This document shows positions 1 through 64,000 of a DNA stretch of 64,000 bases, in pieces. Source of the DNA: Fasciolopsis buskii. Its lineage: Eukaryota > Platyhelminthes > Trematoda > Plagiorchiida > Fasciolidae. Positions within the stretch are counted from its first letter, which is position 1. Every line of letters starts with the position of its first letter. The translations under genes and the position numbers were made by a program. The stretch lies in assembly GCA_008360955.1 (NCBI GenBank), contig LUCM01009254.1, positions 1-64,000 of the forward strand. Direction: 5' to 3'. The notes beneath the pieces were generated by a model that worked only from the letters and a program-made list of their open reading frames with translations, did no database searches and was not told the DNA's origin.

Positions 1-160
1 GGATGCGTAAAGAAAATTTGCCCGGGAGCACACGACCGGTTTCGCGGTTATTGTCGCTCGTCACGTATGCGTACCCGATGCTCTCTTGTCCAAACATCCA
101 CATACTTGTACACTCCGAATTGATTGACATTTCTCACCAGAATCGAATCTGTAGCATCAG
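1..160 (+). repeat. Unclassified dispersed repeat (family 3), copy 1
   Basis: CACACGACCGGTTTCGCGG and TCGCTCGTCACGTATGC (29-72), then ACACTCCGA and CTCACCAGAATCG, match 50906-51018 in the same order and strand. It starts at the window edge, so its true 5' end is unknown. TA-rich DNA follows at 282-352. No coding or Pol III boxes recognised. Confidence 0.55.
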
Positions 161-310
161 GAGTGTGCATGGAAGCTGTTGGTCGAAGAGTCCACAGAAG
201 AATGACAACTGTGATTCGTTGATAATTCTTTGTCAGTTGGGCTGAGCCAACCTTAGGAAGGAGGGCGGAATGCCCCAGAATATACGTATGTATATATAGA
301 AGCAGAAAGT

Positions 311-2869
311 AGTATCTGGATGCGTAAACATATATATGTGCACATACATATGATCATATTGATGCGTATCAATAACCACTTGTCTTGATCGGCGACGACC
401 TTGTTAAGATGCAGTTATCACTCTGCCTTTGTCCGTTGTTTTGATTAGTTCGAATTTCTATGCGCTCGATCATACTCGATCAGCCGTTAGATAAATCCAT
501 ACGGCTCCGTCCGAATAAAATGACTTGCACTCTGGTCTTTTGGGCTGAACTTCCATGTTCATGCATTGGTCGATTGCTGTCTAAAATTCGAAAGCAAATA
601 GCGGATGAAGCGGTGAGTCCAGAAGTGATGGAGCTTTCTCCTCCGTGACAAATAATATGTCAAAAAACGTTGTGCATTAAGGATTCTGAAATGTTCCGTC
701 ATCCATTTAATGGAATGATAATTTCCTGAACAGAAAATTAAACAACCCCTAAGACCATAGTGCAGCACATGATTCACTGACTAGGGTATTCATTTGCAAC
801 GCAAAATTAGACATGTAGTTAACAATTTGATTAAAACGTCTTAGGATGAGGTTCAAATTTTAAGCCCGTAATACTTAAAATGAATTACAAGGGTATGATG
901 CCATAGCGTTTTTGAAGTTAATGGTTGTCAAACCAAAGCCCAAGTCAGTATTTGACTAAAGCCTAATGGTTTCGTACGATAATGAAAAAAAATTTATGTG
1001 CTAAATTTATAAAGCAAATGACGGGCAATTTGGACCGATGCATTTTATCCTTTTGCATTTAGTTGACGAACTGGCCTGCACAAGGACTGATTAAAGCCAC
1101 CCATGATGTATCGACAACGAGAGGCTTTCGATGTTCTTGACAGAACTCACACAGATCCTTCAAACGGATCTCGAAACCGGTGAAGCACCGACCAGTTGCT
1201 TTCGTGCCTTCGGCTACTGACTTGACGAGAAATCTCGTTAAGCATACGCTGTTTTGCTGAAGACAGGTGTGTAGTTCCAAGACATTCTGACACTTAGGGC
1301 TCGTGGTATGTACTCCGCGCAGCTGTACAAGAAAAGCCTTGTGTTGGTGTCGAGGTTTCTAAATCCAGCATCCAAATTACTCTTAGTCTTGTCTGATGAA
1401 TTTGGGGGTGCACCAGCAGACGTACATTTGATGGCGGTCAAGCACTGGAACTATCAAACAATTAATTAGATTCGTATACACCGGTCGACATAATTCAAAT
1501 ATTTTATGAAAGACAAATGAATGTATGACAATGACCGAGGTCAGTACATTCATCAACGATCAAGTTCGCCTACATTCTATGCCCTTTCCTAAGTATACAG
1601 ATGTATTCATTGCTTTTTTCGTTAGTATACTGAAAGCAGAACAGTTAGGTGAATTTCGCCTGCTATTGCTGGCTATTGTTTATACATAATCAGAATATCT
1701 CAATGGCAGCCACCATGAATCTCGTTACGTAATTCTGTCAGTAGTGGCAGACTGTGCGTGCACTTTTTAACATAAATACTCGTAAGTTTGGCTTTTCCAA
1801 TGCTCGTTAGTTGTTCCTCTTCGTCTGGTAAACATTGTTACCGTTCCCAGCTAGATGTGATGGTTTTCTTGACATTTTCTTTGGGAACAGTCAAATAGTT
1901 TCTTTTTATATGTTGATCCTCAATTGGTTCTTCTGATCAAGCTTTGGGCATAGTTCTCCCGAAGATTTATAGCCACCGATCACCGACACGTCAGAAGAAT
2001 TCGTCAAACGCACAGTCCAGTAAAATATGGATTTTTCTCCCGAAATATCATGATGATAAATGAGATGGTAAGCCAAAATCGCTTTTCCACGTTTCCGGCG
2101 GCAGTGATGTTTCTGTGTCTCTAGACCATCAAACCTCAATGTCTCGTGTTTTATTCAGACTGTGTCCTTGGTTTCACGTATCACACTGCTAAATGGCTGC
2201 TGGAAAGAAGGCTCTTTCTTAAGCAAGGATTAGGCACCATAGAAGAAACTAACGAAATTCTTTAAGGAGCTGTTCTTACTGAACTAAGTGTATACATGAA
2301 CCATTCTGGACCAAAAAAATATCAGTAAAATAAAAACTTACTTAAAAAGCGAACCTGAAAGTTTATTTGTGCGTTGGAATGGGGATGCAGATGATAATGA
2401 TAAGACAAGGAGACCGGGTCTATTTATTTTTTACTGTTGCCGGAGAGGGCAGCTTGCAAGTGCCTCCGTTTTCCATTTCCACCTCGTGGACTTGAAGAGA
2501 ACTATTTCTCCCTTGAATGTTGCGGTCCTTTCATTCCATCGATATCTCCAATGCAATGACAATAATCTTTTGAAGAGAGCTACCGTCAATCCGAGCGCCA
2601 AGAATGACTTCCATCACTTCATCAGCTTTGAAAGTACTAAATTTATTACTTATCCCGCTTGTCATTTACTCCTCCAACGTTTGTGATGCTCATCAATGTG
2701 CGTGTCGAAATTTCATTCTCATCATTTGACGTTTTTTTCATCCTACCACTCTGTCAAGTCGTCAGTAGTGAGAACGTTTTGTGATCCACAAACGCTGGGT
2801 AGTGATAATGGCGAAGAGATTATTTTAGGAAAAGCGGACATCCGGAGTCGTCTGTGAAGCTATTCATTG
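311..2869. other. No recognisable gene
   Basis: A TA-rich stretch lies at 282-352. Minus-strand open frames at 1059-1441 overlap each other and read GFEIRLKDLCEFCQEHRKPL among others; no family is recognised. Nothing else seen. Confidence 0.5.
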
Positions 2870-3190
2870 CCTACGGTGAAGAAATAGTCAAACATTGCTA
2901 GCGGCCCGTGGCCGTGAAAATCAGTGACGGATGGGTGCAAAATCATGTGGTGAATTTCAACAAACCGCTCACAGCCTGCCTGGTAGTGTAATGGTTAAGG
3001 CGTTCGACTCGGATTCTTTCTTCCCGGATTCGCGTCCCAGTTGGGGGCAGTGGATATGCTCTGCTGGTGATTCCTAAAAAGGATGAAACAGCTGTACAGT
3101 GTTTCGACGGTTCCCTAATGGTGGGTTGAACAATGATATCACAAGGTGAATTATATGATCAAAACCTTGTACTGTCAGGAAGAAATAAGT
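2870..3190 (+). repeat. Solo copy of the tRNA/hammerhead SINE-like repeat
   Basis: Matches the array consensus in sense orientation from about 2895 to the tail GGTGAATTATATGATC. A box TAGTGTAATGGTTAAGG at 2984-3000, B box GGATTCGCGTCCC at 3026-3038. The hammerhead-like core is at 3058-3100: CTGGTGA (one change from CTGATGA) at 3064-3070, stem II TCCT-AAAA-AGGA, GAAA at 3084-3087, then ACAGCTGTA and CAGTGT. It is the only near-complete solo copy in the window and is diverged by perhaps 15-20 percent by eye. Confidence 0.75.
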
Positions 3191-3194
3191 GTGC

Positions 3195-6100
3195 CTCATG
3201 AATTCATCCATATGTGATAAGACGATAGAAATTTTGAAAAGTAGATTATCAGTAATAATATTTAGCTTTATTCCTGCGGCGTAAAGTCATTATTCATTGG
3301 GCCATTTATAAGTTACCTTCTCAGTCGCATTCTTAACGTTCCACATCAGCGCAAGTCCACATTTTCAAGCTCCGTATATGGTGTCCACAAACAAGGACCT
3401 TTCCAAATACATGAAACCTTGTCTCACTGTTCTTCAAAAACGCATTTTCTGAAGCACACTCATTAATTAGTCCATACTGAATCGTTCCAGTTGCCGGTTT
3501 AAGGATGTTGTTGTCAACGGCAACAGTTTTGGTAATGTGTCAATGAAGTGATGGCGGTCATAATTGCATTTAAAACGATCAGAATTCGGAAACTGGTGTA
3601 CTTTTAGACCATACTTTAGGAAGCCTTCCTGTAACTCGTCAATATACAAATATATTTGGTTACCTTTTTGCTACGCCAACGCATGGGAAAAATTTGTGAT
3701 TCGCAATCTTATAGACTTGCCGTATTACTAACGTTAAGTCAAATGACCAACAAATATGAATGAACAAAAAGAGATGTCTCAACGAAAGGTGTTATGCTGC
3801 TCTGTTTGGCATAAAACTAAGAAAGCAAAGCATACAGACTACATATTTTTGTTTTTATGTTTACTGACACAATTGGAAACAATATATCTTCTCGCGTTTC
3901 TCCCCGTACATTGTTCCAGCAAATGACATCAATCCATCCGCTGTAAAGACAAGACCTCTTTTGTGTTACATTATTCCTGTTAGTTTTTCGTCAGCCCACC
4001 TAATCTATCGTTCTGTTGCCTCTCCGCATAGAACCACGTGAATGTTAAGAAGAATACGTTTATCAGATATTCTCACATTTTCTCAAGGCCTAATATGATT
4101 GTAGGTAACACCTACACTCTAAAATCCCCTAATACAGTGCAAATCAATAACCTGGACCCATCTCACCGCGGAAGCGCTCGGTAATGGACTTGACTAAAAC
4201 AAGATCATAAAAGGTGAGTCACATTTTTGGAAAAGTCAGACTTCCATTCTTTTTATCCATCGGCTTTAAACATTCACTCCATTTCAATATCTCTTATCCA
4301 ATTTTCAATCTTTCTAGACATTCAACCCCAGTGACACTCCCCCTCTGCAGTCAATTCGCTTCGGTGTTTGTCAGATTGATCTGCAATTGTATTCGAGATC
4401 CCGCATTACTGTGATGGCACATCCGACTATGAGTACAAGGAATTGTTTTACCGGGTTCCTCAATTAATAATCAGCCACTAGTCCAAAAATTTTGCTTTTA
4501 CGAGATTCCAGAATCATTGTTTATATGCCAAGTCAGATTTTGTATCGCTGGTGCAAAAGTGTCCTTTTGAAATGGTAACAGAATCAATAATATTTCTAAC
4601 AGTGCAGTAACGAGAATTCATGGACAATGACAAGAAGATCACATAGAAAACTACCACCTGTTCACATTATTTTTATTTCATACGGAACCGAAAGAAGGCA
4701 GAATTCCTGCAGTTAAAATGAAGCAAGGTTAATACGGGACGAAAATCGCCGTAATACGCTGATTTTTGAGTCGTCAAAGTCGAGCGAGTAAAATGACGGT
4801 TATTCGGAAGTCTTGCAATCGGCGAGCACTTAATTTATTTACTCAATAGAAGCTCAAAACATGGTCACCTCTAGATACAGTTTGTTGCCCAGGGTTGATG
4901 ACAGTAAGGGCTGCGAACTTGTAATCGGTCCTTCTAAGAAATCTGTTGAAATTAAACACGCAGTTGGGATGAACATATCATATCAGAATTCTCATCATCA
5001 AAACGATGCCAAACTCGTTTCCGAGAGAAAATGTTCACAAGAATTTTAGTTATTCAAACATCCATTTCAAACCAATTGTCATCTTGACAGATATTGAGCA
5101 TACATACCATAAGGTTGAAGCAAATTATTTCAGACGCAAGTGATCAAGTTGAATAGCAAGCTTTTGCCCGGCTATGACTCAACGCTTCATTCGTCCCGGC
5201 TTTGGACCACGGAAGTCCGAGTGCTTGAATTAGGTTTGTTCCAAATCCAGTGATGCACGCACAATAAACATAATTCGATCCAAACCCGGTTGTACTTTTC
5301 AAGATGAAAAACATCGTAATTCTACCTTCATTTTCTATGATTGAATAAGAAAGTTAGAGTTAATTTATAGCTTTGTAAATGGTTTAAAACAAAGAAATAA
5401 CTGATTACATCAATGCCGCTTTTGTCGAAAAATGACTACTAATCGGTTTATAATCAAATAAGAAATAATGCTTGGAAAATGCATTCATGAGGCGATTGTC
5501 TGCTTCCCTTGTATGACTGATCTTGGGTATTTGATTTCCTTGAATTGTCTCCGAAATGCATGAACAATTTCACTAATAGATTGTGTACATGGAACAGTGG
5601 GTTAACTTATGCCCACTTCCACGTTATTCGACCAGTGGTCTGTATTTTATAAGGCACCGTAAGAGTCCACCACGGTGAAGGAACACCGTCGTCTGAACAG
5701 GGAAAAATGTGTGATAATTTCTTTTCTTCAGAAACGGTCATTCGTCAAATGATTTGTTACCCCAACAAACAACGAACTTTGCACCAAGAATTGCTGTCCA
5801 AATTTATTTCAAACACAATTTATTGCTGTCAATTCTACCAGCTAGCCTAATTAGGAACTAGCCTTCGCAAGCTCGGAGAATTCTAACATTCATGCCGAAG
5901 AAATCGTGCTGAATACTGTTCAGTTTGTCTGCCTTCCTTTTACAACGAAGCTGAAATGTTGATATGTTCCAAGACAAGACATTCGTGTGCCGATTCCAGT
6001 GTTTTTAACACATACGTATATATATATATATATTGCAATGTCGATAAAATTATCCCAGTTCCTTCTGACTAGATAATATTTTCTACCTATTAACTGTCCA

Positions 6101-7352
6101 CCATCTATGACGAATGGAGTTTCACTGTGTGAAAGTATTACTCGGTTCATTTGCCTAGTGAGAAAGCACTTAAAATTAGCAAGTGCTTGTTTTGAAAGCT
6201 AATTTAAGAAACCGATTGAATTGCTTGCAACTAAATACCCGTATTATGAAATTCAATTTCCATTGGTGGAAACTACTGTTGTTTGAAACTAAAAAATGGA
6301 CCGTCATTTTATTTCCCGTAACGTGTATTCCGCCATTCGTACGACCGATTTTGATTAGCTAACTGCTAAAACAAGGGGACAAGTACGTTTGGCCTTAACT
6401 CAACCTGTTGGTCTTGCCTTTCGTTTATTCGATCGAAATTATTCGCATTCTCGTAGCACAAACACTTCCCTCGTTTGGTATTCATTGTGCGACTTTCCGT
6501 TGCAAATATTAGCAAAACACAACACCTGTTCTGTCGGTTCTGATTCTCCGTTTTGTTTTTTTTTTGTTTCCGGGTATCTGAAAATAGTTTAGACCACCGA
6601 TTATCATTTGCTATGATCGGGTTCATTTTTTCCAACCGCGAACCAGCTAGGACCAAAGGCACATTTTAAGACAGAAAGCCTTGGATGGGGGTGCATTTCA
6701 TGTAGATTGTATGCCCGAATCACTTAGCTGGACAAACCGATGTGAATTTTGTCGACATCTGATCTATGCAAAGAAATTCGCTCACTGCAAACCAGGCCGG
6801 CCATGTGAAAAGCGATCCGAGGCTATCGTAGTCTGGTTCTCGACAGATAAACCGACAGCAACTGCCGGTTTGCTTTTGCATTTTTCACTCGACTACGTCG
6901 CACTTATCTCCTGTACTATGGAATTGGCAAAGAGATCGACCAGACTTCAAGTAGTAACTTACTTTTCCACGAACAATCAAAATTGCCACTCACAGCTGAA
7001 TGCCCGAAGTATCTTCATTCAAGGAAGACCCTGCAGGATTCGCACATTTGGAATTTTGGCTTCGACGAAAGGAGTCAAGAACGAGTTTGGATTGAACATG
7101 TTTCCTTTTTTCCATACTTGTTTAAGAGTGCTTAGATTTTATTAGATGAGAAGCGTGTTTCTCCGAATGAGTCAGTTCCTATGAAGTCCGCACAGCATTC
7201 GAACGGATCAAGGGAACGTAAAATGATTGTTTTCTTAAGTTGTTTTTTGCTGTTATTTCGCAGCAAGTTGCCATACAAGCACGGATGATTAAGTTTTACA
7301 GACCGGAAATGAACGACCGAAAAGATAAGGCCGCTTTATCGGACGGTCTTCA
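3195..7352. other. No recognisable gene
   Basis: Contains the TA microsatellite at 6011-6035 and scattered frames below 100 codons. The 154-codon plus-strand frame at 6681-7145 has several Cys and His but no motif spacing I can assign and no splice or start context; it lies directly downstream, on the other strand, of the Penelope fragment. Confidence 0.45.
6011..6035. repeat. TA microsatellite
   Basis: CATACG followed by about nine TA units; simple sequence in otherwise blank DNA. Confidence 0.85.
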
Positions 7353-7514
7353 CTTTCTTTTTCTTCTGTGTTCTGTCTTCCGTTTAATCAGTTGTCTGCT
7401 GGTTTGTCCGATGTATTCTGCTAGGCATTCCGTGCAACTAATTTTGTAGATGTACTTGTCTTCTTGATCTTTAGCTTTTAATAAGTGGCATTTCAAAGTA
7501 TTATCAAAGTATTA
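7353..7514 (-). pseudogene. Penelope-like element fragment with GIY-YIG-type motif
   Basis: The minus strand reads about 50 open codons: LKCHLLKAKDQEDKYIYKIS, then CTECLAEYIGQTSRQL, then IKRKTEHRRKRK and a stop. The CxxC pair before YIGQTSR and the R..EH that follow are the signature of the GIY-YIG endonuclease at the C-terminus of Penelope-like reverse transcriptases. The reverse-transcriptase part and the end of the nuclease are not recognisable nearby, so this is a dead fragment. A plus-strand unit shared with 29308-29504 lies 340 bases downstream. Confidence 0.7.
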
Positions 7515-7851
7515 GCAATACGTGAGCGCGATTCACTCATCGCTCCGCATGCCAGAACAGAGGGACAACATGGGTTATGGAAACACAAAAGTCCTCCAAC
7601 GTGGATTCAGAACCTGCACTGGACGTAAATTTTCCGAGACTCTGGAGATAAGTTCTCACCCCAAAAGCGTCAGTCGGAACGACGGGGCAGAGAAACAAAC
7701 AAAGGTCACCACGCTAGTTGACTCCACGACCACGGTGAGGCATGACGTGAAGGGCACTAATCTCTCACCAGACCCAAAGTTAAAGGTACATATATTCATA
7801 AATACATTTCTAAACATCAGTTGGCGTGTGAACGTTCCCTGAGTAATTTGG

Positions 7852-7943
7852 TTGTAAAACTTACCATGGGAAAGACTACCCACGGCAGTCGAAACGTTGG
7901 CGCATTACATCTACCAACAACGCTGCGTTATTAACATTGTTAT
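7852..7943 (+). repeat. Short unit with GACTACC hairpin, Penelope-terminus-like
   Basis: From GTAAAACTTACCATGGG to AACGCTGCGTTATTAAC this matches both arms of the palindrome at 29308-29504. It contains GACTACC-CAC-GGCAGTC followed by GAAACGTTGG. Similar hairpin-plus-GAAAC stretches are found at Penelope-like element ends in many animals; that link is inferred. Confidence 0.6.
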
Positions 7944-10940
7944 TCCAAATAGAAAATGGTTATGGGTGGTTTGAGCAACTCACAGAATGGTGACATTCGC
8001 ATACCTAAGCTGCCTTCTACAAGGCGCAAGAACTCCTCCCACAAGTTTCCCTTTCTCTAGACTGTCGAAGCTAGTTTCGTTCAACAGTAACTTACACTTG
8101 CTCTTATGTATTGCTAACCTGTGAGTTGTCCGAGTCTGTCGAACGAGCAATTTATTCCGTACTCATAATCCTTCAAAATGATCATTCAGTCTTGACGAAC
8201 CTTTTTTACTTTCCACAAGCACCGTTGTATAAAACACGCGACTGTTTGCTTGAGATCCGCAGATAAACGTCTGTCAGATAGCATCCACTCTTTACATATC
8301 GGCTTCCATGTGAGTACGTCTCCCAGGTTCCATCTTCCCCACAATGTGCATGATCTAACAGTTATCTCAATTAGAAAGTCATTCACGCCTCAGAAGTAGG
8401 ACAGATATGCTGAACACTAACAGTGAACTATCGGTATCATCAACTGCTTGACGAACAGCTAGGCGCTTATGTTTAGATTTTAAAATTTGTTTCTATTTTT
8501 AACGTTGGCCCATCCATGATGTTTTTTTGCTAATTTGGCAAGTTGATTTTGCAGAACTTGGTAAGGTTCACACGCTGATACCAATATTGATTGTAGAACA
8601 AGTACAAATATGCAAATTGGTCTTAGCCTTCGGCTGAGCATTTTGATGCCACGCCGAGTAAAATGCTACCTTTCTTAGAATTGACCTGATTTCTCATATC
8701 ACGACACGAGTGATCAGATTTAATGTTCGCTATGACGAATTTTATCAACCGGTTGAAGCTTCCTTTTAATTACTCATCCTGGTCGATGTGCATTCGCGCA
8801 TGTTTTACGACTATTTCAACAAGCATAGCTTTTCTGTCTTCAGATTCGCTGTATTCGTGTAGGTCCGACTAAAACCTGCAATTGTGAACTGAAGTACCGT
8901 GAGTTTGAGGTCACAAATGTTTGAAACGATTGGACAAACATGATGGTCGCTTCAGTGCTGGGGAATCGATCCGCTGCCGGCAAATGTGTCTAGGAGCAAA
9001 GCAAGACAAGCGTAAATGCGAATCTATACAAACAAACCTCAGCCTAGTTAACATGGCAATGATAATTTGGATGTTGTAAAACCAATGAGAAGTGAAATTT
9101 GCAGTGCAATTTCAATTTGCGCTGAGTCTTTCAAAATAGAAATTTTTTTCACTGATCACTTCGAATCCTCCGTACGTTGCAGATGTTTGTCCCGTCGGAA
9201 TTGTCTGGCTATTTCAGCCCCCATCATCATATGCTTGGTGGACTCAGAGTTACCCCAGGGTGTCTTGTGTTACAGTTAAACGGTCATTGAGTTTTAAGGC
9301 GAATTATGAAAGTATAATGTTTTAACGGCCCCCAAAACGAGAATCTGAGAAAAACCAAAAAAGTGCCAAAATCAATTTGCGGATTTAAGGCCAAACACTA
9401 TGCACATCACTGTTGGTAACTAAAGTGGCACAAAAAACATTGATTTTTATAATCTATCAGTACCTTTCACAGAATACCAAGTGATTTCCGAATTAGTGTA
9501 TTCTCATTGCGGATATTATTGAGTTAACTTTATCACTTTTGAGAAAAGTGATACCAGAGTGGTATTTCCATTAGGCAGTTCAAGACGTAGTAAGGTACTT
9601 GGGATGTACTGTGAAATGGACCTCATACTAAAGAAGTCGGTGAACACATAAGCATATCCACTTGAGTTAAACGTAATGAAAGATTCGTAAGCCTTTACTT
9701 TCTTCGAAAATTGCATATCTGCAAAGTTTACTTATCACCACTGCACTATTTAACAGTTTTACCACGTTATTCAATATAGCCCACTTTGCTACAGAGTAGA
9801 TAACCAACGGCGTATGTCCTAGCATGTTTTATAATTCTTCGAAGTTTTTCCCTTGTTAGTCGTAACACAGATGAGTCTTTACTGTGCCTCATTAACCTGA
9901 AATAGACATTTCTTCATTTACCATCAAAGCGAAAAAGTTTTTCATCAGCGTTTTACGGAGCAAAACATGCCGTGATTTCAAGTGAGAATCCCTTTCCTGT
10001 TTCGCTGAATTCATCAACCACTCTTTTTCATTTCGTACATTCTAACCAGGTTTTCATCGAAATTTGTTTTCACATCGTTTGTGAAGATGAACGTCCTCTT
10101 CGTCCTTGAACTAAATAAATAGCACCGTCTGTTTGGAAAGTCGGTTTTGGAAGCCAAATATTCTAGGCACAACAAGTACGTCGTGACTGGTATGTGGCAA
10201 ATAATTATGACATCTCATCTTCGTCGATCATTTTTCCAGTAATGTCCCAAATTTTAATGCGATCTGCCGGTGTTGCTGCTGACTGGGCTTTGAGACATTT
10301 CATATGATTATGAGAGATCGCTGAGTTGTTTAGTGACTGACATTCGACTGATATCTTCTACACGCTGATCTCACGTGATCGGATCATTCCTTAACTCGAC
10401 AAGTGACCGACTTAAGTGTCGTCCGCAGCAGAGTCAATCCCAAATCGTCCCTAGCATTCAGACTGATGTTCTCCAACTGGATTGTTACCCATTAGGGGCC
10501 ATGCCAACCACAATTACCTGAATGAGTTTGTTCGCGTGTTGTTCTCAATAACAGCTGGCTGGGCCCGACAGTCAAGTGACAACATTCAAGTCATCCAGCT
10601 GAGAATCCCGAGTGCGATGATAGATATACAAGACTGATGAGCTCCACTGATAACGAAGTTCATGGCTGGTGCTCCACAAGTGTTTTGTTAATGGGATGAG
10701 TCGTTGCTTCTATGTGGAACGTACGCCCCGAAGGGTTATCGGTGAATCAAAACTGCACCTTTCCCATCCACTCCGTCGGAAAACAACTGCAGTGTTAAGG
10801 TACATTTTACTTTCGACGAGTTTCTGTACAACCAACAAACTAACTCAATGACAGCCTCTGTCTGTCAACACAACCTGACAAAAACTGCCGTTGCGCTAGG
10901 CGCATGACCTAGTGGTCCTCAAAACACGATCCGGTCAAAC
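7944..10940. other. No recognisable gene
   Basis: A+T-rich sequence with short frames only. The last 12 bases before the array are the left copy of its direct repeat. Confidence 0.5.
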
Positions 10941-11005
10941 ACAAATCTCTTCATGAAATAATTCACCATGTGATATCATCGCCCAACTCACCATAAAGAA
11001 ACCAT

Positions 11006-11062
11006 GGAAGCACTGTATTGCCGTTTGATCCTTGTTAGGAATCATCAGCAGTGCATATCCAC
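11006..11062 (-). ncRNA. Hammerhead-ribozyme-like core, unit A (decayed)
   Basis: On the minus strand the core CTGATGA (RC at 11042-11048) is followed by stem II, TCCT-AACA-AGGA. The second core box is CAAA, not GAAA, and the helix III segment is changed to ACGGCAATA. Helix I (GCACTG with CAGTGC? here ACAGTGC) is still pairable. Expected inactive because of the GAAA change. Confidence 0.5.
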
Positions 11063-11074
11063 CACACCCGAGTT

Positions 11075-11130
11075 GGGACGCGAACCCAGGACGAACGATT
11101 GTGAGTCGAACGCCTTAGCCATTACGCTAC
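11075..11130 (-). promoter_or_regulatory. Pol III A and B boxes of the tRNA-like head, unit A
   Basis: On the minus strand, TAGCGTAATGGCTAAGG (A box, RC about 11113-11129) and GGGTTCGCGTCCC (B box, RC 11075-11087) lie about 25 bases apart between the 5' part and the hammerhead core. The wording TAGYGTAATGGYTA resembles the D arm of Asp/Glu/Gly tRNAs. Equivalent boxes occur in the other units; in units B/C the B box reads GGTTCGCGTGCC. Confidence 0.6.
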
Positions 11131-11396
11131 CGGGCAGGCTCTGAACGGTTCGTTGAACTTCACCACATGATGTTGCACCTATCCGTGACTGATTTGCACG
11201 GTTACTGTCCGTTAGCTCACAGCGATCGACCCCTACTGATAGATGACTTCTCTGCAGGTAGCCTAAGTACGACGAAGGCTTTGGATATGACCTACAGAGC
11301 TTGATTACTTGATGCATTTTAGTAGTAGGAGATTGAATGTTTACATGAAATAATTCACCATGTGATATGATCGCTCAACTCACGATAAAGAAACCA

Positions 11397-11458
11397 TGGA
11401 AGCACTAACTGTACAGCTGTTTCATCCTTGTTAGGAATCATCAGCAGTGCATATCCAC
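11397..11458 (-). ncRNA. Hammerhead-ribozyme-like core, unit B
   Basis: Minus strand: GCACTG, then CTGATGA (RC 11438-11444), stem II TCCT-AACA-AGGA, then GAAA (RC 11420-11423) and ACAGCTGTA, a 3-bp helix III (ACA/TGT) with a two-base loop and A at the cleavage position. Both catalytic boxes are intact. The 3' strand of helix I reads CAGTTAGTGC, so four extra bases bulge the 6-bp helix. A U-U mismatch sits where a G-C pair usually closes stem II. Topology would be type I with minimal helix III, as in Penelope-linked hammerheads. Confidence 0.6.
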
Positions 11459-11579
11459 CGCGCCCGAACTGGCACGCGAACCCGAACAAGGACGAACGAT
11501 TCTGAGTCGAACGCCTTAGCCATTAGGCTACCGGGCAGGCTCTGAACGGTTCGTTGAACTTCACCACATGATGTTGCAC

Positions 11580-11618
11580 CTGTCTCTTATACACATCTAG
11601 ATGTGTATAAGAGACAGN
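11580..11618. other. Nextera junction adapter (two Tn5 mosaic ends) plus N: assembly artefact
   Basis: The 19-bp mosaic end CTGTCTCTTATACACATCT is followed at once by its exact reverse complement and then a single N. This 38-bp palindrome is the circularisation junction of Illumina Nextera mate-pair libraries and is not genomic. It sits inside the tandem repeat, where a gap was probably closed with an untrimmed read. Confidence 0.98.
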
Positions 11619-11730
11619 ATGACCTACAGAGCTTGATTACTTGATGCATTTTAGTAGTAGGAGATTGAATGTTTACATGAAATAATTCACCATGTGATAT
11701 GATCGCTCAACTCACGATAAAGAAACCATG

Positions 11731-11790
11731 GAAGCACTAACTGTACAGCTGTTTCATCCTTGTTAGGAATCATCAGCAGTGCATATCCAC
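11731..11790 (-). ncRNA. Hammerhead-ribozyme-like core, unit C (identical to unit B)
   Basis: Same bases as the core of unit B, offset by 332, including the same four-base insertion in helix I. CTGATGA is at RC 11770-11776 and GAAA at RC 11752-11755. Because this falls in the duplicated 294 bases around the adapter, it probably is not an independent copy. Confidence 0.5.
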
Positions 11791-12130
11791 CGCGCCCGAA
11801 CTGGCACGCGAACCCGAACAAGGACGAACGATTCTGAGTCGAACGCCTTAGCCATTAGGCTACCGGGCAGGCTCTGAACGGTTCGTTGAACTTCACCACA
11901 TGATGTTGCACCTATCCGTGACTGATTTGCACGGTTACTGTCCGTTAGCTCAGAGCGATCGACCCCTACTGATAGATGACTTCTCTGCAGGTAGCCTAAG
12001 TACGACGAAGGCTTTGGATATGACCTACAGAGCTTGATTACTTGATACATTTTGGTAGTAGGAGATTGAATGTTTACATGAAATAATTCGCCATGTGATA
12101 TGATCGCTCAACTCACCATAAAGAAACCAT

Positions 12131-12190
12131 GGAAGCACTGTACAGCTGTTTCATCCAGCTTGTTAGGAATCATGAGCAGTGCATATGGAC
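12131..12190 (-). ncRNA. Hammerhead-ribozyme-like core, unit D (decayed)
   Basis: Helix I strands GCACTG and CAGTGC, helix III ACAGCTGTA and GAAA are intact, but the first box reads CTCATGA and stem II has a three-base insertion (AACAAGCTGGAT). Expected inactive. Units A, B and D carry different lesions, so the consensus, not any single unit, gives the full motif. Confidence 0.5.
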
Positions 12191-12527
12191 CGCGCCCGAA
12201 CTGGGACGCGAACCCGAACAAGGACGAACGATTCTGAGTCGAACGCCTTAGCCATTACGCTACCGGGCAGGCTCTGAACGGTTTGTTGAACTTCACCACA
12301 TGATGTTGCACCTATCCGTGACTGATTTGCACGGTTACTGTCCGTTAGCTCACAGCGATCGACCCCTACTGATAGATGACTTCTCTGCAGGTAGCCTAAG
12401 TACGACGAAGGCTTTGGATATGACCTACAGAGCTTGATTACTTGGTGAGTTGGGCGATGATATCACATGGTGAATTATTTCATGAAAACATTCAATCTCC
12501 TACTACTAATAAAAAACAAATCTCTTC

Positions 12528-12821
12528 CTCAGTAAACAGGAACAGACGGTCGGTGGATAGACCACCCTGATAGATAAATCCTTGTTCCAATAATAAGTCA
12601 AACACACCATCGACCTTACAATGTTCACTGAAATTGACCAGTGTTTTTAGGCAACTAGCACCCGACTTGAGACTGTTTTGATAAGTTTGAAATGCGGGTA
12701 AGGCATGGACTGCTTTGGTGGATAAAGTATCTCTTATGTCAATGGTTATCACATCGGAAGAACGAAAATATTGCATAGCTTCCGTATTCATATTCGTTTC
12801 ATACCTGATAAATATTTTCAT
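12528..12821 (-). other. Unrecognised open frame ending next to the repeat array
   Basis: The minus strand is open for about 100 codons (12821 down to 12492). The part outside the repeat reads, for example, VITIDIRDTLSTKAVHALPA and VNFSEHCKVDGVFDLLLEQG, with a protein-like residue mix. The 12-bp target repeat falls within the last codons (TEEEIC), so before the insertion the frame would have reached a TGA within two codons. No family is recognised and no convincing splice sites were found; it may be a chance frame. Confidence 0.2.
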
Positions 12822-15800
12822 GGTTCACAACCATCCACATTTGATTGGAATTCGCGCAAATATTGATCCTGAAATTGTGAATCGCAGTTTTTCAAACCCT
12901 ATGAAAATAAGTAAATCGATATCCACAACAAACTGCTAAGTAATTCATCTACAGATTTTATCCAATATGTAGACATACTCATTGATTCTAAATCACGCAA
13001 CGTTTTTATCCCGCAAGACCGTGTATGCATTGGAAGCATACTCAATTAGCAACAAATTTGAATTGCGTTTGCAAACGATTGTTACACCATACCAACCGGA
13101 AGTAATTACACGTCCAGGCAAGTAAAACTAACGCACAGGGCGATAAAAACCAAACTTAGGTAAATGTGCTAAATACTACAATTCATTTTGACAAATAAGT
13201 TTACGTAAACAAAAAAGATTTTGATTCAGAATAACGTGTGAAAATTTATGCTTGATTTCACACTGAGACCCAGTCCCATGTGCACGAGTTCAACATTAGT
13301 TCCGTTTCAAATTCTGGTTGGCTTCAGTCGACGCTGAGAAGTCTGCGTTTTAATGGTTATGTTGGAATTCATACTGTGCCATACTGGCATAGTGGCAAGC
13401 CATAGTTGAGGTACGTTTACGAAAATTCATAAACCGTTCTTTTGAAAGCATTGGATTTAAACCTTGTCGCATTTGATGGCACTCCAGTTCCGGTAAGTGA
13501 TCGATAATCTCGACTATCGAGAAGTCGCATTATTTTAATAATTATAATGGACAAAAGAACCGAACTATCTGATTAGGGTAGAACCTTTGAGACCACTTCA
13601 TTTTAACACCTTTCAAGGCGTGGAGACCACAGACACAGAACCCGAGCAGTCAGTTGAATATCGTGAAGAAGCAAAATCAGCTTCCACTCAGGTTGTTTGC
13701 TTGCTGCCTTAGCTGTATTTCACAGTTTTCTCCAACCAAAGATTTTTTGCCAAGGAATGCAATGTCATGTGCATCGGTCAGTAGTGCCCTGATGCACAAC
13801 ATTTATAATTCATTGACTACAAAAGCCATGAAACAGACTAGATGGAACGAACTTGTAAAGCTAGATAAGTTTACGTATTCCTAAAAAAACTGCACAATAA
13901 GCCTCAAAATGAGAGCCTTTTTTGACCAAATCTTGACCAGTTTTCCCTGATCACAAAACTCATCGAATCACGTGATTTTCGTCATTGTAATCCGCTTTGC
14001 AAACAGCAAAATCAAAGTCTGGTACAGAAGGCTTTATAAAAAACGGCAATTTGACAAATAAAAATTGCGAAATGAAAGGAGTGAGCACCGAACTTTTGCT
14101 TGTTTTCACCTATTGTTTATAGATTTCAAAGCACAAAACCGAGGTGAGAAGTAAAGCGCACGGGTCTAAATGAGAAAACAAAGTCTATCTAAGTGTTTGA
14201 CTTATGGGCGATGTGAGACGAAATAATTGGTTTCGTTTTAGCGCAATAATATAAGTTGACTTGGTGATGTTTTATTTATGCATAAATCCAGAGACATATG
14301 CAGTTGTCTTCTTGCCTGATGGTTGAGCAAATATCGATTTGTTTTGCAATTTTTCGCGGTTCAGCCGAATTCATTTGAAACATACCTTAACACATGCTAC
14401 CTAAGGTGAACAGTATCGAAGTTATACGCTTATCAGATCCCGATGAGATGTCCAAGACAGTTTGGGAGCTCCAAATACACTTTTGTTTTTAGCTGACATT
14501 CGTGCACATTCTCCTAGATCAGATTGCCTCTGTTTGCATTTCTCTGTGAAGCTAGAGATTGGAAAATCGCTTTTAAATGTCAGCTGTCGGAATTAATTTC
14601 GTAATTTTATGTCTACGACGAAAAAAATACTTATATGGATACGAAATTTAAAGACAACTACGGCGGTTCCTCGCAATACTCGGTAGTTGCTTTTCCAACA
14701 ACTCGGCGGTTTACCTTCGTCGGTGCAAATCACCTGTTGCCCACATTTAAGTTAATCCCAAATTTATAACCAGATGGTATGACTGTTTTCAAACGAGCTA
14801 CAGGATGGGATCTGGGTGTAAAAATACGGATGGATAATACGATCATCTGAAATAATCCGACTTAGACCAGGTCATGGTGAAAGGTAGGTTGGGTGCTGGA
14901 TTCCCTTTTTCCCGTGATTTACTGGTCAAACACATTCTGCCGTCTTTCCAACAGAAAATGAATCTGAGTGAATGAATTTGGTTGGGATGCCTTTTAACCT
15001 TGCGCACCAAACGACTGTTTTACTGCATGCTGCCCTTCAAAGTACGCGATGATTAGAATGTAGTCCCCGTTGGCTGGTGGATAATGCGCCCAGTGGGTAT
15101 AAAAAACGTCACCTGATGAACTGGTTCTTGTGAATGCAGTAAGATTACCACAATGGGTTCCACTAGGTCACCCAAAGTGTTCATTGGAGACAAAATGTGA
15201 TATGGCTCAATGCCGTATTTGAAACATCCGCCAATACCGTTGTTTTATTGGCTTCATTGCATTCATAAGAATAAATATTCTGCCGTGTTGTTGATGATTC
15301 ACCACAACTGATATTGAGAACAGTATCCATGAAAATTCGGAGCATGATCTAACAAATGCTGGACTGTTTCGGTTATTCTTCTTCAGACACCTTCCCAAAG
15401 TTCCACCGGGAAATTTTCAGTGTGCACTGCAATGAAATATAACCTCAGACGACCATGCAATCAACATCTGTGACGCTTAGCGAACTGGGACAACATAACT
15501 CATTCGCCGGAAACACTGGAGTATCAAAGGACCGAAATACCTAACTGCCAATATGTGCTGATTTGATCTGACAGCCGAGTACCACTGAGTGAACGGTCAC
15601 ACCTTGTCCATCGAGGAAGACGAGTCTGTTTATCAAAGTTCATGCCAATATTTAGTTTCGGTATCTTATGAAAAGAAAAAAATATGCACGGTGAACATAA
15701 TTTAGCGATTCGTGTCCGGAATTTCTACTTCCGAACTTTCCCTGTTCCTAAGGAAAAGAGTTTGATTGGTTGCCGGTGAAGATAAGGCAGTTTCAGTAAT

Positions 15801-16858
15801 CGGGCTAAACCATTCCTAGAAAATCACCACTCGTTTAACAACTAAGGAGACATTTGGTTTTGCTTCAAATAGCCATTATAATTATAATCGTATAAGCAGA
15901 ATGTAATGCACACAGGTAATTTCATTTTGATCAAGCATATTCATATGAAATGCTGTTTGACACTTTTCATAATTATTTCCACTAATCTAAACCGAAGACG
16001 TGTTCCATTGAACCTCAAAGACTAAATGAACCGTCAACCACGCAGTTCGTGTTCCCATAAATTAGCTGCGACAATCAGCGATATCAACATTCTGATTGCA
16101 TTACAAGGACGAAACGACATAACACCTTTCGGTTACAGGACATTTTCCAAATTGATTTTCCATTTATTTATAAATTTGATCAGAATGATAATTTTTAATC
16201 CGTGAAGGACAAACACGTGATCCACGTGAGTCATTCAAACGATTGACTGATCACCATGCGAAGCAAGATTTACGGAAATGCTTGACACCGTCCAGCTTAC
16301 TGATGGACGGCACTGCAACAGATTTCCGGCCTTCCTTTTGCCGTATTTTGTCCTCACATCGATTTCTCGTGCACTCCCATTGCGGACGTGCGCATTTTCT
16401 CAGATGCGGAAATGTCAGACGTTTCGGCAATTATATAATGCCTAATGAAATCAATATCAATAAGAAATCAGCTTGTCTCTACCAGTAAAAATCCCCAGTG
16501 AGTTAGTTCAATTAATTGAATCTATTCTTGCAAGAGTTTCACCACAACATTATTTCGAATGATTATATTTAGACCACTGTGGAAAATATAATCTATTAAA
16601 AAATGGAGAAACTTTCTCGTCTGCATATTACTTCGAATAATATGTTCGAAATGAGAGGTAGACACAGTAAACACGGCAAACATTGCAATTTATATAAAAT
16701 TTAAAATTCACCCTGTCACGAAAATGCACCGACTCTCGATTTCCCGTAGTTCTAATTTTGAAATGGTTTGATAACGCTAGATAAAGATAGAGACGAACGA
16801 GGAACTAACAGATACCAATCACAAATATCCAGAACAATAAAAACACGGGTTACGGCAA

Positions 16859-16878
16859 ACATACATACATACATACAT
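16859..16878. repeat. CATA microsatellite
   Basis: Four to five copies of CATA (catacatacatacatac), simple sequence. Confidence 0.85.
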
Positions 16879-19800
16879 TTGTACTTCTCCGGGAAAGAGT
16901 AACGCTCAATATCGTCCAATAAGGGTCAGCTCAAACGAGTATTTTTCAGAGGGGTAGCACGTGAGGATCGGTTTCACCCATCAGGCTATCTCTTGAATAT
17001 TCAGCCAATTGATGCCAAATATGAGGAAAAAGGAGAGAATGACGTACTGGTTCAGACCAAACAACCTCTCGGAAGAAATTTCATTCTCGTTACAATCTCA
17101 TATCTGGCCATTTTTCCGTTTGCAATCTACCTTTTTCTAATGATAGATATAACGATTGAAGACCGTTGCACATGTTTGTCAGGCGACTATCCAATAATTT
17201 ACTTTTCCTTACTCGTTCATTTGGAACATATTTTTATTATTTCATGTGACTATGTTCTTCGGAAGTTTTCAATGACATTTGTCTTGGTATGTCAAACGGA
17301 CCAAATAATTATTCGTCTAGATCCCAGTTTATGGAAACATTGAGTTACTACATTTTTTACAGAATAAATAAAAGCATAACTGCAGCAACCCTACTTCAGC
17401 ACGCTAAAAACCAAACCTTCGTTGACGGTTGTATAACTCAAAACCCCACATGTAAGTTACTGAATCATTAGACGCAGGCAAGTAGGCATAATCGTTTGTG
17501 GAAGGATATACTTTCAGGAACTGGCATATGGTCATTTAAAAGTACAATGTTTGTAAGATAATCGCCACAGTGCCGTTTAGTTTCGTAAACGGTCGATAGC
17601 TATCATTTTACCCCTTTAATGTCTAGCTACTCATATCTGAATGAAGCTTGATCCACTGAAATACGCAACAGCTGCGATCTAAAATGAAAAATAAATTATT
17701 CCTCTTGGTAATGTTATTAACGGGCATCAGGCAAGTCGTACAATATCATTTTCGCATAAAATTATTACAGTAATCTTTGTTATTAGTAATTAAACGGTTT
17801 ATGGCCGAATGAATTGATCACAATTGGAAAATGACAGATTACAAAATATGAATTTACTAGAGGGACGTAGCTCTTTAAGATTTTTTAAATGGCTTCGATA
17901 CTTCAGCTTACGTTGTCAAAGTTCCATATAAAATACAAGCAAACTGCAAGAATAAACCTATTTTCTCTGAGCTGCACCTCTGGGAGAAAAGACAAAATAA
18001 ATCACGTGACCGGTTGGTTTTATTGTCCACAATTACCACGTTCAAACTCACAGGGCCAATATAGTGTGGCTGATTCTAAATCAAATAATGGAACACTCCA
18101 ATTTCATCGACCGAGCAACTAAAGTCATTGTTCATTCGTAAGATCTGTATTGTTGTGGTGTAACTATCAGATAAAGTTTTACCAGGCCGTGGAGGTTTTC
18201 TTCGGTGAATAATCAACAAATCTGGATTGAGTTAAGTGTCCCAGAATCTCTGCTTTGATATTTACCGAAAACGAAATGCCCGATAGGTAGAAAATTTATT
18301 TAGACATCGAACGACGTATCCGCTGGAAGGATTCACAATTTTTCCCACTGGCAGTCTTGATATGTACTTACAGTCAAGTGAAGTTTGTAACTTTCAATTA
18401 TGAATCTTTATTCGACCTCGGTGATTAGATTACACGTGAAATGTGTAAACTGATGACAGCCCAGTGAAAGTCAGATTTCCGCGGTAAGTGAATTTACATG
18501 AACCCAGCTAAATACCGTTATATCTGGCAACTGTTGCGTTCGAAGTTAATAAGTGCCTGAGCTCACATGCATCGGAGAGTTTGTTGGACACCGCAATGCA
18601 TCCATTCAATATCCCAAAAACTAGAAAGTTCATTTCTGTTATCCACAAAGATTAGTCCAAGATTTTGTCCAATATGATATTCGGTGTTGTACTTAGTCCC
18701 AAATGAGACGTTCATATAACCTAATTCCAGTTTCTTTTATTTCATCTACTCCGTCTCATCCAAACACCTAAAAGGATTACCATGCATTAGTTTTAACTTG
18801 ACGTAATTCAACGTATCTGCATGGTTTAAATGTATTTGTTATTTGTGCGGAATATATCATCCATAGCTTGTGCTCTTTTAGGATTGCGCGAAAAGTTAAT
18901 TTAACACCGGTGAAAATACCAAATTATAGAAACTATACACATTGTGCGTCATCGGTAGAATCACCCACGGTAGTCTTCTGCACCATAAGCTCTTGTATTA
19001 GCCGGTGAAATAAATTTTGGCAATGAGTGAAGTATGGATGTTTTTACTCGGGCATAGATCGTTAAACCATGGCTCCTAAACATTTGCACGCGTGCTCAAA
19101 CATAACGATCTTAAATCCCGCTTCGAATTACCTTTGTGGCTTGAAGCCACATCAGAAATTTATGCTTGGTTAAAATGTCGTCCTTACCGCTTAGACAACC
19201 AAGGTCAGCACCCTGAATGCACTGAGAAAGAAAACAATTTGAATCCCAAAATTAAGAAACAAGTTCGTTTTCCTCCCATCCTTAGTTGTGACCGAATTCT
19301 CGAATCCTCATACTGGTTAAGTCCACAGAACCACAGAAAACGTTTACTGGTCCTGATCTTATCAATATTTGGCAAGATTCAACAGCCATCCGCACACGAC
19401 AGTCACATGCAGTTGCCGATGTTGCCCACGCGTAGGTGTTGCATCATTTACCGAAAACGATCCGCTGGTGTACTCTGGCACTGAGATCATCAATTCTGCC
19501 GTTTTGTATCAGGCTGCTTTTACGCATACGCTGAGCGGAGTGCCGTTCGACAAAAGCAAAGATGGTAAGCCATATGATTCGTTGTTCAATAAAATTGTTC
19601 CGATTTGATGCCTTAACAGTGAAAAATGACTCGAATCTATCAGGCATGTAAAGTGAGGAATCTTAATTGAATTGAATTAGATTAGGCATTTATAATCCAC
19701 TGACATTAGAGACCGTTGCAGAAGGTATGCAGCATCTGCCATCAACCAGTTCCTGTGTTGCCATCTGAAATAGCTATATGACCCCATCAACATTTGGTGA

Positions 19801-22800
19801 TCCATACTCGAGACTCAAATGATATCATATCAGAATATCGTAACAACTGTTTCGATGTATTCAGTTCGAATAATGATCGCGTTGTTTTGATGAGCGAAGT
19901 TCTGTTTGACAAACCTAATTGAAAATAGAGCCAAATCGTCGTAAAGATGTCTTCAAAAGTGCAACAGGCGCCGTTTTACGAGGGTTGTAGAACAGAGGAA
20001 CAGCGAAAAAGGTCACACGAGCGGCTAAACCAAAGGACTGTTAGAAATGTTACATAACCGGGGCTGGATAAATGTTCCTGAAGTTTGGACATCCGCAGTA
20101 ACACTCGTGGATAGCTAACAAATTTTTGCTCTTATCCCACTGAATAATAAGCTTAGGAATTTATGATCGCGTGGTTCGCCTCAGATTCTACAATATATAG
20201 ACGATCATGAATCGTGATATTCTCCAATTAGTTCTACCGTTTAAATGGAAAAATCAAGCTCATCAGGGACACCGCCGTTGATCAACTTTTACTCAAACTG
20301 ATTTAAGAAATTTCATCCTTGCGCTTTCAAACACTTTGATACCGGAGGAATTTATAGCCTTATTCACCCACTACCAATTGCCTGAACGCTGTTCACTACC
20401 TCAAACATGTTATTTCCAGAAAACCTTTTCTGATTGACCATACCCATTTCACATCAGACGAAGAGGCTTTCAACAGCCAAGCTTGCAATTTCATCAGACG
20501 CTGTTTTTCAACACATTCGCGAATGTCATGCTCAAGCTCTGTCTCAAGTCGCGGCTTTTTGACTACCGGTTGTCTCCTTCTGTGAGTCATTCTGGTCTGC
20601 TTAAAAACGCCGACAATTTTGCCGCTTTCAAGCACCCGTACTCGCCATACTTTCTAAAAGAATACTCGAACTCCAACAACTCCCCGAGTGTGTCTCGCTT
20701 TGACTAAATCTGATAGCTCAGAATTTGGTTACGACTTGCCTAAGGGCAACTTTCACGTGGCATCTCGCCGACTGCTTTGCATCTGCAATTTATCAAAGAC
20801 AACTTTAAAATATGCTTTTACAGATAGGTTTGAATCACTCACTTGATTTGTCTGAGATCCGAGGCCACCCCCGATTCGGTATTTTTGACTTTAGATTCTT
20901 TGTATACCTCGCCAATCTGTCCCTATCCCTCTCTGATATTATTCCAATGACTGCCAAAATTGATACTAGATTATTACACTGTGGTGCCGTTGTGGTAGAT
21001 AACGTTTCACCAATCGCGCTGGCTGATCTGTTCAACATAAGTGTCCTGCGTAAAAAACCTGCAAGAAATTATCGTGAAAGATCCCGGAAGATCGTTCCAA
21101 ATATAGCCTAAAACCTAGGGAAGTATTCTCACATTTTGTAATGAACCCTACTGAATTATGTGATAAACATATTCCCCTTTCTAATTTACTGAATCAGCTG
21201 CTGGTATAGAAAGATCTCAACATAGTCCAATTACAGCCATACCATTACTATCTCACACTTTGTTAACTTGTGCAAACCCATTGTGTAGTTGTTATCGCGA
21301 TGTTCGAAGCAGTGAAATTCATGTTCATTCTTTTTTATCATTGTTGAAGTTCGGGGAGGAAATCATAAAGCGATGCAGTTTTGTTTATTGCAATGCTACA
21401 CTCCAAAGACGTCGAGTTTGTTACAGTATACACATTTATTAAAGAAACACTTGTGGCCCTCGAAGTCCATTTGTTACTTTGGAAAATCATTCAAAATTGT
21501 CGAATACGGCAGCATGAAACGGCTTGCAAAAGATATTCCTGGTTGCTTCGGATCTTATGAAGGTCATACCATCGAACGGACAGACAAAAAGACCTCAAAA
21601 ATGTCTTTTTCCCGAGTGGATTCTAGGATGTAAAATCCACTGTAGTGTTTTGCAATCAGTATCAGCATGGTTATTGTTGCCCAGACAATACGCAATCAAC
21701 TGCTCCTTTGTTTTTGCCAGGCTTTACAGCGTAAATCTTATCGTCTCGAACGAATGCGCTTTGGTCAAAACAATGAAACTCTTATTCTTTCTATTTTTCA
21801 AACCTACTGTTCTTTGATGTACGCGCATTTATCCAAGTACACATTCGTCGTTCCCAGTCATGTCCATCAATCAATGTGGTTATCTTTCGAACTACCAATC
21901 TAAAATACAAATCTATTCGCGACTAAACAAAATTTGATTTTTGGCATGTAATACCACAGATAGTGTCACTTGGCAAATTTGATTAGTGACGAGATGAAAA
22001 GCATCGCTTAGATAAACTGCAGATTCTACGGGAAGGTATTCAGAAGAATCCAATCGCTAGACACATTTTAATTCTTGTGCATCCAGAGGAGCTGATACCT
22101 TTGATAAATACTCTTTGTCCTGCAAGGGAGTAAATCGAAAATGATAAGCTCTACCGTTGACGCAGCATGTCCATGTAACGACTAGTCATTTCCGAAGATC
22201 TCGGTTTCGGACACCTACGAAACACTATCTTTCAGCAAGTAATAGTTGATTTTATTTTATCTAAGCGAAGAAATCCTCTAATGTCTTCACATTTCCTCTG
22301 AATAATACGCGTCGCCCTTCATTAGTGCGGAAACCCTAAAATTGTCTCATCCAGCGTAAAATTTCAGTCTGTGTAAAGATGACGCTTGGGGAAGTACACA
22401 GCGGACCATTTAACCTTATGCGCATCGAACGGGTCACATGACTCAATCAATATTGTAGCTTGGAGGTTAAAAATTCAAATATCTGTCGATGTTGACTCAT
22501 CCCTCAACCAAACAAGTGCAACGTTGAAGCCGAGCGCGTTCTTTCCCTAACCCAAATTCTCGAAATCTAAAACCTTCAGAAATTGCACTCTAAAAGATCC
22601 GCTTCTTCCATTTGCCCCTGCAATTTCTTTCTACTCGTCTACAAATGAAGATACCTAATTGTGACAATGTCTTTTCCCACGTTCATCATATATCCATAGT
22701 TCAGGGCATATCCACACTCTACATTTGTGTTGCCTTCATCCCCGTTTTCCGATCTCTATCTTTCTGCAAATCATTAACGTTTGGTCGGATTACACCTTCC

Positions 22801-25800
22801 TGATGTGACCATTTTCTCTTCCCCAACACATTCAAGGAGGCAAAACTGGGTTGGAAAAGTCCTAAAGCCCGAGATCAAATCAGGTAGGCTTCTAGTGGCA
22901 GTTTCTTCTCCCCGTTGGTTCTCCCACAAGTGAGAGACAGAATTTGTTTTATTTTGATCAATTATCGGAGCAGGTTGACGATGTAGCCACCTTTCAATCA
23001 CTTGGAAATTAAAACTTGCTTATATGATTTTTGCAATTTTCCCATATTGAGAAGTGTCTGATCTGCTATCATTTTGTTTAAAATTCGTGTGCATCTCCCT
23101 CCCTTTTTCCATCTGCTCACTCATCTCTTCGTTTATTTATCTTTTTAAATCTAATCAGCTGGTTACTCAAAGAATTTCTGGCTCGTTCTCCATAGAAATT
23201 TCAGATGATTGTCATAGAGAGGAATCTATAATGTCGTCTAACTTCAAACCAGCACAAAACGGGACCTCCATCGTTTCGCACCAAAATTTTATCCGCTTCT
23301 AATTATTATTCTCCTAGCGGTTTTACCGATTTACCAAGGGACGGCTGCAGGACACTCACATGATGGTGCATTTCTTCTGTTAAAAAGGAACTATCTGGTG
23401 AATTCCGTAAACTTCGTGTTTCCATTTAAAGATTCTCGGTAATGATTTTCTCGGTTCTTTCTCATTTTTCACACGGTAACATATGGAAACATTTTAGTCA
23501 TCAACAGCAGATATAAGCAAGGCCACTCTCAATGCTGACTGCACGGTGTCCCACTCCCCTCGGGCTTTGACCTCCGCAGACCCTAAAGATAATTCAGTTT
23601 ATGGCATTACCCTTCAATAAATTTTGTTTTCGTCAGTGTGATGCGATGATAATCAACGTTTTTGGATATAGCCAATCAGAATCGGGAATCAAAATCACCA
23701 ACGGTCTGTTCCAATTTGCCGGAAAGCTTTCTTATTTCAGGTTTCTTTTTGCAGTTTAGCAGAAGAAACTGTTCACATTCCGCGGTCTTTTGGTATACAT
23801 GGACAAACGTTTCTGAAAAACACAATTGCGTTGTGTTCCTGAAGTCGGATGGTGTGATTGACGGGAGCAGGTGCTTTCCTGTCTGTTCCAGTGACACACG
23901 TCGCTCTTCAACATTCTGTTTTGTCATCCGTTGCATTCCTGAAAAGCCTATAGTCGTCAAAAATGTAATGAAATTCTACTTACCAGCTTGAAACCCTTGC
24001 AAAATAAATTATTTTGCGCAAAATAGGGCATTCCTTGACCACATCATCGCAACTTTCTAACACCGTTTGTGTGTAGCAAACGAACTAATATTTTGTGCAT
24101 TCCAGCACGAAACTGCCTCTTTCTTTCTTCTAGTTGCTCAGCGTAGAGCTCGGGACCAAAACCGCACTAGCTATTCACCGTGAAAAGCTACTTGGCAAAG
24201 AAAACCACTTGTATTACCCAGTAAAAACGTAGATTTTTGACTTATTGAGATTGTCTCCTGCTAACCAGTTGCTCGTAGCCGAACTAATGAGAACTTGCAT
24301 TTTAAATAATTCATACGGATGTGTTGTATGTTCGCCAGTCGATGGTCATACGGCATTTTTCCCCCGGGATCTCACACGAGATATAGAATGAACAGTCACA
24401 CATTGACTGTCAAACAAGCACAAACCGTTGAGAGTGTTGCGAAAACAACATCAGCTGTTCGTTGTGGCTATCAGCTGTTCGACAGAGTTGGGTTCACACA
24501 AAAGCTTACACTGGTTGTCCCGTTTCAGACGAATGCTACCCACCTGGTTCATTACCTAAGTGGACTCAATCATCCACATAAAGAAACTGTCAGTTATCTT
24601 TTTGGACAAGGGCACTAATTAGACATTCGGTAACAGAGCATACCAAATCAACTTCATTTCTGTACCAGAGCATTATTACCGAATGCGGAAACAGATCGAT
24701 GAGACTACGATGGACAAAATCAAAGGAAACTTGTTCCCGTTGTACCTTAGTGTGTTAATGTCATCAAAATTTAAGCCACGATCGTTTTTTTCTGTTGTCC
24801 ATGAAGCTCACAGGCCAACGACCAATAAATTATGTTTAAGAACATTTAGAATGGACAAATTATCGATTCGGGTGATGCCAGGACCATTAAGTTATCCTAT
24901 AAAAGAAAACTGTCCCATCATTAGTTGGATGCGAAAAACCACATCATCCTAACTGCACTCAATAACAACGTCCTTCAACGGTCTCCGTCGAAATTGGTAG
25001 ACTTTTTAGTGTTATTTTATATAACAGCAATGACATTTTAAGCCTTGGTTTTGACTACCGAGAGTTGGATTTCCGTTACTGCGAAAGACTTCCTAGCGTT
25101 ACCCCCCTGGGGAAACTTTTGTTCGTTTTATTTGGACAAGTGCACAATAGTTCCGTTTGCTGGGTGCAAAACTGAGTTGATTTTAAGCCAGAATAAAATT
25201 AGCAGATGAGAAAAACAGGGTTTTTAATTACTTCAAAGTATCACTAGTTTTGACTGTGACAGTCAGACGAACAAAAATACCCTAAAATATTTCAACGACT
25301 GATAGGTCATATGGTTAAGTTCAATTTCGTTCAAGTGAATCAAATAAATCGGCGTGACTTTATCGATGACAAAACCACGGAATTTGATTTTCGAGCAAAC
25401 TGAAGAATCGAGCCTAATAACAAAATCAATCAAATGGTAATTATTTCGCCACTAAGTAAACAATTTCGTCCACAGTTAGTCGCATGAGAAACCATACTAA
25501 ACACTTAACTTCCGGTTAATTTAAGGACACAAAATACAATGAAAATATGCTCAAGTAGAACAAGGAGCTAGAAGTAATGATCAATTCTCTTGCCATCAGC
25601 AGTATTTTGATAGACCCAAGTTTCCATTCCGGTTGTTTTGAAAAGAAAAAATGCCGAAGGATACCTGCTCTTTCTTTGACTCGTCACTCCAGTCTCCTAT
25701 TCTTTATCTCCAGCCACTACTAACTCCGATGAGAAAGAAAACCCAGCAGAACAGTTACCAAAATCTGTCTTCAACCAAAGCTAAACACCTGCATTGACAT

Positions 25801-25877
25801 TTTCTGGTTAATTCTCAATAATTTACTAGTCTACGGACTAATTTGTCTCTCGTCGCTAACTGACCTCATATTGAAGT

Positions 25878-25921
25878 TTTTATACTCAGTTTATACCCAG
25901 TTTATACTCATTATACTCAGT
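25878..25921. repeat. Short tandem repeat of TTTATACTCAG (11 bp, about four copies)
   Basis: TTTATACTCAG, TTTATACCCAG, TTTATACTCA and TTATACTCAG follow each other. A local replication-slippage minisatellite; no function suggested. Confidence 0.75.
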
Positions 25922-27084
25922 AATACGATCTCGTCCTAGTTGCACTGACTTTGAATAGGTATAACAGAAATGGATGTCCGTAATCTTTCACCGTGTAAAG
26001 TTCACGTAGCGCTCAACCCACGTCCAATCTCACCCAACAAGCTTCATGTGCCACGCACAATGCTTCGTGGTTCCCAATGTTTCACTCACGCGAACAATTT
26101 TGGTGACTTCCGTCGGGTCTCAAGAAATGGCTTTCTCTGACTGTGTACCTCGAAGTAAGAAGACATATCTTGTTGCTGGCTTGAAACTCAGTACCATAAA
26201 AGATAACGTTTTCATCAAATGGTAATTTTCGGACTGCGAGTGTGGTCGTGTATAATGCAGCTGCGCTGTTAAACACGGATTGTTTCATACTAATCATATG
26301 CAAGTGACTGATGGCAAAATGCAGGAAGACTTTTTTTCTGCTGTAGTTTTGCTTTCTGCTCCGTATTCGGCTGTATTATTTCATCCATTATGAGGTGTGT
26401 GTGCGTGTTCGAGTTGCTCTTTTCCAAATTTGGCAGGCATTGATGAACGAATTTGAACATTGCCCGATAATAGTTTACCATATTTTTGAACCAGTTAGTT
26501 ATACAGGCCTCGCCGACTGGATTCCAAATGTCATCACTTGTGTCGAATTTCTGATCGACGAATCTGGACAATGCATTACAAATGATTTCCCTTCCCATTA
26601 CATTAGTTTGTCTCTACCATAAACCTACGGGCACATGAACCGCAATCTTACGGGCATATCACCGAATGTGATTTGATCAGAGAACAGTAGTCAAATTTGT
26701 ACGCCTCCTCGCGTTACCCTTTTTTTCTTTTTAATTAATGTTAGACATTTGTTAGTGTTGTTAACTCACAGATAATTGTAGCTCACCCGGAATAGTTATA
26801 CTGTTTCTCTGATTGTCCAAAAGCGCCACTTGGTTGCCATGCATAACTTCGAAACACTTAGGAGCTAAGAGCCACAGATCTTACACTTCGTGCCTCCCGG
26901 ACTCATCAGGCCAGTTGCTAGCTACCTGTGACAAGGTAGGTGAAAATACTTTTGCAATATAAAACTACAATCTGCTTAATAACTGACTAGAAATTGTTTC
27001 CTTAAGGTTTTCATTGTACGCACTGATTGGCCAGTAATAAGATCATTTTTCAAATGGTTCGTAATCCAATGTCAACGTCCTACT

Positions 27085-27300
27085 TGCCTTTGAAAATCGT
27101 GGAATCGAGGCATTGTTGTTTCACCCATGTTAAGAATCATCACCCGTGCATAATCATTGCATCGGGACGTGGATGTCAACACGGGAAGAAAGCCTGTGAT
27201 CGAAACATTTTAGCCATTACCTTGACCTGGCTGGTTCCCGACGGCTCATCGAACATCGACACTACATGATTTGATGCCCGTAGGTGTGACTGGAATTTGC
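27085..27300 (-). repeat. Decayed copy of the tRNA/hammerhead SINE-like repeat
   Basis: Minus strand, recognisable from GTGTAATGG-like remnants (RC TTTTAGCCATTACC at 27209-27222), the B-box region (RC GGGACGTGGATGTC) and the hammerhead area (RC TTAAGAATCATCACCCGTGCAT). Core boxes are lost. The 5' part to about 27300 (CACTACATGATTTGATGCCC) also aligns to the array. Confidence 0.6.
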
Positions 27301-27369
27301 AAACCATATACTTTTAAACGCACAAACTTAAATACTCTGACAGTGCACGACGTATCATCTGGAAATTCA

Positions 27370-27540
27370 TATTCAATCTCCTACTGGTTCAAAATATGAA
27401 TTAGCAAATTTATTTAGGGCTTTGTGCTATTGTATTCGCTTCCTACGGAAAACTTCGTCCTCACTGCAGATGATTCCTAACAAGGATGAAACAACAGTAC
27501 ATTGATTCCATGATTTTCAAAGGTATTGGCTCTACATGAG
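27370..27540 (+). repeat. Fragments of the same SINE-like repeat in the opposite orientation
   Basis: ATTCAATCTCCTACT at 27372 is the linker seen next to element tails. At 27460-27530 the sense hammerhead region recurs: CACTG, CAGATGA (one change from CTGATGA), TTCCTAACAAGGAT, GAAAC, then ACAGTACATTG and TCCATG. With the minus-strand copy at 27085-27300 it forms an inverted pair. Confidence 0.6.
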
Positions 27541-29126
27541 GGGTCATTTAAAAATTCACATCAAATTTCTCACTAATTTAAAACAAGAAAATCAATAGAT
27601 CATTGCTTGGACCAGTAAATAACTGCTGATTGTTGCCAGTGTTTTGCAATTACACCCGTAGCACACAAAAGAAACAGCAATGCTCCGTCCGAATGCGAAT
27701 ACATCCATATGTCCCAATGTTTCCAGGAAACCTGTACTGCGCAAAATCTCTGCTATAACATTTCACGATCCGCTTAAGCTTGCCTACCGTTACAACAGCC
27801 AATGGCGAGAAAGTGTTCGACAGTTTGTTCGTCTTCATATAGGCTTGTAAATTCCACAAGTATTCATCGAGCCATCGAGTCACCACCTACTCTGGTCGCC
27901 ATGTACCAGGATTTACAGTGGCCGCTACGTCCATCCACCATGTTTGGCTGAGAGTTGTTGCGCAGGACATGGAACAACCCATCTAACTCTGGGTCTCCGT
28001 TCTTGACTAACCGATTCCAGATGGCTATGTATTTCAATGGAAATGACATTGAATTTCCGTCTAAGAGACACGTAGAAAAAGAAACGGAACCAAACAATTT
28101 GCTGCATGCAAACTTATTCGTGAACAATTATCACAAAGTCTTTAGTGGCATGCCATATTGTATTTTCACCACATCCCCCTGGAATATGTTTCATAAACAG
28201 CTTTCTTGGAAGATTGATTTCTGGTTTCCCTAATTTAGTTTTCTATGTTTTATGTGACTGCCACCACATGAATAGGAAGAATGTATGTGTATGCGTACTG
28301 TGGGGGCAGAAATGTTGTGAATAGATCTCCGATAGTTTTACTATGGACACAAAATATCTGGGTTTTTTTTTCTAACACCGAACGACACGATCCCCTGCTT
28401 CATGTGCCACGTTTTTGGGTAAGCGCATTATTCGTCTTACCAGTTCCACTTCCACTTTGGTAACGTTCATCGGCACTAATTGTAGCAGCTAACGGGGCAC
28501 GTCCATAACTGTCCGGTATCCAACCGATTAAAAGTGCAAATTACTCCGCTTGCTTTTACCAGGATGACAAAATCATCGCTCCAGTTTTCACGCTTTGATG
28601 CTTCATATAACTTTAAAACTATGAATGATATTGCCATGCATGAATTCATTCATAAATTACCTGTTCGGTCCAGAAGTGTCATTTGATGCATTTTTCCTGT
28701 TCATTTGTATAGACATCCTAAGGTAATTAAGGCATTTAAAAAGGAATGTAAATTATTTGATGGTATGAAGGAAAGCTGGCATTTTTAATCATGGTTATTG
28801 TATCTGTTTTGTTAGTAGCTGTAACCTTCTAGAGTGTTACTTTCCTAACATAAGCAAATTTAAACTACTGATTTTTTTCATAGTGGTTTTGACTTTTATA
28901 AAAAAAAATTTGCTTTGCGATTTATTTTATTGACATTCTCCCAGGGCAACGGAGGTTACATAGGTGCTCAACTGGCCCCTTTGGCATTATCAGTCCTGAT
29001 TGATATTCAGAATTCGACTCCCCAAACAGCATGTCCTTCGATCAGCCGACCGTGGTTATTCAGACCGATGCGAAATAATTCCCCACCAAACAGCATGACT
29101 GAAAACACCAAATTCATTTTAGTTTT
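27541..29126. other. No recognisable gene
   Basis: Short overlapping frames on both strands, no motifs, no repeat relationship to other parts of the window noticed. Confidence 0.45.
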
Positions 29127-29230
29127 CATGAAATAATTCACCATGTGATATCATCGCTCAACTTACCATAAAGAAACCATAGAAGCACTGTACAGCTATT
29201 TCATGAAAACATTCAATTTCCTACTACTAA
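29127..29230 (-). repeat. Truncated, rearranged copy of the SINE-like repeat
   Basis: Starts with the element terminus CATGAAATAATTCACC and runs to the hammerhead 3' part (AGCACTGTACAGCT). It then switches at a short TTTCAT match to a sense-orientation tail, TTTCATGAAAAC then ATTCAATTTCCTACTACTAA. The same foldback tail ends the array at 12445-12510. It abuts the 15-bp repeat that bounds the palindromic element at 29246-29502. Confidence 0.65.
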
Positions 29231-29245
29231 CATGTATCATTTCAG

Positions 29246-29502
29246 ACCAAACGACGTAAGGAGTGTATCGAAAAATCGATGCGCCATGTATTGATTTTTA
29301 TTGTGAATGATATAATATTAATAACACAGCGTTGTTGGTAGATGTAATGCGCCAACGTTTCGACTACCGCGGGTAGTCTTTCTCAAGGCAAGTTTTACAA
29401 TCAAGTTTTGATTGTAAAACTTGCCTTGAGAAAGACTACCCACGGTAGTCGAAACGTTGGCGCATTACATCTACCAACAACGCTGTGTTATTAATATTAT
29501 AT
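29246..29502. mobile_element. Small palindromic insertion with 97-bp inverted arms and a 15-bp target duplication
   Basis: Arms 29308-29404 and 29408-29504 are reverse complements with one mismatch (CGCGG against CACGG), around a 3-bp spacer. The direct repeat CATGTATCATTTCAG occurs at 29231-29245 and 29503-29517, bracketing 257 bp. The arms match the unit at 7852-7943. Each contains GACTACC-CAC-GGTAGTC then GAAAC. Inferred: two opposed copies of a Penelope-like terminal sequence inserted as one event, now non-autonomous. Confidence 0.7.
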
Positions 29503-29517
29503 CATGTATCATTTCAG

Positions 29518-31597
29518 TTTGTAAACCCAAGGTGAGGATGTGTGACCCGCAGTTGCAGGTTCCTCGATTCAACGTTTATAATACTCGGTCTATGGACACC
29601 AAAAGACATGCAAACAGGAATTGCGGCGATGCGTGATGAGCTCTCGTCACGAGTTGAAATAATGAGAATGGACATTGGCAGTTCATTTAATCCAGGAGGC
29701 TACCATGAGTGTTTGGATTCAGCTTCAAGGTTCGGATCCGTGTAGCATTATTTTGTCCCTTAAGGGTTTCCGATTTTAAACACGAGCATTTTTTCGAAGA
29801 TGCCTCCCTTTTTGCTCGTTTCCATTTCTTGGGTTACAGGACACCAATATTTCGGCCGTCTTCTTCAGTGGCCGCTGGGGAAACCGAGGTTTTGATATCG
29901 AGATAACTAAAATGTATAGCGAACTTCCGTGGCCTGGATTATAAATCTAATGAAGGTGAACTGTCTTCACACAATGCGCATATATTGCTTAGCATGATTT
30001 GCACTTGTTCACAAACCTAACAAACCGTGATACAGGAACGTGAAACTCCAATTGCGAACTACAACGGGGGTAGGAAGACAACAACGTCCATTATTTCCGG
30101 AGGAGACCGAAACGAGATGCAAATTACTCTTCTCTAGATGCGTCGAATTCTGTCGCATGATTGCCATAAAATCTGCTGAATTCCAGCGTTCTCCCAGAGG
30201 CAAACAAAGAAACAATCGCGAAACATTTAACCTCTACTTTAAGAATGCATCGAATTGCGGTTTTTCAATCGAAATTTTCTTTTCAAACTCATTCAAACTC
30301 AACTTTACCTTATTTTGTTAGCTCACATGGTCTTTACAGACGGAGCAGCATGTACACTTAATATTTCACCTCATGATAACCGATGATATGATCACTTTTG
30401 AATCAAAGTGAAAAGCCGATTCTCAGTGACACATTGATTAAACTACAAGGACTACACCCAGGTTAATCTAATATTGTCGGTATATTGCCTGCAAACATGG
30501 ACAAAACATTTTCGAATACTAAAAAAAATCGACACATCAGTGTAAATTGGACCTAATCAGCCACCGGTAATGTGTGGCCCAGAATCGATCATTCTAGAAG
30601 TTCAGCGCTCGAGACGCTGTTTTCGATCCATAGATTGTCGTCCTCTTCTCAAGTAGTGATATTTAATCGTGGCCCCGCATGTTCAAACCTATTGCGGGCA
30701 CAACTCACCTGGGATAGGTTGAAATCGAAATTGTTCTCGCACTCTGAAATTCCTCCTGCTCTTCACCAATGCCTTGTCATGTTTTCATTTATCAAACATC
30801 AGACTTGCTCTTGCCGAGAGCTGAAATAGTCCCAACAATCATTCCAAAAAGAGGTTATTCATGTGCTGTCGATTTGCTTAATATTTTAAAAAGACCAAAA
30901 GAGAAAAACTAGTTCCCGTACATGTCGGTAAGTCGATCGACAAACGGATCTTTCTGACAATGCAGCTAAACTAGAGGACTTCAACCACGACAGCTAGAAT
31001 TTGTGATTCACTTGCCTTCCTCAGGAAGTGTTAGAAGGATTTCAACCGTAGACATGATGAAAACAAATCCCAGTGTATGACATAACATTGAAAAATAAGC
31101 GGAATTTATCACTTTATCACGTTGCACATGAAGCGCACTGTGCTAATTAACTTCTGTTAAAATTCTCGGAACAAACATTGGTTATATGTGGATTTACTCA
31201 ACAAACGCTTAAAATAACGCAAACTAAACTGATTAGGGATATTAAAGGATCTATGGTAGATGAGCTCTGGATAATATTCTGCCTGTGTTGCCCACGATGT
31301 ACGTCTATCTGAGTCAGCTTAGTCTATCGAGTGGTTTGGATGGAAGATATGGGGTTAAAGGTTGTACTACGAACAACAAATTCGATGAATTAGGAAAACG
31401 TTTGATGCCTAATAACTACACCGTCACTTTTTTGGATATTCAGTCAGGTTCGACGATCGACTCAAAATAATTTGGCTTGTGTTTCCGTTCCACATCCGGG
31501 GCTATGGATCGGTTGATAATAATGAAACAGGTTTAGGTTGGTTTCGTGGTTTTCACTGACAAGATTGATGAATGTGTTGTGTTAATTGTTTTGTGGT
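29518..31597. other. No recognisable gene
   Basis: Frames under 100 codons only. Sequence just before 31597 is the presumed 3' flank of the Penelope-like fragment. Confidence 0.45.
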
Positions 31598-32173
31598 CTA
31601 GGGTTTGCAATGGGACCGAGGGCGGGCCAGGGGAGTTGATGAGATGCCACAAATTGGAGGATTGTGAAGACGGATGGCAACAGCTTCTGCAGTGCTCAAA
31701 ATAGATTGCTGACCCTTGACCTTATACGGACAGCTTGCCTCACATTCACGGTGTGATTATTCTGCACTAGGTGTGAAACGATTGCACTATTAAGTGATTT
31801 AATCATTCTAGTACCTAAAAATTCATATTGTTGCTCACGGATGCGTTCAGACAAGCGCCTGGTCATGCGGTCGATGTACATCAGCCCCATAGGAACGTGT
31901 GAATGAAGAAATACGAAACGAGGCTGCAGAATCAGGAACTGTCTTTCAACCGCAGTGACATCATTCGGTCTGGGCATGTGACACCACAAATTCGTTCCTC
32001 ACGCAGACATTTATCTGGCCAATACGGTCCCTTCTAAAGAAATTATTCTCAAAGTATTGTACTGCGGTGGCATGAGTACGAATCACTGCCAAGGAGCTTG
32101 TTCGCCAACTTGTTTTCTCAATTCGGTAAAGGTTAGAAATCAGCGACTTTCTTGCTTTGGTGACAGTGGCCAT
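31598..32173 (-). pseudogene. Penelope-like element, C-terminal part (GIY-YIG domain), degenerate
   Basis: The minus strand carries SHVPMGLMYIDRMTRRL then SERIREQ, followed by NSAIVSHLVQNNHTVN. After a one-base frameshift near 31700 it continues TAEAVAIRLHNPPICGI and ends in a stop at 31598-31600. The layout, YIG.T.R.LS.R..EH then NSAI..HL...H then TAEA..IRLHNP, is that of the C-terminus of Penelope-like elements common in flukes. YIG has become YID and the EH histidine is Gln, so the nuclease is dead. A second open frame upstream (to 32173) probably covers the linker before it. No RT core recognised beyond. Confidence 0.7.
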
Positions 32174-35100
32174 CCCATTTGTTTTTACATTTGGTATTTC
32201 GCAAAAGGAAATACAGTCTTAGCAATCAGAAGTTACTTCGAGGAATATGGTGCACTATGCAGAGCTTATCTTTTATTTTTAACCTAAGCACTTCACGACA
32301 GAATGAAACAGTGCATAAATCATCAAAAAGACTCTACAAGGCTTGCATAAACAGGCGGAGTTTCAAAAACCGTGGACACTAAACACTACCGAAACAAGCC
32401 ATTGCTTTACTGAAAAAAATCACTCTGCATTCCAACCATTATTTATTCCCAATTTACCGAGCAGCACTTGACAAAGTTGATTTTTGTCGGTTTCCTAAAT
32501 ATTCCATGCATAATAGTCAAGTGGGCAGCTACCATTAGTTTTTCTAGAACGTGTCAGGGTTACGCGTAGTCTTTCAAAATAAACCCCGGGCGTTTGACGA
32601 ACTCGAATTCGCCATTAGCACACTCCTATTGTCTTAATGTTGGTCAATAGGACGATGTTGCATCACTTAATTTGACAAATTAGCGAAGACTTCATGAAAA
32701 ATTCTATTAGAATCGAACTGGAGTAGACAGTTGTGATCCGATCACGGCAATCAAAACAGGCACTTTGCGCGTTACCTCCGGAATCGATCAGGGATATTAT
32801 GATCCTCTGTTTCTTATAACCGACGTACATTTGGGATTCCATGGACGATAGTTATTCAGCTTTGTCCGCGTTATTTATGATATCTGGCAAACTTTGAGCA
32901 ACCTAATACCGGAATTGTTCATTTTCATACGAAGTAAAGGAACTCTACTAAGCGAAGTACGTAAGACCCTGAAAACTTTCTGTATTTGGCTGTTTTTGCT
33001 ACCATGTTACATGGTTACCGAAAGGAGCCGTTGACATGCTTTACTCTAAAGCATTTCCCATTCTAAATGAAATGCCTCTCGCCGAATTTCGGGAACAATA
33101 CCCCCATTGCTTATCCATCCCCATTGTGCTAGACACCGTGTGTCATGACCTTAAATCATTCGCACTGAAGCCTTGTTTTACCTACGTCAATATTTATCAC
33201 AAAGCAGTAGGCATTATAGTCAGACCTAGATTCCAGAAGGTAGAATGTCATTTTCAAACTACTTGCATTGATCCACATGTGGTTCTCTAGATAGAAACTT
33301 AATGGGCAAAAACAAAATTATCTGATCGGAGACCAAACTTATAGCACAGTACATCGTTATTTCTTTTGATAATGAAACGATATCATTCGGAAGCGAATGG
33401 ACTCAAAACTTAGGGAGGAAAACCATATTGCTCGAGAATCTCATCTGCAACATTTATCTGTTCATTAGCCAATGGTGCACTTGCCACTATCCATTCCAAC
33501 AATATTTTTGATAATCCCGAACGATAAACCGAGAGCTCACCTCAGGACGAAATATTGAGTAGTGGTACCAACCACGAAATCGATATTCTTTCTGTGGACT
33601 TCGTTTGTCAATGAATGTTTGAATCAACATTGTCCCGTAATTCTCAGAAACGAGCAAATCATTTGGGGTGTTTTAAGCTACTCGGATCCGTTTTACCGAG
33701 GAACATAAGTTTTCGTAAGATTTTCGTTGCATGCCAGAACACATGTGCATCACGATGCAGTAAAAAAAAGGTAAAAATAACAACCCGCGCTACGCGCTTA
33801 GTAGTTATAAAAAACCCCATATTTATGATTTTAAGAGGTGAGAAGTTAACTTTTCTCATGATAGTTCCATAAGTTCTCTTTTGTAAACAGCTCTCGTAAC
33901 CCTAGGCGCAAGTTCTCGTTTTAGGTTTTTCATTGGCCTCATAGAGGTAAACTATATTCAGCCCTCTGCTGGCCGCGTCCCCCTTACTAAAAATTTATGT
34001 ACATTGTTGTTTCATTAATAAAGGAAGCAAAAGATAAAGGATAAAAAAGCCTTTCCATTCCATTAAAAATAAGTTCATTACTTTCCATCTCCAAGCAATC
34101 CTTTCAGCCCATATGGATTTCTGATAAACGGTACGAAAATCGTCTAGGGTAAACGAACTGGAACAAAATCAATTTAGCGCCCAAATTTGGAGAATATGAA
34201 TGGAGTCGTCGTTCGAACTGGAATCTCCGTTAGCCGTTGACACTACTCATCAGTAGGCAGTCAACAGTGACAGCTCAAAACTGCAAATTAGATAATGATT
34301 TACTCAACCCAGGAGGCGCTTAAAGTTAACGGAGCTGCAGATATGTGAGCCCGTAATTATTCTGTATTACTGAGATATCAAACCTCAAAGAATTAGTCAT
34401 CTACTAGGAAAAAATTGAAATCTCAGGCACTATACGATGATGACATACAAGAGAAAGTCGTGCCACAACAACGGTATTTTACGATGAAAATGCCTAGGAA
34501 TATCTGGCGATGTTATTTTGTGACTACTCCCTCAAAACATTGGAGTACGCAAACTTCAGTTTTTTTTATTTAAGTTTTAGTAGCTTTATCCGAATAACGG
34601 TAACCAGAAAACAAACAGTGGTTATCAAATCCATTTTTAGCCACTGAGAATCAGGGGCAACCAGATTCAGACAGCAAACCTTCCGGCCACATGGATGGCT
34701 CACCGGGTGTGATGTGATTGTTATTACAAAACTGTTAAATGTAGGGTCAGGCTTCTGATAAACTGGAAATTCTAGGAGGCGGAGCTCAGCCTAAGGAAAC
34801 TTAAGGCAATCAACTTCAAAAAGCGGATCAGCAGTCTTTTGGTAATTCGACTGTATTTAGTTACAGTAAGCAGGTATCAACTAATATTTTCAATACAATT
34901 CATCCTTTGCCGTGTGTCTTCTGAGCAACTCCAAGTAATTCGAGGACATTAAGTTACCAGGTGTAAACCTGAATGTCAAAGAATATTTGTAAAACTTCCA
35001 ATGCCAAAAGTTTATGGTGTTTTCTGAGCTCACAGGCTATCTGTTACTAACTTTATAATGTCCATCGCTGCTAGCCGGGTATGATAAATGAATGGATAAG

Positions 35101-38100
35101 TTTAACGAATATAACAGCATTAGGTATGGCGAATAATTCGTTATTAAAACCGCACCAGTCTGTGGCCACTAAACTTTGATTATACGCAATGTTTGGTCAT
35201 CCATTCACATTGAATTTGTATACTTACGGAAGAATATTGGCGAGTTTTATTCAAGTATCCCTGAATAAGGTATCGATCTATTCGGTTGAAAACGGCAGTT
35301 CAATTCCAGTTCGTGTCGCCAACTCCTGGACGAGTGGCGTATAAGAAGATTCTACATTCTAGAAAAATTAGAAAATTATTCGCGTAGATCCAGATATGTA
35401 GAGAATGAGAGAACATTAAGAAGCCATTAGGACGTACTATTCAGAACACTTCGCAAAGTAGAACAGTCAGGTTTTTAGTCAACCTTTCAAACCAAGCTTT
35501 TCACAGCTAGGTAATGATCATCCGACTGGTAAGGTTAACTCGCACCCATAATCACTTCCATTTTGTCCTATCAATGGAACGTTTTGTTTCTTCTATCTTC
35601 GTATAAACTATTATGAAGTTAAATAATAGCATTTAGTTTAGAGGGAAACCATTGCGCTTTCCCTAACTGTACCTGAATGTTCCAAAGGGACTTTCTTCGA
35701 GAAGAATTAGACAACTTGTTATTAGATTATTTCCTAAGACGTACTTAAGTGTGATTATTAATGAGTTGTTTGTACTTTATTTGCTGACCGCATGTTTATG
35801 TTCCTTCGAAAACCCATGTCTATTTTACGGATTGACAGCAATCACATATTTTGTATTCCCCTTATTCATTTCAGATTCACTAACCAGTGTTCGGTATCTC
35901 CTGAACTATTTGGACAAGCTGTTGATACACGTTTTGTCAACAGAATATCAAAACTTGTTTTAACCAAAACAGTACAGTTTTGTTGACAGTTGCGAGAAAC
36001 TTTGATAACTTTCGTTGTAAATCAATGTCCATTGTACTGTAATTCACGCTAGCTTTTTCTCGAACACATTATCTAGGTTTTCCATTCAGAGAGCACAAGA
36101 CATTCTGTCATCTATTGACAGGGTTTAAAAAGTTGCTTTTCCATAGAGAAAAGTGTTTTGTTTCATACTGCTTCCAAGGCATCATTTTTAGCTGATCGGG
36201 TAATGTGATCTCTGTGATCGGATTTTCATCCATCGTCAACGAGCCTGAGTGCATCTTTACATTTGTATTAATTACTCATCGGTTCCATTATGTAACACTA
36301 ATCTGCTATCACGACATTTTTCTGAAGCTCACCATCGCCAAGTGCAGTTAACGGTAACTCAATATTAGGCCCGAATTTTCTTGCAAACCGTCTATTAATT
36401 TCGTAAATACCAAGCAAGAGAGTTAACACAACCCATGGTAATCAAGCATACCAATATGAAAAACATTTGATGAGACATTGTTCTCGAACCAAATGAATTT
36501 TCACCTCGGTGAGTTAAAACTATGCATTCATTCCCTAGTTGCAGCGCTGACAGTTTAGGTATAACGAAATGATTTTTGAGATAAAATTGAGAGAACTGTT
36601 AGTCAACATTTCCGTAATTATTCTTTATAAGAATTCTTAGATTTGAATAACCTCAGACTTAAATTGTTTTTACACTATTGCGATGTGACATGTAGTAGGT
36701 CACGTGTGTCAGATGCACGTGAATCAAAGTTGGTTGACTCCGAAGATTATATCACATGCTGGTGTATTTGAACCGTCTGGAAGAATAGTGTAGATTCGTT
36801 TTGTCAAGTAAGCGTTTCAACGTGCTCATGTCCTGTTTGATCCAAGCTAATGGCTGTTAGTTTGATACTTTCTCATGTTGGTACCTGCAGCTGTTCTGAA
36901 TCATTCGTTTGTCTCTGGTAAAATCGGTTTTCCGGCAACCTCCTACAACTTAGACGTGTATTCCGAAACTCACTGAAAAAGGCATAACGTTATCCAACAG
37001 GATAAAACCTAAAGACTGGAACGCGGTTCCATTGTCATCGAGCTATTGGCAAGTATGCTGGAACTTTCATAATCAACATGGTTCTTATGAACTGACTCTG
37101 ATGACTGTGATAGATTCACTGGAAATTAAGTTGTTCCTTGTGTCACTATCGACAAATGTCAATAGTGCATTGTTCCAATGTACATGCTGGCCCTGGTGAT
37201 ATAAATTATATTTTCTTATTATATACTGGTAATCAGATCACCTAAACCAATCTAACTAAAGGTTCCTCATAAAGGTCTACTTTCACATCAAAAAACTCGA
37301 GGAATTTTGAAAGCAGACTATCCGACTTGGCTTAGTGCAGCAGTCTGTGTCATTAGTATGTGTCAGGTGAAATCGAACGACCAGGAGAAATAACCTCCGT
37401 ATCTTCTCATTATCAAAGAAAGGCGTCTATGCAGAGTTTCTGCTAGTCGTAAATGATGGTAAGACAGTGTTCACGAAGCTTTCGTTTCAAGCTGATAAGT
37501 CTTGGGATTTGTTCACTTCTGTGCGTACCAATATTGTACTTCACTTCTTATTTACGGTTTGGTCTCTCCAGTGGATTAGACGCTGACAAAGTTTGACTAT
37601 ATTAACTCGCTTACAAGGGTAATTAAATTACCTCCCATACTTATCAGTCAATCGGGATCATCTGAGTAGGATGACTTGAAAATGTTAGTGTTCACATCGC
37701 TCATAACAATCGGATTTCTCAAGGCACACCACTACTACATTTCGTAAAATTTTATGCAACCAACATATCCCCAGTAGCATTTCAGCATATAGAATTCTTA
37801 AAGGAATACATGTGGTTGATTTTTATATATAGTTAGCTAGATTGCACCTAAATTTAAAGCCATCCTTCTTTGAAGAAACTCATTCATGGCCTCAGTTTCA
37901 TTGTGTTCCATCGCCAAATTTAAGCAATGTTCGTTCCTTTTTACACTAACGTTGGCAATTGATGGATTACAGTCAAAACCGTACAGACAATTTCATTACA
38001 ATCGAGTAGCAGCAAAAGCACCGAACCTTTGTAACTGATCGAGCTACTACGAATGTAGTCATTTTTCCGTTGCATCTTGTGTTATGGATTTCTTAGAACA

Positions 38101-40822
38101 ATAATATTTTCCCACTCTGGCAGTTTTTTTAATACCCCTACGGTTTACCGCGGGCTCTGTTCAATTTCACCATCTGGAAATTCGGTTAAAACTCGAGTTA
38201 CACGTTCGATTCTGATTGTCAGTGAACACCAGGGAGAGCATCAAGCCAGATGAAAGCTTTCGGTTGGAAATTACCCGCCTAACAGATTGCCTGCGTCGTC
38301 TGTTTTGTATGCAAGCATGTTACATATTTCGCAAAAGAGTGATACTATAACTTGTGAAGTAAAATGTTTGTGCTATTTTTCTTTAATAACTTTATGCATT
38401 CCGATTATTACGATTCAATAAGCGACAGCCGTTCACCAACTGTGAGAAGTAGGTGAGAATGTGATAACGTGTGCTTGTCTTCAGGAGCTTTTGTCTACCC
38501 GCCGCATACTTCTTAACGGTTCAGAAACGAATTGCACCTTTACCCTCTCGCCATCGCGTTATCTCAAAGTACTTTGTTAGATTTCAAGTATGGATGTTTG
38601 CATTTGACCTGTTAACCTAGCGCACGATTTTAGACATTTTGTGACTGAGTTGTCCATCAGATTACTTAAGCTGATTCTACGTTGTGACTCATCTCAGGCC
38701 GCCTTAGCAGGTTGGACTTTTATTTCTGATCTCCTGTTGACCTCTTCAAACGCGTACAGTTTCTTACACCTGACGAAGCTTTTCTTCATCAACTTTCGTT
38801 ATATAACTGAGCATCTTATCGGCCTACGAATGACCTCTCACCGAACTGCTTGATCACCCTACTTCAATTCGACTTCTAAAGTTTGTTAAGGAAGTAATTT
38901 CTTAACCTGTCAGCAATCTTCACAACTTGGGCCAGTCCTATGTGCTCTTAACAATAGGTTGATATTGTGGAAATTTTTTTGGTTCCAGTAACATTTTCAT
39001 GTTCCCATTTTATAGTGAAATTTGTCAGGTTATTTTAACCCCTTCTACGACGTCTGTTTTCCCTATTTGGCAGATTAGTAAGGTTAAGCCAAGGTAAAAG
39101 AAGGGCACACAAGTTTGGTTTGAGGCATACAGTCAAATATCTTAATACTGCCAAGGATAAATGATTGATTGTATTCTATTTGAACACTGTCTTTGGTGGA
39201 GAAAGTTTGTCGTAGGATTTGGCGTCCGAGAACTCAAAGAGCAGTTTAACATAGCCCCTATCCAGCATTATGTTTAGTCTAATTTTGTTGGTTACAGTGA
39301 TCCCAACAGAGTTTGCCAAGACTCAGTTTTCAGTTGAAAGTAATGGATTATACGGGTGCAGTCGGCGTCTCACCATGTTACTCAAAAATTGCGCCACCCC
39401 ACTTGTGGCCTCACACTTCTGATAATTTTCTTCTTAGCGGCACCATTCGTGTGTACTGGAAACTTGTTAAAATAATGTCCAATATTGCGAAGGAATCTGA
39501 AAAGTTTCTGCCCATATCCAGCATACGAAATCGAGAATACCCTGTCCAAACGCAATATGACTACCTTCAACTAGTCTATCGCATGCAGTATGCGCATAAG
39601 TCTACTTCATTCACTATAAACTAAATTGTACTCCGAGTAGATTTAACCGTGATAGTGGATCTAACATGGAAAATCTGGTTTTGCTCAAATATTGCAGTGT
39701 TTGTTATCTTTTTGAGTTCCTCAACAAGAATGGAACCCAGTCAATTATTAAAAAAGTTGATGTGACTATCTGTACAGTTGTACTCGGCTTACTTCCACTG
39801 ATAAGCTCGAGACCAATCCTCACCCAGATACAAGGGGAGTTTTCAGAGAATAATTCTGATACCAGCAGTTTTTGCTTGCCTTGTCAAACTCGTCACTTAC
39901 CCGGATTTCGTTCCTTGGACATTTATCGATAACTCTTTTTGGCCTGTTCTAACGTCATTTATGGAATTCTCAGTTATCTGCAAGAAAATCTAAACGAAAT
40001 TAGTAACTGTTAGTCTTGCCAATCTCTATCACGAAATACTCCTAAATCTGTTCATGTTTCCGTTAATCTTCGTCGTCGTTTCCGCTATTCGAACGCTTTT
40101 GTTGATCCTCCATCACCAGCAATTAATAATGAATGCATTCGAAACGATTATCCTGTGAGTTAAATCGTCTTACTTCGGCCAAGCATCTGCCTAGGAGCAA
40201 AGATGTTGAATCGTTGCCCTTCGAGCCTTCTCTGATGTCTTTTTTAACAAATCTTCTTACTCATGCCCGGTCTGAAGGAAAAGAATATCGGATTTGCGGT
40301 CAGATCGCTGAAGCTAATCACGTGTCATACTGAAGTTGACACTGACTTGTTTGCAGACTGCAATGTCTAAAATTGCATGATGCTTTTAATAATTTGTAGA
40401 ACAGTTGCTTTGCGGCATCCTTGGAGCATGAGTGCAGCGAAAGAGACATGTCCCATAACTCATAGGACCCCCTACACGGTAGGGAAACTGGGAGACCGGC
40501 AAACAGGACTCTGAAAGTTTGTACACGCTCGTTCCAAATCTTTTTATGTTACACGCAAATCACCAACTCCTATCAAGGTCATTTTCATTGTTATTTCCAT
40601 GAGCACTTATTCTGTTTTATTACTGACCATTTGGTCCCAATGGTTATAAGCATGTGCTTATCTTGTCCAAACTATTTCTCTTTGTATCATCTGTTCAAGT
40701 TGCATATTCGACATCACATACTTAACTTCACCTGCTTTCACTTGACTCTACTTCAAGATACGAATTACGATATAAGTGTACCCTTCGCAACCGAATGTTG
40801 ACCTACAGAAAATAATTATTAA
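32174..40822. other. Long stretch without a recognisable gene
   Basis: Apart from the doubtful LINE end at 33900-34055, nothing is recognised. 34100-38600 has almost no open frames. The plus strand from about 38640 to 40350 has clustered short frames that may be the ruined 5' part of the LINE at 40823, but no endonuclease motif supports this. Confidence 0.45.
33900..34055 (+). other. Possible 3' end of a LINE (uncertain)
   Basis: CCCTCTGCTGGCCGCGTCCC is GC-rich against its surroundings and is followed by TTTATGTACATTGTTGTTTC, ATTAATAAAGG and a run of AAAGATAAAGGATAAAAAAG. This resembles a LINE 3' UTR with polyadenylation signal and A-rich tail. No coding sequence of an element is recognised just upstream, so the call is weak. 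Confidence 0.25.
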
Positions 40823-42150
40823 GATGTGCCTAAGAAATCTGCTGGTCTTGGATGCGTGGATCATATTTTTAGTCTCCGACAAGCGTTAGAGCACCCTTTT
40901 ACTTTCACAAGGTCAACGGTCACCGTGTATATGGACATTCGTGCAGCCTTTGACTCTGTTGATAAGCCTGCTTGATGACACTGTTTGTTGAGGTATGGAG
41001 TAACTGAGTAGCGTGTCGATCCTCAGAGAGTTGTACCGTTACAAGCCCTTCCGGTGGTGGCCAAGCGGGTAAGGTCGTGGCGTTCGAATGTGAAGTTCGC
41101 AGGTTTGAATCCCCCACCACCAATCAACTTCCTCACTTAGAAGACCACTGCTGACAGCGGCCCCCTTCCTGAAAATTGCTGTATCTTGTTATTCAGGTCT
41201 GGTTAGGGTATGTGGTCGGCTTTCACCATTCTTCATCGATTCCGGTAAATTACGACAAGGCTGCTTATATTACAAATACTTTGTCACTGTGGATGTTCTA
41301 CAGATCGCTCTATCTGTCCTTTAAATGGCATAATTCAGCTCTTCTGAGGAAACAGATGTTTTTACTTAGAGTTTGCTAGTAATATCGCCTTGCTGACTGA
41401 CAATGCACAAGCAAGACAAGACGCATTGGACCACTTCGTAATTGAGGTTTCTGTGTAGGGTATTTGTTTTGCGCCTCCAAAATACAAAATAATTCTTCAA
41501 GTGTGGCAGGAGCCTGTACCTGCACTCCTCCCTTGAGATGATAGATTAATGGCATTCAGTAGCTTCAATTACCTCTGGAGCCTGATCCCATCTGGCGAGG
41601 GGTCACATCACCAAGGCGGTCACATCACCAATTTCGAAAGCCAAAGCAGCTTTCGAGGAATTACCACATTTGTTGTAACGCCTTGAAATCCAGCTTCCAC
41701 TCAAAGGGATGTTGCACAATGCCACAATTCTCAGTGTTCCGCTTTATGGTTGCAAGATCTGGCCTATCCGCGTTGAGGAGACCCGGCGACTTTCTGCTTT
41801 TGACCAGAGAATTCCCCGAAGCATTGCTCGTGGGAACATCGAGTGAGTGAAGACTAACTGGTGTGTCATATGTTGGGTGCAGGTGCTCGTTCACTGACCA
41901 AGATTTTTGCTCTACGTCGCTCTCGATGACTTGGATACGCACTGCCTATGTTTGCCAATGACCTACCTTTTCGTGTTCTTTTTTCGAGTGCTGGGTAAGA
42001 CTGGAAGAAGCAATCTAGCGGTCAGGCTAAGTTGGCTTAGAGGCCTGGAGAAGTGAGCTTCGGTTTTGGCATTGTTTAGTGCTTCCCACCTGCCTGGTTG
42101 GACTCCAGAAATGAGATGTTTATTTGGAGACGCTGAGTGTTACGGCTGAG
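40823..42150 (+). pseudogene. RTE-like LINE reverse transcriptase, degenerate, with a nested SINE
   Basis: 40823-40972 is open: GLGCVDHIFSLRQALEH then YMDIRAAFDSVD, which is RT motif A, ending at a TGA. Past the SINE (41051-41195) other frames give VRVCGRLSPFF and SGKLRQGC (motif B), then FASNIALLTDNAQ where active enzymes have FADD or YADD (motif C). Later come LKGMLHNATILSVPLYGCK and IWPIRVEETRRLSAFD, and a decayed tail with RLPTCLVG-like sequence to about 42150. The order is that of RTE-type elements abundant in flukes. Many stops, frameshifts and the lost catalytic Asp pair make it dead. The 5' endonuclease part is not recognisable upstream. Confidence 0.8.
41051..41195 (+). repeat. tRNA-related SINE (family 2) nested in the LINE
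   Basis: Interrupts the LINE frame between RELYRY and SGLVRVCG. Its head is tRNA-like: GGTGGTG pairs with CACCACC as an acceptor stem, an A box TGGCCAAGCGGG at 41058-41069 and a B box GGTTTGAATCC at 41102-41112. A tail CTTCCTGAAAATTGCTGTATC follows. It is not scored as a tRNA gene because the anticodon arm is poor and the insertion context is that of a retroposon. Confidence 0.65.
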
Positions 42151-42542
42151 AACTGACGTCAGTAGTGTGAATGCTGTGTGGCCTGTCTGCAGAATTCATC
42201 CCACCTAAAAGCAATCCGAAAACAACTAAAAAAAGCGCAAACTTTGTATGATTAAAACATAACAAACAGTTGGCTTGTTATAGCTCATTATTAGTTTTCC
42301 CCTCTGTTTGTCACCATTCCGGAATTCCGATTACATGCTGTCGCTTTGGCATCGTACTTGTTTTTAAGCCGGTGTATTATGTATATACATATATTTATAT
42401 AAGAGAGAGAGAAATATTGCCTGTGTACATTTTGACGGCAAAATTTTATCGGAATTTTCCATCAATTTTTACAGTTCATCACATGACCAAGTTTAATCCC
42501 CTTGTACGAAGCAGAATTTTGGTTGATTTCTTGTTGTATTCG

Positions 42543-42583
42543 GTAAGTGAACCCGTTTATTATTTCCTCCCTTTGGTTGTTAG
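42543..42583 (+). other. 41-nt intron in the 5' UTR of the PH-domain gene
   Basis: A strong donor (GTAAGT at 42543) and a pyrimidine-rich stretch ending in TAG at 42582-42583 define a 41-nt intron. The exon downstream (42584-42690) is open in the PH frame, but the upstream exon does not join it in an open frame with a good start. The first Met of the PH frame, ATG at 42648, sits just before the first PH beta strand, so 42584-42647 and the upstream exon are read as 5' UTR. Very short 5' introns are common in flatworms. Alternatively the AG at 42583 could be a spliced-leader acceptor. Confidence 0.5.
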
Positions 42584-42647
42584 GTCTTGGACTGGCATCA
42601 CCACAGTTCCGTTGCCTCAGAAATTGAAAAACATTGCCTCAAAATCC

Positions 42648-42690
42648 ATGTCCACGATTATTAAGGAGGGTCCATTACAAAGATGGAATG
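42648..42690 (+). CDS. Coding exon 1 of the PH-domain gene (residues 1-14)
   Basis: Encodes MSTIIKEGPLQRWN, the first PH beta strand, and ends with one base of the next codon at a GTGAGT donor. The 39-nt intron that follows (42691-42729) ends in TTGCAG. ATG 42648 is chosen because it places the PH domain at the extreme N-terminus, as in evectins, and because the frame upstream crosses a splice site without a consistent phase. Confidence 0.7.
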
Positions 42691-45600
42691 GTGAGTCTCA
42701 TTCACTTCGTCCTTTATTTGTCATTGCAGACAGTAAAAGCCGATGGGAACAAGCATACGCTAGACTGAATCAATCTGGATGGCTTGACTGGTATGAAAAA
42801 GCCTCATCGAAGCGGCGAATTCATGGAGTCGATTTAAAGGTATATAATAAAATGTAAAACAAATGACGACAGTTATTTTGGTTTCTTATCCTTCAAGTCC
42901 ATTTTCTGGTTGTCTTATTTCAGATAGTTTATTTTTTGAAAACTTTTTCAGGTCGTAGCTGCTTACTTTGCATTCGGTGACATGCTTCAAATGCTGCCTA
43001 GACAACCGTCCGGTGTGAATACGGAAAATCGAAAACACGTAATGGCTGTACCGCATGAGCCTAATCGTGCAACAACTATGACATTTCTAATGTGCAACAA
43101 CGAGGCCGAAATGAAGTATGAATTGTTGACTGGCGATTCAGACGTTTATTGGTTTGACAATAATAAGGTCTAAATCTGTATTATTTCATTTAATCGTTGT
43201 TCCGGCAATGGAATTGTATAATTCACGAGCCATTTCTGTGGAAGATTCGCGCTATAAATAGTAACTGGTTTCCGGTTCAGTAGATAATGCTGAGCATCAC
43301 AGAGCTATGAAATTTTTGTCAGGTCGGTCTTCATAATTGAGGTTGTGCGCATGCCAAAATTAGGGGAAAGTTTGGTTATTTTCCTAATAAAACATTCATA
43401 AAAGCACTCTTCTTTTACACCTTCATTTCTGCTGGTTTGATAACGATTCATAGAAATCAACTGACCTAGCTTATCATGTTTTCTTAATGACTTTAAATGC
43501 TTGGATTTGCCAAGATAAACAATGTCCATCCGAATATCGCATTCGAATGACCTTGCGTTATATTTCTGGGATGAATTTTTTGGCAGGGCTAATTTAAGAA
43601 AAGTTCGAAAGCACTGACAGAAAGTGAACGTTTATCCTGCTCCACTCATCAGTGTTTTCTCCATTCCAAAATGGTTATATTTTCGTTTCTTTCCCCTATA
43701 CGGAAAAAAGACCGAGTGAATTAGATACCAAAATTAGACGTACGAGCGATCCCGGTCAAAAGATAGCTTTCGAATATTCACAGAATAATTGCCGTGCCTT
43801 GCTTGTTATCCGCAAATACCCAATAATTGTCTTGTTAATTATTCTGCTCACTGGCCAATCCTTTTGTTTAATTTTACAGCAGTTGGATCTCGGCCATCTA
43901 TTCGCTGGTGAGTCTCATTCTCAATGTTTAATTTACTCTCGTACTAATGACGTGGTTTGGTGAAAACAAACTGAAATACCTCAAGCCTTTCTAAGTAAAG
44001 CGTTGCTGTGCGAACATGGTTTAATCGGATCAAATACTTCAATATCAACTCAACCAAATCTTGTCTGAACGTATTCCACACAAGTACATGCTGGGCATGG
44101 ATGTTAACATCGAGCAAACTTGGATAAATGTCATTGGCAGAGAATATGTAAAAATAATCACCGTCTGCGCTAGTGCAGGTATTCAAAAATAAATGATCCC
44201 AAACGGAATATCGGTCCATTTTGAGTCTCACTGGAAAAACTCGATCTTCTCAAGCCCCGCGCGGCGGTACTCAGGGCTCACTTCGCACGGTGCCTTCCTA
44301 CTCTAAATCAGTTTAGATCCGACGGTTAGATAAATGAACAGACGTAACTGCGATGTGCGCGTACTGGTAACATTCCAATCCACTTCTCATTACTCCTGGA
44401 CTTAGTTTTTCTGAATTCTACCTTGCATACGGGAAATCATAATAAAAAGTCACAGGCTGGTCTGTTCTCCTTGCCGCTGACAACTGATCGTTCTTTCGTT
44501 TCTCCTCTTCCCATTGTATTAGCTGTCAGTTCTTCACTAATTGCTTTGAATCATAGAATACTTGCAAGCCAGTAATATCTGCCGCAACGTCCATCTTAGT
44601 CCACTGCAGAATATACCTCGTCCCCAGGAAAGTGGATATGAGTTGTGCAACAGTAGGCCTCATATTAACGATCGGAAATCTTGTTTTGGCTACGTATTTT
44701 CATTTTGGGACCCTTTCAGGTATTGTCCAGGGTTCCTTCATACCACACGTCTGCATTTGTATTTCACTGTCCTAAAGAAAAGTCTTAAATAAATCTGAGT
44801 GTCGCTGTCGGAATGGCTTTCTGCAGCTGTTGTTGTGTGTTACAAAAGCAACTTTAACGAGGGTAAGCAAATAAATTCGATGGTTCATTTTGATTTACTA
44901 AAATTACGTTTGCGGAAATAAATATTTCCAGTAAGATACTTCTTTATGATAATCAGTATATCGATAGATCAATCAACCAAAAGTCTGGAGCGAATTGTGG
45001 AAATAAGACCGGAGATAAACTTCATTAGTTAACAGTTGCATTTCTAGCTTGAAATTGGCGTGATGTGCTGAAGTCATGTAAGCATAATTCCATCAGCCGA
45101 ATTCGCAATTCCGGGTAACTTTACCTCGGTGAACATGGACTAGGATGAAAAGAACTCAAGAATAATGATTAGTAATTGACACCTATACAAAATACGTGTC
45201 CTGATATTATAAAACTGGCCAAAACTGGACATAGGACTTTTCAACCGGTCCGAATCAATCCGAGAAAGCAGTAAATATGACACTCGTTTTAATTAAATGA
45301 CTGGGTTCTATTGGATGAAAAACACAAGAGTTAACATTTTTGCTCCCTCCACTGTTTTGTGTAATGTGACTGGCGCATTTCGCTACGTTGGAAAAGCCCT
45401 CATATGACTTGGCCAGTGATATTTACAGGGTTAACACCAAGGCGTTCTAACCTGAGACTAAAGGGGTTCGAACTCATTCACACCCGCCCAACTTCCAAAC
45501 GTCCACTTTTGACTGCGATCGCCTTCCTAAAAAATCACCTTCTTTTGGTCATGCCAATGAAATTGGCAAACAAAAATGTAATCAATATGTGGTAAACTAG

Positions 45601-48600
45601 TTTCATAAAGAACATATTTCCAGTTAACCGGGTTTGGATTTGATGCATCAGTGATCTTTTGTTTCTGATGGTTTATCTCTAATGGGAAAGTCAACTAACA
45701 TTCTAGCTTTCCTACGTTTATTATCACTTGGAATGAAAAGTTTTTTGCAGGCATTCTCCCTCATTTGATACACTGTAACTTTTCAAGCTCGAAAAATTTG
45801 ATTCCAAAGAATCTAGTTTGTCTTTGGTCAACTTTTGGTAAAATTTGCGGCACGATTAGGACATAACAAAACCGCGGTGAAAGTACACTGATTTGGAGGC
45901 ATTCCAAATGACGCTGAGGTATACGTTAGCAATTGGTTATTTTCATGAAATAATTCACCATGTGATATTACTGCTCAACTCACCATTAAGAAAAGATGGA
46001 AGCATTGTACAGCTGTTTCATCCGTGTTAGGAACCGTCAGTAGTACATATTCACCGCCCCCGAACTGGGACGCGAACCTTGGAGGGACAATTTTGAGTCG
46101 AACGCGTTAAACATTACTCTACAGGACAAGCTCTCGCTTTAACAGAATAAAAAATCTAACCACCAAAACCATTAGCCGCCTTCTTTTTTTTATTTTCTTT
46201 TTTACTTCACAGTTCAGTGAATCCCCTCCGGAGAATCACACGGGAACTGATCCGGAAAACACATGTAAGTGTTAAACATTAAACACCCCGTATTATCAAT
46301 GAAATGCCTCATTACCACGATCACTCAAAGATAGTTCAATACAAACAATGAATGTAATAACTCTTCTAATAACGCGACATCTGTTATGAGTTCGCTTGGA
46401 TGAACGACAGTACAGTGCTACCTTCCACAGTGAGCTAATGAATAATGGTCAGGCCGTCCTTGATGAAATACACCGTGGCGGACCCAGTTATGATTTTTTC
46501 CAATTCAGGAATATTCTAACCTCAAAAAAGTATCATTTTGGAGATCTTATGGATGACTTCTGACGCAGGAACATAGCTGTAGCTCCAAGTAGAGACATGA
46601 CGTCATGTCGAGAGCGCGCAAGATGTTAGCGAAGACTTACATGCGTCTTTAATTTTCGGCTAAGTCCGTCCAAATAAGTAGATTTCCTACAAAAGAAATT
46701 CAACCTGGGTGATGCCGCCATTCGTCTTGTTTTACGAGACACTGCGAATACATAAGCCGCAGATCTTAATTTAATAGAAGCCCGAGAACTGACCACGAGC
46801 AGAGATGAACTACAAAATCTGATGAATGAGTTTACCTGCAATCATTAGTATTTTAGCAGTGCCACTGGTATTAGTGCATTGAAACTAACTAAATGAAGCG
46901 ATCAATTCAGCGGCTCAGTAGTTTACCTTCAGGGAAATTACTTTTTGCATTGGTGTAAAATACTGCGAAACAGTCGTGTTGATTCATTTCTAGAATATAT
47001 CGGTAGATAGCACTTGTCCAACAGACCACACGCATAAATATCTGTTCCAAGCTAAGAACATTGATTATGTAGATGGCAGCTCTCAGTAGAAATGGTACAT
47101 AGCTATCTACCCATGATTTTAGATCGACAGGCAATTTGATATTTTAGTGCATGTTAATCTGGTGAGAAAATGCATAAGAAACCAGGCAACGAAATTATCA
47201 ATTAAACTTGTACGTATGCGGATAGGAAGCTTCCCGTGAAAATGACTGGTACAACTTGGTGTATGCGCTGTCCAGGCTGTGCTTTGTTTGGTGGACAAGG
47301 GAAATTTTGCAAGTTACTCACTTTCAAAAGACCCTTTTGTGTCAATGAAAGGTGAACGGAACAATTATTAATAAACACAATGCGCTAACGTGGTTTATGA
47401 GAAAGTGTCATTATTTTCAAAGTCACTGGCTAAAATGATTCAACTCCATGAAAGAGGGATTCCCGATGACGGATTATCAGATTCATAACTCTAGGAGGAA
47501 AAACTATATGGTCTTGCACACAGATCGCATTCGATACAACAAACCTATTGTGAAATCCAAAGCCCTGCTTTGTTTGTCTTATCGTGCATTTCACAAAGTA
47601 CGTTTCCATCGTACTAGGGGATACCTGGCCCCTGCTGTGCTCCACTACCACAACTAGAGTTTACGAGATACGCATGTGCTTCTGAGGGCTCACAACGCAA
47701 AACCAACATTAAATATAAATATGAAGGAACAGAAGACACAGATCACATGATGCAGGCATTTCTTTTGCTCTGAGTAGCATATGTAAAACAAGTGAATGCT
47801 CGTTAGAATGAGACAAGGAGCAACACAGTAGAAAACAAACAGTTTAGACAAACTCAAGAAATCGCTTGACGGAAGCCGACTGGTTAAAGCCACGGCAGGG
47901 TAATCTCGATAAACTCATCAGACCATCCGTTCGTATTCGGAGTCTGTTATGCACCTTTCGTATTTGATCAGCTGTGAAAAAATTTCGGGCTCTATACCAT
48001 TTGGATTTACGAGACCCCGTTTGTAGGCAAATGTTGCATAGCTGGAGAACTGCATGTACTTCACATTCCTAGTTGCTTCATGATGAACTGCACAGCTTGT
48101 CACTGAAAGATCTTCCCTTGCTTGTAGGTGAAAAGTTTAAGCGTATTTTGTTAAGCTGACTGATGAGTTCTCATCGACATAATACCTACTCTTGATGAAT
48201 TGAGCGATATGACTAGGCATTTGCTTTTTAATCATCCCGGGGAATGTATATGTCATTTTCGATCCAAGAAGAGCTACCAGTGGCAACACCATCAAAGTTT
48301 GTATGACTGCACCTCATAGACAAAATGTTTGTTTTCAGTACATACAAAATTAGACCCTCGATGTATGGGATAGGATCAGATAAAGTGAGGTTCAATGTAG
48401 AAAGTATATCATATAAACAGTCCACTAATTCACATTTTCTGACTTGCTGGTAGCTGATCCGGAGTATTTGATAATTAAATTGAATCCTTTAGACAGTGTG
48501 GTGTCAAGTGTTTTCTGATAGTGTAGAGAGTAGACAGCCAACGTGCTTATCTGTGGCAAGCGAAGTTTTGCTTCCTTCTGGTTATGTGTGCTTTTTATCC

Positions 48601-51600
48601 GTTCTATTCAAACTGATCAACTATAGTAATATGTGCTCAAATATGCCGGCAGGCGTTATGCCGCCGGAAACATGACGACTGTCGAAATAGTGACCGAGAA
48701 AGTAGAAATTAAAAATCAGTGTTCACATTTCACCACAAATACTGCTACTCTCATTCTCCTATTCGCGTCTTCTGCCATCCATTGGAATACATGATTGTTC
48801 TGTGTTTGTTGTCACCGAGTTGGCCGAACCAAGGGAGTGGGTTGACTTATGGTGTCTTGCCCCGATTTCACAAGGCAGTGGGACGCTCTATGGGTCATAT
48901 AAGGAACTTACGCGGATAATATGGGACCTTGGTTCAAAAGGACGGTAGGAAATAAATCCAAAATGGTATGATGAAAGCTTGACTAAGGACATACTACAAG
49001 TAGGCAACGAAATACAAATCCTGGTACTTGAGAGTTGCACTTCCCGATTCCAAAGCCCAAATGGGCTTTTTTCAGCGCCATACCTCAGTCGAGTCAGACG
49101 AACAATGTGCTAGAAGAAGATTTCGATTCAGCAACCGGCCACTCTCTCACTGTCTCTTGGTACAGAATAATCGATATTGCCAACGAATCGGAGCCGATAA
49201 AGCTAGAAATCTTTATGTTTCTGAAAAAAAAATTAACATAAAAGTCCACTTTCCTAGTTCACCTACCCGACTAGATGAAAATTTTGACAGATTGTTCTCC
49301 AAGTACTAATGCATGAACTCATCGGAAAGAATCCGCTTGCTTGAATATCGTTTCTTCCGTCGATTGCCACCAAATCGTTATAGCCTACTAACTCTAGTGA
49401 GAACGATCAAGTCGGACGGACATAAAAGCTCTTCAGTTATTTGTAAACTGATTTGTTTATAAGGATTTACATCGGTTAGCGATCCTTTTTCAGTATATCC
49501 ACTGTCATAACTAAAACATTTTTCCTTCCTCCATGTTAATGATTTAACCAAAATTGCGTCGCTAGTCAAGAGGTAAAGAAACCATTGTCATTGCCACTCG
49601 TGACAGAGAAACTATATCAGTGGGTAAAAAATCTCAGCGCAAATAGCACATAGAAGGCACTATGCAAGAATGACGGTCATACCATGAAGTTATCAAACGC
49701 AACACAATGCTCCAGTACATCTACTCTGACATGCGGTTAAAAGTAAGCTATCCAAACTTACTAGCTATTCCTTGATCGGAAAATCTTACTGTTAAATAAC
49801 CAATTTGTACATTATACTGGCGAGATAAGCAAAAGTTTAATTATGAGTGGAATAGTCGCAGAACATCTTGGTGATAACAACAAAATGTTTTAGATAACAT
49901 TTTTTCAATTTTGAGCACTGAAAAATCCTGCAAACCGACATCTGCAGTTCTCTGGGATGATCAGTTTATTAGGAGGCGCTTAAGTAGCTACTTTCACCGT
50001 TGCCTGTGAAGTAAAAAGTCAGTGTATAACTAACTGAACTCTAGAAGTAAAAACCTTTCACCTGCCGAAATATTTTCCCTTTTTAATCGAACGTTGAAAG
50101 TACTCTTTGAATTTCCTTTTCTGTTGTATGCGTGAAATTTAGAATCTCCAAAATTGTTTTGTTTTTGTCATCCCAGTTGGCCGTATATTGTTACCTTACA
50201 AAAATGATCACTTATATTACAGACACTCGAAACGGTTCCACAGAACACATTGTTCCCACTTCAGTGGCTCCATCAATGGCTCCACCACCGACAGGTTCCC
50301 TACCGATATCCCCAACCCCTTATCCTGTTCAATTCGGACAGATTCCACTAGGTCAGACCTATCCTCCTAGTCAATATCCTGCATATCCACCTCCACCGAT
50401 AACCAGCGGTGTACAACCAGCGCCAACAGCACAAGTCGCTTATCCACAACCAGTTCCGCCGGCGTACACTGCACCCGTGTACACATCCCCAACAATCATT
50501 CAACCAGTTGCCTATCCAGTCCCATCTTACCCACCACAGCCGGTGTACATGTCACCAGCCAATCAAACTTCTGGGATGTATAATCCAGCACCTATTAGTT
50601 CAGGACCTCAGGTTCATGCTATTCCGCAAACAGTAACCTCGAGTAATAGTGGCTTGCGGACAGCAGCCATTGGTGAGTCTCGAATCGTTATTGATTATCT
50701 CGCTGATTATCAGACCCTGATCACGTTTTCCCATTCCAACGTGCAGTGATTTTGATTAGCAAGCGTTGCATTCATGATAATATTTTGATGTTTTAGAACC
50801 ACCGGAATATACATATATATGTATACACTTGTGTAAATGTATATATATATATATATGCCAAGTTAGTCAGTAGCATGAAGACGAATAACCAGCGAGTTCC
50901 GGACGCACACGAACGGTTTCGCGGACATTATCGCTCATCACTTATACATGCTCGGTACTCCCGTGCTAACTAAGCTACACGCATGAACACTCCGATTTTG
51001 AGTTCCCACCAGTCTCGTTTATATGACAAGAGCGTAAATGAGTCGGGAATCCATTTTTGCGATCACAGCTGTGACACGGCAGTACCGGGCGCTCCCAGTG
51101 CTGTTGATATGTCGGTTGATCGTGTCTAACAGATACAGGGCAACTAGCGATCACAGTTATCATCCCAAAAACTGATTCCCGGTCCACTAACATCTCTGCC
51201 GTACGAAAAAGATTCTGGTGAGAATATATATACATGCATGATTATATGTGTATGGTAGATGCATTATTGTACCGCAATCGAGTTTGGTTGATAATGCATG
51301 GAAAATGCGACGCGAAAACTTATTTTTGAACAGCAAAGCTTTTTATGTAACTTTTGGAATTCTAGCCATTCACTTACGACCAGTAATTATTTATATGCCA
51401 TTAACATATTACCGTATAATAGCAGATTGACGGGATTGGCACATTACGTTTCTTATGAGTATCCCTCGGAAAATCTTATCTCCCCTCAAAACTCTGTGAC
51501 TCCGAAACGGTCCTCGTTCTATAAGTCAACATCTAGGTTGTCCGACTGGCAACCAATTTTAAGTACACTCTAATCGCATATATTTACCCTCGAAAGCCTA

Positions 51601-52160
51601 GTGGGGATAGACGGATGCGGCTCTCGTGCTAAAAGAAAGCGGGGCTAGATGTAGATTTTGGCATCAGCAGGAAGTTGCAATTAAAGTCGTTTTAGGACTT
51701 TCATTAAGTACACATTTTTACCATTTATTTATGAAGAAATCTATGCTTTTTCAAAGAAAATAACATCCAAGCTAATGTGGATTTTTACAGAGCCATTGCC
51801 CTCAATGAGAAAATCTGTTCCTATTAGTCTAGACGACACTTGTATCCTTCTGATTATCTCAACCTATTTCTGTTTCTGTTCACAGGTCTTGCTTCTGGAT
51901 TGGCAGGAAATTTTTTGGCAAACCGCTTATTCGGTGGCGGATGGGGATTGGGTTGGGGTGGTGGCTGGGGTGGCAGGTGGGGTGGTGGATACGGCGGAGG
52001 ATGGGGTGGTGGATGGGATGAATGTCATGATCATGGACCGGTCGTCATTGAGGAGACGAATATTTACAATACTGAGATTAATGATTATGACCATGGAAAC
52101 GATTTCGGATATGCGGATGACTTTGATGGCGGTTCGTTTGGCGGGGAATATGAAGACTAA
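42648..52160 (+). CDS. PH-domain protein with Pro/Tyr-rich middle and Gly/Trp-rich tail, evectin/PLEKHB-like (six coding exons)
   Basis: Seen: joining 42648-42690, 42730-42839, 42952-43167, 46213-46264, 50223-50672 and 51886-52160 gives 1146 nt, an open frame of 381 residues and a TAA; every junction is GT..AG with matching phase (1,0,0,1,1). Residues 1 to about 123 read as a pleckstrin-homology domain, beginning MSTIIKEGPLQRWN and closing with a helix containing SDVYW, like the Trp of the PH C-terminal helix. Residues about 124-290 are rich in Pro, Tyr, Thr and Ser with a PPAY motif. Residues 291-306 are a short hydrophobic GLxxG segment; 307-334 are Gly/Trp repeats; 335-381 are acidic. Known: evectins (PLEKHB1/2) have an N-terminal PH domain binding phosphoinositides or phosphatidylserine on endomembranes, then a Pro/Tyr-rich region and a short hydrophobic C-terminus. 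Inferred: a membrane-trafficking adaptor. The Gly/Trp tail is not in vertebrate evectins. The family call is by eye only; the gene model is firmer than the name. Confidence 0.75.
42730..42839 (+). CDS. Coding exon 2 of the PH-domain gene (residues 15-51)
   Basis: Completes a split Asp codon and reads on through RWEQAYARL, SGWLDWYEK and IHGVDLK. The alternation of Trp, Tyr and Leu with charged residues fits PH beta strands 2-4 and the loop where basic residues (KRR) would contact phosphoinositides. It ends in phase 0 at GTATAT, followed by a 112-nt intron ending CTTTTTCAG. Confidence 0.75.
42952..43167 (+). CDS. Coding exon 3 of the PH-domain gene (residues 52-123)
   Basis: Starts after CTTTTTCAG and encodes the second half of the PH domain: AYFAFGDMLQMLPRQP, then a strand pair around TMTFLMCNNEAEMKYEL and the C-terminal helix with SDVYWFD. 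The donor, AAG|GTCTAA, is weak; reading through gives an in-frame stop two codons later. A short PH-only isoform ending there is therefore possible. Phase at the end is 0. Confidence 0.7.
43880..43907 (+). CDS. Candidate 28-nt microexon (QLDLGHLFA), alternative to 46213-46264
   Basis: A good acceptor (TTTAATTTTACAG) and a near-consensus donor (CTG|GTGAGT) enclose 28 nt that read QLDLGHLFA plus one base. It enters in phase 0 and leaves in phase 1, exactly like the 52-nt exon at 46213-46264. It cannot be spliced in front of that exon without breaking the frame, but could replace it and join 50223, giving 373 residues. No transcript evidence is available; it may be a chance match. Confidence 0.3.
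45405..45538 (+). repeat. tRNA-related SINE (family 2), diverged intronic copy
   Basis: TTGGCCAGTGATATTTACAG then GGCGTTCTAACCTGAG, B box GGGGTTCGAACTC at 45464-45476, then CACCCGCCCAACTTCC and GCCTTCCTAAAAAATCACC parallel the copy at 41051-41195. It lies in the PH-gene intron. Confidence 0.5.
45944..46133 (-). repeat. Truncated copy of the SINE-like repeat, intronic
   Basis: Begins with CATGAAATAATTCACC, carries tail, hammerhead-like region (core decayed to CTGACGG, GAAA and helix III retained) and tRNA-like head with a recognisable B-box region (RC GGGACGCGAACC), and stops at the A box near 46133. It lies in the PH-gene intron about 80 bases before the 52-nt exon, on the antisense strand. 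Confidence 0.7.
46213..46264 (+). CDS. Coding exon 4 of the PH-domain gene (residues 124-140)
   Basis: A long pyrimidine tract ending TTTACTTCACAG and a consensus donor CAT|GTAAGT enclose 52 nt reading FSESPPENHTGTDPENT plus one base. The residue mix (Ser, Pro, Asn, Thr, acidic) suits a flexible linker after the PH domain. Its phase 1 exit joins the phase 1 entry at 50223, making a Tyr codon across the junction. It lies about 80 bases downstream of a SINE copy (45944-46133). Confidence 0.6.
50223..50672 (+). CDS. Coding exon 5 of the PH-domain gene (residues 141-290), Pro/Tyr-rich
   Basis: Bounded by TATATTACAG and GTGAGT. The 450 nt are strongly coding in one frame: long runs of Pro, Tyr, Ala, Thr, Gln and Val with YPPSQYPAYPPPP and VPPAYTAPVY. 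PPAY fits the PPxY class bound by WW domains and the Pro runs fit SH3 or EVH1 ligands. The segment is low in complexity and predicted disordered. Entry and exit are both phase 1. It corresponds in position to the Pro/Tyr-rich segment that follows the PH domain in evectins. Confidence 0.8.
50806..50857. repeat. TA-rich microsatellite
   Basis: ATATACATATATATGTATAC, a short break, then GTATATATATATATATATG. Simple-sequence DNA in the last intron of the PH-domain gene. Confidence 0.85.
50880..51020 (+). repeat. Unclassified dispersed repeat (family 3), copy 2, intronic
   Basis: CACACGAACGGTTTCGCGG (50906-50924), ATCGCTCATCACTTATAC and GAACACTCCGA with CCCACCAGTCTCG parallel the copy at the start of the window. 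It lies in the intron between the last two coding exons, beside a TA microsatellite (50806-50857). Confidence 0.55.
51886..52160 (+). CDS. Last coding exon of the PH-domain gene (residues 291-381), Gly/Trp-rich and acidic
   Basis: Begins after TTTCTGTTCACAG and ends in TAA. It first encodes GLASGLAGNFLANRLFGG, a short Gly-zipper-like hydrophobic stretch comparable in place to the hydrophobic tail of evectins. Then come repeats of GGGW with Trp at 310, 314, 318, 322, 330 and 334, with Tyr at 326 in the matching position. The last 47 residues are acidic (VVIEE, DDFDGG, GGEYED). Nothing like the GGGW block is known to me in vertebrate PLEKHB proteins. Confidence 0.8.
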
Positions 52161-52237
52161 AAGAGTTTCTTATGCATTCGTTCTTTTGTTTTCTCTTACC
52201 ATTTGCTTTTGTTTCACAAGGGGGTCCATATGATTTC

Positions 52238-52243
52238 AATAAA
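52238..52243 (+). promoter_or_regulatory. Polyadenylation signal AATAAA of the PH-domain gene
   Basis: AATAAA lies 78 bases after the stop codon, followed by T-rich sequence (TCTTCTTTCCTTTT). The short 3' UTR is plausible for the gene; cleavage site not proven. Confidence 0.55.
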
Positions 52244-52938
52244 TCTTCTTTCCTTTTAAATGTGGAATCAAAATGGTCAATTTTTCAGTCCGTAAAAAGT
52301 TTCACACTTGACCAAATCTCAATCTCCAAAGCTCAGCCAAGGTCAAGCTAACTAGACAAACTGATACGTCCACTCTTGGACCGCAAAAACAAAATAGCCC
52401 CTTTGGAGCACCGATTAAATACGCGGAGGTTTTGTATCCAAAGTTGAAATCAGCTTTATTATCAATCTTCATTCCTTTTCCATTAGATTTGCTGGAAGTC
52501 TCAGAGTAACTGGAAAATAGTCGATATTTCTTGAGGTCTCACACAAGCTCATACTAGAGCCACAATCAGTAAGGATCACTCCAAATTCAAAGAAAATTAG
52601 CAGCTTTTTCCTGACTCACCGTTTCGTTAATAATAGACATACTAATCGTTTTAGAATTCAAGTACCTCTGTTGGCCAAGGCGCATCTAAGAGATTTCGAA
52701 TCGTGGAATAAATGTTTAACCAATATAGTCTACGGGCACCACTGTGTGCACAAAACATAAACCTGGCTGGCTGGAGTCCGAAATAAGCTAAATTTCGTTG
52801 CCAGTAGCTTTGGCCAATAAACGAACAACAATTAGTGCTCATACAAAATGCTAGAGGATAGATGGTATATCATGCGTTAAAGTTGAGCAAAGTTCTGAAG
52901 GCCTATTCCATAGTAGCCCGGGATTGTCCCTTTTCTGA

Positions 52939-53050
52939 TTAGGTGGATTTGCAGTTCGGATGATTCCTAACATGAAACGAACAGTTATACAATCTTCCCA
53001 TGGTTCGCTAATCATGACCTGATTGACGACATCCCAAGATGAATAGTTTT
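52939..53050 (+). repeat. Decayed fragment of the SINE-like repeat
   Basis: GGTGGATTTGCAG, GGATGATTCCTAACATGAAA and CCATGGTTC appear in the order of the hammerhead region and tail, with the stem II 3' half deleted. No working ribozyme is possible. It ends around GATGAATAGTTTTG. Confidence 0.45.
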
Positions 53051-55288
53051 GTAAACAAGGGGTAGAACAATGTCTTGCTTAAAACCAACTACGGTGTAAT
53101 TCAGTTTACTCTTCACTGTTCGAACTAGTGGTTTGTAACACTTTGGAGTGTCCGGTATTCAACGTCTCATCACTGTTTGAAAAGAAATCGTGCATGCATA
53201 AAGGACCTAGACTGCGACGTTATATAAGTAAGCAGTAGAACTTAATACCTTTCATTTTGTCTGTCGCAGCAGACCCCGTTTTATACAGTCTGCACACATA
53301 TTTGTCACTGAATGACTTTTGTGAACACGAGTACAATGTCTCGAGTTGACTCATTTAAATGGCGCATAACACTGACATTTCTAATCGAAATTGTCAAGTC
53401 GGTATTTATTAATCTCCAGCGTACATCAAGAATCGACGAGGTATTCGGATCTGTCTGCAGAACATGGTTGCTTGTGAAATTCTACCGAAGTCCATCATAG
53501 CTGGTGAAGCTAATATGTTTCAAACATCCGCTGCAAGAATCGCGCAATGGTTACCTAGGTTTTGAATAACAAATTCTCTTACACACTTCGCCGCAGAATA
53601 ATTTCAGGGTAAATTGCACATCCACCGTCATTGACATCGTCGTTTGGCGCTAAACATCAAGACAAGCCAACCGACTGCTGACATTTTTTTTCGTAGACTT
53701 AACGGTCACAGTAGAAAAAATGAATAAGCGTATATCGACAGGGGAAAAAGAAGAGAAAGCTTTTGTAGACAGCACTTGAAATGCAGTCTAACGGAACAAA
53801 AGTTTTTTTCAATCTTTCTGATTTGCCGAAAGATAAAAGCAGTGTCGCTGCCTTGTCTTCCAACGTTTCCGGTCAATCTCAAATTCACCAGTCAACTTCT
53901 GCTTAGACGGTCACTTTTTACGACCTTCTGGTCAAAAAGCCGAACCAGAAAGCCAGAAATGTGGTCATTCTTGCATGACAGTCAACGTTTTGGGTATCAC
54001 GTTTGGTCATGGTCTGAAGGGAGATGGACTCAGTACATCATTTTACCTGCAAACCTCGGTACCAAAATCGGCGCCAAGCATAACTTTAGGTACTCTGCTA
54101 ACCGTGGAAGCTTTTAAGTATGTGAAACTTTCAGAAGACGGCAGACCCGACGTCCTTCCACTTGGGATAACTTTGAGCTGTGATAGACTAACGCTTTTAA
54201 TTCTTCCGGTGGAGAAAATTTACCAAACAAAATAATCATAAACAACATATTTCCTTTTTCACTAATCTGTCCTGACGACTGTTCTATACATATCCTGGTT
54301 TTGAACACTAAAACTAGCTAAAATACAGACATTTTTCATCTTGCTGTGAATAAAATTATTGCATGAGAAAGCATTTTCACATCGACGTCAAAGCAATTTA
54401 CCAGAGCTTTTTGTCCACCAAAAATAGACTGTAAATCCGCAAAGTAAGAATGTGAAACTAGAGTCGCATTTGGATCGATTTTGGTGAAGTTGTCCTTACC
54501 GCGCTTTTTGCCGTTAGCGTGAGACTTTGTTCCGCTGCTTTCTATTTGTTCTTCCGGCTAGCTTGTTGGATAGACTGAATGGCATCCGGTGTTCGTAAAT
54601 ACCGAGATCATCGCTATGAGTGTGGTGTTATTGACCCAACCTTCGATCACCATAGTGATCTAAAAACAATGGCTGCGTAAGGCCTTTATGTCTACAACAA
54701 GAAAAGTAATTCACACCTGAGGCTGGTCATTAGGGTTCATCATACAATAGGCCCGTAAATGGAACTGCTTTCCCCATTGGTGCATACCTTGTTGGTCACT
54801 GTGCCGAATTTTGCTGAGGTGAAATGTGTCGGTAATCTTGAACTTAGTTTATTGTCTGTGGCCAACTTCTCCAAACCACAACATAATAGCATCATGTGTC
54901 GAACGGTCTTATTCTTACTATTTGATGATGATGACATTTCAATAACTGAAATATGACTAACGCAAACCGAGATGTGGAAGCCGAGCAGTGGTTTGAAGTG
55001 TGAGCCAATAATGCCTTTTGGATACAGACACTGACCCTACTGCATACTGGATTAGACCATTGAATAAAGGAACAGGGTACGGCCTCGGAATTTAGCCCTT
55101 GTCGGTTCGGGCAACCGGAAAACAAGGATCTTGACTGATAGCATCCGATGTGTGGATGAAAAATGGATGAGCAGAGCTATCATGCGAGGATAACTCGATA
55201 AAATGTCTTCTTCTCGCCTCTTTCTTGTTCACTCTCTCCATCATTCGTCATGATTAAGAAGGCGAATGATCTGCAATAAGATTTGTGC

Positions 55289-55334
55289 GATATATTTATA
55301 TATACGCAGGTATACATATATAATATATTTATAC
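55289..55334. repeat. TA-rich simple sequence
   Basis: GATATATTTATATATACGC followed by TATACATATATAATATATTT; low-complexity DNA without further structure. Confidence 0.7.
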
Positions 55335-58300
55335 AAGCTATCCAGATCTAAATGTTGATTAAAATAGGAAAACCAATTAGTTTGCTTTTTTCTCTCTTGA
55401 GTAGATGAGGGGTGGATCCTAGTGCGCTCTGTTGATGTAACAAAGCAATTAGTGTTCGATAGCTCTTGCGGCAACCCACTTGAAAGTCCGCGGTATATTT
55501 GTCGTCAGAAAGATGTAGTAGCAACTAGGTAACATCTCTGACCACTATTCACTGACACTTTGTTTACTAAATTTGAAAACGGTCAGACTCGTGCACGAGA
55601 AAAGCGTTTCTCTACAAACTACAAACTGAGAACATCGTTTGTGTTACAGATCCTTACCTTGCATTAAATTCTGCTGAAAATACTAGCAACGATTTCCACT
55701 GAAACATTCGGTCCATAATTAAAAGATAGCAAACGTTACAACACCCATCCCGAATATATCGTAAAATTGACGTAACAATGGTCCATTTAGTTGTCACTGC
55801 ACAAAAATCCATATGGAATGGTCAGTGTATGCACTTCCACGAACCATTCGAACAAATGTTCAACGAAATAACCACTGTAATTTGGATGGTAGAGTCTACA
55901 GACTTCCAGAAAACGAGAACTTTCCTGTAATTGAACCATTCATGGGTAGCTCAAAGGAAGGCAGAGATGAAGGAATTCAGAAGATGGGCATTTATAAGAA
56001 GTCCATCGACATACCAAGGCACTTTGACGTAGACACTGCTCCAGACACGACAAACCGCCATCCACCGGTTTGAATTCACTGGTTTCTCTATTCTACTTAA
56101 CTCCAACTTGGCTTTACATCGGAATCGGTTTTTCCCGACGATCAAAGGTGAACTGACAGAACTTACCGATTAATTAAGCATCTACCGTTTTGCCGTTCTG
56201 ATCGAACTGTTCACAAGGGGACAAATGCTCATAGTCCAGCCGAAAACCTGATGACGTGATTTCAAGAAACACTTTTGCGAACGCGGCAATGCTTTTGACA
56301 GCTGAATGGCTATTGATTCTACTGTTCCTAAATGAAGTTCATAGCTTCTAGTGAGTTCTAAGGCTAATTTTAAATCACATCTGGTCTCCTGTTTCATCAT
56401 GGTACACCGCAAATGATTTGGCTATGGATTTTCTTGCATCCTTCTTCAACCAGGTTGGTTTATGTTTTTGATTTGTTGTGACAGCCGCCGCGCCGTTTTG
56501 CCTGCATTGCTTGCCCAACGTGAGCAAGCAAGTAAATAGCTTGCGCGGATGATGACAGGACAGGCAGTTTGTCCTAATAGAACCACTGGCGAAGTGTGCA
56601 AGCAGCATGACGGCGGATAAATTATACGTGACATTGTTTCTCAAGTGCCGAACAACCAGCCAACAGTGGCTATCCCCTCTGAAGAGAAGCCACATACATA
56701 ACCATGGTTACCGGGGTTTTCCCGGATGATTCTAGTGCAGTCTCGAGAATAAAGCATCAAATACATGGATGCGCTGCAGCAACAAACGGAGCCTTTAGGT
56801 CCATGAACCAGAGCGACGTTTTGACGGATCTTGACACCAACCAGATCTGAAATAACTGAATTTATCAGCGACCAAAAAAATGGTAAGTGAAACCCTCAAT
56901 TCAGCCTAGCCGTAACCTTCCTGACATACTTCTCTAAATTAGGTAAGTTTGCATCCTAGATGAAGTCAGAAAAATTAACCTCATGTCGTCAATTCCTACA
57001 ACCTTTCATGGTTTTGCCTGTGAAGTGGAAGTGGAAAATTCATTTCCTTTTCCGAATGCATCACTCAACAAGAAAGCCGAAAAATCTGCACTTTTTACGT
57101 GTCGAAAGTCAACATGCCCAAGCCAGTAGGCCCATTTTAGCAGATCTGGTCCTGTAGTTAGCATCTTTTGTATCAAATGTAATTTTGGAGAAACTACGGT
57201 AGCAGAAATTAGATGAGTTTAGGAGAGCGCCTCAAAATAATGGGTACTCGGACAGCTTTATTACAAAATTTATGCCCAAAGTGCCCAGGTGTAATAGCTC
57301 TTGCGAACCGTTAAATCATGAAACCACATTGAACATTTTTAAGCGCAGAACCACATTTGCTTCCACCTCAGTGATCTTAACTAGGTCAACCGGAAGACTC
57401 ATTCGCGATAAAGTATTTAGTATCAGTACTGGCTCTCATCTGCTAGCCTCATTCGTGTCAAGTGTTTTAGGACTAAAAGACCGCAACATATAGAACGGTC
57501 ATAGGCAGCTTCATCATTGGACATCTAACTCATTTGACCCAGGCATCACAGTTAGCAGTAAAAACTCCTCTCTCCTCTGATGAACTGTTTCTTAAAGTTC
57601 ACTATTTCTATCCAAATTCCTAGCGAAAGTAGTTGGGATGAACAAAAAATAAAGGGCTAAACGTGCTTCATTTGGCTTAATATTCATTGAAATATTTCAA
57701 GTTGGACGCAGTATACTTGTCTGTTAGATGCAGCATGATCAAGAAAATGCTTCACATGTTTAGGAAGTCACAAAAAGCGGACATCTTCGCAGAATTTTCC
57801 AAGGTCGTTGCTCTTCCAGATTTCGATGAGTTTTATTCTTGAAGGTCATTAATTGGTGGAAGTCACCCGGACGATATAACTTGTAAATTGTATTTGCTCT
57901 TCATTTTTGATTCAAATATCTGTTTTTTTAGTTTTATCATCCTCGTACTGTTATCACTAACGTGATTCATGCATATAGAGCATCATTCGTGTTGCTTTGA
58001 ATGCACATTCTAAGTGTATTTCGAGAAAACTAACCATGCGGATCAATGAAAGCGTCACAAACCAACCGAAGTGAATTACTTCTTTTTGAATTGAATTTGT
58101 GTTCATCTGTCCAAATTAATAAAGCACGATCAGTAGGCGATTGAAACTGCGTTTACCTATCGGTTTTGGTCACCGATTTCTATTTGTTGATTGTTGGTAC
58201 GTGCGATTCTATTAAACTTTTATATTAAGTGAAGTCGGATAGAGAAAAGATTCGGTGAGTCCAGTGTGAACTAGAATCGTAAAGTACCTTGTATTCACCT

Positions 58301-61300
58301 AGTTCATCATGCAATGAGACACCGGACATATCTCCCAGCTTTCGCGGATAAAGAGCAAAACAGAAGCTAATATGAGGAAAATATAAACCTTTTTACATTC
58401 TGAACCATAGTTTAGGCCTTGAGTCTGAGTAGTCGGAAGACAATTCTCATCATTTTTGTGAAAACTTATTTTCATTGTTCCCTATCGCTTATCAGGGAAA
58501 TTAACCAAATAATTAGGGGTAATTTAATGCAAGTGAAAATAACAGGTCCTACACAGACCATACTGTCACCATTTTAGGAGTCTTCTCAGTAAATGTTGCC
58601 GCGTGTTTCATCCTTCCTCCTTCATGTTCACGAATCGGCTCTACTGTCGAATGTGAGAATCATCTAATGTTGCGAATTATCTCAGTGACCTGATCGATGA
58701 ACTAAAAACACTCCTCTTGCAGGAAATTTACATTTATCACAGAATGGGTATTATATGGTTCGTCAGAAACACTATTCGTATTAGCTGTACCTCAAAATAT
58801 TTGATTATCGTTGGTAATACACCTAGGAAAAGAAATGGTTTTTCCTTCCGCTGGCTTTGACAGCAGGAACATGACAGAAATCCGGCTTTGAGACATGTAG
58901 CGTTATCTGATAATGTTTGTTGGCACGAGTTTGAGAGTGTGACATTTAGACTGAGCAACGCGGTTTTCGATGCTAATTCGCCCAAAAATCTGGTACATCT
59001 ACAAAGTACACCTGCAACCACTCTTGACATTATCTGTGATGGGATACCCTAATACACTTACGTATTCACTGGAAATCTTTTCTTCAAACCGACAACGCCA
59101 CCACACTTGAAAACCCGATATCAATGAAACATGTTCGACACACCACATGCAATGCACAGGTTCACTGATCCATCCGACGACATGATACTGTTTAACTCCA
59201 CTGTTTACATTTGGCCTTCAAGAAAAGCTGGTGCTTTAATTTGTAATGACTTTCCTTTCGATAAGCCACGTGATCGGGTTTCTGGGAAAAATTCTCCTCT
59301 TTTTGTTAATGAACTGTTGACAAAGAGTGACGCTTACATATCACGGCTGGCCTCCATCGTCCCGTGAATTGGGAAGCTAATTGGGAAGTGAATTCATACC
59401 TCAAACGGTTTAATGCAAAATCTGAAAATAAATTTTTGTCCACTTCCTTTTGCGCTGCTGATCATTCCATTCTAACGAGCATCTTCTGATAACTACGGCA
59501 AAGCAAACAAACTGCAGAAAATAGCTTGGGACGATCTCGGATTTTTCTATCCTGGATCCTAAAAAGGTTTTAAACGACAAACATTTATTATTGGGTTATT
59601 CACATAGCTGCAACTGATATGTCGCCAGAAAGCTCCCTGTTTTTACAGATTATAAAAAATGCCTAGTACAATGTTTCCACAATTGAACGAACCTAACAGC
59701 TACTTTCTGTGCCACCCTAGCCGGATTATATGTCGCATTGCAAACTGCACTCACTAATAAGGCATTTAATATTAACGGCAGCAATTCCGGTTCGTCAGGA
59801 TAAGACACCTCTGGTATAGTGATATATTACCGACAAAACTTCAATTTTCGACAAAAATGTCGTTAATTACGGTCAGTTGACGTTGCAGTTGTTCCAAGTT
59901 AGCAATTCCCATTTTCAATTACCTTATAACTTTAGATTTGCTGAAAGTGCCAGGTGCATAGCTGGAACCAACAGTCAAAACCGTAAACTGGCCTCAGTCA
60001 GCCTTGAACAAAACTGGGGTAGAGCACACATCTTAAAGATCTACGTTCATAGAAATTGTACAAGTTGCGTTTTTATGTACTTTTAGGTGCGATCTGCCTT
60101 AAAAAATTTGTCCGTAAACAGTTGGTGACCTTCGTTAAGAATCACATCATGCACTCTTTAGGGGAAGTACGAGGTAAATTACGTCAGTCCCGATAATCTT
60201 GCAAAATTTGTGTTGGTTAAAGGTCAGGTTTCGAGGTTTCGTGGGGTATTGGGCGCTCAGCCTGGCGCATAGACCACCAACGTTTCCGTAAAAGGCGAAG
60301 AGACTTTGTCAGTAAGTGAATGACGACACCAACTCTACTGGAGCTGAAGCATTTCTGATCTTAACGTCAAGACCGACGATTAGAATCTCACGAAGACATG
60401 CTTCAATGAGCGTGTATGATGTCCCCCTGAAAAGGGTGAGACATTTTTATTATACGGAACCTTGTCCCATTCTATTTATGTTAAGATATGGCCGATCCAA
60501 TTCATCTGTGCGCACGTACAAATGTCTATGCGCAGCAGTATTTTTTAATCCGTATGCGATAAGTTAGACAAACTTACAAGCTGTTGGTAGCAACAGTCAC
60601 AAATTAACTACCCTCACCTGTAGGATAATGAAAATGAAAACATTCAAGTACGTTAGTTGTGGCCATGAAGTAGATTTCCGTGTACATGTTTGATGTTTGC
60701 TATCATGGAGTTTGTTTACTTCTGGCTTGTTAATTACTGCGCGTATCAGACCAGTCGTTTTATGCGTAAAGAAATTCATGAGCACCGAATCAATTATATT
60801 CATGTCATTTAGATAATTTAAAAAAACTGACATACCACGAATACACTTTGTTTTTATTCGGATACGGCCGTTTTTGGCAAACTGAAAAGAATAGAGTGAG
60901 GGGATATGTATATATATAATGTTTATAGGATATTACTCATGTAGCATACAAAATATTGAATAGTTTCATTCCTAAGCTTTGCAGGAAGAAATGAGAGATA
61001 TTTTTTCGCTCATTAGTTGCGTAATTGCTAATGAAGAAGGAAAAATAAACCTTATTCTTTGGGGTGCGTGAGTTAAGTCTTTCTCCATTTGTTTGAACCT
61101 ATCGCCGGGCACACCAGTTGGCCAAGTTGGCGCCATGTTGTGCATCAACTTGTTCCGTTTGCTTTTGTGTTAAAATCCATAGAAGACAGTGAATGATGCC
61201 ATATTTAAGTATAAGCATTATAAATCACGCATTAACAACGGTTTGCTAATACTCCTTTCAGTGACGATCGATTACTTGCTATTTCAGTCCCACGCATTAT

Positions 61301-64000
61301 GAATATTTTGATTTTTGCCAGTAGTGTTTTAATTGGCCACTTATCGGTAACGTTGGGATGGCACAAGCTTAATGTAGTACGTAGTTACTGTTATAAAGTG
61401 TTTCCAAATGTATTATGTTGTGCAAGCTTTCATCATATGTTGTGATTTAGTTCACGTCTCAAAGGCATGGTTTTTGAGTGATTTCTGAGTGATCTTCCAC
61501 ACGGACACGCTAAAATGTCTTCTATAAGTGTTATAACGCGTATTGAAGTCATGCTTGTTTCAATAAGATGGTGGATACTGTTGAATGCATTTCAATGTAG
61601 CAATGTTGTACTTTTCCATATGAACCATGCATTTCATAAGATATTTTGTCCTGCTAGTATCTTCAACGCACCGACTTTTATATGTTTCAACTTGCGCCCT
61701 CCACGAAGGACGACTCATTCGCCATCGTACACAGCAAGTGGATGGTTGACAGAGCGCAGGTACGATAAGCAAACAATTAAATTAGGTGTGAATATTTTTG
61801 AGTAGTGCTTCAAGAACGAAGTTACCGGACCGCCTCACCGTCTATGAGTTTTATGCGTTGCATTCCACAGGTAGAAAATTACTGTTGTTCATTGATGCTT
61901 GTGGATAGCTTTACTCAGGCATGCTTCATTGAACGAAGGTTTCTGGAACAGACCCCAGGCGATAAGTCGGAGTCTATTGCACAGCAATATCCGAGTCGCA
62001 AAAGGTAACTGCGTGTTTCAGTTAGTCATTCTTCCTCATATTAGAGATTCCAGTTCCTATAACTCGACTGTACTCAAGTGTATGGTTTTAACACGTTCAT
62101 TTACACGAATCCAAATGCCGCTGCGTAATTCCAACAACAATGCTCAGTGAAAGGACACCGGAAATGATGTTTACAACTGCGGAATTTGAGGGTACCATAG
62201 CTTCCTGTTTTTCACTAATTGCTTCCTTGTCCAGTGTTACTGTACAGGTTAGAAATAACCTAGTAAGTTTTACCGAAATGCCTCGATGACATGAAGCATG
62301 ATTGCTGGAGATTGCTACTGCCACAGAATGATAACTTCTGTCGCATTCCACAAAACGAAATATTGCTTCCATATCGAGGAGTTGAGTAATCTGAAACTGA
62401 AGCTGAGAACCTTCGCAGATTACGAAAACCTGGTAGTTACAGGTTCACACATTACATTGCCACCAATGCTCACTCTTTGCACAACTGTATAGTAACACGA
62501 TGAGCGAATCCATGAGAAAAAAATACTACCTTTCATTAATTCCGGCGATTTGGCCCAAATCGGCTCGTGGTCACGCAGCAAAAGCAAAACATCCGTGTCC
62601 AACACGAAGTTCATTGCAGCCCTGAAGAGTAAGCTCATCCGATTTGTGTGACGTTATAAGGTAGACGTTATAAATACATGTGCCGATCTACGGAATGCAT
62701 CGGAAAAAGAAATCCACCGGCTTATTCAGTGTTGGTTTATTAAAGCTGGTGACAGGGGTGAAGTTGGACTAAAATTTTTCAAGAAATAACCACGTTGCTT
62801 TTTCTTGTTAATTTTTTAGACATCCTTTATTTAGAAGCTAAACCCATTTGCATTATTTTCTGTTTCATATTCATTATGAACAATATTAGGAAATTTTCAC
62901 TGTGACAAGCTATTGCATTATCAGAACCGCTGGTCAGCATAACAATTAACCCTTGATGACATCATCGAAAGTTATTCCATTTGTTATTGTATCAATAACC
63001 TTCTTTTCATTTTCTATCCCAATACGCAAAGGGCAAAGTGGGTGAAATTGAAGAATTTGCACTAATCACGGAACCAGACATCTTGCACATTTTTTTCGTG
63101 TGTCACAACCAAACTTTTTGCTGCATTTTGCATGCACTTATATTCCTCGCGTGTTGGGTAATCAGAAAGCAGCCAACGTGACGTGCATAAGTGACAGCCC
63201 AATTCGAAGGTAAACGAAACAGTGAAACTGGCAAATTACGATGAATAAGCCAATTTCCATGTGTCACTAGACGTCTCGGGCCTAAACTACTCGAAAACCA
63301 CTCTGAAACAACTGAAAAACCACTATTTGTTTGCAGTAGCGCAAACTAATGGAAAACAAAGTCGAAACCAAATGATTTCGACTTGTTTTTGCTACAGGGA
63401 TAGTAGGGCACAATATCAGTAAACGATTCTGTTGGGTCGAAATATTCATCTTTACAAGTGAACCGAGGGTGTATATAGCTGATTGAGAGCGACGAAGTAA
63501 CCTGACATAAATTGGATGTACCCAACTGCACTCAGAACAACAGTTCCCAGAAATGCTCCAACGTGTCTAACATTGTTTTTCTTCTCTCTGTGGAGTACGA
63601 GGTGGATCCATTTTAGGTACATCTGGGAGGTTTTGAGTAGTTGAGTAGTGGATTTCGTGAGTCACATCTTCTCATATACGGTAGGTGTCACAGAACCGTG
63701 ACCCGGGTAGCTTATACACCAAGCAAATATACCGGATAACACTCAAAGATTAGTCGCTCGTCCTAAGCTAGCTTTTTTTAAGCGAATGTGATGCAATCCG
63801 TCAATGGTTGATTGCCATTCTTGCTCAACGCTTCCGGGTGAATTGGTGCACCGCTAGTTCACTGACATTTTTAGTTAGCTCAGTGTAAGTTCAACTTTCA
63901 ATTAGTTTCGTTTATCAATGGGTTAGCAGCCATTATACTGGGTTTCACTTTCGTCATTCAGCAAGGGAAATAAGTTTGACAATCGTGGAACAACCAAATT

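Follow-up and report, generated by a model that had tools for sequence, protein, structure and literature searches.

What kind of element is the short tandem array on the minus strand at positions 10952..12512 of this Fasciolopsis buskii sequence, and by which machinery are such elements inserted? The analysed stretch of DNA (the window) is the leading 64 kb of a single contig in a genome of 703 Mb and 6974 contigs. The first-pass annotation had read the locus as a tRNA-headed tandem repeat with an embedded hammerhead ribozyme (HHR) of the retrozyme or Smα kind.

According to the sequence, TRF and matches to a unit profile, the whole insertion is a tandem array of ~397-bp units with a short inverted piece at its other end. 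The minus-strand units comprise a 5'-truncated one (12141..12494, positions 51-397), a full one (11744..12140, positions 1-397), one broken by adapter-like sequence (11412..11738), a nearly full one (11020..11406, positions 2-393) and, following the latter, a 3' partial unit that reaches ~10952. In the broken unit, positions 2-122 lie at 11738-11618 and positions 221-397 at 11588-11412, with back-to-back adapter-like sequence at 11579-11618 that adjoins an N at 11619, and this unit is probably an assembly chimera. TRF accordingly reported a period of 400 with 2.1 copies together with a 332-bp pair arising from the artefact. The inverted piece on the plus strand (12443..12512, positions 23-92) makes the insertion head-to-head and carries the long of two outer ends, as profile matches and end mapping revealed: the short end lies at unit position 64 and the long one at 89. 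A 12-bp target site duplication (GAAGAGATTTGT on the minus strand) is located beside the short end at 10941..10952, where its first base is common to the element end, and again at 12516..12527; it was read by eye and not picked up by the repeat-finding script.

In 5' to 3' direction, each unit consists of a tRNA-like head (~270-350), a type I HHR (~359-397) and ~270 bp of other sequence, and the six bases that open the following unit close helix I of the HHR. The longest frame inside the array has 114 aa and is the only stop-to-stop frame of at least 110 aa there. Without a long RT/GIY-YIG ORF, the element is non-autonomous at most.

Rfam placed minus-strand tRNA-like heads at 11065..11135 (26.7 bits, cut-off 29), 12193..12268 (16.5 bits), 11810..11869 and 11478..11537 (18.5 bits each). 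In the window, Rfam gave nothing at the gathering cut-off and ARAGORN found no tRNA; two family copies elsewhere pass the tRNA cut-off of 29 with 33.8 and 31.2 bits (11 loci scanned). The Pol III boxes that had been claimed for the unit hold in part, as the A box is exact and the B box has two mismatches to a hand-typed pattern. The unit consensus is free of a run of four T, so that Pol III could read through, a weak argument given that by estimate ~12 % of random units also have none. By analogy with its relatives, the element would be transcribed by Pol III.

The hammerhead and its copies in the genome

Four HHRs, all on the minus strand, were located in the window from the sequence, the core classes, TRF and Rfam, and two of the four have an intact core. 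The HHR at 12135..12182 is substituted in the core (CTCATGA, G5>C), as is the one at 11010..11054 (CAAA, G12>C), which has a broken helix III and scores 17 bits with HH9. The HHR at 11734..11782 (HH9 19.8 bits) is intact and has 4 nt inserted into helix I on its 3' strand, and that at 11402..11450 is identical to it including the insert. Since these two repeat each other around the adapter, one of them is probably an assembly duplicate.

The core letters initially proposed (GCACTG, CTGATGA, TCCT/AGGA, GAAA, ACAGCTGTA and CAGTGC) were indeed found on the minus strand, but helix III, described as 3 bp, has 2 bp (A-U, C-G) and a palindromic AGCT loop. The proposed GGA/TCC extension of helix I exists, but is broken in ~40-50 % of 105 full units. 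The basal pair of stem II is U.U in the window; 22 mostly older copies have G.U (10), G-C (3), A-U (2) or no pair (7). Of the 105 full units, 55 have an intact CTGANGA/GAAA core and 50 a substituted one, with a single G>C at G5, G8 or G12 as the commonest defect. At least one intact-core unit is present in 26 of 40 loci, leaving 14 without a full unit that bears an intact core.

The covariance-model check that had been suggested gave a divided picture. Matches in the window stay below the Rfam gathering cut-off (HH9 17-19.8 bits, cut-off 52), while elsewhere a relative (L045) reaches 35.4 bits with Hammerhead_1 (cut-off 34) and the family's own copies score at most 33.9. Searching the genome with Hammerhead_1 at E 10 (73 of 111,921 candidates scored) resulted in at least 30 matches, one of them above the cut-off; among 14 control genomes, 11 had matches in the same search, all of them below the cut-off. 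The unit profile matches 25 of the 30 Hammerhead_1 loci, mostly older copies of one or two units.

Covariation, likewise proposed as a check, was analysed in 22 rows, consisting of 20 of 29 extracted hammerheads and two young ones. Two copies were left out as identical or nearly so to a used one (L049, L050), three for helix-disturbing indels (L064, L066, L072), a choice that favours the structure, and four as unrelated or unclear matches (L063, L073 twice, L074); row L005 is without the 5' strand of helix I. The hammerhead pairing holds in 85.6 % of the cells. Changes on both sides occurred in 7 of 17 pairs (helix I 4/6, stem II 1/5, helix III 0/2), and in these selected copies they amount to nine cells against a shuffled mean of 4.1, a value reached by 9 of 500 shuffles. 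Some covariation is thus present, although the score for it gave less support, being reached by 53 of 500 shuffles. Helix III contains a perfect 8-nt palindrome, ACAGCTGT in the family and ACTCGAGT in the relative L045, which would be expected of hammerheads acting as dimers. At the sequence level, the unit is thus shown to combine a type I hammerhead motif with a tRNA-like head, and its RNA would cleave itself if it behaves like that of its relatives.

The tandem unit turned out to be real and genome-wide. A search with it gave at least 289 matches (40 of 6641 candidates scored), and 105 full units of ~397 bp could be aligned from the 40 listed loci, a recurrence far beyond chance. In addition, 216,307 bases of flanking sequence, selected without regard to the element, contained 17 further insertions. 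Extrapolation leads to ~55,000 pieces genome-wide, a rough figure because sequence next to known copies is possibly biased. The window itself holds six of the 17, at five or six places. Profile matches define older single-unit copies at 2897..3169 (plus, positions 192-397 then 1-73), 45928..46134 (minus, 266-397 then 1-80) and 52856..53058 (plus, 224-393 then 6-71), an older fragment at 27115..27301 (minus, 210-393) and a short one at 27461..27498 (plus, 359-396), which is perhaps part of the same copy. The sixth, at 29122..29242, is by profile and end mapping a small head-to-head copy with a short end at 69, a long one at 98 and ACCAAAC on both sides. A second hammerhead repeat family is present at 1..332 (minus, Rfam and comparison), where the contig start cuts it, and as an older copy at 50839..50969 (minus, comparison). 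This family has no match to the unit profile and scores 29.4 bits with HH9 in L049 (cut-off 52).

Units of one locus are 97.4 % identical on average (126 pairs), in comparison to 90.7 % between loci (5334 pairs), and unit lengths are array-specific. Interior units are often identical, whereas edge units differ. We considered the clonal interior as proof of rolling-circle copying and dropped this argument, as a short-read assembly could produce the same difference between edge and interior.

Insertion ends and the candidate helper

As the seam of the linear unit profile coincides with the ribozyme cut, the mapping of ends was repeated with a permuted query. This yielded 108 outer 3' ends in 82 clusters, of which 48 lie at positions 55-78, 37 at 82-106 and 23 elsewhere. 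The two zones, ~65 and ~93 nt downstream of the ribozyme cut, thus hold 85 of the 108 ends; an earlier local-alignment pass had distributed 60 ends as 29, 22 and 9 (51 in the zones). Within 20 nt of the cut we found five ends (L014, L037, L066, L067, L070), the closest at 395. Their small number indicates that copying does not usually begin at the 3' end of the cut linear RNA; reverse transcription usually starts inside an RNA extending past the cut.

A third of the clusters (27/82), including the array in the window, have 3' ends on both outer sides and are therefore head-to-head. In a stricter pass, 18 of these 27 could be classified and 14 of the 18 pair a short with a long end, where 43 % would be expected from single-ended copies (P 0.003). 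The remaining double-ended clusters are three short-short (L015, L068, L039), one long-long and nine unclassifiable ones; among single ends, 12 of 47 fit neither class. L015 and L068 were read as mixed in other passes, and L039 lies on a palindromic contig. With L039 set aside, exact flanking repeats of 9-14 bp border 8 of the 27 double-ended clusters. Internal insertion of the Penelope-like element (PLE) type with two end zones is well supported by these data. The first-pass annotation contained neither the end zones, the head-to-head insertions and the target duplications nor the local HHR decay and the adapter artefact.

Could the arrays instead be plain satellite DNA, grown by unequal crossing-over, with ribozyme and tRNA head as relics? 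Identical interior and differing edge units are typical of such arrays, and the 14 loci without an intact-core full unit would suit a relic. However, insertion is needed to explain the two 3' end zones, the target duplications and the scattered single-unit copies, and the interior identity may stem from the assembly, which makes this explanation quite improbable. A tRNA-SINE moved by a LINE, with the HHR as a passenger and head-to-head copies arising via twin priming, would account for the tRNA head with its A box, the many 5'-truncated dispersed copies (the 17 in 216 kb of flank) and the target duplications of 9-14 bp. Twin priming inverts an internal 5' part. Here, in contrast, both outer ends are the 3' end of the element and fall into two zones; furthermore, no A-rich 3' tail common to the ends was seen among those printed, and the architecture matches that of PLEs, which are abundant in the same genome. 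We hence regard the LINE route as improbable.

A PLE enzyme was shown to start reverse transcription at two adjacent positions inside the RNA, downstream of its HHR, which explains an optional 30-40 bp tail, and to cut and extend both target strands; insertion in vitro persisted when the hammerhead was mutated (Frangieh et al., 2024, PMC11167929, accessible parts). With core substitutions in 50 of the 105 units of the present family, insertion may likewise not depend on HHR activity. For rotifer Penelope inserts, the accessible parts of a 2013 study (PMC3846280) report that the pLTRs are inverted and most frequently head-to-head, that one of them may bear a 31-bp tail, and that target duplications of 8-10 bp accompany some inserts and not others. 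According to the same source, pLTR sequence alone mobilised a foreign gene, and PLE families were not seen to mobilise each other, from which the authors conclude that enzyme and cis sequences are co-adapted; a helper with a matching tail is therefore to be expected here.

PLEs are readily found in this genome. A GIY-YIG protein from locus L076 (Pfam GIY-YIG 28.7 bits) has at least 150 relatives (150 of 3543 candidates scored); a Pfam GIY-YIG search of the genome gave two weak matches (150 of 212 candidates scored). By reading of the relatives listed, six close opposite-strand pairs all face outward, and two pairs are same-strand neighbours. An HHR-like motif (at most one mismatch) lies downstream of the PLE ORF in 6 of 10 sampled copies (one masked). 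One pair (L079) is head-to-head with one short end and another that is ~45-60 nt longer, both adjoining TA repeats, as judged by eye. In the window, a PLE-like GIY-YIG fragment at 7368..7472 (minus) is 49 % identical to the L076 protein over 35 aa (E 1.4e-4) and by itself has no Pfam match. Comparing the retrozyme tail with PLE downstream regions gave a best BLAST E of 0.76 (12 regions, one masked) and nothing in a profile search of 10 regions; these regions all derive from one GIY-YIG query and are a small sample of the 3543 candidates, and a genome search with the tail scored 40 of 1721 candidates. The sampled PLE family, sharing no tail, is consequently not shown as the helper, and another family may be. 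A PLE as the actual helper is likely.

Altogether, we consider the element to be probably a non-autonomous, tRNA-headed hammerhead retrozyme of the Smα/animal kind that is inserted by PLE-type machinery. In such a process, the internal Pol III-type promoter of the tRNA head would produce a transcript over one or several units, which the hammerhead would cut, perhaps as a dimer via its helix III palindrome. A PLE protein would nick both target strands, and reverse transcription would begin inside the RNA, ~65 or ~93 nt past the cut, where the end zones are observed. Extension of both strands would let the cDNAs meet head-to-head with their 3' ends outward, mostly as the short plus long arrangement seen in the insertions. 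A circular or multimeric RNA template might give rise to tandem arrays, and a short target duplication, as seen in a minority of cases, would close the event.

The template is the subject of a further explanation, in which HHR-cut monomers circularise and rolling-circle reverse transcription makes a homogeneous array in one event. This strict retrozyme scheme leaves the enzyme open and is compatible with insertion by a PLE. In agreement with it are the tandem unit, the array-specific unit lengths, the higher identity within than between loci, a circular fold predicted at -121.6 kcal/mol for the 397 nt (calculated without a shuffle control) and the internal start sites, which suit a circle. Yet these facts are also compatible with a linear RNA of several units, nearly half of the full units have a substituted core, edge units are often unlike interior ones, and interior homogeneity is unreliable in this assembly. 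Judging from related elements, the RNA may be circular, and we rate the strict scheme as a real possibility that falls somewhat short of even.

C↔G substitutions in young copies

Among the variant alleles of the retrozyme arrays, C↔G changes account for 37 of the 68 present in at least three loci, 12 of the 69 in two loci, 24 of the 74 confined to one locus but carried by more than one of its units, and 15 of the 184 known from one unit. Control repeats showed 121 of 1450 (40 alignments, mostly below 85 % identity, one of them, with 8 of 19, from the second hammerhead family), and a PLE control 107 of 1177 (20 overlapping alignments, 5 loci). Relative to the consensus, the C↔G share of the array-set copies was 51 % at less than 5 % divergence, 41 % at 5-10 %, 21 % at 10-20 % and 12 % above 20 %; a mostly older, HHR-found set had 18 % (of 56), 12 %, 9 % and 10 % in the same bins. 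In the second hammerhead family, compared with L049, 10 of the 25 differences in young copies are C↔G (P 2e-5 vs control), as are 11 of 98 in older ones (P 0.35). TpC/GpA context was found at 18 of 32 common C↔G sites in comparison to 54 of 184 positions (P 5e-4). C↔G sites are recurrent by the four-gamete test, which was failed by 390 of 496 pairs of such sites and by 73 of 171 at other sites, with frequencies unmatched. A literature search on retrozyme and transversion found none.

These numbers might mean that retrozymes carry a mutational signature of their own, a C↔G excess in young copies of two hammerhead families that lies on both strands, often at TpC, with older copies, PLEs and other repeats being without it. 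We think this rather unlikely. An assembly artefact could also account for the excess. At positions 1-64, units adjoining unique flank have 41 C↔G of 193 changes, which is above the control (P 5e-7), and interior units 211 of 313; the excess is thus highest where a short-read assembly is least reliable, which counts against a biological cause. The assembly does contain adapter-like sequence, and we identified no pipeline error that produces C↔G alone.

If the signature were biological, changes that are common to the units of a locus and recur across loci would originate while the element passes through RNA and cDNA or while its array expands; bypass of abasic sites in exposed single-stranded DNA is one conceivable instance. 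Compensatory C↔G flips in the predicted circular fold were rejected as an explanation, because the flips mostly break pairs, and small-palindrome inversion fits some of the sites only. Because invariant guanines of the core are among the affected positions, the ribozyme would be destroyed by the very cycle through which it spreads. If real, the signature points to an unknown mutational step.

Comparison with known systems

A 2020 review states, in its accessible parts, that retrozyme repeats show no motif revealing their mobilising enzyme (PMC7761336). PLEs have been proposed as the helper on the grounds of shared HHRs, tandem copies and co-occurrence (PMC7229834, accessible parts), and insertion-site evidence for a retrozyme helper was not seen among the open-access papers that a literature search listed. 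Here, the insertions themselves carry PLE hallmarks, and PLEs are present in the same genome. This suggests that the PLE reading, if true, would name the long-suspected helper of retrozymes, and the helper question becomes testable at the bench. Moreover, tRNA-SINE, retrozyme and PLE, which are usually kept apart, are joined in one element.

With a tRNA head, a type I HHR and a genome-wide tandem unit, the Smα/retrozyme-like label given to the locus at the outset fits. Smα carries Pol III boxes. The Smα / W36 repeat of Schistosoma mansoni resembles the fluke element in being SINE-like, in its type I HHR and its tandem and dispersed copies, and in the core substitutions of some of its HHRs (PMC8490949, accessible parts); the ~397-bp fluke unit is likened to it by description. 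The two PLE-type end zones and the head-to-head insertions are features of the fluke element, whereas the accessible parts of that paper make no mention of them for Smα.

The fluke element has the small tandem unit with an HHR and without a long ORF that characterises animal non-LTR retrozymes. Those of coral, mussel and axolotl likewise have tandem units of ~170-400 nt, a type I HHR, a GC content under 50 % and target duplications when present, as far as the accessible text of PMC7229834 describes them; a tRNA head, which the fluke element has, is not mentioned there. The same text reports a U.U mismatch at the base of helix II in axolotl Amex2, and a weak helix III with a palindromic loop in amphibian HHRs, both as in the fluke unit.

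Penelope-like elements, according to partial descriptions of Poseidon of Anolis and Pen of Adineta, share with the fluke element the two internal starts downstream of the HHR, the optional tail on one end, the head-to-head inverted ends and the target duplications. They differ by their long ORF, which is absent from the fluke element, and the sampled PLE copies are without its tail. A palindrome in helix III, as in the fluke family and in L045, is also known from the newt satellite 2 hammerhead, which is active as a dimer (PMC7229834, PMC7761336, accessible parts of both). Axolotl hammerheads, one kind of which has the U.U pair, are reported to cleave faster as dimers (PMC7229834, accessible parts).

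The insertion site and the assembly of the array

The tandem retrozyme array (window 10952-12512, minus strand) is adjoined by an open frame (12492-12824, minus) that reaches up to the insertion. Since the 12-bp target duplication of the array falls within the last codons of this frame, the array may have inserted into the end of a gene. A homology search with one ORF piece beside the array returned no homologue.

Inside the array, a back-to-back transposase mosaic-end sequence (11579-11618) adjoins an N. This sequence, which we take to be the Nextera mate-pair junction adapter, is an assembly artefact and causes a false 332-bp period in the array. The contig of locus L039 forms a perfect palindrome centred on the element and including the flanks (363 bp at 100%), which is probably also an assembly artefact.

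Further hammerhead repeats

A second hammerhead repeat family, with a palindromic helix III (ACCGGT), occurs in the window at 1-332 and 50839-50969 (both minus), with a C3>G change in a window copy, and in three fetched loci (L049:1-260, L055:2459-2659 and L075:2021-2190). In loci L045 and L070, good B-box-like sequences (GGTTCAAATCC, GGTTCAAACCC) are directly followed by diverged hammerheads, putative further tRNA-headed hammerhead families; elsewhere, both loci also contain tandem repeats of about 289 and 309 bp that are almost perfect.

C<->G transversions

In young retrozyme arrays of the 40 fetched loci, recurrent C<->G transversions were in strong excess, an effect that was much weaker or absent in older retrozyme copies, Penelope-like elements and other repeats.
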